Shown: in pieces, positions 1 to 64,000 of the stretch
How the letters are laid out: each line of letters begins with the position of its first letter
Numbering within the stretch: position 1 is the first letter of the stretch
Assembly (NCBI RefSeq): GCF_028275115.1
Contig: NZ_JAQCNH010000029.1
Coordinates: forward strand, 124,001 to 188,000
Source of the DNA: Halorientalis sp.
GTDB taxonomy: Archaea > Halobacteriota > Halobacteria > Halobacteriales > Haloarculaceae
Direction of reading: 5' to 3'
Length of the DNA: 64,000 bases
Made by a program: the position numbers and the translations under genes
The notes under the pieces: generated by a model
What the model saw: only the letters and a program-made list of their open reading frames with translations
Databases searched by the model: none
Told to the model about the DNA's origin: nothing

Positions 1-461
1 GTTCCGTCGTCTCCGACGGCTTCTTCTCGCGGGCGTTGCCCGCTCGAATGGTTCGAGGCGCTTCGCGCCTCGCTATCGCCGTCTTCGTGAGACGTCTCTG
101 ACGCCTCTCGCTCCTCGTAGAAGGTGCAGTCGCCACAGCCGTCGGTCTGGAGGGCCCACTCGAACGTCTCGCCCGTCTGGCCCTCCGGACCGTCTTCGAG
201 GCCGTAGGGCATGGGGCGGGCCACGTCTCTGAAGTCGTACTCCTGGTCGCCAGTGTCCTGCAGCCGGCGTATCTCGTCGGGGAAGACGGTCGCTGTGTGG
301 GGTTCCGTGTCGGCGTCGTCGTCGGGCGTGCTTCCACAGGTCTCGGCTTTGCAGCAGGCCCCACAACGGGTACAGTCGAAGCCGATCTCGGCGATCGCGT
401 CAGCGAGGTCCGACACCGCCAGCGCCCGTGCCTGGTCGAGTTCGGCTTCGAGACTCTCCAT
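1..461 (-). CDS. YkgJ-type Cys-cluster (zinc/iron-chelating) protein, 3' end off window
   Basis: The reading frame opens with ATG at 461 on the minus strand and runs off the left edge (153 codons visible). Near residues 31-40 it carries the motif CTRCGACCKAE, the CxxCGxCC signature of the YkgJ/UPF0153 family, which is thought to bind Zn or an Fe-S cluster. A second Cys pair (CGDC) follows near residue 110. After the TFYEER stretch the protein becomes low-complexity (EASETSHEDG and on), exactly where the DNA turns into a run of hairpins, so an element may have been inserted in frame. The family is known; the substrate and role are not. It lies upstream of and is co-oriented with the hyu genes, but the head-to-tail order puts it downstream of them in transcription. 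Confidence 0.75.
   Translation of the reverse strand, partial: MESLEAELDQARALAVSDLADAIAEIGFDCTRCGACCKAETCGSTPDDDADTEPHTATVFPDEIRRLQDTGDQEYDFRDVARPMPYGLEDGPEGQTGETFEWALQTDGCGDCTFYEEREASETSHEDGDSEARSASNHSSGQRPREEAVGDDG
4..98. repeat. String of perfect hairpins/palindromes
   Basis: Five dyads follow each other: 4-9/14-19 (CCGTCG..CGACGG), 29-34/38-43 (GCGGGC..GCCCGC), 43-48/52-57 (CTCGAA..TTCGAG), 54-61/65-72 (CGAGGCGC..GCGCCTCG) and the 10-base palindrome GAGACGTCTC at 89-98. Loops are 3-4 bases. They sit inside the low-complexity end of the YkgJ-type gene. A similar hairpin-rich insert is present in the broken tRNA copy near 63731-63791. Confidence 0.6.
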
Positions 462-500
462 AGGTAATGTTGCCGGCCGAGACGCAAAAGCGGCGCGGCT

Positions 501-2063
501 CTACTCGTCGTCGGGCTCGCCGTGCCCACCGCCGCCGGGGGTTTCGATTCGGACGGTCGTGCCGGCGTCGACCTCCCGGGTGACTTTGGCCGGGACAGCC
601 TCGCCGTCGACGAGATTGCGGCCTGACTGGCCGTCCGAACCGCCAGCCAACCCACGGGGTGCGTAGCGGCGGCGTTCGGTCAGCAGGGAAACAGTCGCGT
701 CGGTCAGCACGGTGAGTTCCCGGACGAGTCCGTCGCCGCCGCGGTACTGCCCTGTCCCGCCGCTGTCGTCGCGGAGAGCGTACGCCTCGACCCGGAGCGG
801 ATAGGCGGCTTCCAGCGCTTCGACGGGCGTGTTGAGCGTGTTGGTCATCCCGACCTGCACGCCAGAGAGACCGTCGCCATCCGGGCGTGCACCGGCGCCG
901 CCGCCGACGGTCTCGTAGTACTGGAATGCCGAATCGCCGACGAGCAGATTGTTCATCGTTCCCTGCCCGCCAGCAGGCACGCGGTCGGGCGCGGCGTCGG
1001 CCAGCGCAGCGAAGACGATGTCCGTCACCCGCTGGCTCGTCTCGACGTTGCCGCCTACGACCGCCGCCGGCGGCGTCGGGTTCACCAACGACCCCTCCGG
1101 CGCCGTCACCGTCACCGGCTCGTAACAGCCCTGATTCGGCGGGATGTCGGGGTCTGTAATACATCGTACGACGTAGTATACAGCACTTTTCGCCACAGAG
1201 AGTGGGGCGTTGACGTTACCGGGGACCTGGTCGGCGGTCCCGGCGAAGTCGACCGTGAGGGTTGCGCCGTCGACGGTGACCGTGACCTCGACCGGGACGT
1301 CGCGGTCGGTGACGCCGTCGCCCTCCAGTACGTCGCTGGCGTGGTACTGACCGTTCGGGAGCGAGTCGAGTTCGGTCCGGACACGCTCGCGGGAGTAATC
1401 GATTACGGCGTCGAAGGCGTCGAGCAGGCGGTCGCCGTGGGCGTCAAGGAGGTCGCCGAGCCGGGCCTCAGCGCGGTCGGTACTAGCGATCTGTGCGCGG
1501 AGGTCCGCCCGGCGCTCGTCGGGGTTGCGGACGTTCGCCAGCAGAAGGGTCTCGACGTCGGTGTTCCGCTCACCGTCCGCGACGAGCCTGACGGGCGGAA
1601 TCCGGACACCCTCCTGGTAGATTTCGCGCGCTCCGGCGGGCATGCTCCCCGGAGTCATACCGCCAACGTCGGCGTGATGGGCCCGCGAGACCGCGTACCC
1701 GACGACCCCGTCGTCGGCCAACTCGTGGGCTTCGGGCGGTGCGATGGGGGCCACGAGCGTCACGTCCGGAAGGTGTGTGCCCCCGGTGAAGGGGTCGTTC
1801 AGTGCGAACACGTCGCCCGGTCGCGGATCGTGGTCGCGGACGGCCGCGACTGCCGCCGGCATCGCCCCCAGGTGAACCGGGATGTGTTCGGCCTGAGCGA
1901 CCATCCGACCCTCGCGGTCGAACAGTGCCGTCGAGCAGTCCTTGCGCTCGGTGATGTTCGGCGAGTACGCCCCGCGGATCAGGACCTGCCCCATCTCCTC
2001 GGCGACACTTTCGAGCTGTGTGCGCAGTATCTCCAGTGCTACGGCGTCGACGTCGTCGGTCAT
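501..2063 (-). CDS. hyuB: Hydantoinase B / 5-oxoprolinase beta-type subunit
   Basis: This 520-residue protein has the family's full length. It starts with the characteristic helix (EILRTQLESVAEEMGQ) and continues with the conserved GGTHLPDVTLVAPI, a Gly-rich middle and a C-terminal TPGGGGHG tail. HyuB works with HyuA in ATP-dependent opening of hydantoin or 5-oxoproline-type rings (hydantoinase/oxoprolinase/acetone carboxylase superfamily); the real substrate cannot be read from sequence. Its ATG at 2063 overlaps the stop of hyuA by four bases, so the two are translationally coupled. Both subunits look intact. Confidence 0.9.
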   Translation of the reverse strand: MTDDVDAVALEILRTQLESVAEEMGQVLIRGAYSPNITERKDCSTALFDREGRMVAQAEHIPVHLGAMPAAVAAVRDHDPRPGDVFALNDPFTGGTHLPDVTLVAPIAPPEAHELADDGVVGYAVSRAHHADVGGMTPGSMPAGAREIYQEGVRIPPVRLVADGERNTDVETLLLANVRNPDERRADLRAQIASTDRAEARLGDLLDAHGDRLLDAFDAVIDYSRERVRTELDSLPNGQYHASDVLEGDGVTDRDVPVEVTVTVDGATLTVDFAGTADQVPGNVNAPLSVAKSAVYYVVRCITDPDIPPNQGCYEPVTVTAPEGSLVNPTPPAAVVGGNVETSQRVTDIVFAALADAAPDRVPAGGQGTMNNLLVGDSAFQYYETVGGGAGARPDGDGLSGVQVGMTNTLNTPVEALEAAYPLRVEAYALRDDSGGTGQYRGGDGLVRELTVLTDATVSLLTERRRYAPRGLAGGSDGQSGRNLVDGEAVPAKVTREVDAGTTVRIETPGGGGHGEPDDE

Positions 2064-4081
2064 CCGTCCACCTCCAGCAGGAGTGACCCGTCGTCGGCGG
2101 CGGTCGCCGTCCAGTCCGGCGGCAGGACGACCGTACTCTCCCCACCCTCGAAGATTCCGGGACCAGCGTACGTCTCGCCGGGTGGGAGCCGGTCCCGGTC
2201 GTAGACTGGCGTCTCCCGGGTCGTCGCACCCTCGCCGTCGGGGAAGACCGCCTCACGCGCTCCGGTTCGAGGTTCGCCGTCGGGGTCGTGAGTCAGCGTC
2301 GGGGAGTCGGCCGGTATCGTCGCGGTCACCCGGAGAGTAACGAGCGTTACCGGTTCACCGTTCATCCGGTAGCCCCGGACCCGCTCGTGGGCCTCGTGGA
2401 ACCGCTCGACGACAACGTCGGGGTCGAAGGGGTCCGGCACGTCGACCCCGAGTTCGAAGCTCTGTCCGGCGTACCGGCAGTCGGCCTCGCGGTCGACGCT
2501 GGCAGCTCCGGGGTCGGCGGCGTCGTCGAGTACCGTATCGGCCAGGTCGCCGTAGATTGCGTCGACGGTCTCGGCGTCGGCGGCGGCGAGGGCGGTTCGG
2601 TGCGTGCGGGCGGCGTCGTGTTTCTCGTCGGCCGCCAGCAACCCTAACGCCGAGAGAACGCCCTCTGCAGGGGGGACGACCACCGCAGTGATTCCGAGAC
2701 GGTCGGCCAGCGCCGCGGCGTGCATCGGTCCAGCGCCGCCGAACGCGGCCAGTGCAAACGCACGAGGGTCGTGGCCTCGCTCGACGGTCACGCCCCGAAC
2801 CGCCCGGCTCATGGTCGCGTTCGCAACGCGATAGACGCCGCGGGCCGCCGCCTGCGGACTCTCTATGTCGGCCTCGTCGGCCAAGTCGGCGAGAACTGCC
2901 TCGGCCGCGGCCGCGTCGAGTTCGAGTCCCTCGCCGAGTTCCGTGTCGCCACCGAGATACCCGAGAACGAGGTTGGCGTCGGTCACCGTCGGCTCGGTGC
3001 CGCCCTTCCCGTAGCAGGCGGGACCTGGCTCTGCGCCGGTCGAACGCGGGCCGACCCGGAGCGCGCCACCGGCGTCGACCCACGCGACCGACCCGCCACC
3101 CGCACCGACCGTGTTCACGTCGACCATCGGGACCCTGACGGGGTGGCCACCCACGTCGGCGTCGGTGGTCCGCTCGACTGCCCCGTCGCGGACGAGACTC
3201 ACGTCGCTGGAGGTGCCACCCATGTCGAAGGTGACAAGCCCGTCGGCATCGGTCCGGTCGCCGAACTCGGCCGCGCCGACGACACCTGCGGCCGGCCCCG
3301 AGAGAATCGTCGTCGCGGCGTGGTCGCGGACGGTCCCGGCATCGGCGATGCCGCCGTTGCCCTGCATCACACGCGGGTCGGGGAGACCACGGTCACGGGC
3401 GCGCTCGACGAGCCGCCCGAGGTAGTCCTCGACGGTCGGTGTGACGACCGCCTCCGCGACGGTGGTCGCGGTGCGCTCGTACTCCCGGAACGTTCCCAGC
3501 ACCTCGTGCGAGAGTGAGATCGGTACGTCCAGCTCGGCTTCGAGCGCGTCCGCGACCGCCCGCTCGCTCTCGGGGTGTGCGTAGGCGTGCAACAGCGACA
3601 CGGCGACACTCTGGGCACCGCTGTCCTGAATCCCGGCAGCAACCTCGCGAACCTGCTCCGTATCGGCCGGTCGTTCGACCCCGTCAGGGGTGGCCCGTTC
3701 GTCGACCTCGAAGCGGCGCTGGCGGGGAACGAGCGGGGTCGGTGGCTCGGCGTCGAGGTCGTACAGCGCGGGACGGTTCTGCCGGCCGATGGCCAGTACG
3801 TCACGGAATCCGGCAGTAGTCACCAGGGCCGTCGGCGCGCCAGCGCCCTCCAGCAGAGCGTTAACCGCGACGGTCGTGGCGTGGCGAAAGCGGTCCACGT
3901 CGCCGGGGTCGATCCCGGCGGCCGCACAGGCGGTCTCGATTCCCGCCAGGACGCCCCGATGTTGCTCGCCGGTCGTCGGTACCTTCGCCGTCGTCCGCTC
4001 CCCGCCGACCAGCACCACCACGTCGGTGAAGGTCCCGCCGACGTCGACGCCCAGCCGAACGGCGGGTTCGTCTCCGGTCAT
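2060..4081 (-). CDS. hyuA: Hydantoinase A / 5-oxoprolinase alpha-type subunit
   Basis: The start is ATG at 4081, giving 673 residues that begin MTGDEPAVRLGVDVGG. Residues about 8-23 hold the actin-fold phosphate-binding motif GVDVGGTFTDVV, and near 284-292 there is a second one, FDMGGTSSD, followed by GAGGGSVAWVDAGG. These are the ATP-handling motifs of the HyuA/oxoprolinase family. An in-frame ATG exists further upstream, but its extra 67 residues have no family resemblance and lie in promoter DNA. HyuA and HyuB together should hydrolyse a cyclic amide in an ATP-dependent way. A TATA-like box lies about 115 bases upstream, so the mRNA probably has a leader. Confidence 0.9.
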   Translation of the reverse strand: MTGDEPAVRLGVDVGGTFTDVVVLVGGERTTAKVPTTGEQHRGVLAGIETACAAAGIDPGDVDRFRHATTVAVNALLEGAGAPTALVTTAGFRDVLAIGRQNRPALYDLDAEPPTPLVPRQRRFEVDERATPDGVERPADTEQVREVAAGIQDSGAQSVAVSLLHAYAHPESERAVADALEAELDVPISLSHEVLGTFREYERTATTVAEAVVTPTVEDYLGRLVERARDRGLPDPRVMQGNGGIADAGTVRDHAATTILSGPAAGVVGAAEFGDRTDADGLVTFDMGGTSSDVSLVRDGAVERTTDADVGGHPVRVPMVDVNTVGAGGGSVAWVDAGGALRVGPRSTGAEPGPACYGKGGTEPTVTDANLVLGYLGGDTELGEGLELDAAAAEAVLADLADEADIESPQAAARGVYRVANATMSRAVRGVTVERGHDPRAFALAAFGGAGPMHAAALADRLGITAVVVPPAEGVLSALGLLAADEKHDAARTHRTALAAADAETVDAIYGDLADTVLDDAADPGAASVDREADCRYAGQSFELGVDVPDPFDPDVVVERFHEAHERVRGYRMNGEPVTLVTLRVTATIPADSPTLTHDPDGEPRTGAREAVFPDGEGATTRETPVYDRDRLPPGETYAGPGIFEGGESTVVLPPDWTATAADDGSLLLEVDG

Positions 4082-4196
4082 ATCCCGCCAGTCGGGCCAA
4101 CGACGGGTAAACGGTGCCGGTTGCGACAACTCCTGCTCGGAACGGCAGGCCGGACGCGCCCATGGGTTGTGAATTACAGGACACTCTCGTGAGTCG

Positions 4197-4205
4197 TTTT
4201 TATAT
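4197..4205 (-). promoter_or_regulatory. TATA-like box upstream of hyuA
   Basis: On the minus strand this reads ATATAAAAA, the most TATA-like stretch between hyuA and the next gene. Transcription from it would begin near 4172 and give a leader of about 90 bases before the hyuA ATG. Confidence 0.4.
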
Positions 4206-4522
4206 GTGTACATCTGTCGACACAGCGGACCTGCCCGCCAGCGCCCGTGCCTGGTCGAGAACGAGCGCACGGAGCGGCCCATCAGCCCGGTGCCCGTCGG
4301 TCTCCAGCAACTGAACCCGGGGTCGAGCGTCGGGAGTTCGGGATGTCGGGTGCGACACGAGAGCCCAGACGCGCCACACGGAAGGGTGCTGTCGCGTCGG
4401 TTCCGGAATTTCCGGAACGCGCGTTCGACCGGTGAACTGAACGCTCACGGGGCTAAGCCGTCGGCTTCGGGCGTTTCCAGAACGGTTGACAGGCGACGCG
4501 TGGACACCACCCGCCCGGACTC
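4206..4522 (-). other. Intergenic stretch with a possible 3' gene remnant
   Basis: No intact gene is supported here. On the minus strand a frame ending at the TAA at 4200-4202 reads fairly protein-like over its last 50 or so codons (ending GRSAVSTDVHI), which could be the tail of a lost gene, but I recognise no family. A small dyad, TTCCGGAATTTCCGGAA, lies near 4400. Confidence 0.3.
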
Positions 4523-4828
4523 TCAGTCGTGTGTGGCCGCCAGAACGTCGACTTCGTCGATCTGTGGCTCTTCGGCGAGCAGGTCGTCGGCCCGGTCCAT
4601 CAGTGCGGCAGCGATATCGCCGTCGAGGTGTGCCTGTCGGCCGTCCTCGTCGGGGAAGGTGTCGAAGATGCCGAACGTCGACTCGCCCATCCGCAGCGCG
4701 AACCAGGTCGTCGTGTCGGGTTCGTCCTCCGCCATTGGGAGCGCGGACTCCAGGAACTCCTGGACGTCGTCTTCTTTGCCAGGTTTCGCTTCGAGTTGTG
4801 CCAGTAGCGCGTGTTCGGAGTCGCTCAT
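4523..4828 (-). CDS. Antibiotic biosynthesis monooxygenase (ABM)-domain protein
   Basis: This 101-residue protein starts at ATG 4828 (MSDSEHALLAQLEAKPGKED). It matches the small ferredoxin-like ABM/putative quinol monooxygenase fold: the opening strand with LEAKPGKEDDVQEFL, then DTTTWFALRMGES, FGIFDTFPDEDGRQAHL and a final helix with LMDRADDLL. Such proteins oxidise quinols or bind small aromatic ligands without a cofactor, usually as dimers. The frame stays open upstream into the broken Cdc6-like gene, but a TATA-like box 27-36 bases before ATG 4828 supports this shorter, leaderless start. The specific substrate is unknown. Confidence 0.82.
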   Translation of the reverse strand: MSDSEHALLAQLEAKPGKEDDVQEFLESALPMAEDEPDTTTWFALRMGESTFGIFDTFPDEDGRQAHLDGDIAAALMDRADDLLAEEPQIDEVDVLAATHD

Positions 4829-4853
4829 AGGAACAAGTTCTAATTTGTCGTGA

Positions 4854-4864
4854 GCGAAATAAAC
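4854..4864 (-). promoter_or_regulatory. TATA-like box for the ABM-domain gene
   Basis: On the minus strand it reads GGTTTATTTCG, 26-36 bases before the ATG at 4828. It fixes the start of a leaderless transcript and sits just beyond the end of the Cdc6-like remnant. Confidence 0.5.
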
Positions 4865-4906
4865 CTGTCCGTGACGGGGTTCGGGTCGGCGGTGCCGGCG
4901 TCGGTC

Positions 4907-5385
4907 CTTGCTGGCTGCGGGTTCGACGACGCTGTATCGGCAGTCGCGACTGGTGCCCTCGGCGGTGAGCAGGTCGTACTGAACCATCTTCCCGGGATAG
5001 TTCCTGACGGTGCGGTCGGTTTTTGAAGCGTCGACGGCCTCGCGGTAGCGCCGGTACAGCGTCGAGGGGTCGGTCCGGCCGGCGTCCGCTGTGCGCGCCG
5101 GACGGCGCCCTGGAAGCTGCTGATTGCCACACGGGCGTCCCCCGCGGCGGCGTCGGCAACCTGGCGTAACTGGTCGGTCGTAACGGCGCTCTCCGTCAGC
5201 CTCCAGCGGGCACGCGCCTGCAGAATCGACGTGAGCTGGTCGATACCGTAGCGGTCGACGCCGATCCGTTCGCTCCCCCGCAGGCGACTCCGCAGTCGGT
5301 CGTCGGCCCCGGCGAACAGGTCCGCCTCACGGTTGGCGATCGACACGAGCGCATCCACGGTCATATCAGGTACCTGTACTGTCAA
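4907..5385 (-). pseudogene. Broken Orc1/Cdc6-family protein
   Basis: From the TTG at 5385 or ATG at 5364 the frame begins directly in the middle of an AAA+ domain. VDALVSIANRE resembles the sensor-1 strand, and DDRLRSRLRGSERI and DARVAISSFQGAVRRA match the lid region of haloarchaeal Cdc6 paralogues. Around 5085 the frame is lost. The next frame carries on perfectly with ADAGRTDPSTLYRRYREAV, then VRNYPGKMVQYDLLTAEG and RYSVVEPAASK, a winged-helix-like C-terminus. The Walker A and B part is missing entirely. So this is a 5'-truncated, single-frameshift remnant. Intact relatives bind ATP and DNA, either at origins or, in the many haloarchaeal paralogues, with unknown roles. Confidence 0.8.
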
Positions 5386-5442
5386 GGGTTTAATTGATTA
5401 CGTGTCGCTTCCGGGATTTCCAGAAGGGTTGGCACACTTGGC

Positions 5443-6084
5443 TCAGAGCGTCGCGTCCTCGTCGACGTCACCCGGTTCGACGGCGACCAGTCGGCCCTCG
5501 ACGGCGCGGGCCTCGACGAGGATGTCAGCCACGTCGCCCAGGTGGACCGGTGCGCGTTCGTGGTACGCTCGTTCCTCGGCCCCGTCGTCGACGGCGGAAG
5601 GGCCGGCTGTGAGGACATCTCCGGCATCGTCGGCAGTCACCGCCGGAACGCGCGCGTCGGACTCGATACGCACGTCCCCAGCGCGTTCGACGCGAACCGT
5701 GTCCCCACGGCCGACGCCACCCTGGAGGTAGACGTCTTCGACCGCGTCGAGGGCGACCTCGGCACTGGTCGCGGTGAACACGTCGTCACGGGTGTCCGCG
5801 ACCAGGAGGTCGCCGTCGACCGCTCCGCGTTTCACGAGAACGTCCTGGCAGGTCTCGATGCGCGTGTCGTCTCCGCCGTCGATGACACAGTCTCGGGACG
5901 GGTCGGGGAATTCCCCCCGGCCGTCGGTCAGATACACGTCGCCGACCGATTCGATGCGACACTCGCCCGCGACGGCGCGGGGTTCGACGAACACGTCCCC
6001 GGGATTCGAGAGAATCAGGTCGTCGGCACTCTCGACGACGACATCCTCGACGTCCTCGTAAGAGTCGCTCCCCAGCCCGAACAT
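5443..6084 (-). CDS. Acidic repetitive protein, possible beta-solenoid
   Basis: This 213-residue protein of no family I recognise has no signal peptide or membrane segment. A short motif recurs roughly every 20-25 residues: VEDVVVESADD, GDVFVEP, GDVYLTDG, QDVLVKRG, DDVFTATS, EDVYLQGG, GDVRIES, GDVLTAG, ADILVEARA. The spacing and the Asp-Val-hydrophobic pattern suggest a right-handed beta-helix or similar solenoid. Start ATG 6084 follows MFGLGSDSYEDV. Acidic composition and codon use fit the rest of the genome, so it is probably a real gene. It stands alone between the Cdc6 remnant and a lipoprotein gene. Confidence 0.7.
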   Translation of the reverse strand: MFGLGSDSYEDVEDVVVESADDLILSNPGDVFVEPRAVAGECRIESVGDVYLTDGRGEFPDPSRDCVIDGGDDTRIETCQDVLVKRGAVDGDLLVADTRDDVFTATSAEVALDAVEDVYLQGGVGRGDTVRVERAGDVRIESDARVPAVTADDAGDVLTAGPSAVDDGAEERAYHERAPVHLGDVADILVEARAVEGRLVAVEPGDVDEDATL

Positions 6085-6314
6085 ACGTACTCAATGCTGC
6101 CCGACTCACCTAACCCTTCGGTGTGTCGTCGAACTGACTGCCGCGTGTTCCGGTGGGTCCTCGTCGTCGGTCTCGGCGGGCCCCCTGACGGGTCGCGTCC
6201 GGGTCGTCGCGAGCGTCGTACGGCGGGCACGAGCGGAGGCGTCCTCGCGGGTGCCCGGCCGGAGGGGTGCGGTTCCTGCGGGACGGTCCCGGACGGTTTT
6301 CGACGGCACGGTGG

Positions 6315-7322
6315 CTACGGTTGCGTCCGGAAGAGCGCGGCTTCGGCGGGAGTGCTGTTCGCGAAGTTGCAGACGAACAGCGAGTCCCGCGTGGCATCGG
6401 TCGCCCCGAACAGCACGTCCGAGGGAAAGGCTAACCGGTCGTCGTCGCTGACCGTCGCGACCGCGCCGTCGGGCGTCACGCTGACGATGCGGTTCTGGCT
6501 GTTGGCAGCGACGTAGACCGTCCCGTCGCGGACGGCGATACCGTCGGCACCGACGATTCCGTCCCCCTCGTGGAAGGTCGTCGCCGCCTCGGCCGTACCG
6601 TCGGACGCGACCGGCACCGAGAGAAGCCGACCGGTGCGGTCGGCAGTGCTGCTCACCGCGACGTAGACCGTCCCGTCGTCGCGAGTCAGACCGTTCGCGC
6701 CGAATCCCTCGGCGTCGAGGCGGTCGTCGTCCAGCCACGTCGCGCGCGTCCCGTCGGTAGTGACCGTGTAGACGGTCCCACCGCTGGACTCGGTGACCAG
6801 TAACCGGTCGCGGCTGGCGTCGAACAGCAGGTCGTTGGGAAAACCCGGAATCTCGACCAGTTGCCGGGCCGGACCGTCCGGCGGGACTTCCCAGACACCG
6901 GACTGCTCGCCGTCGGCCGGGACGGCGACATAAATAGTCCCGTCGGGCGCGGTCTCGACGCCGATCGCCTGCGGGAGCGTCGCGACCTGCTCGGTGTCGG
7001 AGAGAAACAGTCCGGTTTCGGTGACGCGGTCGGCAGCGAGCCGTCTGACCTCGCCGGCAGTGATCCCGAACAGCAGGTCCCCGTCGGGTGTGAACGCCAG
7101 GTTCTCCGGGACGGGGTCGCCCGGAATCGAGACGACGGTCTCCAGTGCGGCTTCTCCGTCATCGGGTGTCCCCTCGTCGGCCGTGGTCGGGCGGTCGGCC
7201 GCCGTCCCGGCGTCGGTGGTCGTCGGTGTTCCGTCGTCGGTTCCCGAGCAACCTGCGAGGGCGGCGAGTGCTGCGGCTCCGGTAGCCAGTGCCGTCCGTC
7301 TGGTCGCGGTAGGGTCGGACAT
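6315..7322 (-). CDS. SMP-30/NHL-like beta-propeller lipoprotein
   Basis: The 335-residue protein starts at ATG 7322. Residues 1-25 (MSDPTATRRTALATGAAALA then ALAGC) combine a twin-arginine motif with a lipobox, Cys25 being the likely lipidated residue, so it should be Tat-exported and membrane-anchored. A Thr/Asp-rich linker follows, then repeated strands such as ENLAFTPDGDLLFGI, AVPADGEQSGVWEVPP, FPNDLLFDASRDRLLV and VYVAVSSTADRTGRLL. These are blades of the gluconolactonase/SMP-30-like six-bladed propeller. It may bind or hydrolyse a sugar lactone-like ligand outside the cell; the catalytic metal ligands cannot be assigned by eye. It is monocistronic. Confidence 0.8.
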   Translation of the reverse strand: MSDPTATRRTALATGAAALAALAGCSGTDDGTPTTTDAGTAADRPTTADEGTPDDGEAALETVVSIPGDPVPENLAFTPDGDLLFGITAGEVRRLAADRVTETGLFLSDTEQVATLPQAIGVETAPDGTIYVAVPADGEQSGVWEVPPDGPARQLVEIPGFPNDLLFDASRDRLLVTESSGGTVYTVTTDGTRATWLDDDRLDAEGFGANGLTRDDGTVYVAVSSTADRTGRLLSVPVASDGTAEAATTFHEGDGIVGADGIAVRDGTVYVAANSQNRIVSVTPDGAVATVSDDDRLAFPSDVLFGATDATRDSLFVCNFANSTPAEAALFRTQP

Positions 7323-7485
7323 CGAGCACACAGAACAGGCTGGGCCGCTTGTGTCTACGGGCAGCGGCGAAAGGTACCCGTTACTCGACGGGCCGCTGGA
7401 GGGCACCAGCGACCCCGTTTGCCGCCGGTTCTCCGGTGTCGTCGGCACGTCGGCTGGTCCCGGAACCGGAGCGGGCGGCCACCGG

Positions 7486-8586
7486 TCACTCGCCCCCGGC
7501 CGCGTCTTCGCCCGCGCCATCGAGGAGGATGTCGCTGGCGCTGGGGCTCTCCCCGCCGTGGGGCGTATCCCGCCGTCGGACCTGTGCCGCGTGGGTCGTC
7601 TCCGTGGCGTCGTCGATGACGAGGACCTCCCCCGTCTCGGTGGGCATCCGACCCTCGTCGGTCAGCGAGGCGTTCAGGTTGGTCGGCCGGGCCGCCTGCA
7701 GCGCGTCGAGGTCCGCCTCGGCGGTCAGCCTGTGGGAGAGCAACACGTCCGACTGTGACACACCCACCTCCGGCACCGCGCTCGGCCGCTGGGTCGCCAT
7801 GGTCAGGCTGACGCCTGGCGCACGTCCCCGCGTGAGTATCGTCTCCAGCGCCGACTGCGCGACCCCCTCGAAGAAGGTGTGGGCCTCGTCGATCAACAGC
7901 CACGGGAGGCGGTCGATCGTCTCGGTCTCGCGGGCCCGGTACAGCGCCTCGCCGACTCCCCGCGCCACGGCGTTCATCGGGTCGCTGCTCATCCCTGCGA
8001 CGCTGACGACCGTGACCTCCGACCCCGCCAGGTCGTCGGCAGTCAGCCCATCGGCGTCGAACACGCCCCAGGCCTCGGCCATGTCGACGTGGTTGACTGC
8101 CGCCCGCTTGTCCACGTCCGGCGCGTTCGTCGCGTCGACGTGGTCGCGCATCTCGTCGAGCGTCTCCACCTCACTCGCGGCCTGCCAGACGAGCCCGCCA
8201 GCCCCACTCGCCGGCGAGAGCCCCAGCAGCGCACACCACGACCGCGGGTCCAGCGCCGAGGGCGCGACTGCCGGGTCGTCGATCACGTCGGCCGGCACCG
8301 GACTGGCGTCGCTCCGCGCCGGTTGCTCCAGCGTCGTGAACACGTCCATCGGGTCGAGGACCACCGGCGCGACGCCGTTGGCTCGCGCCAGTGACTCGGC
8401 GATGACCCCGAGCGTGTAGGACTTTCCGGAGCCGCGCTTGCCGACGATCAGTACGGCGTGTGGGCTGTCGAGGTCCAGATACAGCGGTGCCCCCTGACTC
8501 CCGTCCAGCGCCCGGTAAGCACCGAGGTGGCCCGACGGTCCCGCGTCGGGGTCCTGCCCGCGACCGACGACGAACTCCTGTCCCAT
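7486..8586 (-). CDS. HerA/VirB4-like ATPase (DUF87-type)
   Basis: Start ATG 8586 gives 366 residues. The P-loop GKRGSGKS lies at residues about 49-56 and the Walker B WLLIDEAHTFF in the second half, followed by an ILTRGRAPGVSLTMATQRP segment. Together these are typical of the HerA/FtsK-like DUF87 group of hexameric DNA- or protein-pumping ATPases. It lacks the N-terminal HAS-barrel and the long helical parts of repair HerA, and no NurA nuclease gene is nearby, so its role is open. A GTG four codons earlier is possible, but a TATA-like box at 8608-8620 fits ATG 8586 better. It is divergent from the histidine kinase gene. Confidence 0.8.
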   Translation of the reverse strand: MGQEFVVGRGQDPDAGPSGHLGAYRALDGSQGAPLYLDLDSPHAVLIVGKRGSGKSYTLGVIAESLARANGVAPVVLDPMDVFTTLEQPARSDASPVPADVIDDPAVAPSALDPRSWCALLGLSPASGAGGLVWQAASEVETLDEMRDHVDATNAPDVDKRAAVNHVDMAEAWGVFDADGLTADDLAGSEVTVVSVAGMSSDPMNAVARGVGEALYRARETETIDRLPWLLIDEAHTFFEGVAQSALETILTRGRAPGVSLTMATQRPSAVPEVGVSQSDVLLSHRLTAEADLDALQAARPTNLNASLTDEGRMPTETGEVLVIDDATETTHAAQVRRRDTPHGGESPSASDILLDGAGEDAAGGE

Positions 8587-8607
8587 CACATCCCGCACTG
8601 CCCCGCC

Positions 8608-8620
8608 TTTGGTATTTCAA
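8608..8620 (-). promoter_or_regulatory. TATA-like box of the HerA-like ATPase gene
   Basis: On the minus strand it reads TTGAAATACCAAA, 22-34 bases ahead of ATG 8586. It supports a leaderless transcript and the choice of that start. Confidence 0.4.
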
Positions 8621-8691
8621 CCCTGGCACCACGCTCCACCGTTCGGCGACGTGAGCCGACCGAAAGGTACGTAGTTCGAGCGGCCGAGACG

Positions 8692-10443
8692 ATGGACGTG
8701 TTCTCGACCACGCTCTGGCCCGTGGTCGGGTCGCTCGCCGCGGCCGTCGGGACGCTCGCGCTGGGTTACTACCTCTGGGCAGTCCGTGACCGTCCGAGCG
8801 CGACGTGGCTGCTCGTGGTACTTGCCGTGCAGTTCGCCCTGACGGCCGGCTACGGTGTCGGCTACCTCGTCTTCGACTACTGGCTCCGCTGGGCAGTCGA
8901 GGCGCTGTTCTGGGTGGCCTACATCTGGCTCGGAGCACTGTTCATCGCTTTCGCGCTGGCCTACACTGGCCGCCGCCACGTCATCCACTCACCGTGGTTC
9001 AGACTGTTAGCGGGGCTCACCGTCCTGTTGACCCTGCTCGTGGTGACAAACCCGCTGCACGAACTCGTCTGGGCGGACTTCCGGGTCGAGTCGACCCGGG
9101 GGCTCGCGACCGCCTCGTTCTCCCGTCACGGCGGCGCGTTCCTGATTCTGGGCGTCACCAGCATCGGGACCGCCGTCGGGACGCTCCTCCTGGTAGATAC
9201 GGTCATCAGCTACGGCGACCTCTACCGGGGCGAGGCGCTCGCGGTCGCACTCAGCCCGATCCCGCCGGGGGTCGGCCTGATCGCCTGGACCTTCGGCATC
9301 GTACCCGCGCCGGGGGTCAACGTCGCCCCGGTCCTCTTTCTCGCTCACGTCGCCTTCGACGCCTACGCGTTCGTCGGGAGCGGGATGTTCGACTTCCACC
9401 CTGCGACCCGGCGGGCCGGCAACCGGGCGGCCATTGCCGATCTGGGCAGTCCGGTCGTAATCGTCGACGAAGAGCGTCGGGTCGTCAACTACAACCCCGC
9501 CGCCGCGACGCTCGGGCTGGCCAGCCGCGAGGTCCTGACCGAACCGTTCGCGGCCTGCTACGAGGGTGACGAGATCGACCCCAGGGCGGCCGAACAGGAC
9601 GCCACGGTCCGGACCGACGCGGGCAGACGGACGTTCAAAATCACGTCGACGGATCTCGACGATGGGACCGACGCGCACCTGGGTTACACGCTCGTTTTTC
9701 AGGACATCACCGCCGAGCGCCAGCGCGAGCAGCGCCTGGCGGTCCTGAACCGCGTCCTCCGACACAACCTCCGGAACGACCTCACCGTCGTGGACATGAA
9801 CGTCGACGTCGCGGCCGAGCGCGCCGACGAGGACGTGGCCGACCTGCTCGAACCTGCCCGGGAGAAGACCCAGGGACTGGTCGCACTCAGCGAGAAAGCC
9901 CGCACGTTCGAACGGGTCATCGAGGACGACACCGAGTCACTTCTGACCGTCCAGGACGTGGTCGACGAGGTCGTTACGAACCTCCGGGACTCGTTCCCCG
10001 ACGCGACCGTCGAGGTCGACGGCAACGACGCCGTTTTGCTCCGGACCAACCCAGCCCTCCTCCGTGTGGTCGTCCGCGAACTCGTCGAGAACGCCCTGGA
10101 GCACGGGAGGGGCGACGACGACGCCACATCGGGGCCAGACGTGACCGTCGCGGTGACAGACGACAGCGACACGGTGGCCCTGACCGTCCGCGACTGGGGC
10201 CCGGGCGTGCCCGACCACGAAGTAGCCGTCATCGAGAACGGCGACGAGACCGACCTCGAACACGGGAGTGGATTGGGTCTCTGGCTGATCACCTGGGGTG
10301 TCAGCGCCGCCGGGGGCGAGATTACCTTCGACGTGACCGACGCAGGCACGACCGCGACCGTTCGGTTTCCAGTCGTCGACGTCGGCGATGTCGAGGACGA
10401 GTCGGCCGGAGACGACCGCGGCGTCACGGCGGCCGAGGACTGA
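8692..10443 (+). CDS. 7TM-PAS histidine kinase
   Basis: The start ATG 8692 yields 583 residues. Residues about 1-225 form seven hydrophobic helices (histidine kinase N-terminal 7TM type). A PAS domain follows near 245-350 (SPVVIVDEERRVVNYNPAAA) and then the dimerisation/H-box RVLRHNLRNDLTVV, with the phospho-accepting His at about residue 358. The ATPase domain shows the N-box (RELVENALEHG), G1 (DWGPGVPDHE) and G2 (HGSGLGLWLI). It should autophosphorylate in response to a membrane or cytoplasmic cue. No receiver-domain gene is beside it, so its partner is encoded elsewhere. It faces away from the HerA-like ATPase gene across about 105 bases. Confidence 0.9.
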   Translation: MDVFSTTLWPVVGSLAAAVGTLALGYYLWAVRDRPSATWLLVVLAVQFALTAGYGVGYLVFDYWLRWAVEALFWVAYIWLGALFIAFALAYTGRRHVIHSPWFRLLAGLTVLLTLLVVTNPLHELVWADFRVESTRGLATASFSRHGGAFLILGVTSIGTAVGTLLLVDTVISYGDLYRGEALAVALSPIPPGVGLIAWTFGIVPAPGVNVAPVLFLAHVAFDAYAFVGSGMFDFHPATRRAGNRAAIADLGSPVVIVDEERRVVNYNPAAATLGLASREVLTEPFAACYEGDEIDPRAAEQDATVRTDAGRRTFKITSTDLDDGTDAHLGYTLVFQDITAERQREQRLAVLNRVLRHNLRNDLTVVDMNVDVAAERADEDVADLLEPAREKTQGLVALSEKARTFERVIEDDTESLLTVQDVVDEVVTNLRDSFPDATVEVDGNDAVLLRTNPALLRVVVRELVENALEHGRGDDDATSGPDVTVAVTDDSDTVALTVRDWGPGVPDHEVAVIENGDETDLEHGSGLGLWLITWGVSAAGGEITFDVTDAGTTATVRFPVVDVGDVEDESAGDDRGVTAAED

Positions 10444-10501
10444 CGGCCACGCCGAAAGCGGTCGTACCGATGCAGGGGTTCCGGTCGCATTTTCCACGGG
10501 G

Positions 10502-10510
10502 CTTATACTA
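10502..10510 (+). promoter_or_regulatory. TATA-like box of the MoxR/VWA operon
   Basis: CTTATACTA lies 45 bases before the first ATG (10555) of the six-gene operon, predicting a short leader of about 20 bases. Confidence 0.5.
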
Positions 10511-10554
10511 CCCGTCCTACAATGAGAGGGTGACTGCAGTGGTTCCTCCAACAT

Positions 10555-12369
10555 ATGGCGCTCGGTGACGTCTTCGCCACCCCGCTCGGTCTGGCCGCGC
10601 TCGCCGCCCTCGTCCCGCTGTTCGTGCTGTACCTGATCCAGCCCGATCCGCGGGAACTCCCCCTGCCGACGGTCGAGTTTCTCCAGTCCGACCCGGACGA
10701 AGGCGGCTCGAACCCGGTGCTCGAGCGACTACGCCGCAACCTTCTGCTCCTCTTACAGGTGCTCGCGATCGTCCTGCTCGCGGTCGGGCTGGCCGCCCCA
10801 TACGTGACGACGACCCGTGAGGTCAGCGCGCAGCCGACCGTGTTGGTCGTCGACGCCTCCGCCAGTATGGCAACCGAGACCGGCGACGGATCGCGCTTTA
10901 CCGAAGCCGTCGCGGCCGCGAAGGCGGCCGTCGGGACACCGACGACGGTCGTCGTCGCCGGCGGGTCCGTCCGGACGCCGGTCACCGGGGCCGATCCGGC
11001 GGACGCGCGGACGGCACTCGACGGACTCCGTGTCACGCACGCACCGGGTGACCTCCGTGGAGCAATTGAGCGCGCCCGGGAACTCGCCGGTTCGGAGAGT
11101 CGCGTCCTCGTGTTCAGCGACTTCGCGCGCGCGCCTGGACGGAACGACGCGGGCTGGAAACAGGCAGCCGAGACGGTACGAGCGAGCGGCGCGACGCTTA
11201 CGCTCGAACAGTTCGACGCGGGCCAGGCCAGGAACGTCGGCATCGTCGATCGGTCCTTCGACAGCCGGCGGGTCGTCCTGCGCGTCGCCAACACGGGCGC
11301 GACGGCGGTCGAGCGGACCCTGACGTTCGCCGGCCGGTCTCGGTCGGTGTCGCTCCAGCCGGGCGACCGGCGCTCGGTCGTCTTCCCGCTGCCCGCCACG
11401 TCGTCGACCGCCCGACTGGAGGGTAGCGACGCGCTCCAAGTCGACGACCGCGTGCCCGTCGTCGTTCCCGATAACCGGGCCGAAGACACCCTGCTGTTGA
11501 CTAACGGGGACAACCGGAACCTCCAGACGGCACTGGAGGTCGTCCCGACGATCAACGTGACCGTCAAGCGGCCGCCGGTCTCGACGACCGGCGACTACGA
11601 CGCCGTAGTGTTCGCCGACGTGATCTCCGGTCGGGTGCTGGGCTCGACCGTCGAGACCGCCCGGGAGACGGTCAGCGACGGCGGCGGCGCTCTGATCCAG
11701 GCCCAGCGCAACGTCGGGGCGGTCGGCTACGACGACCTCCTTCCGGTGACGCCGGGCGGGGTCGAACAGTCCGGCGGCGTCGGCAACGTCACCACCCATC
11801 CGGTGACCAGCGGCTTCGAGTTCCCGGCTCCCGACCACCACCTCGAAGCCACGGCGACGGGGGCCGCGCTGGTGACACTCTCGGACGGGTCGCCGCTGTT
11901 GGCCACCGGTGGGCGGGCGAACGGCCGGACGCTGTACTACGGCTATCTGCCGAACCAGACCGCCTTCCGCTTCGACTATCGCTACCCGGTGTTCTGGAAG
12001 CGGGCGATTCACTGGCTGGCCGGCCGGCCCTCGTTGTCGGCTCTGAACAGACAGACGGGAACGACGTTCCAGTTAGCCAACGAGACGACCGTCGAGACGC
12101 CGACCGGGCAGCGGACGGCCGCGGGAGTCCGACTGGACCGTGTTGGAACGTACCGGACGGCGGACCAGCGGGCCGGCGCTGGGCTGCTCTCCCCGACCGA
12201 ATCGAACGTGAGCGCCCCCGAAATCAACGCGGGCGGCGGCAGGGCGAGCAGTGGCGGCTCCGCGACGGGCGAACAGGTACGGCAGGACCTCACGCCGCTG
12301 GTTCTGCTCGGACTACTCGTTTTGCTCGGAGCCGAGCTAACTTATCTCCGCAGGCGGGGTGACATCTGA
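10555..12369 (+). CDS. BatA/VWA-domain membrane protein (first gene of MoxR operon)
   Basis: This 604-residue protein opens with the aerotolerance BatA-type N-terminal region: a hydrophobic helix (LAALAALVPLFVLYLIQP), the PDPRELPLPTVEFL motif and a second helix near residues 65-85 (LLLLLQVLAIVLLAVGL). A von Willebrand A-like domain begins near residue 95 with LVVDASASMATE, the DxSxS metal-site motif. A C-terminal helix (LTPLVLLGLLVLLGAEL) anchors it again, so the large middle part lies outside the cell. The last codon overlaps the next gene's ATG. It is likely a structural or adaptor subunit acting with the MoxR ATPase downstream. Confidence 0.85.
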   Translation: MALGDVFATPLGLAALAALVPLFVLYLIQPDPRELPLPTVEFLQSDPDEGGSNPVLERLRRNLLLLLQVLAIVLLAVGLAAPYVTTTREVSAQPTVLVVDASASMATETGDGSRFTEAVAAAKAAVGTPTTVVVAGGSVRTPVTGADPADARTALDGLRVTHAPGDLRGAIERARELAGSESRVLVFSDFARAPGRNDAGWKQAAETVRASGATLTLEQFDAGQARNVGIVDRSFDSRRVVLRVANTGATAVERTLTFAGRSRSVSLQPGDRRSVVFPLPATSSTARLEGSDALQVDDRVPVVVPDNRAEDTLLLTNGDNRNLQTALEVVPTINVTVKRPPVSTTGDYDAVVFADVISGRVLGSTVETARETVSDGGGALIQAQRNVGAVGYDDLLPVTPGGVEQSGGVGNVTTHPVTSGFEFPAPDHHLEATATGAALVTLSDGSPLLATGGRANGRTLYYGYLPNQTAFRFDYRYPVFWKRAIHWLAGRPSLSALNRQTGTTFQLANETTVETPTGQRTAAGVRLDRVGTYRTADQRAGAGLLSPTESNVSAPEINAGGGRASSGGSATGEQVRQDLTPLVLLGLLVLLGAELTYLRRRGDI

Positions 12370-14699
12370 TGCCAGTCGAGACGACGCTCGCGGGACTCCG
12401 AATGGGGCTCCAGCGACCGCTCGTGCTGGTCGCTTTGCCGGTCGCGGTCGTGTTGCTCGGCATCGCGTTCCGCCGGCGCGAGCGGGCAGTGTTCACGGGT
12501 CGGTCGCGGGCGCTGTTTCTGGCCTCGCGACTCCTGCTCGTGACGCTGCTGGTTCTCGCGGCCGCTGGCCCCTACACGCTGGCAACGACGGGTTCGGCGG
12601 GCCAGCCGACGGTGACGATGCTCGTAGACCGCTCGGCGAGCATGGCAACGACCGACGCCGCGGCCAGTGAACTCGCGACCGCCGTCGAGGACGAAGGCGT
12701 CACGGTCAGAACTCGGGCCGTGGGCAGTGAGACCGGGTCGCCGGTCGGCGACGCCGTGACGAGCGCGCTCGCTCCGAACGGGAGCGTCCTGCTCGTCTCG
12801 GACGGGCGCGTGACCGGCGGGCGCTCGCTGGACGCGGCCGCGGGTGTCGCCGAACGGGTCAACGCCTCCGTCCACGCCGTCACGCTCGACTCGAACCGGA
12901 CAGAGATGGCCGTCACCGTCAGCGGGCCGGCCAAAACCAGCACCGGCGTCGCGAACCAGTTCCGCGTGACCGTCGACGGCACCGCCCTCGGCGGCGCTGC
13001 GGCGAGGCTCTCAGTCAGCGTCGACGGCCAGCAGGTCCGTGCGGAGACCGTCGAGGGGAGCGGCGGCCTCACGTTCACCTACAATTTCAGTTCGACCGGG
13101 AGCCATCGGGTGACTGCCCGGATCGAGAGCGACGACGTGTACGACCGCAACGACGTGTTCCGCAAGACCGTGCGGGTCGTCCGGCCGCCGAAGGTCCTCT
13201 ACGTCTCCCGTGGCGACTACGCCTTCGAGGAGTTCCTCGGGGACATCTACGACGTGGAGACGGCCGAGTCGATCCCGTCGAACCTCTCTCAGTACTACGC
13301 CGTCGTCGTCCAGAACGTGGCCGCGAACGACCTGGGCAACGTGAGTGCGCTCCAGCGAGCCGTAATCGACGGCACGGGGCTCGTCACCGTCGGCGGGCCG
13401 AACGCCTTCGACAGCGGGAACTACCGCGAGTCGCTGTTGACCGACCTCCTGCCGGTCACCATCGGGGAGGGCGGTGAGACCTCGCAGGTGGTCGTCGCGG
13501 TCGACATCTCGGGCAGCACGAGCGGGTCGATGTCGGCCCAGCAGGCGCTCGCCCTGGACGTACTGAACCAGTTGGGCGACGAGAACCGGGTCGGTGTCGT
13601 CGCGTTCAACAGCCAGGTGTTCCGGGTCGCCGGGCTCACCGGGCTGGGGAGTTCCAGAACCTTCCTCGAAGACCGGATCCGCCGCCTGGATAGTACGGGG
13701 AGTACGGACGTAAGCGCCGGCATCGAGGGGGCGTCACAGATGCTCGGGTCGAGCGGGACGGTCATCGTACTGACCGACGGGCGCTCACAGTTCGGGAACG
13801 CCCCGGACGCGGCGGCACGGGCTAGCGAGCGCGGCATCGAGGTGATCCCGGTCGGCGTCGGCAGTGAAGTCGCCGTCGACCGCCTCCAGCAGGTGGCGAC
13901 GGCCGGCGACGGCGTCTTCCTCCGGGCCGGCGAGTCCAGCAAGCTCCGAGTCGAGTTCGGCGGCGAGACCCGCGAGTTCCAGGGCAGTGGGCTCACCGTC
14001 ATCGACCGCACGCATTTCATCACGAACGGAGTCGAGTTCACCGCCCGGCCGGGCCGGACGCACTCGGTCGCCGCGGCCAGAGGGGCGGACCTGCTGGTCG
14101 CCGGATCGGACGGTGCGCCGGCGATTACGGCCTGGCGGTACGGGCTGGGGCGCACCGTCGCGATCACCGCATACGGCGAAAACGGCGGGCTGGGCGGCCT
14201 GTTGTCGGCCCCGGACTCGCTGGGCATCACCAAGTCCGTCAACTGGGCCATCGGCGACCCTGAACGGCTGGCAACCGGTCTCACGTCGATCTCGGACGGC
14301 CGCGTGGGGAGTCCCCTGACGGCCACCTACGAAGGGTCGGACCGGCCGTCGGCCGGCGGCTACCGGTTCACCCAGGTCGACACCGAGCAGTACGAGGCGA
14401 CGTTCGTGCCAGCGTCGGCGGGCTACCAATCGCTGCTTTCAGCAGCGTACGCCGTGAACTACCCACAGGAGTACGCAGCGTTCGGCCAGTCCCGGGCCGT
14501 CGAGACCGCCGTCGAACGCACCGGCGGGCGGCTGTTCGAGGCGAATCAGGCGACAGCCATCGCGGACCGGGTCCGGCAGGCGGCCCGGACCGTCGAGACG
14601 GTCACCAGAGAGTGGACGTGGCTCGTGCTCGCCGTCGCCCTGCTCGTCTACCTCGCCGAGGTCGGCACGCGGCGGCTCGTTCGCATCAGACAACCATGA
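12369..14699 (+). CDS. Double-VWA, GATase-like membrane protein
   Basis: The 776-residue protein has two N-terminal helices (residues about 15-35 and 50-70), then a VWA-like segment (MLVDRSASMATT) and a Class I glutamine-amidotransferase-like fold (KVLYVSRGDYAFEEFL, with VGGPNAFDSGNYRESLL). A second VWA domain follows with a good metal-site motif, VVAVDISGSTSGSM near residue 376. A C-terminal helix ends the protein. This domain order is known from large membrane partners of MoxR ATPases. The start overlaps the preceding stop (TGATG). Two VWA domains in one chain suggest metal-dependent protein binding at the surface. Confidence 0.85.
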   Translation: MPVETTLAGLRMGLQRPLVLVALPVAVVLLGIAFRRRERAVFTGRSRALFLASRLLLVTLLVLAAAGPYTLATTGSAGQPTVTMLVDRSASMATTDAAASELATAVEDEGVTVRTRAVGSETGSPVGDAVTSALAPNGSVLLVSDGRVTGGRSLDAAAGVAERVNASVHAVTLDSNRTEMAVTVSGPAKTSTGVANQFRVTVDGTALGGAAARLSVSVDGQQVRAETVEGSGGLTFTYNFSSTGSHRVTARIESDDVYDRNDVFRKTVRVVRPPKVLYVSRGDYAFEEFLGDIYDVETAESIPSNLSQYYAVVVQNVAANDLGNVSALQRAVIDGTGLVTVGGPNAFDSGNYRESLLTDLLPVTIGEGGETSQVVVAVDISGSTSGSMSAQQALALDVLNQLGDENRVGVVAFNSQVFRVAGLTGLGSSRTFLEDRIRRLDSTGSTDVSAGIEGASQMLGSSGTVIVLTDGRSQFGNAPDAAARASERGIEVIPVGVGSEVAVDRLQQVATAGDGVFLRAGESSKLRVEFGGETREFQGSGLTVIDRTHFITNGVEFTARPGRTHSVAAARGADLLVAGSDGAPAITAWRYGLGRTVAITAYGENGGLGGLLSAPDSLGITKSVNWAIGDPERLATGLTSISDGRVGSPLTATYEGSDRPSAGGYRFTQVDTEQYEATFVPASAGYQSLLSAAYAVNYPQEYAAFGQSRAVETAVERTGGRLFEANQATAIADRVRQAARTVETVTREWTWLVLAVALLVYLAEVGTRRLVRIRQP

Positions 14700-15307
14700 T
14701 CGGAACCAGGCTCAACATCGTCCTGCTCGCCGTGGTCGGACTGACAGTCCTCGGCACCGCAGGCGTCACCGTCTACTACGAGTACAGCGCCGGGGACGTG
14801 ACCGACCGCGCGGAACGGCTCGCCCAGCAGAAAGCGGCCACCGAGGCGGAACTCGCGACCGTCCAGGACGAACTCAACCGGACGCGAGAACAACTCGTCA
14901 ACATCAACGAGAGCCTCGAAACTCGCCGGACGGACCTGCAGGAGCTCACCACACAGCTCGAAGCGGCCGAGCGCAACCTCTCGGACGCCCGGGACCGAGT
15001 CGACCAGCTCGAAGACGAGAGACAGCAGCTTCAGCGCGAGATCGACGACCTCCTGAACGAGCGGGCGGACCTGCGGGAGGAGGTGGCCGAACTCGAACTG
15101 CGACGCGACGAGCTAATCGACGAAAACACCGATCTCCAGAACCGCAACGCGAACCTCCAGGACCTGACCGACGAGCTGAACAGCACCATCGAGGACAAAG
15201 ACGAGACGATCGACGACCTGGAGTCGGACAAGACAGCCCTCCAGAACGATCTGGACGACCTCTGTAACAAGATCGACAACAGTTCACAGTACCCGGAGTG
15301 TACCTGA
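14696..15307 (+). CDS. One-TM coiled-coil membrane protein
   Basis: ATG 14696 overlaps the previous stop by four bases and gives 203 residues. One transmembrane helix lies at residues about 7-27 (NIVLLAVVGLTVLGTAGV). Nearly all the rest (35-190) is a highly charged heptad-repeat coiled coil, with stretches such as QLEDERQQLQREIDDLLNE and LQDLTDELNSTIEDKDE. The end carries two Cys residues (DDLCNKIDNSSQYPECT). I know no enzyme in this family. Its position inside the VWA/MoxR operon suggests a stalk or spacer that holds the complex at a distance from the membrane. Confidence 0.85.
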   Translation: MIGTRLNIVLLAVVGLTVLGTAGVTVYYEYSAGDVTDRAERLAQQKAATEAELATVQDELNRTREQLVNINESLETRRTDLQELTTQLEAAERNLSDARDRVDQLEDERQQLQREIDDLLNERADLREEVAELELRRDELIDENTDLQNRNANLQDLTDELNSTIEDKDETIDDLESDKTALQNDLDDLCNKIDNSSQYPECT

Positions 15308-15308
15308 G

Positions 15309-16151
15309 ATGAGCGAAGAACACGACACGACCGAGACGGGCGAGGGGCGGACCGGCATCGAACGGGCGGTGCGGGCGATCAGACGCGAGGGGTACAAGAT
15401 GGCCGCGCTTCACGCCATCGTCGACGCCGTGGCCGTCTTCCTCGTGGTGAACCTGGTGACCCGGGTCCTCGCAGTCCAGTTGCCGGCAGTCGGCCCGGCC
15501 CGCGGGGGCACCATCGCGGCGGCCGGCGTCGGCCTGCTCGCGGCCAGCGTCGAGTTTGGCCTCCGGGTCCGCTACTACACGGTCGAACGGTTCGAGGCGG
15601 CCAACCCGGTCGTCGCCGACGCGCTCCGGACCGCCCGCGACGCCGCGGCCGACGAGGCGGAGTCGCCGATGGCCCGGCGGCTCTACCGGGACGTCGTCGA
15701 CCGGCTCGACCGGACGAGCGCCGGCGGCTTCCTGCACACGCGCTGGCTCTCGGTCAGCACCGTCGTAATCGTGGTGGCGAGCGTGTTGACGGTCCAGGCA
15801 GCCGTCGCGGGCGTCACGTTCGCGCCGACGACCAACACGACTGACGACCGGCGCGGTTCGGGGTCGGTCGGTGGGACGGAAAACGGCGTGTCCGAACTGC
15901 AGGACCCCGACGACGTCCTCGGCGAGCGCAAGGAGGCCACCGGTGGCGGGGAGGAACTGTCGGTGAACTTCTCACAGAGCGGCGGCGGCGGCGCGGGCGA
16001 ACAGGTCGACAGCTACGAGGACAGTGGATTGTCGTCCGGTGGCGACACCGTGGCTGCCAGACAGGCCGGCTTCGCCGCCGAGCGCAACCTCAACGACGCG
16101 GACCTTGTCCGCGAGTACAACCTGCGCATCCAGGGTGAGACCGATGACTGA
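15309..16151 (+). CDS. Membrane protein of the MoxR/VWA operon (DUF7502-like)
   Basis: The 280-residue protein has an N-terminal acidic cap, helices at residues about 35-60 and 65-85, and another at 145-170 (VSTVVIVVASVLTVQAAVAGV). A polar tail follows with Gly-rich stretches (FSQSGGGGAGEQVD) and a conserved-looking end (AERNLNDADLVREYNLRIQG). From memory it resembles haloarchaeal DUF7502 proteins that always accompany this operon. It starts one base after the previous stop and overlaps the MoxR start by eight bases. Its function is unknown; it is probably a scaffold. Confidence 0.75.
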   Translation: MSEEHDTTETGEGRTGIERAVRAIRREGYKMAALHAIVDAVAVFLVVNLVTRVLAVQLPAVGPARGGTIAAAGVGLLAASVEFGLRVRYYTVERFEAANPVVADALRTARDAAADEAESPMARRLYRDVVDRLDRTSAGGFLHTRWLSVSTVVIVVASVLTVQAAVAGVTFAPTTNTTDDRRGSGSVGGTENGVSELQDPDDVLGERKEATGGGEELSVNFSQSGGGGAGEQVDSYEDSGLSSGGDTVAARQAGFAAERNLNDADLVREYNLRIQGETDD

Positions 16152-17097
16152 CGATACACTCGACGACGACGAGGTGGACAGGCTTCAGGAACGACTCGCC
16201 GCGGTGCGGTCCGAGGTACGAAAGCGCCTCGTCGGCCAGGAGGCGGTGTTAGACCAGGTACTCGCCTGCCTGCTGGCCGACGGGAACGCGTTGCTCGAGA
16301 GTACGCCCGGGTTGGGCAAGACGATGCTCGTCCGGACCATCGCGGCGGTCACCGATTGCTCGTTCTCCCGGGTTCAGAACACGCCGGACCTGATGCCCTC
16401 CGACATCACGGGCACCGAGATCATCCGGGAGACCCGCGATGGCCGGGAGTTCGTCTTCGAGCCTGGCCCGATCTTCGCGAACGTCGTACTGGCCGATGAG
16501 ATCAACCGTGCGACGCCAAAGACCCAGGCCGCACTGCTGGAGGCGATGCAGGAGCGACAGGTCACCGCAGGGGGGGAGACCCGGACCCTTCCCGACCCGT
16601 TTTTTCTGCTGGCGACACAGAATCCGGTTGAGCAGGAGGGGGTGTACCCGCTCCCAGAGGCCCAGAAAGACCGCTTTCTGGCGAAGGTGCTCGTGGACTA
16701 CCCGGACGTCGGCGCTGAACGTGAAATCGTCGACCGGTACACCGGCCGTGCGGACGAGTCGATTCCGGTCGAACAACAGTTGACCGGCGAGGAACTCCTG
16801 CGAATCCAGTCGCTCGTCCGGCAGGTTCCGATCGCCGAGGACATCCGTGATCGCGTGGTCGAGCTGGTTCGGGCGACTCGGACGGCCGACCAGTTGGAGT
16901 ACGGGGCGAGTCCGCGGGCCAGTATGGGGCTGGTGGTGCTGGCGAAGGCCCGCGCGTTCATGACCGGCCGCGCCCACGTCAGCGGCGAGGACGTAGAGGC
17001 GATGGCCAGGCCGGTCCTCAGGCACCGGGTCGTCGTGGACTTCCGGGCCGAGCGGGACGGCGTGACGGCCGACGACGTGATCGGAGACCTGCTGTGA
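16144..17097 (+). CDS. MoxR-family AAA+ ATPase
   Basis: Start ATG 16144 gives 317 residues. The MoxR signature is complete: VGQEAVLDQVLACLLADGN, a P-loop-type motif in LESTPGLGKTMLVRTIA, RVQNTPDLMPSDITGTEI, Walker B LADEINRATPKTQAALLEAM and the sensor region FFLLATQNPVEQEGVYPLP. MoxR ATPases act as chaperones together with VWA proteins to activate or assemble target enzymes or surface complexes. Here the VWA partners are the first two genes and the DUF58 protein is the next gene, the classic arrangement. Confidence 0.93.
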   Translation: MTDDTLDDDEVDRLQERLAAVRSEVRKRLVGQEAVLDQVLACLLADGNALLESTPGLGKTMLVRTIAAVTDCSFSRVQNTPDLMPSDITGTEIIRETRDGREFVFEPGPIFANVVLADEINRATPKTQAALLEAMQERQVTAGGETRTLPDPFFLLATQNPVEQEGVYPLPEAQKDRFLAKVLVDYPDVGAEREIVDRYTGRADESIPVEQQLTGEELLRIQSLVRQVPIAEDIRDRVVELVRATRTADQLEYGASPRASMGLVVLAKARAFMTGRAHVSGEDVEAMARPVLRHRVVVDFRAERDGVTADDVIGDLL

Positions 17098-17966
17098 TCG
17101 ACCCGACTTTCCTCGACGAGCTGGCGCGGTTCGACCCCTCCGTCCAGCGACGTGTCGACGCCGTTCAGCAGGGCGAACAGCGCTCGACGGAGGTCGGGGA
17201 GGGACTGACCTTCAGCGACCACCGCAAGTACACGCCCGGCGACGACACCAGACTAGTCGACTGGCGCGTGTACGCCCGCACCGAGGAACTGTACATCAAG
17301 CAGTACGAGGCCGAGCGCAACCTCACCGTCCACGTCCTCGTCGACGCCAGCAGGTCGATGGACTTCGGCGGTGACCGGGAGGCACGGGCGACCCCGAACA
17401 AGTTCGAGTACGCCGCCAAACTGGGACTGGGCTTCGCGGCGCTCGCTGCCGCCGAGCAGAACGACTTTCGGGTCTCCCTACTCGGAGAGACCTTCGAGCG
17501 AATCGACCGCGGCCGCTCGACGCAGGGCGAAGTACTGCGGTTGATCGAACAGCTGAACAAGACCGAACCGTCGGGCGAGACGGACTTTCGGACCGCCTGT
17601 GCGGACTACGCCGCAACCATCGACTCGAAGTCGCTCGTCCTCGTGGCGAGTGACTTCCTCGACGACACCGCCGAGATAGAGGCGGGGCTGGCTGCTCTCC
17701 AGCGCAACGACTGCACACTCGCACACGTTCTCTCGCCGGACGAGCGGGACCCGCCGGCGCAGGGTGACACGATTTTCCGCGACCCGGAGGCCGACAGGAG
17801 ACTACGGACCTACTTCGGGGCAAACGTCGAGCGTCGCTACCGCGACCGGCTCCAGGAGCATCTCGACGAGGTCGAGGCGGTCGGGGACCGTGTCGGCGCA
17901 CGCCACGTCGCGGTCGACACCGGCGAGGATTTTTTCGACACGTTCGGCGAGGTCTGGGTGGAGTGA
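17094..17966 (+). CDS. DUF58 (VWA-like) protein, MoxR partner
   Basis: A GTG at 17094 overlaps the MoxR stop and gives 290 residues. The DUF58 hallmark appears near residues 38-60 (FSDHRKYTPGDDTRLVDWR, then VYARTEELYIKQYEAE), followed by a VWA-like core with HVLVDASRSMDFGG. DUF58 proteins are the conserved partners of MoxR ATPases. There is no signal peptide, so it should be cytoplasmic. It closes the six-gene operon; about 420 bases without a clear gene follow. Confidence 0.92.
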   Translation: MIDPTFLDELARFDPSVQRRVDAVQQGEQRSTEVGEGLTFSDHRKYTPGDDTRLVDWRVYARTEELYIKQYEAERNLTVHVLVDASRSMDFGGDREARATPNKFEYAAKLGLGFAALAAAEQNDFRVSLLGETFERIDRGRSTQGEVLRLIEQLNKTEPSGETDFRTACADYAATIDSKSLVLVASDFLDDTAEIEAGLAALQRNDCTLAHVLSPDERDPPAQGDTIFRDPEADRRLRTYFGANVERRYRDRLQEHLDEVEAVGDRVGARHVAVDTGEDFFDTFGEVWVE

Positions 17967-18388
17967 GCGGCGAGCCGACCCCGCTCCAGGACCGACCAGC
18001 GCGACACGACGTGTCTAAAGGCTAATTTCATGACACTGACTGCGAGTAGTTCTGTGCATGGACAGAGCCGTGGACAGCAACGGGTGTTCAGGTCACACGG
18101 GTCATAGCCCGAAGGAGACGAAACCGGACGGCACAACAACGCGGACCGCGGACGGGCCGGCGGCGGGGTGGTGGGCTGATGCACGCGCTGCTCGTCGCGG
18201 TTCTCACGTCACCGACAGAACGAACGCCGGGTCGGGCTCGACGGGCAGGACCCCGATTCCGGGCGGTTCTCGCTCGTGATGTAACACGCCGCCGGGTTCG
18301 ACGGCGACTACGGCCGCGTGGCGGGGCTGTTCGTGGACGAACTCGCCGAGAAACGAACGGTTTTGTTCGCCGAGACGGTGCAGTGCGT
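17967..18388 (+). other. Gene-free stretch with a possible remnant
   Basis: No intact gene is supported. One plus-strand frame is protein-like around 18233-18388, with LDGQDPDSGRFSLVM, then a TAA stop, then GFDGDYGRVAGLFVDELAEK up to the TGA overlapping the next start. The two peptides on either side of a stop look like parts of one lost protein, but I recognise no family. Confidence 0.3.
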
Positions 18389-18778
18389 ATGAGCGAGACT
18401 GCAGTCAGTGAGATCATGACGACGCCAGTACTGACCGTCGCCCCGGACGAGATGGTATCAGACACCGCGTGGGCGATGCGCGACACGGATATCAAGTCCG
18501 TCGCCGTCATCGACGCGGACTGTGACCCGGTGGGCATCCTCACCTCGACCGACTTCGTCCAGCTGGCCGCCGACGGCGTGGACCCGTCCGAAGCCACTGT
18601 CGAACAGTACATGACTGACACCGTCGAGACGATCACACCGGACGCGACGGTCGCGGAGGCGTCGGCGCACCTTCTCGAAGGCGGGTTCAACCACATCCCA
18701 GTCGTCGACGGCGACGTGGTAGGCATGCTGACCACGACAGACATCCTGCGCGACACGGCCGAGACGGCGACCGCTTGA
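18389..18778 (+). CDS. Two-CBS-domain protein
   Basis: ATG 18389 gives 129 residues consisting of a CBS pair and nothing else: MSETAVSEIMTTPVLTVAPD with DTDIKSVAVIDADCDPVGIL, then VEQYMTDTVETITPDATV with GGFNHIPVVDGDVVGMLTTTD. CBS pairs bind adenine nucleotides and usually regulate another protein. A TATA-like stretch (ACGGTTTTGTTC) about 27 bases upstream supports a leaderless start here. A second gene of the same type lies at 28249. The partner is unknown. Confidence 0.88.
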   Translation: MSETAVSEIMTTPVLTVAPDEMVSDTAWAMRDTDIKSVAVIDADCDPVGILTSTDFVQLAADGVDPSEATVEQYMTDTVETITPDATVAEASAHLLEGGFNHIPVVDGDVVGMLTTTDILRDTAETATA

Positions 18779-18822
18779 GCGCGGGCCGGGATTTATGAGC
18801 GTCCAGCCCGTGAAACAGATGT

Positions 18823-19023
18823 ATGTGCCACGGACTCGCACCAGGGTTCATCCTGCGCGACGAAATCGCCGAAGAGTTGTTGAAAGACGCCCGGGAAGAC
18901 GCTGAGACTGACGCGGCGAACGAGGAAACGCCCTCGTTCGCGACCGAGGACGAGGCGGCAGGCGACGCCATCACGGGCGCTGCCACGGACCGGTCCGACC
19001 GGCCCACTGGCGGCCCGAAGTGA
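18823..19023 (+). CDS. Small acidic hypothetical protein
   Basis: This 66-residue protein begins MCHGLAPGFILRDEIAEELL and continues into an acidic, Ala/Asp/Glu-rich, probably disordered tail. A TATA-like GATTTATGAG at about 18790-18799 is at leaderless spacing from ATG 18823. Composition is typical of haloarchaeal proteins. No family or function is recognised. Confidence 0.6.
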   Translation: MCHGLAPGFILRDEIAEELLKDAREDAETDAANEETPSFATEDEAAGDAITGAATDRSDRPTGGPK

Positions 19024-19110
19024 GCAGTACAGGACGTCTCACTGCGGCGAGGGCTCGTAGTCCGGGCCCACTCGTGATTTTAATTCTCGCGGCCGAATCG
19101 ACGGTACCAT

Positions 19111-19479
19111 TCACTCCCGTGTACTGATCTCACCGCCCCGGCTGAACGTAATCTGGCCGTCGCGGCCGGTCACGATGATCTGTGCGGCCCGAACGTGGGT
19201 AATGTCGTTGGTCCCCCGACCGAGGACGCGGTGGCGGACCGCCTCCGACACCAGATCACACGCCAGTATGCGCCCGACGACCGCAGCGTCGAACATCCCG
19301 TCCGTCACGTCTGCCCGGCCACCTTCCTCGGCGAACCGGCGTGCGTTGCCCACGAGTTGGCACAGCGCCTCGCGCTTCCAAGGTTCGGTGCCGGTTTCGA
19401 GGCACACGTCGAGACCGCCGCCATCGCGGGCCGAGGCGACCGCGACTGGCACTGTCCGTGCCGTGTTCGCCCGCGGCAC
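19111..19479 (-). pseudogene. C-terminal fragment of a diacylglycerol/lipid kinase-type protein
   Basis: The 122-codon frame (GTG at 19479) resembles only the C-terminal beta-sandwich of DAGK/YegS-like lipid kinases: WKREALCQLVGNARRFAEEG, DGMFDAAVV, a helix with LVSEAVRHRVLGRG, then ITHVRAAQI and ITFSRGGEIS. Intact family members are about 300 residues, with an N-terminal ATP-binding domain (GGDGT motif) that is wholly absent here. The end is also short. The fragment has no obvious TATA box. I infer a truncated, inactive remnant; expression as a mini-protein is not excluded. Confidence 0.65.
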
Positions 19480-19575
19480 CGGCGTGGTAACCGACTGTAT
19501 TCGGGTGGCGTGTCGCGGCTGGCCGCCTGCCCGCGTCGCCGTCTTTTTGCCCGTTCACCGCGATTAGCATCTGTT

Positions 19576-20592
19576 ATGTCCGATACGATGCGTGCCGCGG
19601 TGCTTCCGGAAGCGGGCGGCGACTTCGAACTCGTCGACCGCGACGTCCCCGACCCCGACTCCGGCGAGGTCAGGGTCGCCGTCGAGGCCTGTGGGATCTG
19701 TCACAGCGACGCCTTCGCCAAAGAGGGAACGTATCCGGGGTTGAGCTACCCCCACGTTCCGGGCCACGAAATCGCCGGCCGCGTCGACGCCATCGGCGAG
19801 GCCGTCACCGCCTGGGTCGAGGGCGACCGAGTCGGCGCGGGCTGGCACGGGGGCCACTGCTTCAGTTGCGAGTCCTGCCGGCGCGGGAACTTCCTCCAGT
19901 GTGAGAGCCGCGAAATCACCGGCATCACGTTCGACGGCGGCTACGCCGAGTACGTGACCGTCCCGAGCGAGGCCGTCGCGGCGGTCCCCGACGACCTCGA
20001 TGCAGCCGACGCCGCGCCGTTGCTCTGTGCCGGCGTCACGACCTTCAACGCTCTGCGCAACAGCGACGCCCGCCCGGGCGACCTCGTCGCCGTGCAGGGC
20101 GTGGGTGGCCTCGGTCACCTCGGGCTCCAGTACGCTCACGCGGCCGGCTACGAGACCGTCGCGATCTCGCGGAGCCCCGACAAGGAATCTCGCGCGCGCT
20201 CGCTTGGCGCGGACCACTTCGTGAACGCCGCCGAGACCGACCCCGCGGAACGGTTACAGGCTCTCGGTGGCGCGCGGGTCGTTCTCGCGACGGCCCCATC
20301 GAGTGACGCCATCTCGTCTGTGGTCGACGGTATCGGTACCGACGGGTCGGTCGTCGTCGTCGGCGTCCCCGGTGCGCCGGTCGAAGTGGACGTCAACACG
20401 CTCGTCGGGGCCTGCGGCGGCGTCGAAGGGTGGGCCTCCGGTCACGCTCGCGACTCACAGGACACCCTGGAGTTCAGCGCCCTGCGCGACGTGCGCCCCG
20501 AGATCGAGACGTATCCGCTCGACGAGGTCGCGGCGGCCTACGAACGTATGATCGAGAACAAGGCACGGTTCCGGGTCGTCCTGGAACCCTGA
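19576..20592 (+). CDS. Zinc-dependent alcohol dehydrogenase
   Basis: ATG 19576 gives 338 residues of the medium-chain dehydrogenase family. CGICHSDAFAKEG near residue 38 supplies the catalytic zinc Cys, PHVPGHEIAGRV the His/Glu pair, and GHCFSCESCRRGNFLQC the four-Cys structural zinc site. The nucleotide-binding motif is VQGVGGLGHLGLQYA, followed by AISRSPDKE, a pattern that could take NADP(H). It should oxidise an alcohol or reduce an aldehyde in the cytoplasm. A TATA-like GTCTTTTTGC sits about 27 bases upstream. The substrate is not determinable. A second, different Zn-ADH is at 47841. Confidence 0.92.
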   Translation: MSDTMRAAVLPEAGGDFELVDRDVPDPDSGEVRVAVEACGICHSDAFAKEGTYPGLSYPHVPGHEIAGRVDAIGEAVTAWVEGDRVGAGWHGGHCFSCESCRRGNFLQCESREITGITFDGGYAEYVTVPSEAVAAVPDDLDAADAAPLLCAGVTTFNALRNSDARPGDLVAVQGVGGLGHLGLQYAHAAGYETVAISRSPDKESRARSLGADHFVNAAETDPAERLQALGGARVVLATAPSSDAISSVVDGIGTDGSVVVVGVPGAPVEVDVNTLVGACGGVEGWASGHARDSQDTLEFSALRDVRPEIETYPLDEVAAAYERMIENKARFRVVLEP

Positions 20593-20654
20593 GCGGCGGT
20601 CGGACGCGGTGCCGGAACGGTAACCCTCTTGCACGCCCAGCCAGTAGATAAGTC

Positions 20655-21032
20655 GTGAGCGAGTACCAGCCCGGTGTGTGCAACATCGGGGCGGCACAGC
20701 GCAGGCGGCGGTTCGGCTACGCCACCGCGGCCGCGGCCGTCACTGTCTGGTACGTCGCAATCTGCCTCTCGGGACTGCTTCCCCGCGTGTTGCTCGTCGG
20801 CGTGTTCGTCCCGCTAGCGGTCACCTTCGAGTGGGCTCTTCAGGCCGCGAGTGCCTTCTGTATCGGGCTGGCACTGTTCGGCCGGTACGACTTCCGCGGG
20901 TCCGGCGGCGAGCACGGCACCGTGCCGGACGGCGTGCGGCGGGACGACCGCGTCCAGGCGGCCAAGATTACCGTGGCAGCGGTCTCGCTCGCAGCCCTGG
21001 TGACCGGTATCGTGTATCTCGGGCTGGTGTGA
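20655..21032 (+). CDS. Three-TM membrane protein, unknown function
   Basis: GTG 20655 gives 125 residues with a short polar start (CNIGAAQRRRRFGY), hydrophobic helices at about 22-42 and 45-73, and a last one at about 103-123 (ITVAAVSLAALVTGIVYLGLV). It resembles small haloarchaeal membrane proteins with an N-terminal CNIG motif, whose function I do not know. The start codon lies 62 bases after the Zn-ADH stop, so the two may be cotranscribed. Confidence 0.75.
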   Translation: MSEYQPGVCNIGAAQRRRRFGYATAAAAVTVWYVAICLSGLLPRVLLVGVFVPLAVTFEWALQAASAFCIGLALFGRYDFRGSGGEHGTVPDGVRRDDRVQAAKITVAAVSLAALVTGIVYLGLV

Positions 21033-21086
21033 GAGAAGTGACAGGGCGGAGAGCGGTTTTTGCGGCTGGAGACCGAACAGGAGACG

Positions 21087-21989
21087 ATGGCACAGACAGT
21101 GCTCGAACGGGCCGGTGTCACCGACCGCGACCTGACAGGATCGACCGCGCTAGTGACTGGATCGACGAGCGGGATCGGTCGGCAGGCGGCGCTTGCACTG
21201 GGTTCGCTCGGTGCCGACGTGTTCGTCCACGGGAGAGACGAGGCCGCCGGCCGGTGCGTCGTTGACGACCTCGCTGCCCGCGGCGCTGACGGAACCTTCG
21301 TCCGCGCGGACTTCGCAAACGTCGAGGCCGTGCGAGAGTTGGCCGAGACGGTCCGCGAGACGACAGACACCCTCGACGTCCTCGTGAACAACGCCGGCGG
21401 GTACTTTCGCAGTGGTGCGACGACCGACCTCGGTGTCGAGTACACGTTCCACGTGAATCACCTCTCGCCGTACCTGCTGACCGCGGAACTGGTCGATCTG
21501 GTCCCGGACGGCGGGCGGGTCGTGACGACGGCATCGGCAGCCCACCGCAGCGGAAGTCTCGACCTCGATACCGTCAGCTCTGCCGAGGGATACTCCGCGA
21601 TGTCGGCATACAGCCGGTCGAAACTGGCGAACGTACTGTTCGCCTTCGAGCTCGACCGCCGTCTCGACCGTCTCGGCCGCGAGGTCACCGCCAACGCCGT
21701 CCACCCTGGCGCTATCCCGGGTTCGAACTTCGCTCGCTTCCTCCCTGGTCCGCTTCCCCGGCTGGTCGGACTGCTCGGCAGCCTCCCGTTCGTCACCGAC
21801 GTCGATGACGGCGCGGCCGCGCTCGTCTACCTCGCCGCCGCCGAACGGACCGCCGACATCTCCGGCCGGTATTTCGACCAGCAGACGCCGTCGACGCCGT
21901 CGTCTGCCGCCCGGAATACCGAGTCTCAGCGCCGACTCTGGACCGAGAGCGCGGCCCTGCTCGGTATCGACGACCCACTCCCAGAGTGA
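21087..21989 (+). CDS. Short-chain dehydrogenase/reductase
   Basis: ATG 21087 gives 300 residues. The Rossmann motif TGSTSGIGRQ is near residue 28, NNAGGYF near 107 and the catalytic Tyr-Lys in YSRSKLANV near 175, with TTASAAHRSG before it. The wide loop after the active site and overall length match retinol-dehydrogenase-like or WW-domain oxidoreductase-like SDRs common in haloarchaea. It is probably NADP(H)-dependent; the substrate is unknown. A T-rich TATA-like stretch (GCGGTTTTTGCGG) sits about 27 bases upstream. Confidence 0.9.
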   Translation: MAQTVLERAGVTDRDLTGSTALVTGSTSGIGRQAALALGSLGADVFVHGRDEAAGRCVVDDLAARGADGTFVRADFANVEAVRELAETVRETTDTLDVLVNNAGGYFRSGATTDLGVEYTFHVNHLSPYLLTAELVDLVPDGGRVVTTASAAHRSGSLDLDTVSSAEGYSAMSAYSRSKLANVLFAFELDRRLDRLGREVTANAVHPGAIPGSNFARFLPGPLPRLVGLLGSLPFVTDVDDGAAALVYLAAAERTADISGRYFDQQTPSTPSSAARNTESQRRLWTESAALLGIDDPLPE

Positions 21990-22005
21990 CCGGCTCTTGA
22001 CCCAC

Positions 22006-22344
22006 TCACAGCAGGAGCGGGATCCACCCCAGTGGCGCGACGATTCCCAGGAGAGCGATTAGCCACGGGAATAGGACGGTCTCGATGTCGCGGTGTGCGC
22101 CGATCGCAAAAAATAATCCGGTGAAGGCGCCGAGCGCGGCGACCTTCGCGGCGAGCCACACCGCTGGGTGAATCGTCAACAGTGTTCGGACCAGCGCGGA
22201 ATCCTCCTCGACGACGCCGAAGGCAGCGACGCCGGCGAGCGTCAGCGCCGGGTCCCAAACGAGATGTGCGACGAGCATGAGCGCGACGCCCAGACGTCCG
22301 AGTCGGACCGTTTGGCTGTCGGGTTGCGGTGAGTCGTCGCCCAT
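22006..22344 (-). CDS. Three-TM membrane protein, unknown function
   Basis: Start ATG 22344 gives 112 residues. After a short polar start (MGDDSPQPDSQTVRLGRLG) there are helices at about 20-45, 60-82 and 88-110, the last ending GIVAPLGWIPLLL. I do not recognise the family. The start is immediately preceded by a perfect inverted repeat, and a TATA-like GATAAGTG lies further upstream, so it looks individually regulated. It converges with the SDR gene and is divergent from a zinc-finger micro-protein. Confidence 0.75.
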   Translation of the reverse strand: MGDDSPQPDSQTVRLGRLGVALMLVAHLVWDPALTLAGVAAFGVVEEDSALVRTLLTIHPAVWLAAKVAALGAFTGLFFAIGAHRDIETVLFPWLIALLGIVAPLGWIPLLL

Positions 22345-22361
22345 CGACCGTGTTACGGTCG
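22345..22361. promoter_or_regulatory. Perfect inverted repeat before the membrane-protein start
   Basis: CGACCGT-GTT-ACGGTCG has 7-base arms and a 3-base spacer and touches the start codon at 22344. It lies between the presumed TATA region and the coding region, the usual place for an archaeal repressor operator. Confidence 0.45.
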
Positions 22362-22456
22362 CGAGACACTTATCAGGCGCGTGCGGGCGACCATCGAGGC
22401 GGTTTCGGCCGGTGTCCGACCCGATTGTTTTTGTGCGCCGGCGTCGAACGCATTGC

Positions 22457-22576
22457 ATGGCGATTATGTTGCGTTGTGAATCGTGTGGTGAGGGGTTCGA
22501 GTGTTCCGACGACGAGTTCTACGCCCGCTGTCCCCACTGTGGTACTCGGTTCCAGCCACGCGCCGGAAGCTGTTGA
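22457..22576 (+). CDS. Zinc-ribbon micro-protein
   Basis: This 39-residue protein starts MAIMLRCESCGEGFECSDDE and has two CxxC knuckles (CESC and CPHC) typical of a rubredoxin-like zinc ribbon. A start three codons later (MLRCESC) is also possible. Haloarchaea encode many such micro-proteins, which tend to affect biofilm or motility phenotypes; no specific role can be given here. A T-rich TATA-like stretch lies about 25 bases upstream. Confidence 0.72.
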   Translation: MAIMLRCESCGEGFECSDDEFYARCPHCGTRFQPRAGSC

Positions 22577-22592
22577 ACACGGTGTGACGCGG

Positions 22593-23330
22593 TCAGCGCT
22601 CGGGAAGCCGACCCCCGTCGACGGCGACGTTTTCGCCGCTGATGTAGGCGGCTGCGTCGCTTAGAAAAAAGAGTACCGGCGCGGCCACGTCATCGAAGCT
22701 CGCGGCCTGGCCGCGCGGGAACGAGGAGACGTCCGAGACGGTGTTCTCGACCGCGAACGGCGAGACGGCGTTGACCGTGATGCCGTCGTCCTGCGTGTCG
22801 CCGGCGAGCATCCTCGTGAACATCAACACGCCGGTCTTGGCCACGAAGTACGGGAAGTTCACCGGGTGGGCGTGCATCCGGTCGCTGTCGGCGAAGCCGA
22901 CGTTGACGATCCGACCCCACTCCCGGTCGCGCATCCCGTCGAGTGCGCGTCGTGAACAGAGGACAGTCCCGTAGAACGTGCTCTCGACGACGTCGCGCCA
23001 CGCCGCCCACTCGATGTCCTCCCAGTGGCGGGCGTCGAAGTTACCGACGTTGTTGACCAAGACGTCGACCGCCCCGAGGTCCGCCGTCGCGGTCGCGAAC
23101 AGGTCGTCCACCTCGTCGGGGTCGGTCACGTCCCCCTGAACCGTCGTCGCGTCGACGCCGTACTCGCGGGCGTCGGCCGCCGTCGTCCGTGCGGCGTCTG
23201 CGCTCTCGTTGTAGTGGACCACCACGTCGGCCCCACAGGCCGCGAGCGTCAACAGCAGTTCGCGCCCTACGCGCGTCGCGCTCCCGGTCACCAGTGCCGT
23301 CCGTCCGTCGAGGTCGGGTGCCAACTCCAT
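22593..23330 (-). CDS. Short-chain dehydrogenase/reductase
   Basis: The 245-residue protein is a classical SDR: TGSATRVGRELLLTLA in the Rossmann motif, NNVGNFD, and a YxxxK active site in YFVAKTGVLMF. The end has the FLSDAAAYISGENVAVDGG signature. The variant NxxG motif (NNVGNFD rather than NNAG) recalls pteridine reductase- or FabG-like SDRs. It is cytoplasmic and NAD(P)H-dependent; the substrate is unknown. It lies upstream of, and in the same orientation as, nothing obvious: the next minus-strand gene (P450) precedes it by 72 bases, so the P450 and SDR may be cotranscribed. Confidence 0.9.
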   Translation of the reverse strand: MELAPDLDGRTALVTGSATRVGRELLLTLAACGADVVVHYNESADAARTTAADAREYGVDATTVQGDVTDPDEVDDLFATATADLGAVDVLVNNVGNFDARHWEDIEWAAWRDVVESTFYGTVLCSRRALDGMRDREWGRIVNVGFADSDRMHAHPVNFPYFVAKTGVLMFTRMLAGDTQDDGITVNAVSPFAVENTVSDVSSFPRGQAASFDDVAAPVLFFLSDAAAYISGENVAVDGGRLPER

Positions 23331-23402
23331 GCCCGCTTCTGGGTCTGGACCGACTTGAATCCAGTCGCGTTCGGGGAGGCGTTCCCCGTGGCCTGCCTCG
23401 AT

Positions 23403-24743
23403 TCACTCCGGAACCGGCGTCGGCCGCTCGGTGATCGTCGCGTAGACGGGGTCGGTCGGTCGGAGCGTCACGCTCGGTTGCAGGTCCAGTTCGTCCGCGT
23501 CGACGGTCACGTCGTACTGCTGGAGAACGTGTGCGAGTGTGAACTGGGCCTCGGTGAGCGCGATCTGCTGGCCGATACAGATCCGTGGGCCGCTGCCGAA
23601 CGGGAAGTACGCGTCCTCGCTGCGTGAGACCTCGCCGTCCCATCGGTCCGGACGGAACGAGAGTGGGTCGGACCAGATCCGGCTGTCGCGGTGGTGAGAG
23701 TACGTCGGCATGAACAGCAGGTCCTCCGCGTCCAACTCCGTGCCGGCGAGAGTAGTCGGCTGGCGCACCTCGCGCGTCACGTTCCACACCGCGGGGGTGA
23801 GTCGGAGTGTCTCCCGGACCACCCGTTCGGTGTACGTCAGCTCTGAGAGGTCCTCCCACGCCGGTTCGGTGCCGTCGAGAACCGCCGCGGCTTCCGCTGC
23901 GACCCGCTCGCGCATCTCCGGGTGGTTCGAGAGCCAGTAGAACGCGTAGGTGATGGTGAGTGCCGTGGTCTCCTGTCCACCGGTGAGAAAGAGGACCGCC
24001 TCGTCGACGAGTTCGTTCTCCGAGAGTTCCACCTCGGGGTCGTCCTGGGCGTCCATGAGGGCGGTAATCATGTCCGCCGGCGGGTTGGCCTGCTCGCGGT
24101 GCCACTCGACGAACTCCGAGGCGACGCCGTCGATGACGGCGTCTGCCTCCTGGAAGGTCTCCGACGGGCCCGGCTGTAACGATTCCGGCAGCAACACGTC
24201 CGTCACGCTGGGCTCGACCTCGTCGCTCAGCTGTCCCAGCGCCTCGTGGACGGCACGGGCCTGCGCCGGCTCGGTGTCACGGCTGAACAGCGACCGCGTG
24301 ATTACCCGCATCGTCACCGTCGAGAGTTCCTCGTGGAGGTCGAGACGACCCTCTGCGGGCCAGTCACCGACCGTCTCCGACAGCGTGTCGGCCGTGATGT
24401 CTGCATACTCGGACAGTTTTCCGCCGACGAACTCCGGCTGGAGGACGGATCGCTGTTGCTCCCAGAGTACCCCGTCGCTGGAGAGTAACCCCTGCCGGCG
24501 CTGTTCCTCTGGGCCCAGCGCCGGTCGCGCGAACCGGTCCCGGTCGCCGAGGACGTCGTGAACCAGTTCCGCGTCGAGGACGACGACGAACGACTGTCCC
24601 ACCGGCGGGTCGAGTCGTACCAGTGGGTACCGGCCCCCGTAGGCCTCTTGGAGCCCGACAAAAAACCGAAGCGGGTCGTCGGTCAGCTTCGGTACGTTTC
24701 CGACTACCGGTGGTCCCGGTGGGGTATGTACCCTCTCGGACAT
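23403..24743 (-). CDS. Cytochrome P450
   Basis: Start ATG 24743 (MSERVHTPPGPPVVGN) gives 446 residues; an ATG two codons earlier is also possible. All key P450 motifs are present: the proline-rich start, the I-helix LTGGQETTALTITYAFY, the ExxR helix ETLRLTP, and the haem loop FPFGSGPRICIG with Cys389. It should mono-oxygenate a hydrophobic substrate using a ferredoxin partner encoded elsewhere. It is soluble, with no membrane anchor. The SDR gene 72 bases downstream could act on the product. Haloarchaeal P450s of this type have been suspected in carotenoid or lipid modification, but that is not shown here. Confidence 0.95.
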   Translation of the reverse strand: MSERVHTPPGPPVVGNVPKLTDDPLRFFVGLQEAYGGRYPLVRLDPPVGQSFVVVLDAELVHDVLGDRDRFARPALGPEEQRRQGLLSSDGVLWEQQRSVLQPEFVGGKLSEYADITADTLSETVGDWPAEGRLDLHEELSTVTMRVITRSLFSRDTEPAQARAVHEALGQLSDEVEPSVTDVLLPESLQPGPSETFQEADAVIDGVASEFVEWHREQANPPADMITALMDAQDDPEVELSENELVDEAVLFLTGGQETTALTITYAFYWLSNHPEMRERVAAEAAAVLDGTEPAWEDLSELTYTERVVRETLRLTPAVWNVTREVRQPTTLAGTELDAEDLLFMPTYSHHRDSRIWSDPLSFRPDRWDGEVSRSEDAYFPFGSGPRICIGQQIALTEAQFTLAHVLQQYDVTVDADELDLQPSVTLRPTDPVYATITERPTPVPE

Positions 24744-24809
24744 ACGCATACCAGGAGCGAGACGAACAAATGTCTTCGGTGGGGCGTCACCTACGGGCAC
24801 CACCGGGAG

Positions 24810-25142
24810 TCAGGGCAGGCTGAGCCGTCCCTCGTAGTGGTGGCTCCCATCGACGGTTTCGGTGTACCGATACGCGTCGGGCGGCTCGATTCCCCATGCT
24901 CGAAAGCTGCTGTCGATGCCGTCGACGACCGTCGTCACGAACGAGCCCTGCTCGCGCAGCGTCGGCGGCCGCTGCGTGTGTTCCATCTCGAACCGGCACC
25001 TGGCAGTTCCGTCACCAGCCCTCCGGACGACCAGACGGAGGTCGCTCCGCAACCGCTCGGTGATCGGCGGCGGCGTGCCCACGAGCAGGCCCTCACCGAA
25101 CTCGTCGATGGCGTCGAGTGTCGCGTCGGGGACGTGGTTCAC
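24810..25142 (-). CDS. Haloarchaeal hypothetical protein
   Basis: I choose GTG 25142 (NHVPDATLDAIDEFGEG), giving 110 residues, because a TATA-like GCAGTTTTTGTC lies 24-34 bases before it; a TTG at 25169 is the alternative. The protein is a mixed alpha/beta fold with LRSDLRLVVRRAGDGTARC and GSFVTTVVDGIDSSF, and no cofactor motif or membrane segment. Family and function are not recognised. It is divergent from the next gene, with a shared 117-base promoter region. Confidence 0.7.
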   Translation of the reverse strand: MNHVPDATLDAIDEFGEGLLVGTPPPITERLRSDLRLVVRRAGDGTARCRFEMEHTQRPPTLREQGSFVTTVVDGIDSSFRAWGIEPPDAYRYTETVDGSHHYEGRLSLP

Positions 25143-25230
25143 GGTGGCCAGTACGGGCCGGGAGGACAAAAACTGCCGCGCCGAGTTTGCCCAGCGGTGC
25201 CGGCCGGGCAGACGTCCGTCTGACGGGGGA

Positions 25231-25239
25231 CTTAATTTG
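25231..25239 (+). promoter_or_regulatory. TATA-like box of the membrane protein at 25260
   Basis: CTTAATTTG ends 21 bases before the GTG at 25260, consistent with a leaderless transcript and supporting that start. Confidence 0.45.
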
Positions 25240-25259
25240 ACAGCGTCAAAGGCTAGTCT

Positions 25260-25637
25260 GTGTCAGAGACAGCGCCATCACGGTTCCTCGTGGTATCGGC
25301 GGCCGTATGTGTGGTCGCGTGTGCAGTCGCGGCCATCGTTCCGCTCGCGACGGGTGCCTCGCGGGCGTTCACCGGAAGCGTCACGTCGAGCGGACTGCTC
25401 GGACTGGTGTTCACCGTTCGGAGTGTCCAGTTACTCCGGTCGACCGGCCGGCCGAGTCTGCCGGCGGCAGTCCTGACGACGATCTTCGGTGGCTGGTTTA
25501 TGCTCGCACCCCTGTTGTACGGGGACACGGGGTTTCTGCCGACCGCAGGGGTCCAACTGGCCGGGACGTTCATTTCGACGTTCGGGTTGTACGTCGTCGT
25601 TGCCGGGCTCGCCAGCGAGGCTGGCGGCACACCGTGA
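25260..25637 (+). CDS. Four-TM membrane protein, SPW-repeat-like
   Basis: GTG 25260 gives 125 residues that are almost entirely membrane helices: about 10-30, 38-57, 64-84 and 95-118. The FGGWFMLAPLLYG segment resembles the SPW motif of small bacterial and archaeal membrane proteins. The function is unknown. It ends 62 bases before a flavoprotein gene and may be cotranscribed with it, but a palindrome between them suggests separate control. Confidence 0.75.
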   Translation: MSETAPSRFLVVSAAVCVVACAVAAIVPLATGASRAFTGSVTSSGLLGLVFTVRSVQLLRSTGRPSLPAAVLTTIFGGWFMLAPLLYGDTGFLPTAGVQLAGTFISTFGLYVVVAGLASEAGGTP

Positions 25638-25666
25638 CTGGTTCACACCCCTGCGTACCGTTGACA

Positions 25667-25686
25667 TGCGCGCGAGCGCACGCGCA
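25667..25686. promoter_or_regulatory. Imperfect GC palindrome upstream of the flavoprotein gene
   Basis: TGCGCGCGAGCGCACGCGCA is an imperfect 20-base palindrome ending 12 bases before the ATG at 25699. It could be an operator or a hairpin in the leader. Confidence 0.3.
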
Positions 25687-25698
25687 CGGAGGGTTCAA

Positions 25699-27516
25699 AT
25701 GTCTCCAGATTCTAATACAAATGTGAGCAGATCCGATACGACAACCGACGACGAGCCGGTGCCGGCGTACGAGGAGGTCGACGTGTCGGTCCTCGTCGTC
25801 GGCGCTGGTGCGGCCGGAGCCCGAGCAGCGATCGAACTCGAGGATCGTGGCGTCGACGACATCCTCGTACTCGGCAAGCGCAACCACGGCGACGCCCACA
25901 CGACCTGGGCGCGGGGTGGAATCAACGGCGCGCTCGGGACTCACGACCCGGAGGATGACTGGAAGATTCACGCCGCCGACACTCTCAACGAGGGGCACTT
26001 CGTCAACGAGCCCGAGAAAGTCGAGACGGTAGCCAAGCAGATGCCCGACCGGCTCCGAGAACTCGACGAGTGGGGGATGGACTACTCCCGGACAGACGAC
26101 GGCGAGGTCGACCAGCGCTTCTTCGGCGCGCAGTCGTTCCGCCGGACTGCCTTCGCCGGCGACCACACCGGCGAGTCTCTGCTCAACACGCTCGTCGAGC
26201 AGGCCCAAGACCGGTCGATTCCGTACCGCGAGAACGTGATGATTACGAAGTTGGTCTCGGACGGGGAGAGCCTTCACGGGGCCATCGGGTACGACATGGA
26301 CACGGGCGAGTTCGTCCTGTTCAATACCGGAAACGTCGTGCTCGCGGCCGGTGGCTACGCGGCGATCTACGGCCGTCACACCTCCCGCGACGACGAGAAC
26401 AACGGTGACGGGCCGGCCCTGGCCGCCGACGCCGGTGCGGCGCTGATGGACATGGAGTTCGTCCAGTTCCACCCGACCGGCATGGCCGTCGACGAGGACG
26501 ACCCAGAATGGGAACCCTGGAGTGGCCGTCTCGTCACCGAGGCCGTCCGGGGCGAAGGTGGACGGCTGTTCAATACAGAGGGCGAGCGGTTCATGGAGCG
26601 ATACTCGCCCGACCAGATGGAACTCGACGCCCGCGACGTGGTCGCGCGGGCAATCGCACAGGAAGTCTCCGAGGGCCGTGGCACCGAGAACGGCGGCGTC
26701 TACCTCGACATCAGCCACCGCGACGCCGACTTCATCAAGGAGCGACTCCCCCGGATGTACGAGCGGTTCCAAGACCTCGGCGTTGATATGGCCGAGGAAC
26801 CGGTCGAGGTCGCGCCGACCTCACACTACGGGATGGGTGGCGTCTCCGTGGACGAGTACGGCGAGACCGACGTCGACGGTCTGTTCGCCATCGGCGAAAC
26901 CATGGCGGGCGTCCACGGGGCTAACCGCCTCGGTGGCAATTCGCTGGCCGAGACGGTCGCCTACGGCGTCGTGGCCGGCGAACGAATCGCGCCACGGGTC
27001 GACGGCCCTGGCGAGGTGCCCGACAGCCTCGTCGAGAGCCTCATCGAGCCCCACTTCCAGGACCTCGCGGCGACGGCCGACAGCGACGGCGAGTACGCCG
27101 TCGAGACCGTCTTCGAGGCGGTGCAGGAGTTTACGTGGGAACACGCCGGGTTGCTCCGCGACGAGGAGTCGCTCCAAGACGGACTCGAGACGCTTGACGA
27201 CGTGCGCGAGATGGCCGCAGACATGGACGTCGGTTCGGTCACGAGCCAGTCCTTCGAGTTCGCGCTCGACGTGGGATTCATGTTGACCAACGCAGAGGCC
27301 GTCCTGCGGGGCGCACTCGAACGCGACGAGTCGAGAGGCGCCCACTACCGCACCGACTATCCCGAAACCGACGAGACTTGGCAGCGCAATATCTACTTCG
27401 AGCGTGCGGACCTCGGCGGACTGACCACGCACACCGAGTCTGTCGACGAGCCGAGCGAAGCCGTCCAGGTCGCCCTCAACGAGGGCCACGAGCTCGATTA
27501 CCACCAGCTGGAGTAA
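25699..27516 (+). CDS. Succinate dehydrogenase/fumarate reductase-type flavoprotein
   Basis: ATG 25699 gives 605 residues, the usual SdhA length. The FAD motif VVGAGAAGARAAIELE is near residue 38, followed by the flavin-linking region HTTWARGGINGALG. Active-site motifs are complete: VQFHPTGM, EGGRLFNTEGERFMERY, EVSEGRGTENGGVYLDIS, TSHYGMGG, and the FAD-binding end GVHGANRLGGNSLAETV. It should reduce fumarate or oxidise succinate or a similar acid. No iron-sulphur (SdhB) or membrane subunit gene is adjacent, which is unusual for a real respiratory complex. L-aspartate oxidase is the main alternative, but the C-terminal capping domain ending YHQLE fits SdhA better. Confidence 0.88.
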   Translation: MSPDSNTNVSRSDTTTDDEPVPAYEEVDVSVLVVGAGAAGARAAIELEDRGVDDILVLGKRNHGDAHTTWARGGINGALGTHDPEDDWKIHAADTLNEGHFVNEPEKVETVAKQMPDRLRELDEWGMDYSRTDDGEVDQRFFGAQSFRRTAFAGDHTGESLLNTLVEQAQDRSIPYRENVMITKLVSDGESLHGAIGYDMDTGEFVLFNTGNVVLAAGGYAAIYGRHTSRDDENNGDGPALAADAGAALMDMEFVQFHPTGMAVDEDDPEWEPWSGRLVTEAVRGEGGRLFNTEGERFMERYSPDQMELDARDVVARAIAQEVSEGRGTENGGVYLDISHRDADFIKERLPRMYERFQDLGVDMAEEPVEVAPTSHYGMGGVSVDEYGETDVDGLFAIGETMAGVHGANRLGGNSLAETVAYGVVAGERIAPRVDGPGEVPDSLVESLIEPHFQDLAATADSDGEYAVETVFEAVQEFTWEHAGLLRDEESLQDGLETLDDVREMAADMDVGSVTSQSFEFALDVGFMLTNAEAVLRGALERDESRGAHYRTDYPETDETWQRNIYFERADLGGLTTHTESVDEPSEAVQVALNEGHELDYHQLE

Positions 27517-27543
27517 CGTCGGCCCGGTCGATTCCGCCCGCCA

Positions 27544-27563
27544 TCGCTTCGATCGTGAAGCGA
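27544..27563 (+). terminator. Hairpin after the flavoprotein gene
   Basis: TCGCTTC-GATCGT-GAAGCGA forms a 7-base-pair stem beginning 27 bases after the stop. It has no strong T-run, so it may only stabilise the mRNA end. Confidence 0.25.
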
Positions 27564-27629
27564 CCACATCGTCGTCTCGAGGGTGCGGACGGTCGCGCAC
27601 TGCGGATGTTCTGTGTCGACTAGACTCAC

Positions 27630-28053
27630 TTACGTCTCCACACCCAGGAACACGAGCGTCGACGTCTGGACCGGAACTGCGTTCCAGTCGGGCGTGCCAT
27701 CGAACTCGGTCGCGGTGATAGGTTCTGGACCGTCCAGTCGGCGGCGCTCCCGTGTGGCCCCGTGGCGGTCGGCGCGGGACCGTCGCCCTCCCACTCTGCG
27801 ACGGCTGAGTCGAACGCCACCCTGTCGTCGTGTTCGAGCGCGTGAACCCGGTGTGTTCGGCGTCGTGGCTGACCCACGGCGAAGGGTCCGCGAACTGTCA
27901 CCACTCACCGTCGTGGTAGACCGGCATATCGTGAATCCAGCCACCCGGGTTCGGCTGTGTCCGCTGGAACCAGAGCCCGTTCCGCTCACCGTCGACGGCT
28001 ACCTGCGTGTCGAGTCGTTTTGTCTCCTCACCAGAGAGCCAGTCCTCGGTCAT
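27630..28053 (-). pseudogene. Decayed gene of unknown family
   Basis: ATG 28053 opens MTEDWLSGEETKRLDTQVA and reads to GGWIHDMPVYHDGEW, then hits TGA. The same frame goes on with FADPSPWVSHDAEHTGF. After that a second frame carries HALEHDDRVAFDSAVAEWEG to AADWTVQNLSP, and a third frame ends with TATEFDGTPDWNAVPVQ and TLVFLGVET before TAA. Each piece is compositionally normal haloarchaeal protein and they line up head to tail. One stop and two frameshifts therefore split what was once a protein of about 140 residues. I do not recognise the family. Confidence 0.6.
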
Positions 28054-28248
28054 CTGTCGGTTTTCGGTCGGCCACCAACGGTCTGAGTCGTGCGTTTTCT
28101 TCCGGGGAGGCGGGACACTTCGGTCTGCGTGTGGCTGTCGGTGGGCTACCGCTGGCTCGTCCGCTGTGGGCAGCGTTAGTTATTTGTTCACGTGTTCCTC
28201 ACTAACATTCGTGATGTACGGGCGTTCGGTTCCGCCTGTGCCCTGCCC

Positions 28249-28665
28249 ATGGACCGAAGCATACTCAATCAACCGGTGTCAGAGGTAATGAGCGCCCCCG
28301 TCCGGACGGTCGATTATAAGCTGTCGACGTCGGAGGCCGCGAGAACGCTGTTACGAGACGAAATCGGATCGCTCGTCGTCGAAAACGACGGTATCGAGGG
28401 AATCGTCACCAAATCCGACCTGGTGAAGGCAATCGCGGCGGAACGAACCGTCGATGGAGAGACTGTCGGCCAGTTGATGACGGAGACGGTTCTGACGGTC
28501 GGACCGGAGGAATCGATAGAAATCGCCTGCGAGCGGATGCGGGCCAACGGCATTAAGAAACTCCCCGTGGTCGAGGACGGCCAGCCCATCGGTATCGTCA
28601 CGACGACCGACATCACGCACTCGCTCGTGCCGAATCTCAACGATGTGATCAGTTCGTTCCAGTGA
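28249..28665 (+). CDS. Two-CBS-domain protein
   Basis: ATG 28249 gives 138 residues made of two CBS motifs: MDRSILNQPVSEVMSAPV with GIEGIVTKSDLVKAI, then VGQLMTETVLTVGPE with GIKKLPVVEDGQPIGIVTTT. Like the protein at 18389 it has no effector domain, so it likely senses adenine nucleotides and acts on a partner. The gene stands alone among three broken genes. Upstream an AT-richer stretch (GTTAGTTATTTGTTCACG) may hold its promoter. Confidence 0.88.
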   Translation: MDRSILNQPVSEVMSAPVRTVDYKLSTSEAARTLLRDEIGSLVVENDGIEGIVTKSDLVKAIAAERTVDGETVGQLMTETVLTVGPEESIEIACERMRANGIKKLPVVEDGQPIGIVTTTDITHSLVPNLNDVISSFQ

Positions 28666-28680
28666 TCGCTCTTGACGCGG

Positions 28681-29188
28681 TCAGTCTCGGCAGACGGCGT
28701 ACAGCGTCCGACCGACACGGCGTATGCGCTGTTCACCGCGAACGCGGGTGAGCGCAGAAAAACGGCGTCGCCCGCAGCCGAGTAACTGACGACTGGGGTC
28801 GAAGTGACGACGGAGGCGTCCCTGCCCCGTGTCGGCGAGTGCGTCGCGGACGCTAGCGACACGCCGGCGGCGGATCGCGTCCCCCGGAACGGCCGATCGG
28901 CTGGGTCGGGTCGACGGTGTCGATGACCGCCGCAGCGTCACCGCGGATGTGGACGGCGCTGACCGGCCGGTGGGTCGACAGTGTAGCGACTGCCCGAGCG
29001 CCGGCGACCAAGGCCCGGAACTCGACGTAGGTACTGGAGACGAACGCCGACAGCGCCCGCGACTCATCGATCAGTGGCTCGCCGGCCTCGGCGACGTATC
29101 CGATCGCCGCAGACCGTGGGTCGGCGTTGTCCGGGCCGTAGCCGACGCTCCCGTCAAATCGGAGGACGAGCGAGAGGCTCTCGCTCAC
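28681..29188 (-). pseudogene. RNase H-like (type 1) protein, frameshifted
   Basis: ATG 29188 opens with the RNase HI-like strand SLSLVLRFDGSVGYG, then AAIGYVAEAGEPLIDESRAL, STYVEFRALVAGARAVATL and AVHIRGDAAAVIDTVDPT. These give the Asp, Glu and Asp metal ligands of the fold. Just after PTQP the frame ends in a TAG. A sister frame then continues with AVPGDAIRRRRVASVRDAL, which is the expected next helix, to a stop at 28681. So a single frameshift near 28890 appears to break the gene before its last helix and fourth acidic ligand. A 111-residue partial product could still be made. Confidence 0.6.
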
Positions 29189-29378
29189 GCGAGAGCTCCG
29201 TCTGCGTTCGAATGCACGGACGGAACCCGCCGGCCACAGTGTGTGGCGGGCACGTACGCGGTAGCAGCCGATGGGCTGGTGCGAGCGTCGGCACTCACCC
29301 GGGTCCGAACTCGACGGGTCGTCCGGATCACAGTTCGTCGCGCCATCGGAGCGAGTTTCGGTTCAGTTCCGTCGCGAG

Positions 29379-30236
29379 CGACGGACCCTCGTCGTCTCGA
29401 CGGACCCGGCACACTCGCTGTCGGACTCCGTCGGGACCGAGGTCGGGGACGAGCCGACCGAGATCCGCGAGGGGTTGTTCGGCGTCGAGGTCGACCCCGA
29501 CGAGGGACTGGAGCGCTATCAGGAGCTGTTCGAGACGATGGAAGACGTCCTCGAGGAGGCCGGCGTCGACTTCGAGAGCAAGGAGGAGGGCATCGGCAAC
29601 GCGGCCGACCTGTTCAGTTCCGGTATCGTCCCCGGTAGCGACGAACTCGCCGCACTCGACGGACTGGCGAGATACGTCGACACCGACGACTACGACTACG
29701 TCGTCTTCGATACCGCACCGACCGGCCACACACTCCGGTTGCTCGATTTGCCCGGCATCATGGCCGACACGCTCTCGACGGCCGCGGAGGTCCACGACCA
29801 GGTCCAGCGGAAGGTCAACGTCCAGAAGACACTGATATTGGGCGTGCTGGCGAGCCGCCACACCGACGACCCCAGCGCCATCACCGAGATGCGCGACCGC
29901 ATGAACCGCGTCGAGTCCGTCCTGCGTGACCCCGACCTGACGACGTTCCGCGTGGTCACCCTTCCAGAGACGATGGCCGTCGGGGAGTCCGTCCGCCTCG
30001 TCGCCAAGCTCCGCGGGTTCGATGTGCCCGTTGGCGAACTCCTCGTCAACAAGGTCATCGAGGACCCCGGCGACTGCGAGCGGTGCCAGGCCAACAAGGC
30101 CGTCCAGGAGGACGCCATCGAGGACCTCCGCGCACAGCTCCCGGACCTCGACGTCTGGCGCGTCGCCGACCAGCCCGGCGAGGTCACCGGGCTGGAGGCG
30201 CTTGAGCGGGTCGCCGCGGACCTCGGCCTGCAGTAG
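29379..30236 (+). pseudogene. ArsA/Get3-type ATPase lacking its P-loop
   Basis: From 29379 the frame matches an ArsA-family ATPase to its natural end: RRTLVVSTDPAHSLSDS (the A-loop region), a helical part with EEAGVDFESKEEGIGNAADL, the switch motif VVFDTAPTGHTLRLLDLPG, LLVNKVIEDPGDCERCQ with the Cys pair, and the C-terminal helix. The first 25-30 residues, which should carry the deviant Walker A KGGVGKT, are replaced by unrelated sequence (an ATG at 29271 leads through PSERVSVQFRRE). Intact relatives hydrolyse ATP in tail-anchored protein targeting or anion transport. Without the P-loop this copy cannot. The rest is free of stops over 280 codons, so the truncation looks recent. Confidence 0.75.
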
Positions 30237-30815
30237 GGCCCTCCCTATCGTCACTCGGGTTCGCTCCCCGGTACGAGTCCACTCGACTCTCCGTTTGTCC
30301 CGCACGTCGGACCGGCTAGCGGGTGCCGAGGGCGCCACACTGCTCACAACTGCTCGAACTGAACCATACGGGGTTCGGGCGGGTCGAGTGTCGCACCCGC
30401 TCCCGTGTCCTGCAGGAGTCCCCGTGTGGTGGTCGGTGGCTCGAAGGCACGGTTTCGGATCGCTCGCAGACGTCGGGAGTGACGGTCCACAGCGACGACC
30501 GCACGGCAGGTGCGAGCCCGGAGCCGACCGCTCGGGGCCCCACCCGAGTGAGGGCGATCCGTCGGTCCGAGCAGTGCCACCTCTCCGAGGTCCGTCGGCT
30601 GTGTACTTGCTGCACACACTCGCCGAGGGTTCAATATGGACGACCCAAAGTCTCGCTCAGCAAACTAATCGCAGGCATGTGGGGTGACGGAAGCGAGCAA
30701 ATGGGTGAGACGGGAACTGGGTGTCCCGTTCTGGCCGACACGGTCAGGGTGTACAGTGAGGGAAACCGCCGGCGTGGGGTCGGAGAGTCCGGAACGCGGG
30801 ACTGCAGGGGTCAGG
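30237..30815. other. 580-base stretch without a supported gene
   Basis: Several short open frames exist on both strands but none has a recognisable motif, promoter and composition together. A TTCAATATGG stretch at about 30630-30640 could be the promoter region of the giant surface-protein gene. The AT content rises near 30640-30680. Confidence 0.4.
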
Positions 30816-33800
30816 ATGAGGCGGTCTGACCGAAGCAGGTCACCACGGCGCGGGAACGGGCGAGCCGTGCTGGTGTTCGTGGTGACCGCGGCGCTCGTGG
30901 TCTGGCCGATTGCGGGTGCGGTCGGCCCACTCGGAACCGTTGCTGCACAGGCCGACGACGGTACCGGAACTGTCGGTGGTAGTGATACCGCGACGAGTCG
31001 GACCGCAGGCGGCGGGCCGGTGGCCGAAGGGCGTTCGAGTGTGGTCGCCCAGCAGGCGAGCCCCGTCGAGATCGGGGACTGGAACGACCTCGACACGATC
31101 CGGAACGACCTGGACGGCGACTATGTCTTGGTGGCCGACCTCAACGAGACGACGCCGGGCTACGACGAGGTCGCCGGCCCGAACGCGAACGACGGGTCAG
31201 GCTTCCAGCCGATCGGTAACGACAGCGCGAGGTTCAGCGGGACGCTGGACGGCGACGGACACGAAATCGTCGGTCTATCCGCCGACAGACCCGACACGAC
31301 CCCAGTGGGGTTGATCGGGAGCAATCACGGGTCCGTCACCGACCTCGTGCTGTCCGATGTGGACCTGAACGGGAACAACCAAGTCGGGGCTGCCGCCGGG
31401 AGGAACAGCGGAACCGTGGCGAACGTCCGGGTGTCAGGTGTCTTGAATGCCAGCTTTTATACCGGCGGCGTCGCCGGCTCGAACAGCGGTCTGGTCAACC
31501 GGACGACAGTGTCCGGGACCATCGAAGGGAGATACGGCGGTGGCGTCGTCGGCGTCAACAATGACGAGGGAGTGGTCCGACAGTCGAACAATACGGCGTC
31601 GATCCGGGCCAGACAAGCAGGCGGTGTCGTCGGGAGCAACAACGGTCTCGTCCGTCTGAGTTCCAACGCTGGGACGGTGAACGGTGAGTTCACCGTCGGC
31701 GGAATCGTCGGGGTCAACGGCAACGCCCTCATCGAAGGCGAGGCCGTGACGACGTCCTACAATACGGGGACTGTGAACCACACGGACCCGTTCGATACCG
31801 GGGGAACGGGTGGAATCGTCGGTCGCAACATCGCGACGGTAAACCGCTCGTGGGTCTCGGCAGCCGTCGAATCGGACCTCGAGCGTGACGTTGCGGCGGC
31901 CGTCGGCTTCAACGACGGCACCGTCTCCGGGGTGTACTACGACACCTCCGCGACCGCGATTGACGACCGGAACGCGACCGGTCTGGCGGGATCGGAGATG
32001 CGGGGTGACTCCGCCGTCGGCGCCATGGACCGTCTCGACTTCCAGAACACCTGGGAAACCGGCGGGCAAGACGAGTTCCCGGACCTCCGAGTTCAGGTCG
32101 GCGCTGATGTCGGTTCCGGCCCGAGCAGCCGGATCGAGGACTGGAACGACCTCGACGCGGTCCGGAACGACCTGGACGGCGACTACGTGCTCGTGAACGA
32201 CCTCAACGAAACGACGCCCGGCTACGAGGACGTCGCCGGTCCGAACGCCAACAACGGGTCGGGCTTCGAGTCGATCGGACCGCTGTTCGGCGGGACCTTC
32301 GACGGCGATGGACATACGATCTCCGGCTTCCGCGACAGGACCGGACGGACCGGCGGGTTGTTCGCGACCAGTAACGGGACGATTACGGGGGTGACGGTCG
32401 CCGACGCGACCGTCGACGGTGGCATCGCTGGCGGTATCGTCGGCGAACTGACCGACTCCGGCACCGTCAGCAACAGTAGCGTCGAGAACGTTACCGTAGA
32501 GGGTGCGTTCATCGGTGGTGTCGTCGGGGAGATCCGCTCCGACTTCGGGACCGTCACTCGGTCGAGTGCGACGGACGTGACCCTCTCTGGGAGCCAGGCA
32601 GTCGGCGGTCTCGTCGGGACGTCGGACGGCGTCATCCGCAACGGCACGGTCGAGAGCGACGTCGGTTCCGACACCGGGGTCGTCGGCGGACTCGTCGGGA
32701 GCGTCAGTACCGGACGCGTCGTCGATTCCGAAGCGATCGGCAACGTCTCCGGAGCGGGCTTCGGTGTGGGCGGGCTCGTCGGTCGCGTGGGTTCGTCCAG
32801 CACCGTCAGCGAAGTGTACAGCAGGGGGTCGGTCACCGGCGAGAACGAAGTCGGTGGACTCATCGGCAGACTCCAGGAGAGCACCCTCTCGGTCGCGTTC
32901 AGCAGCGGTCCCGTGGACGGTGACGGGGCGGTGGGCGGACTCGTCGGGAGCAATCTTCCGGCCGGGAACGACGACAGCACAGTACGGGACACGTACAGCA
33001 GCGGACCGGTCACCGGCGGTAGTAAGGTCGGTGGCCTGGTCGGTGAGAACCTCGCGACCGTGACCGACTCCTACAGTACGAGCCAGGTCACGGGCGACAA
33101 CCGAGTCGGCGGGTTGGTCGGGGACGACAGTGCCGGAAGTGTCACCGGGTCGACCGGAGGCGCGTACTGGGATACGAACGCGTCCGAACAGAACGAGTCG
33201 CAGGGCGGGACCCCGCTCACGACCGCCGAGATGACCGGCGACGCCGCCCGCGAGAACATGAGCGGTCTGGACTTCGAGAACACGTGGGCCGCGGGCGGAC
33301 CCGGCGAGTACCCCGAACTCCGGGCGCTGGCCGACGGCGGCCCGAGTAGCCGGATCGATGACTGGAACGACCTCGACGCGATCCGACGGAACCTGAGCGG
33401 CGACTACGTCCTGGCGAACGACCTTACCCCGAACACGTCGGGCTACGAGGACGTCGCCGGTCCCGAGGCCAACGACGGGTCGGGCTTCGAACCGATCGGA
33501 AACGGCACGAACGGATTCACGGGGTCGTTCGACGGCAACGGCCGTGTGATCTCGGGACTCGTCGTCAACCAGACCGGGGTCGGACAGGCGGAGAACAACA
33601 AGGGGCTGTTCCACAACCTCTCGGGGAGGGTGACCGACCTCGCACTCGAGAACGTCGACGTCGGCGGTGCGGCGAACGTCGGCGGCCTCGCGGGGTACAC
33701 CGGCGCCCTGCAGAACGCGACGATCCGAAACGTATCGGTCGCGGGTGAGATTCGCTCCGTCGTCGGCAACGCCGGTGGCATCGCCGGAACGGCCTTCTCC

Positions 33801-36800
33801 GGGACGACGATCACCAACTCGACGACTGCGGTCGAGATCGACACGGACAATACGGTTGGCGGGTTGGTCGGAATCGCCCTGACCACGGACGTGCGCCGCT
33901 CGCAGGCGAGCGGGCGTATCTCGGCCGGTGGCGGTGTCGCCGGCGGCCTGATCGGGTTCAATGACGAAGTGACCGTCCGGAACTCCTCGGCGGCCGTAGA
34001 CGTCGCCGCGTCCGGGCCCCAAGTCGGTGGCCTCGTCGGGTTCCAGAACGTCCAGAGCGAAGTCGTCGACTCCTACGCGACGGGGAACGTCTCGGGGACC
34101 AGCAGCGTCGGTGGTCTCGTCGGCGCGTTCGGCGGCGTCCTCAACCGGACGTATGCGACCGGCGAAGTGACCGGCGACAGCAACGTCGGCGGGCTCACCG
34201 GCGAGCGGGACCGGTTCACCGGCGAGCGTACGGTGCGGAACTCCTACTGGGACACCGAAGCGACCGGACAGGACGGCTCGGCCAACGGCACGGCCCTCAC
34301 GACTGCGGCGATGACCGGCGACGCCGCCCGCGGGAACATGACTGGATTCGACTTCGAGAACACCTGGTTCGTGCCGGGTCCCGACGAGTACCCGCGACTC
34401 CGGGCGTTCGGTGAAGTCGAGGAGAACGACACCGAGATCCTCGGTCTGGAGGTCACGGACATCCAGTTCCGTCAGTTCCTCCGCGACGAGGAGGGGCGGA
34501 CGGTGGTCGTCAACGTGACGAACCGCGGCGTCGTCAACCAGACGGAGAACGTGGTGTTCAGCGTCCCGACCGAGGAGGCGCCGGTCAGGCGAAACGAGGT
34601 CGTCTCGACGGTCCGATTCCGGGAGAACGTCACCTTCGAGCCGCTGGAGACCAAGACCTTCGAGTTCCGTCTGCCGGAGATCGAACTCGGGCCGTCGGAC
34701 AATACCGACTTCGAGGTGAGTTACGATCGCCAACAGGGAACACTCGAACTCACCAACAACGCCAGTCGGCCGCTGGTCGCCGGGGAGGTGATCGTCGACG
34801 GGACGAACCTCACCGACGTCGACGGACTGACGCCGCTGTCGGCCGTCACGTCCCTCGACGGGAACGAGACCGTCGACCCCGGCCGGACGGTCTCGCTGCC
34901 GACGACCAGCGACGCGGCGACGCTCCGGGTCCTCGTGAGCGAGCGGATTACGCCGACGCTCGAGGCCGATACCCTGAGTCGGGACATGGAGTTGTTCCTG
35001 TTGCCGGACCTCGTTCGGCCGGTGCCGAGGATCCAGTCGGACCGTGACCCGGCGTTCCCGGTGACCCAACCGGTCCGGTTCCGGGTCGGACAGGCGGTTC
35101 GTTCGTACTTTTTCGGCCGTGGCGGCGAGGCCGTCGGGACGACGCCGGACATCGAGTGGGAGTTCCTGTACCCCTCGTTAGACCGTGCCAGGGGGAGACC
35201 AGGCGGAGTCGCGGTACCGGACGACATCGAGAAGGTCACGTTCACCGGCACGCGCGTGACGCAGGCGTTCGCCGGAGCGGGCGGTGCAGGTGCCAGCGTC
35301 ACCGTCCAGCACCCCAACCAGCCGGAGACGACGTTCAGGACGAAACCGTACCGCGTGGGGTCGCCCGAGCAACTGCCGCCGATTCTCACCGGCGTCGACG
35401 GCAGTGACGGCGTCTACATCAGCGACCCCGACGACGACCTGGAACCGGACGGCGAGACGACCATCCGCGAGGGGTTCGACGCGCAGTTCCTCGCGCCGGA
35501 CCAGGTGACCGAGGTGACGTTCGCACCCCAGTGGGTCGACGGCGGGAACGTCACCGATACGAACCCGAGTGACGGCTGGAGCGCCGAGTTCGACGTCGCA
35601 GACGTTCCGAACGACGACGGGTTCGGCCCGGACGCGGAACTGGTCGTCGTCGCCGTCGACGACGAGGGCCGGACCGTCGAGACGGTCGACCTCTACACGA
35701 CGGACCCGCCACTGTGGGCCGAGCGCATCTACCGCAACGGCGGCTCGACCGTCGGTTCCGACGGCGGAACCGTCGGCGAGGCAATCGTGATTCCGGATGG
35801 CGGACTGGACGCGACTGTCGAACCGCCGAAGAGCTACCCGGTCGTCGGCGGGAAGCAAATCGGTCTCAGCGGCGCGATCCGGTACGGCGTCGACACCTAC
35901 CAGCGCGAGGCCTTCGCCGCCCGCTACGGCGACGGGTCGCTGTCGGTCGGCGTTCCGCTCAGCGCGGTCACCAACGTCAACCAGTCGTTCCGCATCGGCG
36001 CGGCCGCCGAGTACGGCGTGCCGGAGTGGCGGCTGAACGGCAACGCCCGCTTCTACGTCATCGCCCGGACGCTGTTGACGCGGGACCTCCAGATCGGGGT
36101 GCCGGGCCGGTTCCCGGCCGTCGGGGGGCAAAACGTCAGCGCGTCCGCCTACATCGGACCCGGGTACGGGTTCGAGCTGACGCTGTCGGGCATCAGGGGC
36201 GGCCGACTGACCGTCGACGAGGGGCTCGGCTACGCGAACATCACCGCCGGCGTCGAGGCGGCACAGTCCGTCGCCGGCCAGGAGGTGTTCGTCTCGGTGG
36301 ACGGCGAGATCGAGGGCAACGGCGAGACGACGATCGACAACGACCCCGACCGGTTCGACGACGTCTCGGTCGCCGGGATCGACTTCGGTGGCAGCCTCGA
36401 CGGTGCCGTCGGCGCGCGTGTCAGTGCGCCGGGCATCGGTGGGGAGCTCACCGCAGGAAAGACCCTGTTCGCCGCCGGATCACAGGACGTCGACCAACCC
36501 GGTCCGCCGTTCGCCGCTCGTGCCGGCCCGTCCACGGTGCTCCCCATGGCCGCCGGCACGCCGGCGATGCCGCTGTCGCTGGACCAGGCACCGACGCCGG
36601 GACAGACCGGCCGGCGGGCGTCGTACGATCCGGCCGACGGTCGACTGACCGACAACGACCTCAACGACACCGACCCGGCCATCGCCGGCAGTGACGGCGA
36701 TTACACGGTCGCCTGGAGCGGACAGGCCCGCGACCGGCCCCAGCCCGAACGGCGGGAGATCTACGTCCGAGAGTACGCCGACGGGAGCTTCGGCGACCGG

Positions 36801-39800
36801 GTCCGGCTGACCGACGACGCCGCGTACAACGTCGACCCGACCGTGGCACGCACCGGTGGCACGACGGTCGTGGCCTGGGCGCGGATGGAGAACGACCAAC
36901 TCGACTCGATCCCGGCGGGCGAGCTGACCTTCCAGGACACGCGCAACGCCTCCGAGATCGCGTACGCGATCAACGACGGCACCGGCTGGTCGGAGCCGCG
37001 CGTGCTGACCAACGACAGCCGGTATCAGGGGTCGCCTGTCGCAGCGGCCATCGCGTCCGGGACCGGGTTCGTGGTCGCGTACGAACGTGACGGCGACTTC
37101 GACTACACGACGCTCGACGACGAGACCGTCGAGTACACCCGTCTCGACGCTGCCGGCACGCCGGTCGAGAACGGTACCCTGGGTAACGGCCACGGGCCAC
37201 GAGCAGCGCCGACCGACGCCGGTGCGGTCAGAATCGGCCACGAAGACCCGAGCGACGGCGCGAGTACCCTCGTCGTCTCGGAAGTGGACGACACCGGCGT
37301 GACGACGCTGCGCGAGGAGGCCGTCGACAATCTGACGACGTTCGACATCGCCGCCGACGCCGTCGCCTGGACTGCGGACGGTACCTCCGGGTCAGGGACG
37401 GTCACGCTGGCGGACGGGGACGGCGTTCGAACCGTCCCGGTCGGCAACGGGACCACCGTCCGGGAGCTGCGGCTCGCGACGGTGGGCGACCGGCGGTTGC
37501 TCCAGTACCAGGGGTCGAGCCCGGCCGCGGACGAGGCGTTCCTGCCGAACGCCCGGACCACCTACTACCAGCTGTTCCGCAACGGGAGCTGGTCGCCGCC
37601 CCGGACAGTCGAGCAGGCCGTCGACACCGACAGGACGATCTACGACCACGCCGTGACGACCGACGACCGGTCGTTCGTCTCGGTGGCGGCGGCGGTCGCG
37701 TTCGGACAGCCGGGTGCGGTCGACGACCTGTTCTACGTCGACCACGACTACCGGCCGGACCTGACCGTCTCACTGCCCCAGGACGACCGTGCGACCGTCC
37801 GCAATGCGACCGTCGGCGACCGCGTGAGCCTGGACGTGACCGTCGCCAACACGGGTGACGCCGGCACCGGCGAGCAAAGCGTGCTGGCAGCGGCGGACGG
37901 GAACGGAACCGTGATCGACACGGTCACCGTCGATCCGATCGACGCCGGGAGCCGGTCCACGGTGTCCGTCACGACGACCGTGCCCGAAACCGGCGTCGTC
38001 ACGCTCAGAGCCGACGCCGAGGGCGAGTTGGCGGAACTCTCGGAGGCGAATAACGAGGCGACGGCGGTCGCACAGCGGCCCCGGCTGTCGATCGAGAACG
38101 CGCGACAGACGCCGACGACTGACGGGCTAGTGGTGAACGCCACAGTCACGAACGCGGGCGAGACGCTCGTGACGAACGCGTCGGTCGAACTGGTGAACGG
38201 CGACCTGGAACTCGAACGGAGCGTTGCCGGGTCGCTGGCGCCAGGCGAGACGGGGAGCGTGACCTTCGATGCCTCGCGCGACGTGTTCAACCGTAGCGAG
38301 CCGGGCCAGCTGCTCGTGCGGGCGACCGAGCCTGCAGAGCAACGACCCGCGACCCGCGAGACACTGCCCCTGACTCGGGCCAGCCCGACGATCCCGGAAC
38401 CCGGTGTCGAGGCGGTGTCACTGGGGAACACGACGTTCGTCAGCGTGCCGATCACGAACGACGGCCTGAATAACACGCGGACGGAGCTAGAAGTCGCCTA
38501 CGGTGACGACGTCCGGACGCGCCAGGTCTGTGTGCCGCCGGCGACCGCGGAGCGACCGACCGGGTTCCGACGCGCGTTCGTGACCGCGCCGAACCTGTCG
38601 ACTGGGCAGTCGGTCTCGGTCGCACTGAACGACAGCTACAACGGAACCACGCGGTCCGTGGCACCCACCGATCGCGGGACCGTCGCCCGGGTGCAGGTCC
38701 GGCCGCGGGAGGGCGACACACCCCCGCTGGTCGACGGCCGATTGCCGACCGACGCCGACTGTGACGGCGTGTACGAAGACTTCGACGGCGACGGCGTCGT
38801 CACGGACGACGACCTCCGAGCGTTCTTCGAGCGCAGGACCGACGAGTCGTTACGGACGCAGCGCCCGCGGTTCGACGCCAACGGCGACGGCCGGGTCGAC
38901 GTCCACGACGTCCAGACGGTACTCGCCGAGACCGACGAGGGCGACGGTGCCGGTGGAGGCGGCCCGCGGCCGTCCGTCGTCAGCCCGTCCGAACCGGGTC
39001 CCACAAGCGCGCCCGGCGCGGTCGCCGGCGTGGCGTTCGCCGGTGCGGCCATCGGTGGGACCGCCGGCGTGGGGGCACAGACCGCGGCGACAGAACCGGA
39101 GATCGATGTCGAAGACGGCGTCGCAGTCCCAGAAGACGGGACAGCGACGGTGGCCGTCACCGTCCCGAACGACCCGGTCGGCGCGTTCAACGTGACGGTT
39201 CGGGCGGACGGACCGCTGACCGTTACGGATCTGGCGGCCGTCGACAGCGAGTACAGCGAACGGCTGGCCGACCGCGACGGCGGGTCAGCACTGGTCGCGG
39301 CCGGCCACGGCGACGGGCCGGCCATCCTCGAAGCGACCCTCCGCGGCGAGGCGACCGGCAACGGGACCGTCGTCGTCGACACCGAGAGTATCAGCGACGA
39401 CGACGGAACGCGGTACGAGTCACCGGCGGCGGTGTCGGCGACGCTGACCGTCGCCGCGGACGTGGACGCCGGCAGTGGGTCCGGCGACTCCGGGACTGGC
39501 TCGGACGGTGGGTCCGGCGGCGGCACGGGGTCCGGCGGCGGCAACGTCGGCGGTGTGACCGGCGGCGGTGACGCTGGAGTGGCGGACGACGGAGAACGGA
39601 CCGTGACGGCCACGCCGGAGCGGACGACCGAGGGAACCCGGACGGAGACCACCACGACGACGGCGACCGAATCCACGACGGAGCCGGCGACGGAGACCAG
39701 TGATGCGACGCCGATTACGGCGGCGGAGCCGGCCGCGGAAGACGGCGGGACGCCGACCGCGGCACCGACCACGACCACGGCCGACGGCCCTGGGTTCGGC

Positions 39801-39869
39801 TTACTCGCGGCGCTGGTCGCGCTGTTCGTCGCCGTCCTCGCGGCTCGGATTCGCCGCCGCGGTCGGTGA
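30816..39869 (+). CDS. Giant secreted GLUG-repeat, CARDB, dockerin/cohesin-like protein with PGF-CTERM
   Basis: ATG 30816 gives 3017 residues, beginning with a basic start and signal helix (AVLVFVVTAALVVWPIAGAV, about 17-45). Residues about 87-1199 are three large modules of GLUG-type repeats (VGGLVG-like cores), each opening with DWNDLD. An Ig-like region follows, then a beta-rich middle. About 1945-2310 has propeller-like strands (GDYTVAWSGQARDR). About 2314-2600 holds CARDB-like Ig domains (SLDVTVANTGDAGTGEQ), and 2646-2708 a dockerin-like pair of Ca-binding loops (DFDGDGVVTDDDL and DANGDGRVDVHDV). A cohesin-like domain lies at about 2759-2882, then a Thr/Gly linker and the PGF-CTERM-like end DGPGFGLLAALVALFVA-RIRRR. 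It should be exported, archaeosortase-processed and lipid-anchored. Its binding target is unknown; adhesion or surface assembly is likely. Confidence 0.88.
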   Translation: MRRSDRSRSPRRGNGRAVLVFVVTAALVVWPIAGAVGPLGTVAAQADDGTGTVGGSDTATSRTAGGGPVAEGRSSVVAQQASPVEIGDWNDLDTIRNDLDGDYVLVADLNETTPGYDEVAGPNANDGSGFQPIGNDSARFSGTLDGDGHEIVGLSADRPDTTPVGLIGSNHGSVTDLVLSDVDLNGNNQVGAAAGRNSGTVANVRVSGVLNASFYTGGVAGSNSGLVNRTTVSGTIEGRYGGGVVGVNNDEGVVRQSNNTASIRARQAGGVVGSNNGLVRLSSNAGTVNGEFTVGGIVGVNGNALIEGEAVTTSYNTGTVNHTDPFDTGGTGGIVGRNIATVNRSWVSAAVESDLERDVAAAVGFNDGTVSGVYYDTSATAIDDRNATGLAGSEMRGDSAVGAMDRLDFQNTWETGGQDEFPDLRVQVGADVGSGPSSRIEDWNDLDAVRNDLDGDYVLVNDLNETTPGYEDVAGPNANNGSGFESIGPLFGGTFDGDGHTISGFRDRTGRTGGLFATSNGTITGVTVADATVDGGIAGGIVGELTDSGTVSNSSVENVTVEGAFIGGVVGEIRSDFGTVTRSSATDVTLSGSQAVGGLVGTSDGVIRNGTVESDVGSDTGVVGGLVGSVSTGRVVDSEAIGNVSGAGFGVGGLVGRVGSSSTVSEVYSRGSVTGENEVGGLIGRLQESTLSVAFSSGPVDGDGAVGGLVGSNLPAGNDDSTVRDTYSSGPVTGGSKVGGLVGENLATVTDSYSTSQVTGDNRVGGLVGDDSAGSVTGSTGGAYWDTNASEQNESQGGTPLTTAEMTGDAARENMSGLDFENTWAAGGPGEYPELRALADGGPSSRIDDWNDLDAIRRNLSGDYVLANDLTPNTSGYEDVAGPEANDGSGFEPIGNGTNGFTGSFDGNGRVISGLVVNQTGVGQAENNKGLFHNLSGRVTDLALENVDVGGAANVGGLAGYTGALQNATIRNVSVAGEIRSVVGNAGGIAGTAFSGTTITNSTTAVEIDTDNTVGGLVGIALTTDVRRSQASGRISAGGGVAGGLIGFNDEVTVRNSSAAVDVAASGPQVGGLVGFQNVQSEVVDSYATGNVSGTSSVGGLVGAFGGVLNRTYATGEVTGDSNVGGLTGERDRFTGERTVRNSYWDTEATGQDGSANGTALTTAAMTGDAARGNMTGFDFENTWFVPGPDEYPRLRAFGEVEENDTEILGLEVTDIQFRQFLRDEEGRTVVVNVTNRGVVNQTENVVFSVPTEEAPVRRNEVVSTVRFRENVTFEPLETKTFEFRLPEIELGPSDNTDFEVSYDRQQGTLELTNNASRPLVAGEVIVDGTNLTDVDGLTPLSAVTSLDGNETVDPGRTVSLPTTSDAATLRVLVSERITPTLEADTLSRDMELFLLPDLVRPVPRIQSDRDPAFPVTQPVRFRVGQAVRSYFFGRGGEAVGTTPDIEWEFLYPSLDRARGRPGGVAVPDDIEKVTFTGTRVTQAFAGAGGAGASVTVQHPNQPETTFRTKPYRVGSPEQLPPILTGVDGSDGVYISDPDDDLEPDGETTIREGFDAQFLAPDQVTEVTFAPQWVDGGNVTDTNPSDGWSAEFDVADVPNDDGFGPDAELVVVAVDDEGRTVETVDLYTTDPPLWAERIYRNGGSTVGSDGGTVGEAIVIPDGGLDATVEPPKSYPVVGGKQIGLSGAIRYGVDTYQREAFAARYGDGSLSVGVPLSAVTNVNQSFRIGAAAEYGVPEWRLNGNARFYVIARTLLTRDLQIGVPGRFPAVGGQNVSASAYIGPGYGFELTLSGIRGGRLTVDEGLGYANITAGVEAAQSVAGQEVFVSVDGEIEGNGETTIDNDPDRFDDVSVAGIDFGGSLDGAVGARVSAPGIGGELTAGKTLFAAGSQDVDQPGPPFAARAGPSTVLPMAAGTPAMPLSLDQAPTPGQTGRRASYDPADGRLTDNDLNDTDPAIAGSDGDYTVAWSGQARDRPQPERREIYVREYADGSFGDRVRLTDDAAYNVDPTVARTGGTTVVAWARMENDQLDSIPAGELTFQDTRNASEIAYAINDGTGWSEPRVLTNDSRYQGSPVAAAIASGTGFVVAYERDGDFDYTTLDDETVEYTRLDAAGTPVENGTLGNGHGPRAAPTDAGAVRIGHEDPSDGASTLVVSEVDDTGVTTLREEAVDNLTTFDIAADAVAWTADGTSGSGTVTLADGDGVRTVPVGNGTTVRELRLATVGDRRLLQYQGSSPAADEAFLPNARTTYYQLFRNGSWSPPRTVEQAVDTDRTIYDHAVTTDDRSFVSVAAAVAFGQPGAVDDLFYVDHDYRPDLTVSLPQDDRATVRNATVGDRVSLDVTVANTGDAGTGEQSVLAAADGNGTVIDTVTVDPIDAGSRSTVSVTTTVPETGVVTLRADAEGELAELSEANNEATAVAQRPRLSIENARQTPTTDGLVVNATVTNAGETLVTNASVELVNGDLELERSVAGSLAPGETGSVTFDASRDVFNRSEPGQLLVRATEPAEQRPATRETLPLTRASPTIPEPGVEAVSLGNTTFVSVPITNDGLNNTRTELEVAYGDDVRTRQVCVPPATAERPTGFRRAFVTAPNLSTGQSVSVALNDSYNGTTRSVAPTDRGTVARVQVRPREGDTPPLVDGRLPTDADCDGVYEDFDGDGVVTDDDLRAFFERRTDESLRTQRPRFDANGDGRVDVHDVQTVLAETDEGDGAGGGGPRPSVVSPSEPGPTSAPGAVAGVAFAGAAIGGTAGVGAQTAATEPEIDVEDGVAVPEDGTATVAVTVPNDPVGAFNVTVRADGPLTVTDLAAVDSEYSERLADRDGGSALVAAGHGDGPAILEATLRGEATGNGTVVVDTESISDDDGTRYESPAAVSATLTVAADVDAGSGSGDSGTGSDGGSGGGTGSGGGNVGGVTGGGDAGVADDGERTVTATPERTTEGTRTETTTTTATESTTEPATETSDATPITAAEPAAEDGGTPTAAPTTTTADGPGFGLLAALVALFVAVLAARIRRRGR
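31076..34407 (+). repeat. Three tandem protein modules inside the giant gene
   Basis: Modules begin near 31076, 32136 and 33354. Each opens with DWNDLDxIRxxLxGDYVL, then GYxxVAGPxANxGSGFxPIG. Each contains many VGGLVG-type repeats and closes with FxNTWxxGGxxEYPxLR. The module openings are also nearly identical in DNA (for example GACTGGAACGACCTCGAC), which points to duplication and possible recombination. Confidence 0.8.
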
Positions 39870-40293
39870 CCCGCCGATACCGGCGTCACCGACCGACACA
39901 GGCCGGGTGCGCGTAGACCGGATCGTTCTCGACCAGACCGTCACGGAGAAGCCGGCCGGTGTCCGACCGAGAAATACTCGTGTACGACAGCGCGCACGAC
40001 TATCCGGATCTCCTTGTCCCTCTGCCCGACGATCGCGACGAAAGGGTAGCCGAGATGACCGTGGAGGCACTCCAGCGTACGGTCGGGGAGCGATACGCCG
40101 CGGGGATCGGTTCGGATCGTTCTCTTTCGATCCACGAGGAGTCATCAGAGAGTGGGTACACAGGACGCTTCGGCGGACCACAGTTCTGGAGGGGTCCCCG
40201 GGTCACTCACAGAGCCAGTCGGTACGAGAGAGGGCCGGTCCGGACACCGGCCGTCCGTAATTTTAAGTCGGAAAGCGCGACCAAGCCCGGCAC
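39870..40293 (+). other. Intergenic stretch with a doubtful small frame
   Basis: A GTG at 39959 opens a frame to 40297 reading SDREILVYDSAHDYPDLLVP and later RVAEMTVEALQRTVGERYAA, which looks protein-like for about 60 codons. The second half turns into Arg/Ser-rich shadow sequence that runs into the next gene's start. It may be a remnant or a real small gene with a lost stop. No family is recognised. Confidence 0.3.
40258..40267 (+). promoter_or_regulatory. TATA-like box of the Tad/pilus operon
   Basis: TAATTTTAAG ends 26 bases before ATG 40294, the spacing of a leaderless haloarchaeal transcript. It implies that the seven-gene operon has its own promoter rather than reading through from the giant gene. 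Confidence 0.55.
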
Positions 40294-42522
40294 ATGAGCC
40301 AACGGGTTGGGGAGCAGGTGCCAGCGCCGGTCCCGCCGGACGATCCCGACGCCTGGTACGCACCCGACGTGTGCGACCAGCGGGAGATTCATTCCGGCGT
40401 GGTCGCGACCATCCGTGAGCGCCCGGACGGGTTCGCATACGAGGTCCGCGAACCGAGCATGACGCCCGGCGAACGGGCCGACTTCGATCACGTTCGCGAG
40501 TACTTCGCGGACGCCGGATTCACCCGGCCGCTCACCCGCGAGGGAGCTATCGAGCTGATGAAGAGTGGGTTCGAGCCGAAATCTCGCCGCGTGGTCGACC
40601 GGCTGACCGACTGCACCGACACTGCACGTCGCCGACTGAACTATCACCTCCTCGCCGAGTTACACTGTCTCGAAGAACTCACGCCGTATGCCCTGGACGA
40701 GCGTATCGACGTGGCCGACGCCGCCGAGAGTCGACTCGTGGTCCACACAGAGGACTACGCACCCGCGGTGACCGAGTTGCCGGCCGATCCCGAGCATCTC
40801 GAGCGGTTCGCGAGCGTTCGATTGGAGCGCCACACCGTTGCCTTCCACGGCTTCGAGATTCCCGTGGTCGTCTACCGCGAGAACGTGCTGGGCAACGACC
40901 CGTTCACGACGAAGTACGCCGTGCAGGAACCCGACCTTCTGCCAGGCGACGAGGAGCTCGTCGAGGACTGCAAGGAGCGTATCTGGGAGACGAGTACCGA
41001 CGGCGTCGTCGAGGACGCCGCCATGTTCGTCGACGAACGCGCCCGAGAACTGCTGTCCCGGCAGCTGACCGCCCGTAACACTCGTGCGTGGTTCGACGCG
41101 CTCTCCTACCGGGTGCGGGCGGCCCTAGCCGAGTACGATCTGGCGGTCCCACCGGTCGACCGCCGGTTCGCCGACGACCGCCTCTCGGATCTGGTGTACT
41201 ACGTCCTTCGGGACTACGTGGGCCACGGCAAACTGACAATTCCGATCCGCGACCCCACACTCGAAGACATCGAGGCCAACAGAGTTGGCGAGCGCGTCAA
41301 AGTCGTCCCGCGTGCGGACGTGGGTCACAACGAGCGCATCCCCACGAACTTGACCTTCGAGGACGAGAGGACCTTCGTCAACGTCGTCACACAGCTGGCG
41401 GCCGCCGATGGGACGGAGCTGAACGCCAGCACGCCGAGTGCGAAGGTGAATCTTCGACCGGCGGGCGTCGACGAGACAATCCGCTGTGCAGTTGCGCTCC
41501 CGACGATCAGCGAGGACGGCCCGCACATCTCGATTCGCAAACAGGCTCCGGACGTCCTGACGCCCGTCGACCTGCTCCAGCGGAACAGCGTCTCGACGGA
41601 ACTGGTCGCCCTGTTGTGGCTGCTGTACGAACACCGCGGGGTCGTCCTCTTTTCCGGGTCGACAGGCGTCGGCAAGACGACGCTGATGAACGCGCACATG
41701 CCGTTCGTCCGGTACGACGACCGGCCGATCAGCATCGACGAGGGGTCCCGGGAAGTCCAGTTGCCACACGAGACCGGCGTCTCGCTCACGACTCGCGACC
41801 ACGAGAGCGAGTACAAACGCGTCACGATGTCGGACCTGATGACCGAGGCCAACTACCTCAACCCCGACATCGAGGTGATCGCCGAAATCAACACGCCGGC
41901 CTCCTTCGAGACGTTCGCCGAGAGCCTGAACACCGGCCACGGCATCATCGGTACCACTCACGCCGACGACGTTCGGACGCTGGTCAACCGCATCGTCGAA
42001 CAGGGTCTGCCACCGTACCTGCTGAAGGAGCTCGATCTGGTCGTCTTCCCGCGCCACGTCGACGGCGACCGCTACGTCGGACGGGTCGTCGAACTGCTCG
42101 ACGAGTCGGCGTTTGGTGAACTGGATCGGGAAGCCGACGCCTGTGGGACCATCCGGAAAGACGGTGCGACGGTCCACTACAACACCGTCGTTGAGCGCGG
42201 CCACGACGGCGAGTTCAGCCTGGCGTACGACCACCCACAGTTAGGCGACGACGAGCGGGCGCTCGGTACGCGCGTGTTCGGCCGTCTCGCCGAGCGGACC
42301 GATAGGCCAGTCGGTGCCGTCGAGGACGAGTTCCACCGGAAGCGCCGGTACGTGGAGTATCTCGAACGCGAGGGTGTCACCGACTTCGCGGCCCTGTTCG
42401 AGTTTCTCGCCGACCTGCGCACCGACGAGGCTGCGACGGTCGAGCGGGCGAGTCGGTCGCTTGCCGACCGCAGCGGTTACGAACCGGACATCGACATCGG
42501 AGGCAGGGATGGCGACGACTGA
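40294..42522 (+). CDS. TadA/PilB/VirB11-type secretion ATPase
   Basis: This 742-residue protein is full-length for an archaeal type IV pilus/Tad ATPase. The N-terminal 380 residues are the variable adaptor part. The motor core has SIRKQAPDVLTPVDLL, the P-loop FSGSTGVGKTT at about residue 454, the Asp-box region SIDEGSREVQLP, a Walker B-like DIEVIAEI and a His box GHGIIGTTHADD. It should form a cytoplasmic hexamer that drives subunit assembly through the TadC-type platform encoded next. It overlaps the tadC start by 14 bases. Confidence 0.92.
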   Translation: MSQRVGEQVPAPVPPDDPDAWYAPDVCDQREIHSGVVATIRERPDGFAYEVREPSMTPGERADFDHVREYFADAGFTRPLTREGAIELMKSGFEPKSRRVVDRLTDCTDTARRRLNYHLLAELHCLEELTPYALDERIDVADAAESRLVVHTEDYAPAVTELPADPEHLERFASVRLERHTVAFHGFEIPVVVYRENVLGNDPFTTKYAVQEPDLLPGDEELVEDCKERIWETSTDGVVEDAAMFVDERARELLSRQLTARNTRAWFDALSYRVRAALAEYDLAVPPVDRRFADDRLSDLVYYVLRDYVGHGKLTIPIRDPTLEDIEANRVGERVKVVPRADVGHNERIPTNLTFEDERTFVNVVTQLAAADGTELNASTPSAKVNLRPAGVDETIRCAVALPTISEDGPHISIRKQAPDVLTPVDLLQRNSVSTELVALLWLLYEHRGVVLFSGSTGVGKTTLMNAHMPFVRYDDRPISIDEGSREVQLPHETGVSLTTRDHESEYKRVTMSDLMTEANYLNPDIEVIAEINTPASFETFAESLNTGHGIIGTTHADDVRTLVNRIVEQGLPPYLLKELDLVVFPRHVDGDRYVGRVVELLDESAFGELDREADACGTIRKDGATVHYNTVVERGHDGEFSLAYDHPQLGDDERALGTRVFGRLAERTDRPVGAVEDEFHRKRRYVEYLEREGVTDFAALFEFLADLRTDEAATVERASRSLADRSGYEPDIDIGGRDGDD

Positions 42523-44440
42523 TCGGGACACGGTGACGAGTCCAGCTACCGGGACTCGGTCACTGAGCGTCCTCGACCGCGGGCTGTACGCGCTGTTCTC
42601 CCGGCACGCAGACCGGCCGCGACACGAACGTGATCGGAAGCGGTACCGTGCCGCGAAGCTCCCGACTGGGTTCGACGTGTATCTCGCGCGGGTCTACGGC
42701 GTCTCCTGGGTCGTGTTGGTGTCGTTCGCGATGGTAGCCGGGACGGTCACCGTTGCGTTACCGGCGGCGCTGGTCGACGGCGTCGTCGGCTTCCTCGGGG
42801 CAGGCCTGCCGGTGGTGAACCGGGTCAATCTGCCCGCGATTCCTCGGCTCTACGTCGCTCTCGGGGTCGGGTTGGTGACTGGGCTGGTCGGTAAGCGGCT
42901 CACCGTCCGGACCGGCGGCCTCTATCTCCGGTGGGTCGCCAGCGCGCGCCGGTCGAGTATCGAGCGGACGATGCCGGGTGCGGTCCGTTACCTGCGTGTC
43001 CTCGCGACGGGAAGTGGCGACCGGCGTGCGATGTTGCGGACCGTCGCCGACCAGGGCGCGTACGGTGAGACCGCAGTTGCCTTTCGGACCGCGCTGAACA
43101 AGGCCGAACTGACGGGCAGCGTCGACGAGGGACTGGAGATGGTCGCCCGCGATACGCCTTCGAAAGACATGCTCGCGCCATTCCTGCTCAAGTTCCGTGA
43201 GCACGCCAACCAGGGCGGAGACGCACTGGCAAACTATCTGCAACTGGAGGGGCGGATGCTCTCGAACCGGGAGGCACGCGCTCGCGAACGCACTGGCGGG
43301 TTCCTCGAACTCCTCTCGGAACTGTTCGTCGTCCTGCTCGTCCTCCCCGCGCTGTTCGTCCTCATCCTCACGGTCATGAGTGTCCTCGCACCTGGGCTGT
43401 CGGAGCCGGTCGCGACGCCCATCGGGCCGGTGGCGACCAAGACCATCCTGTTGTATGGGAGTGGCGTGTTCGTGCTCACGGTCGGTGCGGGTTCGGCGTT
43501 GCTCGTCGAGTCGCTTCGGCCGGCCGAACACTCGATGGGACGGTACGGCCTGCCCGACGAGGTACTCGGACTGTTGGAAAGCGTTCCGAGGAATCCCGGC
43601 AGCGCGGCCGTCGTGACCGCTCCACTGGCCGGCGCGGTGACCGCGCTGCTGTGGACCTGGAGCTATCGTCCCCTGAACGCCGTCTTACTTGGGTACGTGG
43701 CGTTCGGACTGCCGGTCGGCGTCGTAGCCGTCCGACGCGCGCGCATCGACGACGCCAAAGATCGCGAAATCAAAGACTTCGTCCACGCGGTGTCGGGTCA
43801 CGTCAGCCTCGGCCGGCCGTTTCCCGACGCCGTCGAACGAGTCGCCCGCGAGGTCGACCTCGGCGCGCTCCAGAGCGACGTGGACGACCTGGCGTTCACG
43901 ATGAACCTGACTACTGGCGGCGACCGGAGCGAGGACACGACGGACGTCCAGGCGGCTGCACTCGCCCGGTTCGTCGAGGCGGTCGGGACACCGATGGCCG
44001 AACAGACCATCGGACTGGTGACGGGTGCGCTCGACGCCGGGAGCGACTCGGAAGACGTGTTCGAGACGCTTCAGACGGAGATTGGCCGGCTCTACCACGC
44101 ACGAAAGCAGTTGCGCTCGTCGCTGTTGGTGTACGTCGCGGTCGGCTGGACAACAGCACTACTGGTCGTCGGCATCATGGTGGCGGTCAACGGATACGTT
44201 CTCGACGGGTTCACCCAGCTGTCGTCCGTCGCCGGGTCAGGCGCGGGCCTGGCGATCAGTCCGAACGCCATCGAACCGGCCCGGGACCGCTGGCGGTTCT
44301 ACGTCGTCACCCAGGCGACGATGCTCGCGTGTGGCTGGTTCGCCGGCACCGCATCGCGAGGTCGCTACGAGGCTCTGTTGCACTCTGCGGTACTCGTCGG
44401 TGTCGCATACGTCGTCTTCGCGGGGGCAGGGATGGTATGA
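42509..44440 (+). CDS. TadC/PilC-type membrane platform protein
   Basis: ATG 42509 gives 643 residues with two GspF-like halves, the archaeal arrangement. Helices lie near 55-85 and 100-130, then 270-330, 360-400 and the last near 540-640. The cytoplasmic GspF motifs include SVDEGLEMVARDTPSKDML and, in the second half, VSLGRPFPDAVERVAREVD. It is the inner-membrane anchor for the secretion ATPase and the base from which pilin-like subunits are pushed out. It is translationally linked to both neighbours. Confidence 0.9.
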   Translation: MATTDRDTVTSPATGTRSLSVLDRGLYALFSRHADRPRHERDRKRYRAAKLPTGFDVYLARVYGVSWVVLVSFAMVAGTVTVALPAALVDGVVGFLGAGLPVVNRVNLPAIPRLYVALGVGLVTGLVGKRLTVRTGGLYLRWVASARRSSIERTMPGAVRYLRVLATGSGDRRAMLRTVADQGAYGETAVAFRTALNKAELTGSVDEGLEMVARDTPSKDMLAPFLLKFREHANQGGDALANYLQLEGRMLSNREARARERTGGFLELLSELFVVLLVLPALFVLILTVMSVLAPGLSEPVATPIGPVATKTILLYGSGVFVLTVGAGSALLVESLRPAEHSMGRYGLPDEVLGLLESVPRNPGSAAVVTAPLAGAVTALLWTWSYRPLNAVLLGYVAFGLPVGVVAVRRARIDDAKDREIKDFVHAVSGHVSLGRPFPDAVERVAREVDLGALQSDVDDLAFTMNLTTGGDRSEDTTDVQAAALARFVEAVGTPMAEQTIGLVTGALDAGSDSEDVFETLQTEIGRLYHARKQLRSSLLVYVAVGWTTALLVVGIMVAVNGYVLDGFTQLSSVAGSGAGLAISPNAIEPARDRWRFYVVTQATMLACGWFAGTASRGRYEALLHSAVLVGVAYVVFAGAGMV

Positions 44441-45153
44441 CTCGCGCGCAGTCGAACGTCGTCGGTGTCGCTCTCCTGCTGGGGATTGCGGTCGTCTCGA
44501 TGGCCGCGCTCACCGCCGCCGTCGGGGCACTGGTCCAGCACAACGCCGCCAGCGCCGACGCGTCCCGCGTGGCAATAGCGATGGACGACACACTCGAACC
44601 GGTCGAGACGACCGGCCAGCACAGCGACACCGTCCGGTTCACCAGCGGCCACCTCTCGACCGTCGACCGCGAGGTCAGAATCCTCGACGGGTCCGGTGTC
44701 CGCGCCAGCGTCGCGATAGGCGGCCTCGTCTTCGAGGCCGGCAACCGGCGCGTTACCTACGTGGGCGATGCCATCGTCCGGCAGTCCGGCGAGAGCGCGT
44801 GGCTCCACGATGGGCCTCCAATCACCGCCGCACCCGGCGGTGACGTGTTCGTCGTGAGCGTCGCGCGGCTCAACGCCAGCAGCGTCGGTGTCGGCGGGAC
44901 GGGCGAGACGACTGTCACTGTCCGCACCCGTGTCACGCACAACCGAACCGCACTCGGGAAGGGGAGCTTCGGGATCGCAATCGAGACGGCTACACCGGGA
45001 CCGCTTGAGCGCTGGTTCCGCGAACGGAACGCGACCGTCTCACTGCGGGACTTCGACGGCGACGGAACGGTGAGCGTCGTCGGCCGCTTCCCGGGGGACC
45101 GGACGGGTTATTTCGTCGTCCACGACATGCAGGCGGAGGTGAGCGGCGGATGA
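44437..45153 (+). CDS. Pilin-like one-TM protein (DUF7289-like)
   Basis: ATG 44437 overlaps the tadC stop. The 238-residue protein starts MTRAQSNVVGVALLLGIAVV, a pilin-like N-terminal helix preceded by a short basic stretch, and continues as an extracellular beta-rich domain (DTVRFTSGHLSTVDREVRIL, VTYVGDAIVRQSGESAWLH). From memory it matches haloarchaeal DUF7289, sometimes annotated as archaellin/type IV pilin N-terminal domain. It is likely the main or a minor subunit assembled by the ATPase and TadC. Confidence 0.8.
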   Translation: MTRAQSNVVGVALLLGIAVVSMAALTAAVGALVQHNAASADASRVAIAMDDTLEPVETTGQHSDTVRFTSGHLSTVDREVRILDGSGVRASVAIGGLVFEAGNRRVTYVGDAIVRQSGESAWLHDGPPITAAPGGDVFVVSVARLNASSVGVGGTGETTVTVRTRVTHNRTALGKGSFGIAIETATPGPLERWFRERNATVSLRDFDGDGTVSVVGRFPGDRTGYFVVHDMQAEVSGG

Positions 45154-45617
45154 CGGGCGAACTGCGGCGGGACGAGAGGGCGTTCAGTACCGTCGTGGAG
45201 AAGGTGCTGGCCATCGGGCTGGTAACGCTGTTCGTCAGTCTCGTCTCCGTGACCGTTTACGGTGGCGTCGTCCCCGACGCTCGAACGGCGGCAGGTGAGC
45301 AGGTTAGCGAGCGGACGCTGGCGACGGCTGCCGAGCGCGTCCAGCAGGCCGTCCCGCCGAACACGACCGCCGCCGACGTGCACGTGCGGGTGGACCTGCC
45401 GCCGACGATCCGAGGTGCCGGCTACGAGATTCGCGCCCAGAACCGGTCGCTCGTCCTCGAGCACCCACGAGGGCGGCTCGACGGGCGGGCACGGCTCGCA
45501 CTCCCGGCCCCGGTCGTTCGTGTGGAGGGACGGTGGAGGAGCGGCGAACCGGCGTACGTCCGCGTCCAGCGAATGGACGCGGGGCTGGTGGTTCGACTCG
45601 AAACGGAGGGGCGATGA
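45150..45617 (+). CDS. Pilin-like one-TM protein (DUF7266-like)
   Basis: This 155-residue protein begins MTGELRRDERAFSTVVEKVL with a hydrophobic helix at about 17-40 (VLAIGLVTLFVSLVSVTVYGG) and an extracellular part of about 110 residues containing VHVRVDLPPTIRGAGYEIR and RMDAGLVVRLETEGR. It overlaps both neighbours by four bases. The family appears only in this type of haloarchaeal Tad cluster as far as I recall; a minor-pilin role is inferred. Confidence 0.78.
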   Translation: MTGELRRDERAFSTVVEKVLAIGLVTLFVSLVSVTVYGGVVPDARTAAGEQVSERTLATAAERVQQAVPPNTTAADVHVRVDLPPTIRGAGYEIRAQNRSLVLEHPRGRLDGRARLALPAPVVRVEGRWRSGEPAYVRVQRMDAGLVVRLETEGR

Positions 45618-46288
45618 GAGCACAGACGAATCTTCCAGCGCTTGCAGTCGCGCTGTTGGTGTTGACGATAACTGCCGGGGTCGGCATGGCGCTGGCTGAC
45701 GGGGCCTTCGCCAGCGCCGAGCGCGACGCTGAGGACCGACGAGTTGCTGTCGCGCTGTCGGAGCGACTGGTCGGTCCCACGGGGTGGCTGACGACCCGTG
45801 CGAACGTTCTGAACGCGACGGCAGTCGAGAACCTCACCGACGCGCGACTCCGGAACGGTTACCCGGTTATCGGCGACCGTGCTGTCCGTGTTCGACTCGA
45901 CAACCGGACGCTCGTCGAGACCGGGACGCCCGGCGGAGGCACGACGATTCGACGGATTGTTCTCGTTCGAGAGACCCAGACCCGGAGCTACGAGCCGGCT
46001 CTCGATGTCGGAAACACGACGACGATTCCACGCCGGACCGGCCGCGTTCGCCTGAGGCTCGATCCGGCGCCGCGGACTGCCATCCACACCGTCCGTGCGA
46101 ACGGCCGCGTCGTCCTCCACGACCCATCGGGGCTCCGGGGGACAGTCACCGCCGACCTGTCGCGGCTTGAGACTACCAGATTGGCGTTTTCGACCAATCG
46201 CAGTCTCGCCACCGGTGACGTGCGTGTGACATACGTCCCCGCGCGTGAGACGAAAGCGGTCCTGGAGGTGACTGTCGATGTTCGGTAA
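45614..46288 (+). CDS. Pilin-like one-TM protein (DUF7263-like)
   Basis: ATG 45614 (MRAQTNLPALAVALLVLTIT) gives 224 residues with a helix at about 8-30 and a beta-rich exported domain (DRAVRVRLDNRTLVETG, TVRANGRVVLHDPSGLRG). It has no Cys and no enzyme motif. It overlaps the preceding stop by four bases and the next start by eleven. It probably acts as one of several minor subunits of the pilus-like structure. Confidence 0.78.
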   Translation: MRAQTNLPALAVALLVLTITAGVGMALADGAFASAERDAEDRRVAVALSERLVGPTGWLTTRANVLNATAVENLTDARLRNGYPVIGDRAVRVRLDNRTLVETGTPGGGTTIRRIVLVRETQTRSYEPALDVGNTTTIPRRTGRVRLRLDPAPRTAIHTVRANGRVVLHDPSGLRGTVTADLSRLETTRLAFSTNRSLATGDVRVTYVPARETKAVLEVTVDVR

Positions 46289-46688
46289 CCGCGGCCAACT
46301 CTCCCTCTCGCTCATCGAGGCGGGCGTAGGCGTCATCTTCCTGTTGACCGTGACGATGGGGTTCGCGCTGGGCGTTCCGCAGCCCGACACGCGAGAGCCA
46401 CAGCTCGACGTGTACGCCGAGGACGCCGCGACGGTACTTGCCGGTGAGGCGCCCCGCCACCGGGGGACGACGCGGCTCGCCGAAATCGTCGCGTCGTCGG
46501 GGGCCTTCCAGCGGGAGCGAGCGGCGCTGGATCGACGAGTGGCACGCATTCTCCCCGACAATCTCATGTACCGCGTCGGGACCCCACACGGTGCCGTCGG
46601 GTTCGAGAAACCCGCGGGCGTCCCGGTAGGACAGGCGACCGTCACGACGGTCAACGGCGACGTGACCATCTGGGTGTGGTACACATGA
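46278..46688 (+). CDS. Pilin-like one-TM protein (DUF7262-like)
   Basis: This 136-residue protein starts MFGNRGQLSLSLIEAGVGVI, with a GQLSLS-E-type pilin start in which the Glu before the helix core resembles Glu5 of type IV pilins. A helix at about 10-32 is followed by a compact exported domain ending VTIWVWYT. It overlaps both neighbours. This is the best pilin-like N-terminus of the five; class III-type processing is possible but the signal is not canonical. Confidence 0.78.
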   Translation: MFGNRGQLSLSLIEAGVGVIFLLTVTMGFALGVPQPDTREPQLDVYAEDAATVLAGEAPRHRGTTRLAEIVASSGAFQRERAALDRRVARILPDNLMYRVGTPHGAVGFEKPAGVPVGQATVTTVNGDVTIWVWYT

Positions 46689-47215
46689 ACACTGCGAGGC
46701 GAGGCGGCGACCGTGGCCAGCTCGTCCTCGCCGCGGCGGCCGTCCTCGCAGTTGCGCTCGCGCCCGTCGTGCTCGCGTATCTTCAGCTCGGCTACCACGC
46801 CGACGTGACGGCGAGCGCCGAGTACGACGCTCCCGTCGCCAACGCCGAGCGACTGCTGGACCGGGCCGTCCACGAGGGCGCGACTAACGCGACCGGGCGA
46901 CCGTGGAACGAGCGCGACGAGACCGTGCGGACGGTCCGTGACCGGCTCGCGCCGCACCTGTCGGCGCTCGCGACCGCCCGTATCGAGTCTGGGACGGCGT
47001 ACCAAATAGGCTACAACCAGTCGGCCGCCCGAGACTGGGCGACGGCACACTGTCCGAGCGGATCGAATCGGAATTTCGGCGGTTGCGTGGCCCGGGATGG
47101 CGTCGTGGTGCAACGGCGTGTCGGCGAGACACACGTCGTTGCTGTCGCACTGGACGTGACCGTGACGACCGAGGGCGCAACGCGGCGAGTGACGCTGCTC
47201 GTCGAGTCGAACTAG
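46685..47215 (+). CDS. Pilin-like one-TM protein with two Cys (DUF7261-like)
   Basis: ATG 46685 gives 176 residues. The start MNTARRGGDRGQLVLAAAAV leads into a helix at about 12-37. The exported part contains a helix (RTVRDRLAPHLSALATARIE) and a Cys pair (AHCPSGSNRNFGGCVARDG) that could form a disulphide or bind metal. It closes the operon, after which about 200 bases lack a gene. The role is inferred from the cluster only. Confidence 0.78.
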   Translation: MNTARRGGDRGQLVLAAAAVLAVALAPVVLAYLQLGYHADVTASAEYDAPVANAERLLDRAVHEGATNATGRPWNERDETVRTVRDRLAPHLSALATARIESGTAYQIGYNQSAARDWATAHCPSGSNRNFGGCVARDGVVVQRRVGETHVVAVALDVTVTTEGATRRVTLLVESN

Positions 47216-47419
47216 TGTCCGAACTGGTTCGCGGCTCACACCTCCGTCGTCGGGATCGCCGCCCGGCACCGGCGGTGACTCCCGAAGGGGGAGCGGGTGC
47301 GTTCGACGGGGAACCTCGGCCGTCCGACTCGGGCACCGTCGGTCTGCGTGCACACGGTGTGTTTCAGAACCAGAAACGCCGAGTCCTGTTTTTACTGTCT
47401 TGACACCCTCTGTGTGATT

Positions 47420-47782
47420 ATGCTTCCCGACTCCCGCCCCCGACACAGATCCGTCGCAGATCCGTCCGTCGGTGACGAACAACTGCTCGTCTCCGACGAG
47501 ACCATCGTCCTCCGAAACTACGACGCCGAAACCACCCACGAGGTCACCGTCGAGTTGCACGATGCCGACGACGAAATCGCCTTCCAGCAGACGTACACCC
47601 TCGGCCCACAGATGGTCACGAGCATCGAGACGCGGCTTCCGCGTGCAGTCTACCGTGTCGACGTTCAGGCGGACGATACCGACAGTTCCAGCACCGACTG
47701 TTTGGTCGGGAGCGGCCCGTCCGAGACCGCTCTCGTCGAAGTCGGTAACGGCCTCGTGAACGTCGCAGAGGGTGTTTACTGA
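47420..47782 (+). CDS. Hypothetical protein with Ig-like fold
   Basis: ATG 47420 gives 120 residues with no signal peptide. The sequence SDETIVLRNYDAETTHEVTV then VELHDADDEIAFQQTYTLGP and VYRVDVQADDTDSSSTDC suggests a seven-strand immunoglobulin-like sandwich. Family members occur in haloarchaea with no known function. A T-rich TATA-like stretch (CCTGTTTTTACTG) is about 25 bases upstream, supporting this start. Confidence 0.72.
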   Translation: MLPDSRPRHRSVADPSVGDEQLLVSDETIVLRNYDAETTHEVTVELHDADDEIAFQQTYTLGPQMVTSIETRLPRAVYRVDVQADDTDSSSTDCLVGSGPSETALVEVGNGLVNVAEGVY

Positions 47783-47840
47783 CGGCGCCACGCCGGCGTT
47801 TCTCGCGCGGGTCGCCGAGAGGAAGAGCCGATATCCGGTT

Positions 47841-48878
47841 TCAGGGTTTGACCAGTACCTTCAGCGCCTCGCGGTCGGCCATCGCCTGGTATCCTTCGGG
47901 GACGCCCGCCAGGTCGACCGTTTTCGTGAAGATGGGGGCAGGGTCGAGCGTCCCACCGAGCACGTCGGCCAGCAGGTCCTCGGCGTAGGCACGTACCGGC
48001 GCGATGCCGCCCGTGAGCGTGATATTATCGCCGAAGAAGTCGTACAGCTCCAGTCCGTCGGCGTCGATACCGTACGGGGCACCGACGTAGCCGACGGTCC
48101 CACCGGGACGACAGACCGAGACGGCAGTGTCCATCGACGAGGCCGCACCGACACACTCCATAACGTGGTCCACACCGCCGTCGGTCACGTCGAGGACCTG
48201 CTCGACCTCGTCCTCGCCGCCCAATACGGTGTCGGTCGCGCCGAAATCGGCGGCGATATTGAGGCGGTTTTGATGATGACCGACAGCGACGATTCGGCGG
48301 GCACCCAAGCGGCGGGCGGCGAGGACGCCACAGAGGCCGACCGCACCGTCGCCGACGACCACGCAGGTGCTCCCGGGTTCGACGCCGGCGCTGACGGCGG
48401 CGTGGTGCCCGGTACCCATCACGTCCGTCAGCGGAAGAACGGATTCGAGTACGTCCTCGTCGTCGGCGTAGCGGTCGGGCACCCGCACGAGCGTCCCGTC
48501 GGCGTGTGGCGTGCGGACGTACTCGCCCTGTGCGCCGCCGTTCTCGCCATTCCAGGAGCCGCCGTTCGCACAGGACGTGTGCAGCCCTTTCCGGCAGAAC
48601 TCGCACTCGCCGCAGCTAATGACGAAGGGCGCGAATACCCTGTCACCCGGTTCGACGCTGCGTACGTCCTCGCCGACGTCTTCGACGATACCCATGGGTT
48701 CGTGGCCGACCCGCGAGCCCTGCTCGCGGTCGCTGTCGCCGTTGTAGAACCAGAGGTCCGAGCCACAGACCGCAGTGTGCGTTACCCGGACGAGTGCGTC
48801 CGTCGGGTCCGTCAGTTCTGGCTTCGGTACCTCCTCGACACGAATGTCGCCTGGTCCGTGAAACGTTGCTGCGCGCAT
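47841..48878 (-). CDS. Zinc-dependent alcohol dehydrogenase (MDR family)
   Basis: I choose ATG 48878 (MRAATFHGPGDIRVEEVPKP), the usual family start, giving 345 residues; an ATG eight codons upstream is the alternative. Catalytic zinc ligands are in HTAVCGSDLWFY and RVGHEPMGIV, the structural zinc loop is CGECEFCRKGLHTSC, and the Rossmann motif is VVVGDGAVGLCGVLAARRLG. Loop and sequence features (GHHQNRLNIAADFGATDTV) resemble YdjJ/threonine-dehydrogenase-like ADHs of haloarchaea. The substrate is unknown. It converges on the gene at 47420. Confidence 0.9.
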   Translation of the reverse strand: MRAATFHGPGDIRVEEVPKPELTDPTDALVRVTHTAVCGSDLWFYNGDSDREQGSRVGHEPMGIVEDVGEDVRSVEPGDRVFAPFVISCGECEFCRKGLHTSCANGGSWNGENGGAQGEYVRTPHADGTLVRVPDRYADDEDVLESVLPLTDVMGTGHHAAVSAGVEPGSTCVVVGDGAVGLCGVLAARRLGARRIVAVGHHQNRLNIAADFGATDTVLGGEDEVEQVLDVTDGGVDHVMECVGAASSMDTAVSVCRPGGTVGYVGAPYGIDADGLELYDFFGDNITLTGGIAPVRAYAEDLLADVLGGTLDPAPIFTKTVDLAGVPEGYQAMADREALKVLVKP

Positions 48879-49004
48879 ACTCTCTGCAGGGCTAGCGAAC
48901 ATATAGTGGTCACGCAGGGATACTCGCGCCGCCGACCGTTGGCTCGGCCGGAGTAGCCGGGAATATTAATTCACTGCGTCTCGAACAGAAGACGGGGAGC
49001 GAAC

Positions 49005-49009
49005 GGAGG
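49005..49009 (+). promoter_or_regulatory. Shine-Dalgarno-like site
   Basis: GGAGG lies seven bases before ATG 49017, in the context GGAGGAGACACCATG. Most genes here look leaderless, so a clear ribosome-binding site is noteworthy; a TATA-like AATATTAAT at about 48962-48970 would give a leader of about 25 bases. Confidence 0.55.
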
Positions 49010-49016
49010 AGACACC

Positions 49017-49361
49017 ATGACAGACCAAGACACACAGACCGCCGACCGTGCGTTCACCGACCCGGAGTTCGCCGCACTCGCGCTCACCGTCGACGACGAC
49101 GACGCACTCGAGAAAGTTCACGCCACCGTCAAGGGGCTCCACGCGACCCCGACACCAGTCGGCACCAAGATTCGGACGACCAACGGCGCGCTCGTCGCCG
49201 TTGTTCACGCACTACAGGCCGAGTCCGACGACGTCGAGTCGGTGCTGCACTACCGGACCGATCCGGCCGCCGCGCTCGCGACACGAAAAGCGAGGACGTT
49301 GCGCCGGGCGCTCGACTCCCACGAGGCAGACGTCGACCCGGACGTCATCGCCCCCGAGTGA
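49017..49361 (+). CDS. Haloarchaeal hypothetical protein
   Basis: This 114-residue acidic protein (MTDQDTQTADRAFTDPEFAA) has a helical core with LEKVHATVKGLHATP and VVHALQAESDDVESVLHY and no cofactor motif. A clear TATA box and Shine-Dalgarno site show it is a real, translated gene. The family is not recognised. It converges on the rhodanese gene. Confidence 0.72.
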   Translation: MTDQDTQTADRAFTDPEFAALALTVDDDDALEKVHATVKGLHATPTPVGTKIRTTNGALVAVVHALQAESDDVESVLHYRTDPAAALATRKARTLRRALDSHEADVDPDVIAPE

Positions 49362-49378
49362 GGCGTTCGGGACACCAG

Positions 49379-49729
49379 TCAGTCGGTTCGGGGTTCGGGA
49401 TCGACACGCCCCCAGGCGTGCATCCCGTTGCGGACGGACTTCGCGTCGAAGCCGTGCGCCTGCAGGAACTCGGCGGCGCGCGCGGAGGTGACACCGGCGA
49501 CACAGACGACCGCAATCTCCTCGTCCTCGGGGAGTTCGTCGAGATTGGCTTCTAGTCCCGAGTAGTCGTACTGGAGCAGCTGCTCGTAGATGGGAAGGTT
49601 CGTGCTCTCGGGAATCCGCTGCTGTGCGTAGGCGCTCTCTTTTCGAACGTCCAGAACGAACAGGTCCTCCGCCTGTGCCGTCCCGAGACGACGCGCGACC
49701 TCGGTAGCCTCGATCTCGATATTGCTCAT
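49379..49729 (-). CDS. Rhodanese-domain protein
   Basis: ATG 49729 gives 116 residues, a single rhodanese domain: LFVLDVRKESAYAQQRIPES, then the active-site loop VVCVAGVTSARAAEFL with the catalytic Cys, and GMHAWGRVDP at the end. It should carry a sulphane sulphur or sense persulphide. A start five codons upstream (MILDEMSN) is possible, but a TATA-like box 25-35 bases ahead of ATG 49729 fits a leaderless start. No sulphur-pathway genes are nearby. Confidence 0.9.
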   Translation of the reverse strand: MSNIEIEATEVARRLGTAQAEDLFVLDVRKESAYAQQRIPESTNLPIYEQLLQYDYSGLEANLDELPEDEEIAVVCVAGVTSARAAEFLQAHGFDAKSVRNGMHAWGRVDPEPRTD

Positions 49730-49753
49730 TTCGTCCAATATCACAGGACGGCT

Positions 49754-49764
49754 CTAAAATAAAC
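49754..49764 (-). promoter_or_regulatory. TATA-like box of the rhodanese gene
   Basis: On the minus strand it reads GTTTATTTTAG, 25-35 bases before ATG 49729. Confidence 0.55.
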
Positions 49765-49927
49765 GTGGTGGAACTGAAGCGGACGACGGCGCTCGGGGAC
49801 CCGGACGAATCTCCGTTCGCTCTGCCCCGGTCGGACGGACGGTGCGGCTAGCCGACCGGCGGACCCGCTGGGTCGGGACTGCCATGATCCAGCAATTATT
49901 TCACATTGTGTACACAACTCCTCTTGT

Positions 49928-50488
49928 ATGGGACACCACACGTTCGATGCGGGGGAGGCGGCCAAACTCGAGGACGCCGCCGCTCGCTATCGCTCGGTCT
50001 CGCGCGCGGAACTCCTCTGGGCGCTCGGTCTGACGGGGACGGAGACAGTAGTCGACCTCGGGAGCGGGACGGGGTTTTATACGGACGACGTTGCGCCACA
50101 CGCAGAGCGGGTGTACGCAGTCGACGTCCAAGAGGCGATGCACGACCACTACCGGGCGAAAGGCGTCCCGGCGAACGTGGGCCTCGTCACCTCGGAAATC
50201 GAGGACCTTCCGTTCGACGACGGCGAACTCGACGCGGCCGTCTCGACGATGACGTACCACGAGTTCGCCACGGACACCGCGTTCGCGGAACTCGCGCGGG
50301 TCCTCCCGTCGGGTGGCCGTCTCGTCGTGGCCGACTGGTCCGCCGACGGGCCCGGCGAGGACGGGCCGCCAGTCGACGAGCGGTTCACGGAGGACGAGGC
50401 AGCCACGGCGTTCGAGGCGGCCGGGTTCGACGTCGAGTTCCGTGCAACGCGGCTGGAGACGTTCCTGGTCGTCGCCGCGAGACGGTGA
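49928..50488 (+). CDS. Class I SAM-dependent methyltransferase
   Basis: ATG 49928 gives 186 residues with the SAM-binding motif I VVDLGSGTGFYTDDVAP near residue 40, motif II VYAVDVQEAMHDHY and motif IV-like DGELDAAVSTMTYHEF. It resembles UbiE-type and arsenite-type methyltransferases but lacks the three conserved Cys of ArsM. The substrate is unknown. An AT-rich promoter (GCAATTATTTCACATTG) lies at leaderless distance upstream. The stop overlaps the start of the next frame by four bases. Confidence 0.88.
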   Translation: MGHHTFDAGEAAKLEDAAARYRSVSRAELLWALGLTGTETVVDLGSGTGFYTDDVAPHAERVYAVDVQEAMHDHYRAKGVPANVGLVTSEIEDLPFDDGELDAAVSTMTYHEFATDTAFAELARVLPSGGRLVVADWSADGPGEDGPPVDERFTEDEAATAFEAAGFDVEFRATRLETFLVVAARR

Positions 50489-50796
50489 GTTCGGTCGGGC
50501 CGGGGCGATTCGGCGAGCGCCGTGCCGACGCCGGCGTGATTGTCCTCGACACACTCGCGCCACATCCCGACACACCGCCCGGACACGCCGAAATCGTGAC
50601 CGTCCGCGAGGCCGGCGTCGGCGCCCGGACGGCGACGGACTACCCGGAATCGGAGGGGTACGACGCGAAGACACTCACCGGTGGCTACGCAGGTTGTCCA
50701 CAGTACGAGCGGAACGCGGTGCCGTACCGGCTGGCCGCGTTCATTCGACGCGTCGTGCCGTCCCAACGGGCCCGAAACGGGTTGCCGAATCGGTGA
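50485..50796 (+). CDS. Small hypothetical protein, doubtful
   Basis: A GTG overlapping the methyltransferase stop (GTGA) opens 103 codons containing AGVIVLDTLAPHPDTPPGHA, DYPESEGYDAKTLTGGYAGC and a C-terminal basic stretch FIRRVVPSQRARNG. The overlap and composition favour a real, translationally coupled gene, but no family is recognised and the frame could be a remnant. It ends four bases before the convergent neighbour. Confidence 0.4.
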   Translation: MSSVGPGRFGERRADAGVIVLDTLAPHPDTPPGHAEIVTVREAGVGARTATDYPESEGYDAKTLTGGYAGCPQYERNAVPYRLAAFIRRVVPSQRARNGLPNR

Positions 50797-50799
50797 CGA

Positions 50800-51231
50800 T
50801 CAGACCTCGACGACCCAGGCCCGATACTCCTCCTCGCGCCCGTACACCGACTGAAACACGCGGTCGAAGAACGCCCCTAGCCGCTCCGGGTCGGCACGGG
50901 CCGTGATTCGGACGTTCGTTCCGTAAGCGTCCGCCGGGCTCGACAGTTCGTCGATTCGAAAGTCGGGATACTCGTCGAGGAGGGCTTTCAGCCGGTCCAG
51001 TTCGGCGTCCGTACAATCGAGATTTACGATGTCGTCGGCGAGTTGTATCCAGGGAACCGTCTGTTCCGGTGCGTCCTCGGGAAGGGCTTCGTTTTCGTCG
51101 GCGGCGTCCTCGGCCGGTGTCGGTTCGGGTTCGATGGTGATGAAGGGGCTGTCACGCTCGCGGTGTGCCGCGACGGCCGCGGCGAACAGCTCTTGACGAC
51201 CCGTCGGCGTGTCGGCGTCGAACCGTGTCAC
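50800..51231 (-). CDS. Haloarchaeal hypothetical protein
   Basis: I choose GTG 51231 (TRFDADTPTGRQELFAAAV) because a TATA-like GGTCTTTTGTCG at 51253-51264 stands at leaderless distance; a TTG at 51258 is the alternative. The 143-residue protein has an acidic linker (about 30-55) and an alpha/beta C-terminal part with LDRLKALLDEYPDFRIDELS, VRITARADPERLGAFFDRV and a YRAWVVEV end. No enzymatic motif is visible and the function is unknown. Confidence 0.72.
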   Translation of the reverse strand: MTRFDADTPTGRQELFAAAVAAHRERDSPFITIEPEPTPAEDAADENEALPEDAPEQTVPWIQLADDIVNLDCTDAELDRLKALLDEYPDFRIDELSSPADAYGTNVRITARADPERLGAFFDRVFQSVYGREEEYRAWVVEV

Positions 51232-51492
51232 GGGGAACCATTCGTCACCCAGCGACAAAAGACCGTTCGAGCCCCGGTACTCCCCCAGGCAGGGCTTGGA
51301 GCCGACTGGGACGTCCCAGGCACTCGCGGCCAGTCCACCTGGAATCGGTACGTTTCAGGTGAGTTACTTTTTTGGACTGGGGCAGTCGCGTCCGGTAGTT
51401 TCACTTTCACTCCGCGTGGCTCGGGTACATACCCCTCCAGCGAGTAGTGTAGATAGAGGGTGACCAGCCCTCCCCTGTCACACGCTCCTTCG

Positions 51493-51648
51493 ATGTCACC
51501 GACCACCACCCACGAGTCTCTCGGTGTCTGCCCCCGATGTAGCACGGCGATTCCGTCGCGCAACCTCCTCATCCGCTACGAGCGCGGCGACGGCGAAGCA
51601 CGATACGCTGCGTGCCCGGACTGTCAGACACCGGTGCACCCGGAGTGA
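51493..51648 (+). CDS. Zinc-ribbon micro-protein
   Basis: The 51-residue protein (MSPTTTHESLGVCPRCSTAI) has two CxxC knuckles, CPRC near residue 13 and CPDC near 44, with a basic/aromatic stretch between them, a complete zinc ribbon. It is one of three zinc micro-proteins within 900 bases. No function is known; it may bind nucleic acid or protein. Confidence 0.68.
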   Translation: MSPTTTHESLGVCPRCSTAIPSRNLLIRYERGDGEARYAACPDCQTPVHPE

Positions 51649-51725
51649 CCGCCGTCCCGTCGACCGACGGCCGGTCGAGACGACGGGAGCGTTCATATTC
51701 GAGGCCGTCGTAGTAAGGGGTAGCT

Positions 51726-51914
51726 GTGAGTTCACCCGCACATCGGTGTGCAGGCTGTGGCGCACTGCTCCAGTCCGTCGACGAACTCGACCGCCGAGAT
51801 GGGACGGCCGGCCGGTCGTGGTCCTGCACGTACTGTGGAACGTCGGTTCCGGCCATCGTCGGGGAGAAACTCAGCCACTGCCGAGACGGATCCGCGACGG
51901 ACCGCCGGTCCTGA
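51726..51914 (+). CDS. Zinc-ribbon micro-protein
   Basis: A GTG at 51726 opens 62 residues (SSPAHRCAGCGALLQSVDEL) with CxxC pairs CAGC and CTYC at residues about 8 and 34, followed by a short tail. The spacing fits a zinc ribbon. It is separated by 77 bases from the previous micro-protein gene and by 51 from the HTH gene that follows. It is tentative because of the GTG start. Confidence 0.6.
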   Translation: MSSPAHRCAGCGALLQSVDELDRRDGTAGRSWSCTYCGTSVPAIVGEKLSHCRDGSATDRRS

Positions 51915-51965
51915 CGCCGGTATCTCCACGAAGAAAATAAGTCCCCGAGCGGAGTGTGGCTACGT

Positions 51966-52202
51966 ATGCCCGATGCAGGCCGTGAGACGGAGTATACCGA
52001 ATCGAACGTACTCGACGTGTTCACGTCACGCGAGGACTATGCGGAGCCGCTGACGGCGACGGAAGTCGCCGACCGGTTGGGCTGTTCGCGTCGGACGGCG
52101 CTGAACAAACTTCACGAGCTATCCGAAAAAACCGACGTGACGAGCAAGAAGGTCGGTGGTCGGAGTCGTGTCTGGTGGATTCCAGTTCGCGTCGACGAGT
52201 AA
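51966..52202 (+). CDS. Small winged-helix/HTH DNA-binding protein
   Basis: ATG 51966 gives 78 residues, essentially one HTH domain: SNVLDVFTSREDYAEPLTAT, EVADRLGCSRRTALNKLHEL as the helix-turn-helix, then a wing VTSKKVGGRSRVWWIPV. It should bind DNA as a dimer. An A-rich TATA-like stretch (GAAGAAAATAAGTCC) lies about 27 bases upstream. Its targets are unknown; nearby small zinc-finger genes are candidates. Confidence 0.85.
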   Translation: MPDAGRETEYTESNVLDVFTSREDYAEPLTATEVADRLGCSRRTALNKLHELSEKTDVTSKKVGGRSRVWWIPVRVDE

Positions 52203-52229
52203 GAGGGCACGTCGGTGTTCGCACTCGCC

Positions 52230-52346
52230 TCAGTGTACCCAGAGTCCGTGCTCGCTCCGGGCGTGCTGCAGCAGTTCTTCGGTGGTATCGAACTGCTCAC
52301 CGCAACCACACGAATGGTATGCCGTCGACTGTTGACGTGTCGCCAT
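52230..52346 (-). CDS. C2H2-like zinc-finger micro-protein (38 residues)
   Basis: ATG 52346 to TGA at 52230 encodes 38 residues starting MATRQQSTAYHSCGCGEQFD. Two Cys (CGC) are followed, after a 12-residue spacer and hydrophobic helix, by HARSEH, giving a compact C2H2-type finger like other haloarchaeal micro-proteins. A TATA-like GTTAAGAG 26-35 bases upstream makes a leaderless start plausible. It converges on the HTH gene, whose stop is 28 bases away. Confidence 0.68.
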   Translation of the reverse strand: MATRQQSTAYHSCGCGEQFDTTEELLQHARSEHGLWVH

Positions 52347-52370
52347 ACGAAACAACAAACGAGGTGAAAC

Positions 52371-52380
52371 CTCTTAACTG
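52371..52380 (-). promoter_or_regulatory. TATA-like box of the C2H2 micro-protein
   Basis: On the minus strand it reads CAGTTAAGAG, 25-34 bases before ATG 52346, supporting that the very short gene is real. Confidence 0.4.
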
Positions 52381-52399
52381 TTTGTGCGGCACGGGACAC

Positions 52400-52966
52400 T
52401 CACTCACACACTTCGTCGAGGCCCCACTCGGCTGCACGCTCCCGGGCTTCCTCGCGGGCCTGTTCGCGGATGGCTTCGATTTTCCCTTCGTTCTCGAGGA
52501 AGGCCTCGACAGCGCTCTGCTGAGCCGGTTCGCCGCTGTCGGAGCCACTGGCCGGTGACTCACGCACGCGGCTGTCGGGCGCGTTGTTTCGTGTCCGGGC
52601 CGCGAGGTCGGGGTCGCCAGCGAGTCGCTGAGCGGGCATGCCAGGCGGCACGCGGAGCGCAGGCGTGTCGTGGAGGTCGGCGAGGACGTCAGCGGGGAGC
52701 GCGACGAGTTCGAGTCGATAGGGACCGGGAACCGCCAGGTCGGCGAGAGCCGGCGGCCCGCCCCTGTCGGTTTCGGTGTGGTAGGTGAGCACCGGCACGC
52801 CGTCAGTAAGGGTGAGAACGCCCCGGGCGTCGGCGGCCAACAGGAGCGTCTCCTGTGGTTCCAGCACGGCGTAACCGGTGAGTTCGCGGTCGAGAGCGGC
52901 CGCGAGCGCGGCTCCGGGGTCGTCAACGACCCGGGAGTGAACCAGCCGACCGCTCGGGAGTTTCAT
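52400..52966 (-). CDS. Partner protein of a MinD-like ATPase
   Basis: ATG 52966 overlaps the stop of the ATPase gene by four bases and gives 188 residues. The first 120 residues are beta-rich (KLPSGRLVHSRVVDDPGAAL, GYAVLEPQETLLLAADARGV, PYRLELVALPADVLADLH). A disordered linker and a C-terminal amphipathic helix with EAFLENEGKIEAIREQARE follow. No family name comes to mind. Strict coupling suggests it is the adaptor or effector of the ATPase; the helix might bind the membrane or the ATPase dimer. Confidence 0.75.
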   Translation of the reverse strand: MKLPSGRLVHSRVVDDPGAALAAALDRELTGYAVLEPQETLLLAADARGVLTLTDGVPVLTYHTETDRGGPPALADLAVPGPYRLELVALPADVLADLHDTPALRVPPGMPAQRLAGDPDLAARTRNNAPDSRVRESPASGSDSGEPAQQSAVEAFLENEGKIEAIREQAREEARERAAEWGLDEVCE

Positions 52967-53733
52967 CGTTGCTCCGGAATGACAGCGCTACGAAAGCGGT
53001 CGGCCACGTCGTCGGCCGCACCAGAGCGCACGTCGAGGTCCCTGGCGGCTCCCCGGTAGGCCTCGGCGGCCGCCGCAGCAGGCGCGTGCGCGAGTAGTGG
53101 TTCGCCGGCGCGCCGAGCCTTCCGGGCTGCGTCGCTGTCGGGCACGGTCGCCAGCGTCGGCCCGTCGAAGTACCGTCGGGATTTCTCAGCGACCGACTGC
53201 ACGTCGTCCGGGTCGGTCACCTTGTTGAAAATCGTCCCCGCGGTTTCGGTCCCGTACGAGTGAGCGTACTCCTGGACCTTCAGACCGTCCGAGAGGGCCG
53301 GAATCGTCGGCTGGAGGACGACGACCACCCGATCGGCCAGGACGATCGGCAGGACAGCGGACTTCGAACCCAGCGTCGCGGGCGAGTCCAGCAGAATGAC
53401 GTCGGTGTCGACCGCCAGCGTGGCGACGACGTCACGCAGGCGCTCCGGTTCGGCCGCCTCGAAGCCCGCGAGACTCGTTCCGCAGGGGACGACGGACATG
53501 CCGAACCGGTCGTAGACCGCTGCCTCGACCGGTGCGCCGCCCTCGACCAACACGTCGTGCAACGTCGTGTCGACCGACGAGAGTCCGGCGTGAAAGAGCA
53601 GGTTCGCCATTCCCGTGTCAGCGTCGATCACTGTCACGTCGTACTCCTCCGCCAGCGCCATTCCCAGCGCGAGCGTGCTGGTGGTCTTGCCGGTCCCCCC
53701 TTTCCCGCTCGCAACTGCGAACGCCTCGACCAT
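52963..53733 (-). CDS. MinD/ParA-family ATPase
   Basis: ATG 53733 gives 256 residues. The deviant Walker A GKGGTGKTTST is at residues 9-19, switch motifs are VIDADTGMANLLFH and ILLDSPATLGSKSA, and the C-terminus lacks a clear MinD-type amphipathic membrane helix. It should form ATP-dependent dimers and position or recruit a partner, most likely the overlapping downstream protein. Haloarchaea carry several MinD paralogues; MinD4 (pole-localised) is one known role, but this copy cannot be equated with it by eye. Confidence 0.88.
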   Translation of the reverse strand: MVEAFAVASGKGGTGKTTSTLALGMALAEEYDVTVIDADTGMANLLFHAGLSSVDTTLHDVLVEGGAPVEAAVYDRFGMSVVPCGTSLAGFEAAEPERLRDVVATLAVDTDVILLDSPATLGSKSAVLPIVLADRVVVVLQPTIPALSDGLKVQEYAHSYGTETAGTIFNKVTDPDDVQSVAEKSRRYFDGPTLATVPDSDAARKARRAGEPLLAHAPAAAAAEAYRGAARDLDVRSGAADDVADRFRSAVIPEQR

Positions 53734-53760
53734 TACACGAGGATGACCCCGGTTTCGCAC

Positions 53761-53770
53761 TTAATTCTAC
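53761..53770 (-). promoter_or_regulatory. TATA-like box of the MinD-like operon
   Basis: On the minus strand it reads GTAGAATTAA, 28-37 bases before ATG 53733. Confidence 0.45.
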
Positions 53771-53955
53771 GGGTGGCAATCGTGCCAGGTCGCGGACGGG
53801 TTTCGACGGCCGGTCGTCGGATTACGGGTGACGGAACCGCAGTGTGTGGGTTTTGTGTCGTCTTTTCGAGTCGACGATGGCCGAAAATTAACACTGTGGG
53901 TCGTAGATGCTTCCACGAGTGACACGACAGCAGTTGCCGCGGCGAGGCGGGTAGT

Positions 53956-54372
53956 GTGCCCACCGTCGTCGCTCTCCACGTCACGTTGCTCGGCATCTCC
54001 GGGCTCACCGCGGGGTCGCTCGCGGTGTCTGCCTGTGGACAGCGGTCCGACTGGGAGCCAGGGCGTTCGTCGCGTCGATGAGCGTCCTCACGGCATGCAC
54101 AGTCACCCACAGCGTCGGATTGCTAGTCACCGACTGGACACGCCGGGTCGCGATAGAGAACCTCCAGTGGGTGGTGACGCTGTCGGCCCCCGTCTGCTGG
54201 CTCGTGTTCGCCCTGCCGCACCGGCTCCTTCGAGTAGCCCCGCGAACACGACGCCGAAGAGGTCGCAGAGCGCACGAATATCACTTCGACGATATTTCAC
54301 GGCCACCTCCGGAAAGCCGAACGGACGCTCGTCTCTGCGTTCTCCGAGACGGGTGACGGCGACCGGGGTTAG
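53956..54372 (+). pseudogene. Decayed chimera: 7TM sensor N-terminus joined to Bat-type HTH C-terminus
   Basis: GTG 53956 opens PTVVALHVTLLGISGLTAGS, the first helix of a haloarchaeal 7TM sensor. Near 54050 a one-base shift moves the sense to another frame (RAFVASMSVLTACTVTHSVG, then NLQWVVTLSAPVCWLVFALP). After only three helices a third frame begins with CRTGSFE, a TAG where the Bat family has Trp, then PREHDAEEVAERTNITSTIF and GHLRKAERTLVSAFSE before TAG at 54372. The last part is the HTH_10 domain of bacterio-opsin-activator-like regulators. All of the PAS/GAF and kinase parts between are gone. It overlaps the end of cbiP by four bases. Confidence 0.7.
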
Positions 54373-55907
54373 GGGTGGAACTGTGACAGGTCGACGGACT
54401 CGCCCAACAGTGCCGCCGCCCGGTCCGCGGCCGCGTCGATACCGCCCCGGGCGGCTCCGTTCGTTCCGTCCTGGTTTCCATTGCCACTCGGTCGGTCACA
54501 GTCCGCGGCCGCGAACACCGACTCGACGAACGCCTCGCGCGCAACCCGGTTCTCGAACAGTCCGTGCAGGTACGTTCCCAGCACCCGCTCGGTCGCGGCA
54601 CCGTCGGGCTCGCGGCACTCGTCGCCGGGGAACGGTCGGCGGGCGTCACCGGTCAGCCGGCTCTTTCCCATGTGAATCTCGTAGCCCCTGACCGAGCCCG
54701 CGGCGCCGGTGAGCGGACCGACGCCACTCAGCTCGCGGGTCACCGGTTCGACCCGCTTTGCCGACTCGAACCGCGTCTCGACCGGGAGCAGACCGAATCC
54801 CGACAGCGCGTCGATGTCGTCGGTACTCTCGACGCCGGCGTTGGTGATTCGCTCGCCGAGCAGTTGGTAGCCGCCACAGAGGCCGACCACCGGTCCATCG
54901 AAGGGTTCCAGTGCCGCACCGAACCCGGCCTCGCGGAGTGCGCGCAGGTCGTCGACCGTGTTCTTCGTCCCCGGGAGGACGACGGCGTCGGCCTCCTCGA
55001 GCGACGTCGAAAGCGGCAGGTAGGCCACCCGGACCCCGGGCTCGCGGGCCAGCGGTTCGAGGTCGGTCATGTTCGAGGCCCGCGGGAGTCGCGGCACTGC
55101 GACGGTCACCGTCCGAGCGTCCGGAGCGCCATCGTCGCCGCCGTGGACGGCCCGCTCACCGACCGACGGGAGCGACACGCTGTCCTCCTCGGGCAGGCCA
55201 GGGTCGTCGTACGGGACCACACCCAGAATCGGCACATCGGTCCGGTCCTCGAACTCCGCGATGCCGGGCGCGAGCAACGAGCGGTCGCCGCGGAACTTCG
55301 TGATCACCGCGCCGACGACTCGCTCGCGGAGGTCGCCGGGCATCAACTCGATAGTACCCACGAGAGACGCGAACACGCCGCCGCGTTCGATGTCCGCGAC
55401 CAGCAGGATGTCGGCGTCGCTGCGTCTAGCCGTCTCGACGTTCGCGAGGTCCCGGTCGCGGAGGTTCGGCTCGGCGATGGAGCCGGCGCCCTCGGCGACG
55501 ATTACGTCGTGGTCGGCGGCGAGACGGGCGTGTGACTCGCGAGCGACGGTGAGGGCGTCGTCCCAGTGGTCCTCGTAGTACTCGCCGGCGCTGTAGTGGG
55601 CGACAGCCTCGCCCTGGAGGACGAGCTGTGACTCGCCGTCACCACGGGGTTTCAGGAGAACGGGATTGAGGTCCGTCGTCGCCGGGACACGAGCGGCCCG
55701 GGCCTGGACGTACTGAGAGACACCGATCTCCCCGGTCGAGCCGTCTGGGTCGGCCACTGCGCGGGCGTTGTTGCTCATGTTCTGCGCCTTGTATGGGACC
55801 ACGTCGACGCCCCGGTCGGCCAACCACCGACAGAGGCCCGCGGCGACGGTACTCTTGCCGACGTGGCTGGCAGTGCCCGCGACGAGAATCGTGCTGGCCT
55901 CGCTCAC
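54369..55907 (-). CDS. cbiP: Adenosylcobyrate (cobyric acid) synthase
   Basis: GTG 55907 gives 512 residues, the normal CobQ/CbiP length. The N-terminal dethiobiotin-synthetase-like ATPase starts with [20 protein letters not shown] and includes [33 protein letters not shown] follows. The C-terminal glutaminase domain has the nucleophile Cys in [13 protein letters not shown] and ends with [11 protein letters not shown]. It amidates positions b, d, e and g of adenosylcobyrinic acid diamide using Gln and ATP. It is the last gene of the cobamide cluster, transcribed on the minus strand and separated from cobA by a small membrane-protein gene. Confidence 0.94.
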
Positions 55908-56113
55908 ACCCGTTACTCGGGTGCGAGCGACTAAACCGATTCGACCGTGAGAGCGTGTGCCGCGCCCGCCCGCTACGGCGGTCGGGGGTAGGGCCAGGAA
56001 ATGTGTCTTGTGGCGGCCGTTCGCCGCGCGTCGGACAGCCGTCTGTCCGTTTTCGAAGGCTCCACGTTCCGAGGCAGTAGTCTGGTTCCGTCTGTCCGTC
56101 CCGGAGCCTCCCG

Positions 56114-56242
56114 CTAGGAGTACGCGAACCGCAGGAGCGACGCGACGTAGACGGAGAGCAGAGCGACGGTCGCAACGACCTGGGCCGCGACAGGAGCAAA
56201 GAGAGTGATGCGATTACCCGTCCGTCGTCGAGTGGCATCCAT
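56114..56242 (-). CDS. Small one-TM protein (42 residues)
   Basis: ATG 56242 to TAG at 56114 encodes 42 residues starting [20 protein letters not shown], followed by one hydrophobic helix (residues about 17-37) ending RFAYS. The basic start and single helix suggest the N-terminus stays inside. It sits between cobA and cbiP, in the same direction. It has no known family; possibly a small accessory of the cobamide cluster or an unrelated micro-protein. Confidence 0.5.
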
Positions 56243-56318
56243 CAGGCCAATTCCAACGCACCTGTATCAGTATTGTCATTTGTCCGCCTGTTGATAGTCG
56301 AGGGGACTGTGCCGGTCG

Positions 56319-56981
56319 TCAGAACTCCGTGCCCTTCCGTGCGCCCTGTCCCGCCTCGATGGGGTGGCGTTCCTTGCCGACTTCGGTGACTAGATCGGCG
56401 CGTTCGATGACGTACTCGGGCCGGTCGTGGCCGCCCGTCATGACGAGTTCCAGTCCGTCGGGTTTGTCGTCGATCAGTTCGATCAGGTCGTCGGGATCGA
56501 CCAGCCCGCGGTTGGCGGCGTACAGCACTTCGTCGAGGACGAGCATGTGAACGCCCTCGTCGGGGTCGCCGTCGAGCGGGAACGGCGTCGAGCAGTCCGC
56601 ATCCGCGGTCCCCTCGACCAGCGCGCGTGCTCGCGCCATCGCGCCCTGTGCGCGAGCTTCGTGTTCGTCGTCCTCGCTGCCGTCCATGAAGCCGTGCCAG
56701 CCGTAGTGACCGGCGTTCTCGTAGGAGAGGGCGGGCATCGCGGCCATCGCGTTGTACTCGCCACGCACGTCCTCGACAGTGCTGGTTCCGCCTTTCATGA
56801 ACTGGAGAACGTGAACGCGGTAGCCGTGGCCTGCGGCCCGGAACGCCATTCCGAGTGCTGCGGTCGTTTTGCCTTTGCCGTCGCCCCACCAGACCTGCAC
56901 GAGGCCGAACTCCTCGGGCGCGCCCGGTTCGATGCTTCGTGGGCCGAGCGGGTCGTCAGCCGCGTCCGTCGCGTCGGTCAT
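56319..56981 (-). CDS. cobA: Corrinoid adenosyltransferase (CobA/CobO type)
   Basis: The 220-residue protein has the P-loop GDGKGKTT at residues 33-40, preceded by VQVWW, then VHVLQFMKGG and the Walker B MLVLDEVLYAANRGL, followed by LVMTGGHDRPEYVIE. These are diagnostic of the CobA/CobO/BtuR family, which adds the 5'-deoxyadenosyl group to Co(I) corrinoids. The N-terminal 25 acidic residues are typical of halophiles. It follows cbiZ by 27 bases and is probably in the same transcript. Confidence 0.94.
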   Translation of the reverse strand: MTDATDAADDPLGPRSIEPGAPEEFGLVQVWWGDGKGKTTAALGMAFRAAGHGYRVHVLQFMKGGTSTVEDVRGEYNAMAAMPALSYENAGHYGWHGFMDGSEDDEHEARAQGAMARARALVEGTADADCSTPFPLDGDPDEGVHMLVLDEVLYAANRGLVDPDDLIELIDDKPDGLELVMTGGHDRPEYVIERADLVTEVGKERHPIEAGQGARKGTEF

Positions 56982-57008
56982 ACACAGTCTCAGCGTTCGA
57001 GGATTGTA

Positions 57009-57734
57009 TCAGTCCCGGTCCGCACGGCGAGGGTCGAACACGGTCGCCCGCTCGTCGGTCCGGACGCCGTACTCCGCGTCTGGCACGTCGTCCGGAATCT
57101 CGTGGTCGGCGTACCGGGAGCGAAGGCTCGCCCGGACCGCCTCGCGAACGCAGGCCCGTGCCGCCGCGCCGACGGCCGTCCCGCTGCCCGCGAACTCGGC
57201 GGGCCCGCCGTCGGCGTCACAGCCCACGGCGACGGCGTCGGAGGTCGTACCGGTGAAGCCCGTCAGTGACTGGAGGGTCGCGGTCTTTGCCTCAACGGCG
57301 GTCGCGAGCAGCGTCGCCAGCGTACCGCGGTCGAGGGCGCGAGTCGTCCCCACGAGCAGATTGACTGTGCCGAACTCGCGGTCGGGACCGCCGTCGCCGC
57401 CACGGCCCGTCCGACCCGCGTCGCCGTCGGACGGCATCGGGAGTGCAGCCGGGTTCGAGAGCCCAGCCGTCGCGACGACCGTCACCGACGCCGCGCGTGC
57501 GCCGCGAGCGTGAACGAGGTCGACACCGGTGAGTAACGCCGGTCCAGCGGTCCCGAACCCCGCTCGCTCGCGGCGCTCGCCGACGTATGCGTCGAGGTCC
57601 GTCCGCTCGAACCCGTCGGGGACGGAGACGTTGTACGCGGCCGGCGCAGTTCGGTAGCCGCCGTTTGGCCCTGTGGCCAGCCAGCGGTCCGGGCCGGAGA
57701 CTCTGAGAACGCCGTCGGCGACGACCGTCCTCAT
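57009..57734 (-). CDS. cbiZ: Adenosylcobinamide amidohydrolase
   Basis: The 241-residue protein carries the CbiZ features AAYNVSVPDGFERTDLDAYV, LLTGVDLVHARG, VVATAGLSNPAAL and KTATLQSLTGFTGTTSDAVA. CbiZ cuts the aminopropanol arm off adenosylcobinamide to give adenosylcobyric acid, the archaeal route for salvaging incomplete corrinoids. A Gly/Arg-rich insert (about 100-120) is unusual but halophile-like. Its ATG overlaps the cobD stop by four bases. Confidence 0.92.
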   Translation of the reverse strand: MRTVVADGVLRVSGPDRWLATGPNGGYRTAPAAYNVSVPDGFERTDLDAYVGERRERAGFGTAGPALLTGVDLVHARGARAASVTVVATAGLSNPAALPMPSDGDAGRTGRGGDGGPDREFGTVNLLVGTTRALDRGTLATLLATAVEAKTATLQSLTGFTGTTSDAVAVGCDADGGPAEFAGSGTAVGAAARACVREAVRASLRSRYADHEIPDDVPDAEYGVRTDERATVFDPRRADRD

Positions 57735-58789
57735 ACGCCCAGCGCGGCGAGCAAGCGGTCGTTCTCGGCGGGCATCCGCACTGCGACCCGGAAGTGCGAG
57801 TCCAGTCCGCGGAACGTGCGTGCGTCCCGGATTGCGATGTCGTGTTCGCGGGCCTCGGCGATGGCTGCGTCGACGGCATCGCTCGACCCGGCATCGCAGA
57901 GGAGGAACGGCGCGTCGGAGTCGGACACGTCGAACCGGTCGCCCAAACGCGACGCCATCCGCGGTCGCTCGCGGGCGATACGCTGACGTGTCTCGGCGAC
58001 GAACTCCGTCTGTTCCATGCAGTGGGCGCCGACGACAGCGGCGGGTTCCGACAGCGACCAGGTGAGCCGCGCGGCTGCGAGACGCTCGCGGAGCTGTCCC
58101 GTCGCGACCGCGAACCCAGCTCTGAGGCCCGGCAGGCCGAACATCTTGGTGAGCGAGCGGGCGACGATTACGCCGTCGGCACCCGCGAGCGACGGGTGGT
58201 CGGTGAAGTCGAGGAACGCCTCGTCGACCAGCAGGACGGTATCGTGCTGGCGGCAGCGGTCGGCGTAGTCACGGAGCCGGCCGGGGTCGTAGGCGTCTCC
58301 GGTGGGATTGTTCGGGTTACAGACCGCGACCATCGCGTGATTGGCAGGGTCGGCGTCGAGCAGTTGGTCGTGGGCCACGAACTCGGGCTCCCCGCCCTGG
58401 AGCCGGACCTCCCGGGCGTACTCACTGAAACTCGGCGCGGGTACGAGGACCGACTCGCCGGAGTGGACGACGGTACCCATCGCGAGCCGCATCGCGGCGA
58501 GCCCGCCCGCAGTCGGAATCACGGACTCGGGGGCACAGCCAACGTACTCGCCGGCTGGCACGCGGAACGAGGAGTAGTCGTCGGCTGGGTACCCGCGTGC
58601 GGTCGGGAGTGCAGTTTCGTAGATCCGCGGGACAGCATCGGGGTACTCCGGATTCGTGTTGGCACTGAAATCGAGCACCCGTCGGTCGTCGGTGCTGCCG
58701 TGTGGCACCCGCGCACCGTCGGAGACAGGGTCGTCGTCGGCCCCGGCCGCGGCAGCCGAGAGCAGGGAGTCTACCGCATCAGGATCCAT
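57731..58789 (-). CDS. cobD: L-threonine-O-3-phosphate decarboxylase
   Basis: The 352-residue protein is a PLP-dependent aminotransferase-fold enzyme: LDFSANTNPEYPD, ESVIPTAGGLAAMRLA, VCNPNNPTGDAYDP, VDEAFLDFTD and the Schiff-base Lys in ARSLTKMFGLPGLRAGFA. In this gene setting it is CobD rather than histidinol-phosphate aminotransferase, making (R)-1-aminopropan-2-ol phosphate for the nucleotide loop. A TATA-like box just upstream suggests its own promoter, driving cobD-cbiZ-cobA. Confidence 0.88.
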   Translation of the reverse strand: MDPDAVDSLLSAAAAGADDDPVSDGARVPHGSTDDRRVLDFSANTNPEYPDAVPRIYETALPTARGYPADDYSSFRVPAGEYVGCAPESVIPTAGGLAAMRLAMGTVVHSGESVLVPAPSFSEYAREVRLQGGEPEFVAHDQLLDADPANHAMVAVCNPNNPTGDAYDPGRLRDYADRCRQHDTVLLVDEAFLDFTDHPSLAGADGVIVARSLTKMFGLPGLRAGFAVATGQLRERLAAARLTWSLSEPAAVVGAHCMEQTEFVAETRQRIARERPRMASRLGDRFDVSDSDAPFLLCDAGSSDAVDAAIAEAREHDIAIRDARTFRGLDSHFRVAVRMPAENDRLLAALGV

Positions 58790-58813
58790 CGACAGTATAG
58801 AGTGTCGCAGGCT

Positions 58814-58824
58814 GAAATATACTT
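58814..58824 (-). promoter_or_regulatory. TATA-like box of cobD-cbiZ-cobA
   Basis: On the minus strand it reads AGTATATTTCA, 25-35 bases before the cobD ATG at 58789. It divides the cobamide cluster into at least two transcripts. Confidence 0.55.
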
Positions 58825-58825
58825 T

Positions 58826-59416
58826 TCATTCTTTTGGCTGCCCGAACCGTGTCGCTAACCACTTCGCCACGGCCCCGTCACCGCGCCGGTTGACGTTGAC
58901 CGCGAGTCGCGCTGCTGTCGTGACCCACACCGCACCGTCGTCGCCGCCCACCACGTTCAGCCCCGTCGGTGCGAGGTCACGCCCGTCCTCCTCGAAACTG
59001 GTGTCCACGCTCACCCCCAGCCGTCGTTTCAGTTCAATGGGGACGGCGACGGTCAGTGAGTCGGCCGAGGAGTTTCGGGCGGCCGTACAGACCCGGTCGA
59101 CCAGCGTCGGTGTGAGCAGGGGGAGGTCGGCCACGCAGGTCAGCGCGGGCGAGTCGACCGTCGATAGCGCCGTGTCCAGGTCGGCGACGTACCCATCTCC
59201 GGGCGTCTCGACGACTGCGATGTCACGCTCGCGGAGGTGGGTTGCGGTCTCGGGCGTCTGTGGCGAGACCGCAGCGACGACGGATTCGACCGAACTCGCG
59301 GCCAGTGCGTCGCGAACGCGGTCGACCATCGGCCGGTCGCCGACCTCGTAGAGTGGTTTCTCGACCGGCGCGTCGAGGCGGGTCCCCTGTCCGCCACACA
59401 TCAGGAGAGCGTCCAC
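58826..59416 (-). CDS. cobY: GTP:adenosylcobinamide-phosphate guanylyltransferase
   Basis: GTG 59416 gives 196 residues of the nucleotidyltransferase (MobA-like) fold: ALLMCGGQGTRLDAPVEKPL at the start, DRPMVDRVRDALAAS, and the metal-binding region ALTCVADLPLLTP. In archaea CobY replaces bacterial CobU and transfers GMP to adenosylcobinamide phosphate; it lacks the kinase P-loop. It overlaps the end of cobS by 16 bases. Confidence 0.92.
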   Translation of the reverse strand: MDALLMCGGQGTRLDAPVEKPLYEVGDRPMVDRVRDALAASSVESVVAAVSPQTPETATHLRERDIAVVETPGDGYVADLDTALSTVDSPALTCVADLPLLTPTLVDRVCTAARNSSADSLTVAVPIELKRRLGVSVDTSFEEDGRDLAPTGLNVVGGDDGAVWVTTAARLAVNVNRRGDGAVAKWLATRFGQPKE

Positions 59417-60270
59417 GCGATCACCCCCGCGTGGAGCCCGACGACGCGCGCGAGTTCGTTGGCGGCCCCGAACACGTCACCGTTGACGCCGCGTAGCCGG
59501 GCGTCGGCCCACCGCCGGCAGGACAGTGCGGTGAGGACACCCGCACCGAGCGTGACGGCGGCGGCCGGCGACGGCACGCTCAGGACGGCAGCGGGCAGGG
59601 CCAGCAGAAGCGGCACGAGCAGGTCGCGCTCGCCGGAGACACGGGTCAACTGTGCGCCGAGTCCGTCCGCGGGCGCAGTGCCGAGACAGGCCAGCATCGC
59701 CATCCCGAGTTTGCCGCTCACCTCTGCGGCGACGACGATGGCGAGTGCGGGGAGTCTCGGGAGGCCTGCGAGCGCGGCTCCCGCGGCGGACAGGCCGGCC
59801 ACCAGCAGAGCGAGCGCGAGCGCCCCGCCGACCCCGAGCGAACTGTCTTTGAGGACGCGACGGCGGGCCGCGATCGGTTCCTCACCGCCGTGGACGACGG
59901 CCGCGTCACCGATATCGGCAACGCCGTCGGCGTGGTTGATGCCCGTAAGCCCGACCAGCGCGAGCGGGAACAGCACGGCGGCGGTCGCGACCGGGAGTGG
60001 AGCGAGGACGGGAACAGCCGCCAGCGTACCGACGAGGTAGCCGACTGGGACGAACGCGGCCGGCGTCCGCCGGAACGCTGCCCAGGCCCGCCGGTCCGTG
60101 CCGACCGGCGTCCGCGTGAGAAAGCCGAGCGCGCCTCGGGCGGCGTCGGCGGTCCGGGCGGGGAACGAACCGGTCCGGTCGCCGGCCGCGTCCGCCTGTG
60201 GGTCGTCGCGTGACGGCCCTGGCGTGGCGTCGTCAGGCATGTCCTCACGCGTCTCGGTGTCGTCGGACAC
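59401..60270 (-). CDS. cobS: Adenosylcobinamide-GDP ribazoletransferase
   Basis: GTG 60270 gives 289 residues; ATG 60240 is a close alternative. After an acidic, disordered start of about 30 residues, the CobS core begins ARGALGFLTRTPVGTDRRAW and continues through six or more helices with the signature GLTGINHADGVADIGDAA, GKLGMAMLACLGTAPADG and the end WADARLRGVNGDVFGAANE. It joins the lower ligand alpha-ribazole(-phosphate) to adenosylcobinamide-GDP in the membrane. It touches the cbiB stop. Confidence 0.92.
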   Translation of the reverse strand: MSDDTETREDMPDDATPGPSRDDPQADAAGDRTGSFPARTADAARGALGFLTRTPVGTDRRAWAAFRRTPAAFVPVGYLVGTLAAVPVLAPLPVATAAVLFPLALVGLTGINHADGVADIGDAAVVHGGEEPIAARRRVLKDSSLGVGGALALALLVAGLSAAGAALAGLPRLPALAIVVAAEVSGKLGMAMLACLGTAPADGLGAQLTRVSGERDLLVPLLLALPAAVLSVPSPAAAVTLGAGVLTALSCRRWADARLRGVNGDVFGAANELARVVGLHAGVIAWTLS

Positions 60271-60271
60271 C

Positions 60272-61180
60272 TCAGCGCACCTCCAGGAGAACGACCAGCG
60301 CGGCGGTAAGTGCGTACGCAAGGATGCCGGCGAGGGCGACGGTCCGGACGGCCGTTCGGGTGTCGGCCACGGTGGGGAGTTCCGCGTCGGCGTTGAGGAC
60401 GTACCTCTCGGGTTTTTCGAGTCTGACGCCGAGGGCTGCTGCGAGCGCCCCCATCGGCCACCCCGAGTTCGGTGAGGGGACCGACGCGACCCAGCGCGAC
60501 GCGCGGCGGGTCGCAGTCGGTGCGCCGGCCGCCACCGCGAGCAACAGCGCGCTCACGCGAGCCGGCACCCACATCACCGCATCGTCGAGCCGAGCGGGTC
60601 CCCAGCCGACCGGTCTCCCCCGGTACCCCAGCATCGAGTCCATCGTGTTGACGGCCTTCACCCAGGCGGCCGCGGCCGCGCCGACCGCCGGGGAGAGCTG
60701 TGCGCCGAGAGCGAATGCCACGAGCGGCGCGACGAGCCCGTCGGCGAGATTCTCGGCGGCGCTTTCGACGGCCGCACTCCTGACTTGGCCGCCCGATAGC
60801 GTTGAGGCGTCTCGCCCCGCGAGCGCGCGCAGGTCCTCGCGCGCGGCCCCGAGGTCGCGCTCGGTCGCTTCGCTCACCGTTCTGACCGCCGACAGCAGTC
60901 GCCGCAGGCTCGTCGTGACGAATAGCACCAGTCCCGCAGCGAGGACACCGACGAGCGAGTCAAGCGCCGTCGCCGCCGTGACACCAGCCCAGACGAGCGT
61001 ACCAGCGGTCAGTGGAAGCGCCAGCGCGCACGAAAGGCCGGCCAGCCGCGGCGCGGCCCAGTCCCGGTCCAGCCACGCGACAGCACGGCCGAACCAGGCG
61101 ACGGGGTGCAGCGTGTCGGGCGGTTCGGCCACCGTGGCGTCCAGGGCGAGTGCCAGCCCGACAGCACCGGCGCTCAGCAC
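60272..61180 (-). CDS. cbiB: Adenosylcobinamide-phosphate synthase
   Basis: GTG 61180 gives 302 residues, the usual length and just beyond the end of the HAD gene; an ATG further upstream would overlap that gene. Motifs are LDATVAEPPDTLHPVAWFGR, QVRSAAVESAAENLADGLV, WVKAVNTMDSMLGYRG and PNSGWPMGALAAALGVRLE. CbiB is a membrane enzyme that attaches aminopropanol phosphate to adenosylcobyrate. The substrate arm is supplied by CobD, encoded three genes downstream. Confidence 0.92.
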   Translation of the reverse strand: MLSAGAVGLALALDATVAEPPDTLHPVAWFGRAVAWLDRDWAAPRLAGLSCALALPLTAGTLVWAGVTAATALDSLVGVLAAGLVLFVTTSLRRLLSAVRTVSEATERDLGAAREDLRALAGRDASTLSGGQVRSAAVESAAENLADGLVAPLVAFALGAQLSPAVGAAAAAWVKAVNTMDSMLGYRGRPVGWGPARLDDAVMWVPARVSALLLAVAAGAPTATRRASRWVASVPSPNSGWPMGALAAALGVRLEKPERYVLNADAELPTVADTRTAVRTVALAGILAYALTAALVVLLEVR

Positions 61181-61196
61181 GGCTCGCGCACCCCCG

Positions 61197-61856
61197 TCAC
61201 TCCCACGCGCGACCCTCCATGTACGCCGAGAACTCGGGGAGAGGTACGTCATCGAGGAGGACGTGAGCCGGACCTGTCGCGTCCGGGTCGTCGGCCGCCG
61301 ACTCGCGGTCGACGACGCGGCCGTCGGTCCGCGGGTCGTCGCCGACGTGCCACAGTGAAGCGAGCGGAGCGTCGAGCGCCGTCGCGGCCGCCCTGAAAGC
61401 CCGGCTGTCTGGTTTGCGCCAGCCACAGCCGATACTCGTGACCGTAGCGTCCAGCACGTCCCGGGGGAGGTCCGAGCGCGTGAGGACGCGCGAGACCAGA
61501 TGGGGGACGCTACAGTTCGAGAGGACGCCGACCGGTCCGTGGGCCGCCGCCACACGGACGGCCTCGACCGCGCCAGGTCGGGTCTCGACTGCCGGGTCGA
61601 ACGCCGCGACGACGGCGCGTCTGATGGCCGTCCCTGGGGTGTCGACACCACGGCTGGCGAGGGCGGCGTTGACGTGGGCTGGCAGCGGCACCGCCGCGCC
61701 GTCGGGCGCGTCGATGTGGCGCTCACGATAGGCGCTCGCCCAGTCGTCGGGCACGTCGACGCCTCTGTCGGACAGCGTCGTCGCGACTGCGTCCGCCGGG
61801 TCGGACGACCGGTCGACTTCGACCAGCGTCCCGAAGAGATCGAACGAAACTACCAC
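61197..61856 (-). CDS. HAD-superfamily hydrolase, possible cobamide phosphatase
   Basis: I choose GTG 61856 (VVSFDLFGTLVEVDRSSDPA), giving 219 residues, because a TATA-like CGTTGAAG lies about 25-31 bases upstream; GTG 61877 is also possible. HAD motifs are FDLFGTLVE (motif I, nucleophile Asp in DLFGT), VGVLSNCSVP (motif II), GWRKPDSRAF (motif III Lys) and LWHVGDDPRTDG (motif IV). It leads the cobamide cluster 16 bases ahead of cbiB. No other alpha-ribazole or adenosylcobalamin phosphatase gene is present, so it is a candidate for that step. Confidence 0.85.
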   Translation of the reverse strand: MVVSFDLFGTLVEVDRSSDPADAVATTLSDRGVDVPDDWASAYRERHIDAPDGAAVPLPAHVNAALASRGVDTPGTAIRRAVVAAFDPAVETRPGAVEAVRVAAAHGPVGVLSNCSVPHLVSRVLTRSDLPRDVLDATVTSIGCGWRKPDSRAFRAAATALDAPLASLWHVGDDPRTDGRVVDRESAADDPDATGPAHVLLDDVPLPEFSAYMEGRAWE

Positions 61857-62029
61857 GCACGAATGCACCCGCGGCACTCACTTCAACGACGCGGTCGTGA
61901 AGCGACTCCCCGCGGTACTGTGATAGTACACTGACGAGAACACCGGCGGGCGGTTTCTCAGGTTCGTATCTGAACCGGGAACGCCAGCCGACGTCATTGG
62001 GCCGCCGTCCGTCGATTGAACGGTCGGGG

Positions 62030-62037
62030 ATATTAAG
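62030..62037 (+). promoter_or_regulatory. TATA-like box upstream of the zinc-ribbon gene
   Basis: ATATTAAG ends 25 bases before an ATG at 62063, the leaderless distance. That ATG opens a 27-codon frame (MTETRSRCSPTPQTTVR and on) that stops at 62146, just before the zinc-ribbon ATG. Confidence 0.5.
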
Positions 62038-62151
62038 TGGTGTAGGCCCCTCGTCCTGTGATATGACTGAGACTCGAAGTCGGTGTTCCCCCACCCCCCA
62101 GACGACAGTCCGGTCACGTACACCCCCCTCGCGGAACACGAGGTGACCCGG

Positions 62152-62340
62152 ATGGGTACACTAAAGCGATTGAAAGAGTACCTGTCTCGCGAGCAGTCGG
62201 AGGGTCCGGAGTACGAGTGTCTCACCTGTCACCAGACGTTCGAGCGGCAACCACAGGTCTGTCCGGACTGTGGCGGCTACGACATCCGGTCGACCGAGTG
62301 GCTGGACAGCGGTGGCCGTCCGACCGAGAATCAGGCGTAG
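62152..62340 (+). CDS. Zinc-ribbon micro-protein
   Basis: ATG 62152 gives 62 residues (MGTLKRLKEYLSREQSEGPE) with a basic helix and a zinc ribbon: CLTC near residue 25 and CPDC near 38, with YDIRSTEW at the end. The family is common in haloarchaea; the function is unknown. The frame is also open upstream to about 62083 (HEVTRMGTLKRL), and the promoter fits a start at 62063 in a different frame across two C-runs, so the annotated N-terminus may be too short because of a frameshift. Confidence 0.75.
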   Translation: MGTLKRLKEYLSREQSEGPEYECLTCHQTFERQPQVCPDCGGYDIRSTEWLDSGGRPTENQA

Positions 62341-62825
62341 CCCCTCTACCCTCGAAGTTCGATTTCGCTGTCGGCGACGAGGAGCCGGTTTTCCCACTGC
62401 GACAGCGGGCCACGGGCCACCGACACCCCGGCCGTCGGCCCACACGTGGCCGGGTGGGGCCGAATCGACGCCCGGATTCGAGCGCGTCGTCGGAGCTCCG
62501 ACTCGATCGGTGGGGCAGGCGACCACGTCGTGTGGGCTCCCGAAACCGGTCCGAGGCCACTCGACGACCGTCGAACCAACAGCATAACGTTTGGAGGGAG
62601 GCGCGTGGCGTAAGAGAGGATTCGGGAGTGTTGGTATCGTCTACCCACCACCTGTGTTATTCCGCTGGTCGTCGACCAAGGTACACGGGGTGTTTTTCTC
62701 TACTCTCTCTTCTTCAACGCCCGTATATGTCACTTGCGAGAATCGGGTGGGTGTTCGTTGAGTTAACAGTGCCGTGTCCAGACAAAGCAGGAGAGACTTA
62801 TCGATCAGGCGCAGAGTAACCGGAT
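62341..62825. other. Gene-poor stretch with a doubtful minus-strand frame
   Basis: On the minus strand ATG 62585 to TAG at 62346 encodes 79 residues (MLLVRRSSSGLG, then ESELRRRARIRASIRPHPAT and LSQWENRLLVADSEIELRG). The end is quite protein-like, the start is not; it could be the 3' end of a lost gene. From about 62680 onwards the DNA becomes clearly less GC-rich, leading into the HPP-family gene. Confidence 0.35.
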
Positions 62826-63350
62826 ATGAGACGCCGAGTTGGAACGAGTTTGTACGCTGGACTGCTGTTCACGGTACTCGGCGTGATTGCGTGGGGAAGT
62901 GGCCAACCGTTCATCTTCCCAAGTCTCGGCCCAACGGCCTTTGTTCTCGCGTTTGACCGACGTAGCGAACGGACGCAGACGTATCGAGTCATCGGGAGTC
63001 ATCTTATTGGAGGAGTTGCTGGCCTGATGGCGTGGGCGGTAGTGGCAACAGGGATTTCGATTACTACGACGACAGCTCCCTTCTCCACAGCGGGCTTTCG
63101 CTTGGCCGCAAGTGCAACAGTTTCCATCGTACTGACCAGTTGGGCGATGATAGCCACTGATGCGATCCATCCACCCGCCTGTGCCACGACCCTTATTATC
63201 TCACTCGGACTGCTTTCGACGCCTTTGCGTGTCGGTATTATTATCGGGAGTGTTACTATTCTGGTTCTGTTCCACAGTGGCGTACTGTTCGTCTTCAAGC
63301 GTATTGTTGGTGAATCTCATCCGCTGTACAGAGAGGAGAAGTCCGATTGA
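62826..63350 (+). CDS. HPP-family membrane protein
   Basis: ATG 62826 gives 174 residues with four to five helices (about 10-27, 32-45, 57-77, 95-112 and 120-150). The family signature lies in DAIHPPACATTLIISLG. HPP proteins are small integral membrane proteins; some plant and cyanobacterial members transport nitrite. The C-terminal tail is short, with no CBS domains. Base composition is close to 50% GC, clearly lower than the genes around it, and many codons end in A or T, suggesting recent transfer. It lies about 500 bases from tRNA-Tyr. Confidence 0.85.
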   Translation: MRRRVGTSLYAGLLFTVLGVIAWGSGQPFIFPSLGPTAFVLAFDRRSERTQTYRVIGSHLIGGVAGLMAWAVVATGISITTTTAPFSTAGFRLAASATVSIVLTSWAMIATDAIHPPACATTLIISLGLLSTPLRVGIIIGSVTILVLFHSGVLFVFKRIVGESHPLYREEKSD

Positions 63351-63706
63351 TGATCAGCCCGTCCGGTGTTAATTGAGTGCCATAGGACTGGTTCTGAGAC
63401 GTAGATTCCTCTCGATCAGCTCGCGTCGAGCGCATACGTCTGGTTACGGAGCGGGAATATTTTCAGAGTCGAAGTGACTCCTATCTGATCATAAAGTCAG
63501 TAAAATCCACACTGCTCAGGCCCGGTTCACTCGGCTAACAGCAGTGCGCGCTATCGTCGAACGTTTCTAGCTTTCCGGCGCGTTCGGCCATACGCGAACG
63601 CACAACGGCGGTCACCCGAGTCAGGTGAGCTGTTCAGCACAAACACGCCGAGACGAAATCGCACAACAACGCGGCTCCGCTCGGCTCCGAATCGTTCGGT
63701 GAGAAA
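63351..63706. other. Low-GC non-coding stretch next to tRNA-Tyr
   Basis: There is no supported gene. The stretch has stops in all frames and AT-rich words such as GGGAATATTTTCAG and ATCATAAAGTCAGTAAAATCC. Its composition matches the HPP gene rather than the chromosome around it, so it is probably part of the same acquired segment. Confidence 0.4.
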
Positions 63707-63830
63707 GTCCGCCCTCCCCGATTTGAACGCCGGAAGACGTGCTCGCTTCGCTGCGCGCGACTTCCGAGCCCTCGTTCGCTCCGCTCACGAGGACGGGAGA
63801 CGAGTCAATCTACAGTCGACTGCAGTTCGG
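63707..63830 (-). repeat. Broken second copy of tRNA-Tyr with hairpin insert
   Basis: 63707-63729 is identical to the 23 bases at the 3' end of the intact tRNA-Tyr (63842-63864), and 63804-63823 matches its anticodon arm in 19 of 20 bases. Between them, where the intact gene has eight bases, there are about 74 containing two dyads: CGGAAG..CTTCCG (63731-63766) and CTCGT..ACGAG (63771-63791). The 5' half does not continue after about 63825. It is a disrupted tRNA duplicate, of the kind left by site-specific integration. Confidence 0.7.
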
Positions 63831-63843
63831 TTAGAAAACCAGT

Positions 63844-63916
63844 CCGCCCTCCCCGATTTGAACGGGGGGCAAGTCGATCTACAGTCGACTGCTCTACCAG
63901 TCTGAGCTAAGGGCGG
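63844..63916 (-). tRNA. tRNA-Tyr (GUA)
   Basis: On the minus strand this folds into a complete cloverleaf of 73 nucleotides: acceptor CCGCCCT/AGGGCGG, D-stem GCTC/GAGC, anticodon stem GTCGA/TCGAC around the loop CTGTAGA (anticodon GTA), and T-stem CCCCG/CGGGG around TTCAAAT. No intron is present and CCA is not encoded. Its 3' end is the target for the partial duplicate just downstream. Confidence 0.95.
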
Positions 63917-64000
63917 GCGCATCACAACGTAGGACGACTGCGAGACTTAACGGTTATCATTCGGAAATCGACAGCGGGCCCTGTCTTCGTCACCACGGCG

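Follow-up and report, generated by a model that had tools for sequence, protein, structure and literature searches.

A haloarchaeal surface protein with a dockerin ahead of a cohesin-like domain and a PGF-CTERM-like end: a probable fusion with its own receptor

The window analyzed in this study is a DNA stretch of 64,000 nucleotides from the draft assembly of a haloarchaeon of the genus Halorientalis (3.53 Mb, 150 contigs, 92%-complete). On its forward strand we found a reading frame that remains open from an ATG at position 30816 to the stop at 39869 and codes for a protein of 3017 residues (P0001). A GTG at 30684 upstream lies in the same frame and is also a possible start. The chain begins with a putative signal peptide and a long region of GLUG motifs; then come further domains, CARDB among them, and after these, in order, a dockerin, a cohesin-like domain, a linker and an end that is PGF-CTERM-like (Table 1). 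The 18-residue segment at residue 19 is the second most hydrophobic of P0001. Directly 3' of the gene lies a type IV pilus-like set, in which T2SSE is followed by T2SSF, DUF7289 and DUF7266 genes (Pfam).

Table 1. Features of P0001 and of the following gene, with positions in the window.
Feature	Position	Strand	Basis
N-terminal signal peptide and start of mature chain (residues 1–45)	30816..30950	+	basic start; putative, from hydrophobicity
GLUG-motif repeat region (residues about 83–1197)	31062..34406	+	Pfam Glug (6 stretches) and Peptidase_M26_N; ends judged from sequence
CARDB domain (residues 2313–2416)	37752..38063	+	Pfam CARDB, E 9.9e-13, whole protein
Type I dockerin (residues 2651–2707)	38766..38936	+	PF00404, 25.5 bits on fragment, cut-off 22.9
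Hydrophobic charge-free 28-residue stretch between modules (residues 2727–2754)	38994..39077	+	read as decayed signal peptide
Cohesin-like domain (residues about 2760–2880)	39093..39455	+	haloarchaeal profiles, AlphaFold model, Foldseek; Pfam without match
Gly/Ser/Asp/Thr-rich linker (residues 2881–2986)	39456..39773	+	sequence
PGF-CTERM-like anchor (residues 2987–3011)	39774..39848	+	TIGR04126 22.4 bits, curated cut-off 24.5; most hydrophobic 18-mer of P0001
T2SSE-type (type IV pilus-like) ATPase gene, context only	40294..42522	+	Pfam

A first-pass annotation of this locus had recognized a dockerin-like pair of calcium-binding loops, and we could confirm this assignment. Both loops, at residues 2655–2666 (DFDGDGVVTDDD) and 2687–2698 (DANGDGRVDVHD), are canonical 12-residue loops, and in an AlphaFold model of the P0001 tail each of them is followed by a helix (model residues 26–35 and 58–71; block pLDDT 64–84). 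Pfam Dockerin_1 (PF00404, cut-off 22.9) scores above its cut-off on the isolated fragment (25.5 bits) and in a genome search (25.3 bits), and below it on the whole P0001 chain (20.3 bits). A haloarchaeal dockerin profile gives 73.3 bits, a value that is not independent because the P0001 dockerin fits the pattern by which the seed of this profile was chosen. With a match to the family profile and two loop–helix units, the module is a type I dockerin. The genome search for further dockerin proteins, which had also been proposed, returned three other ORFs with a Pfam dockerin, coding for PhoX, PhoD and choice-of-anchor I proteins. These have Tat-like starts (judged by eye) and a cohesin-like domain just upstream of a C-terminal dockerin; their chains stop there and lack an anchor.

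About 60 residues separate the dockerin of P0001 from the domain that had been described as resembling cohesin. The proposed comparison with Pfam cohesin (PF00963) gave no match for P0001, whether we used the whole chain, the fragment or a search of the genome, and because of this result we speak of a "cohesin-like" domain. The same Pfam profile matches only 2 of 30 haloarchaeal cohesin-like sequences at E ≤ 1, and 7 of the 72 rows of our alignment A7 (65 of them cohesin rows) at E ≤ 0.1. Its best place in the genome (C112, 13.3 bits, below the cut-off) is a 533-aa ORF without visible cohesin features, and this candidate was rejected by eye.

Profiles made from haloarchaeal sequences did detect the domain. 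A first profile of 13 in-chain haloarchaeal cohesins gave 5.5 bits for P0001, a score that was reached by 26 of 1991 shuffled sequences; this poor separation is not decisive. The score rises as the profiles approach the subtype of the domain, from these 5.5 bits to 13.4 bits with 33 haloarchaeal cohesin-like domains (0 of 2992 shuffles as high), 16.4 bits with 12 separate neighbor-gene domains (0 of 3000) and 25.6 bits with 7 separate neighbor-gene cohesins of one subtype (0 of 4999). Five of the seven seeds of this last profile have a visible hydrophobic end and two (L074, L102) do not. On the same profile the ortholog from Halorientalis regularis scores 19.3 bits (0 of 5000 shuffles as high). 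Comparison of the P0001 domain by hhalign gave 87% against 30 haloarchaeal domains and 61.5% against the 12 neighbor-gene domains. A genome search with alignment A3 found four cohesins, and the P0001 domain was not among them at E ≤ 1; therefore, other divergent cohesins may also be missed by this search. A later genome search with A7 does find P0001 but provides no evidence because A7 contains P0001. A sequence search of the PDB with A3 returned no cohesin.

The structural model of the tail was built on alignment A7, which comprises P0001, 65 cohesin rows and 6 dockerin rows. The named contigs had supplied 79 cohesin stretches (65 once near-copies had been removed) and 94 dockerin stretches (62 once near-copies had been removed). 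The alignment was picked after trials of several dockerin row sets by the criterion that rows fall on the right module, at a stage when no structure was known yet. In alignment A5, strand one of the cohesin rows fell on the dockerin; this alignment was discarded before folding. The whole model has a pLDDT of 74.5 and a pTM of 0.53. The linker between the modules has a pLDDT < 50 at model residues 75–114, and nine strands at model residues 132–242 form a predicted nine-stranded jelly roll. When this model was compared with the PDB by Foldseek, ranks 1–5 were all occupied by cohesin chains (E 1.6e-7 to 1.3e-6), namely 2w1n, three chains of 2jh2, and at rank 3 the archaeal cohesin 2xdh; the ranks below are other β-sandwiches. 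Since cohesin rows cover the C-terminal domain in the alignment, part of the modeled fold may be borrowed from them. A natural in-chain haloarchaeal cohesin–dockerin tail, modeled from a natural alignment of 30 sequences at a pLDDT of 90.1, found cohesin or cohesin-containing entries in all of the best 50 of 139 PDB rows (E ≤ 0.001). Judged from these predicted structures, the haloarchaeal domains are cohesin-like in fold despite their few matches to PF00963. The earlier suggestion of a cohesin-like domain in P0001 is upheld by the haloarchaeal profiles, hhalign and Foldseek.

P0001 ends with a Ser/Thr/Asp-rich linker, the motif GPGFG, a hydrophobic stretch and a basic end, and the same layout occurs in many separate cohesin genes. 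The TIGR04126 match of this PGF-CTERM-like end stays under the curated cut-off (Table 1). A search for archaeosortase A (TIGR04125), with Haloferax volcanii as a control species that has the enzyme, detected it in all seven other Halorientalis genomes examined, but not in the present assembly, which is 92%-complete. Anchoring of P0001 by this enzyme is plausible.

These results bear out the observation that both modules reside on one anchored-looking chain. The first-pass annotation had contrasted this arrangement with cellulosomes, where the two modules are found on different proteins. The contrast does not apply here: among 262 fetched dockerin ORFs of at least 150 aa, 87 have a cohesin-like domain on the dockerin chain itself (overlap of loci makes this set redundant, and P0001 falls below the threshold applied). 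In all of these 87 ORFs the cohesin comes first and the dockerin second. P0001 stands out by its reverse module order together with the anchor. Among the fetched dockerin ORFs, dockerin followed by cohesin occurs only in P0001 and its H. regularis ortholog; this test covered the 21 ORFs (a redundant number) whose chain continues for 90 aa or more past the dockerin.

In hydrophobicity, an 18-mer of the segment between the two modules ranks third in P0001, behind the C-terminal anchor and the N-terminal signal; the segment ties with the latter for the longest charge-free run. From its sequence, this segment looks like a decayed signal peptide. Read in this way, the tail of P0001 after the dockerin has the layout of a haloarchaeal anchored cohesin. 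The frame also contains GTG codons at residues 2739 and 2752, just upstream of the cohesin-like domain, from which a separate anchored cohesin could start so that one frame would give rise to two proteins. We consider this very improbable, as residues 2690–2774 contain no ATG or TTG, no basic start precedes the hydrophobic stretch, and the H. regularis ortholog has kept the continuous frame.

A possible origin of such a tail became apparent from the neighborhoods of other dockerin genes. Pfam dockerin matches (E ≤ 0.001) are present in 18 of 58 genomes from the host and related taxa. Many of these genes stand beside a gene for a protein with a putative signal peptide, a cohesin, a linker and a hydrophobic end that is often PGF-CTERM-like. 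The dockerin carriers include PhoX phosphatases, a subtilase and surface proteins. In a named set of 80 contigs with 94 dockerin ORFs, 32 of the 41 haloarchaeal ORFs have a cohesin gene at most 1500 bases downstream, 37 have a cohesin in the same chain and 31 have both, while the corresponding numbers for the 53 ORFs from other archaea are 13 downstream and 5 in the same chain. One neighbor cohesin gene of this set (L190) itself codes for a cohesin–dockerin protein. In the host genome and its relatives without genome G013, a separate adjacent cohesin gene accompanies 15 of 37 dockerin ORFs; in the stretches fetched from G013 it accompanies 0 of 67 (both counts leave out L002, a copy of the window).

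Of 81 haloarchaeal dockerin ORFs, 51 lie next to a cohesin gene; 49 of these pairs were recognized by distance and 2 more across a broken frame. This set holds some genomes twice, and removal of duplicates leaves 47 of 75 dockerin proteins with such a neighbor. Because most of the cases are PhoX-type orthologs (this family supplies 34 of the 51 pairs, and 34 of the 37 members of the cluster have the neighbor), we also counted by families: in 13 of 25 dockerin-protein families one or more members stand beside a cohesin gene, and in 12 none does. The counts by ORF and by family leave out the window, G013, non-haloarchaeal loci and the P0001 ortholog (L097); four further loci without a match to the haloarchaeal dockerin profile (L069, L072, L075, L106) are outside all gene-pair counts. 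A hydrophobic anchor-like end is present in 46 of the 51 neighbor cohesin genes and absent from five (L074, L089, L102 and two in L219). In the host genome, the sole separate cohesin gene found by the A3 search, which may miss divergent ones, is located about 50 bases downstream of PhoX.

These gene pairs also bear on the reading that the dockerin is a plain calcium- or substrate-binding module and the C-terminal domain a spacer with a chance cohesin-like β-sandwich. In the sections of PMC10963439 and PMC13260240 consulted, haloarchaeal dockerins are said to take part, or likely so, in substrate binding and the word cohesin does not occur; moreover, the Foldseek list does contain other β-sandwiches. 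Since these come after the cohesins, which rank first for both models, and since about half of the dockerin families have a neighboring cohesin gene that mostly ends in a hydrophobic segment, we judge this reading improbable.

Relatives of residues 1241–2628 of P0001 are present in 12 of 392 genomes of the order, including the host and H. regularis. We took 14 stretches with divergent relatives from ten other genomes and compared their C-termini. Three relatives, all from one genus, end in a dockerin of the haloarchaeal type (L247, L251, L260) and two in another kind of dockerin (L248, L256). Six have a PGF-CTERM-like end without dockerin, five of them ending in it (L252, L254, L255, L258, L259) and one with a frame that runs on (L257). 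The remaining three have neither (L249, L250, L253). In L247, L251 and L260 a cohesin gene with a PGF-CTERM-like end precedes the gene of the dockerin relative. These split relatives align with P0001 over residues 1942–2708 only, and in 2 of the 3 cases the gene of the dockerin-ended relative is split over two frames. In L262 the leading piece shares 64.6% identity with the beginning of the L247 protein, which is intact, so that nothing else intervenes. Ahead of the cohesin gene in L261 lies a subtilase gene that itself encodes a dockerin. Three dockerin ends beside an anchored cohesin and six direct anchors indicate that members of the same family swap an anchor for a dockerin.

Based on these observations we propose that P0001 is probably a natural fusion in which a surface protein with a dockerin has been joined to the membrane-anchored cohesin that served as its receptor, and that it most likely clasps itself. 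The fusion event is inferred from computed features: P0001 has both modules, its modeled C-terminal domain has a cohesin-like fold, relatives have split gene pairs, the module order is unique in the fetched set, and the linker is hydrophobic. In the ancestral state, the long repeat and CARDB protein would have ended in the dockerin, and a neighboring gene would have made the receptor with signal peptide, cohesin, Ser/Thr-rich linker and PGF-CTERM anchor. In Halorientalis, both reading frames would then have been joined, with the second signal peptide decaying into a linker. The resulting chain would be exported once and held by its PGF-CTERM end, presumably through lipid anchoring. Binding between the modules would be expected to depend on calcium, and the most likely partner of the dockerin would be the cohesin some 60 residues downstream in the same chain. 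Secondarily, dockerin and cohesin may bind the same modules of a neighboring P0001 copy.

The subtypes of the two modules are consistent with this proposal. We split 58 gene pairs by cohesin subtype into groups of 47 and 11 with repeated dockerin sequences dropped, and a leave-one-out assignment was right in 12 of 12 cases sampled from the larger group and in 10 of 11 from the smaller one. For the P0001 dockerin, the score is 72.3 bits with the smaller group of dockerins and 55.6 bits with the larger one. The P0001 cohesin belongs to the smaller group as well, and the subtype on which it scores 25.6 bits includes the cohesins of the three split pairs. These matching subtypes fit a matched dockerin–cohesin pair; shared ancestry alone could give the same result.

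The first-pass annotation had envisaged head-to-tail assembly. In such an arrangement, each anchored P0001 would place its dockerin in the cohesin of a neighboring molecule, which would produce surface chains or sheets or join cells. The long flexible linker, the presence of both modules in one chain and their matching subtypes would allow this. However, the same linker also permits docking within the chain, which high local concentration should favor, and an ancestry from a gene pair accounts for the architecture without polymers. Because the evidence points to a fusion with its own receptor, self-docking is at least as likely, and we regard head-to-tail polymers as unlikely. The other earlier suggestion was docking of other dockerin-bearing proteins on the cell surface; the anchored cohesin of P0001 would then be a surface receptor that displays proteins of the cell such as PhoX, PhoD and choice-of-anchor I. 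In favor of this role, the genome search gave no Pfam dockerin ORFs beyond P0001 and these three, whose chains end at the dockerin and lack an anchor. However, PhoX has the anchored cohesin gene next to its own, the P0001 cohesin scores low, at 5.5 bits, on the subtype of the in-chain cohesins of the three proteins, and the P0001 dockerin groups with a subtype other than that of the group containing PhoX. Since this low score and the different dockerin subtype disfavor docking of other dockerin proteins, we hold such a role to be quite unlikely.

Several known systems resemble P0001 in part. Both modules occur on one protein of Archaeoglobus fulgidus, and we know of no PGF-CTERM anchor or dockerin–cohesin–anchor fusion in this organism. 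The A. fulgidus pair, to which the cohesin 2XDH belongs, is archaeal and non-cellulosomal like P0001. In cellulosomes, surface-anchoring scaffoldins carry anchored cohesins that hold dockerin proteins. The modeled haloarchaeal in-chain cohesin resembles these in fold, with the cohesins of ScaE, OlpA and OlpC among its Foldseek matches. Unlike these scaffoldins, P0001 combines on a single chain one cohesin-like domain, a dockerin and an end that is PGF-CTERM-like. Among the genes checked near P0001, Pfam gave no cellulase context. With one cohesin-like domain, and with PhoX, PhoD and choice-of-anchor I proteins as the other Pfam dockerin proteins of the genome, P0001 qualifies neither as a scaffoldin nor as part of a cellulosome. 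The best Foldseek matches (2JH2, 2W1N) represent the cohesin-like module of Clostridium perfringens GH84C, which belongs to a bacterial glycoside hydrolase, is 17–18% identical to the P0001 domain and lacks the dockerin–cohesin–anchor order in the constructs.

Strong dockerin–cohesin binding of archaeal modules is on record in the part of PMC9012536 consulted, which cites work on A. fulgidus. According to its section on ANME archaea, these organisms, like P0001, contain archaeal dockerins and cohesins in one chain with suggested surface attachment. Unlike P0001, the proteins are scaffoldin-like with up to five cohesins and a dockerin, or combine S-layer and dockerin, and a dockerin protein fused to its anchored receptor is not described in this section (PMC9012536). 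The words "dockerin" and "cohesin" are both absent from the main text of a 2023 study that compares how haloarchaea use cellulose (PMC10267330). The haloarchaeal dockerin literature that we searched, which covers few subscription papers, treats the module as substrate-binding and names no cohesin. P0001 appears as a variant of a known archaeal dockerin–cohesin kind, and the larger system behind it is possibly unreported.

The gene pairs suggest that many haloarchaea may fasten secreted proteins to their surface by a dockerin plug and a cohesin socket. On balance we favor the existence of a widespread display system missed by annotation, in which dockerins act as removable anchors and adjacent anchored cohesins as sockets, with two subtypes, a cellulosome in one lineage and the P0001 fusion as a record of the fit between plug and socket. 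If this is true, phosphatases, a protease and the polysaccharide hydrolases of one lineage would be held on the surface in this way, and the attachment would probably be calcium-dependent and salt-tolerant. The P0001 fusion names a concrete dockerin–cohesin pair to test, and such modules would be useful for protein display in high salt. For display on E. coli, the cohesin–dockerin binding of A. fulgidus has already been used, as described in the consulted part of PMC9705933.

Many haloarchaea encode PhoX-type phosphatases with a C-terminal cohesin-dockerin, and directly after these genes lies a small cohesin gene whose product has a hydrophobic end. In the genome G148, a subtilase with a C-terminal dockerin is followed by an anchored cohesin and then by a giant beta-helix/PKD/CARDB protein, itself ending in a dockerin. 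The products of these three genes are candidates for a surface complex.

Loci at which dockerin and cohesin genes adjoin
Locus	Position	Strand	Further stretches
PhoX-type phosphatase and small cohesin gene	L008 4458-5832 (Halorientalis assembly G000, contig C103)		L146-L187
Subtilase, anchored cohesin and giant protein of G148	L261 1397-6740 and L247 6857-15736		

The haloarchaeon G013, whose genome is a single contig of 2,723,120 bases, has 67 dockerin ORFs within the stretches fetched from it (L107-L145 and L278-L280), and a glycoside hydrolase domain (GH5, GH10, GH11 or GH43) was found in 9 of the 10 scanned. The same genome encodes multi-cohesin proteins, among them one with two cohesins and a PGF-CTERM-like anchor (L279), a 719-residue protein with three (L278), and two that join cohesins to a dockerin in one chain (three in L129, two in L122). 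Together, these sequences describe a putative haloarchaeal cellulosome.

Cohesin genes also follow dockerin genes in non-haloarchaeal genomes, namely in a Thermoproteaceae MAG (L180, L182) and in methanogens and their relatives (L190, L194, L196, L201, L205, L216-L218).

Among relatives of P0001, the 3017-residue surface protein, the gene is split across two reading frames in two genomes (L251 with L262; L260), through a frameshift, a sequencing error or real decay. Archaeosortase A (TIGR04125) was not found in the G000 assembly and is present in all seven other genomes of the genus searched; its absence is probably a gap in this 92%-complete draft. Directly 3' of the P0001 gene lies a type IV pilus-like gene set (40294-45617 of the window).
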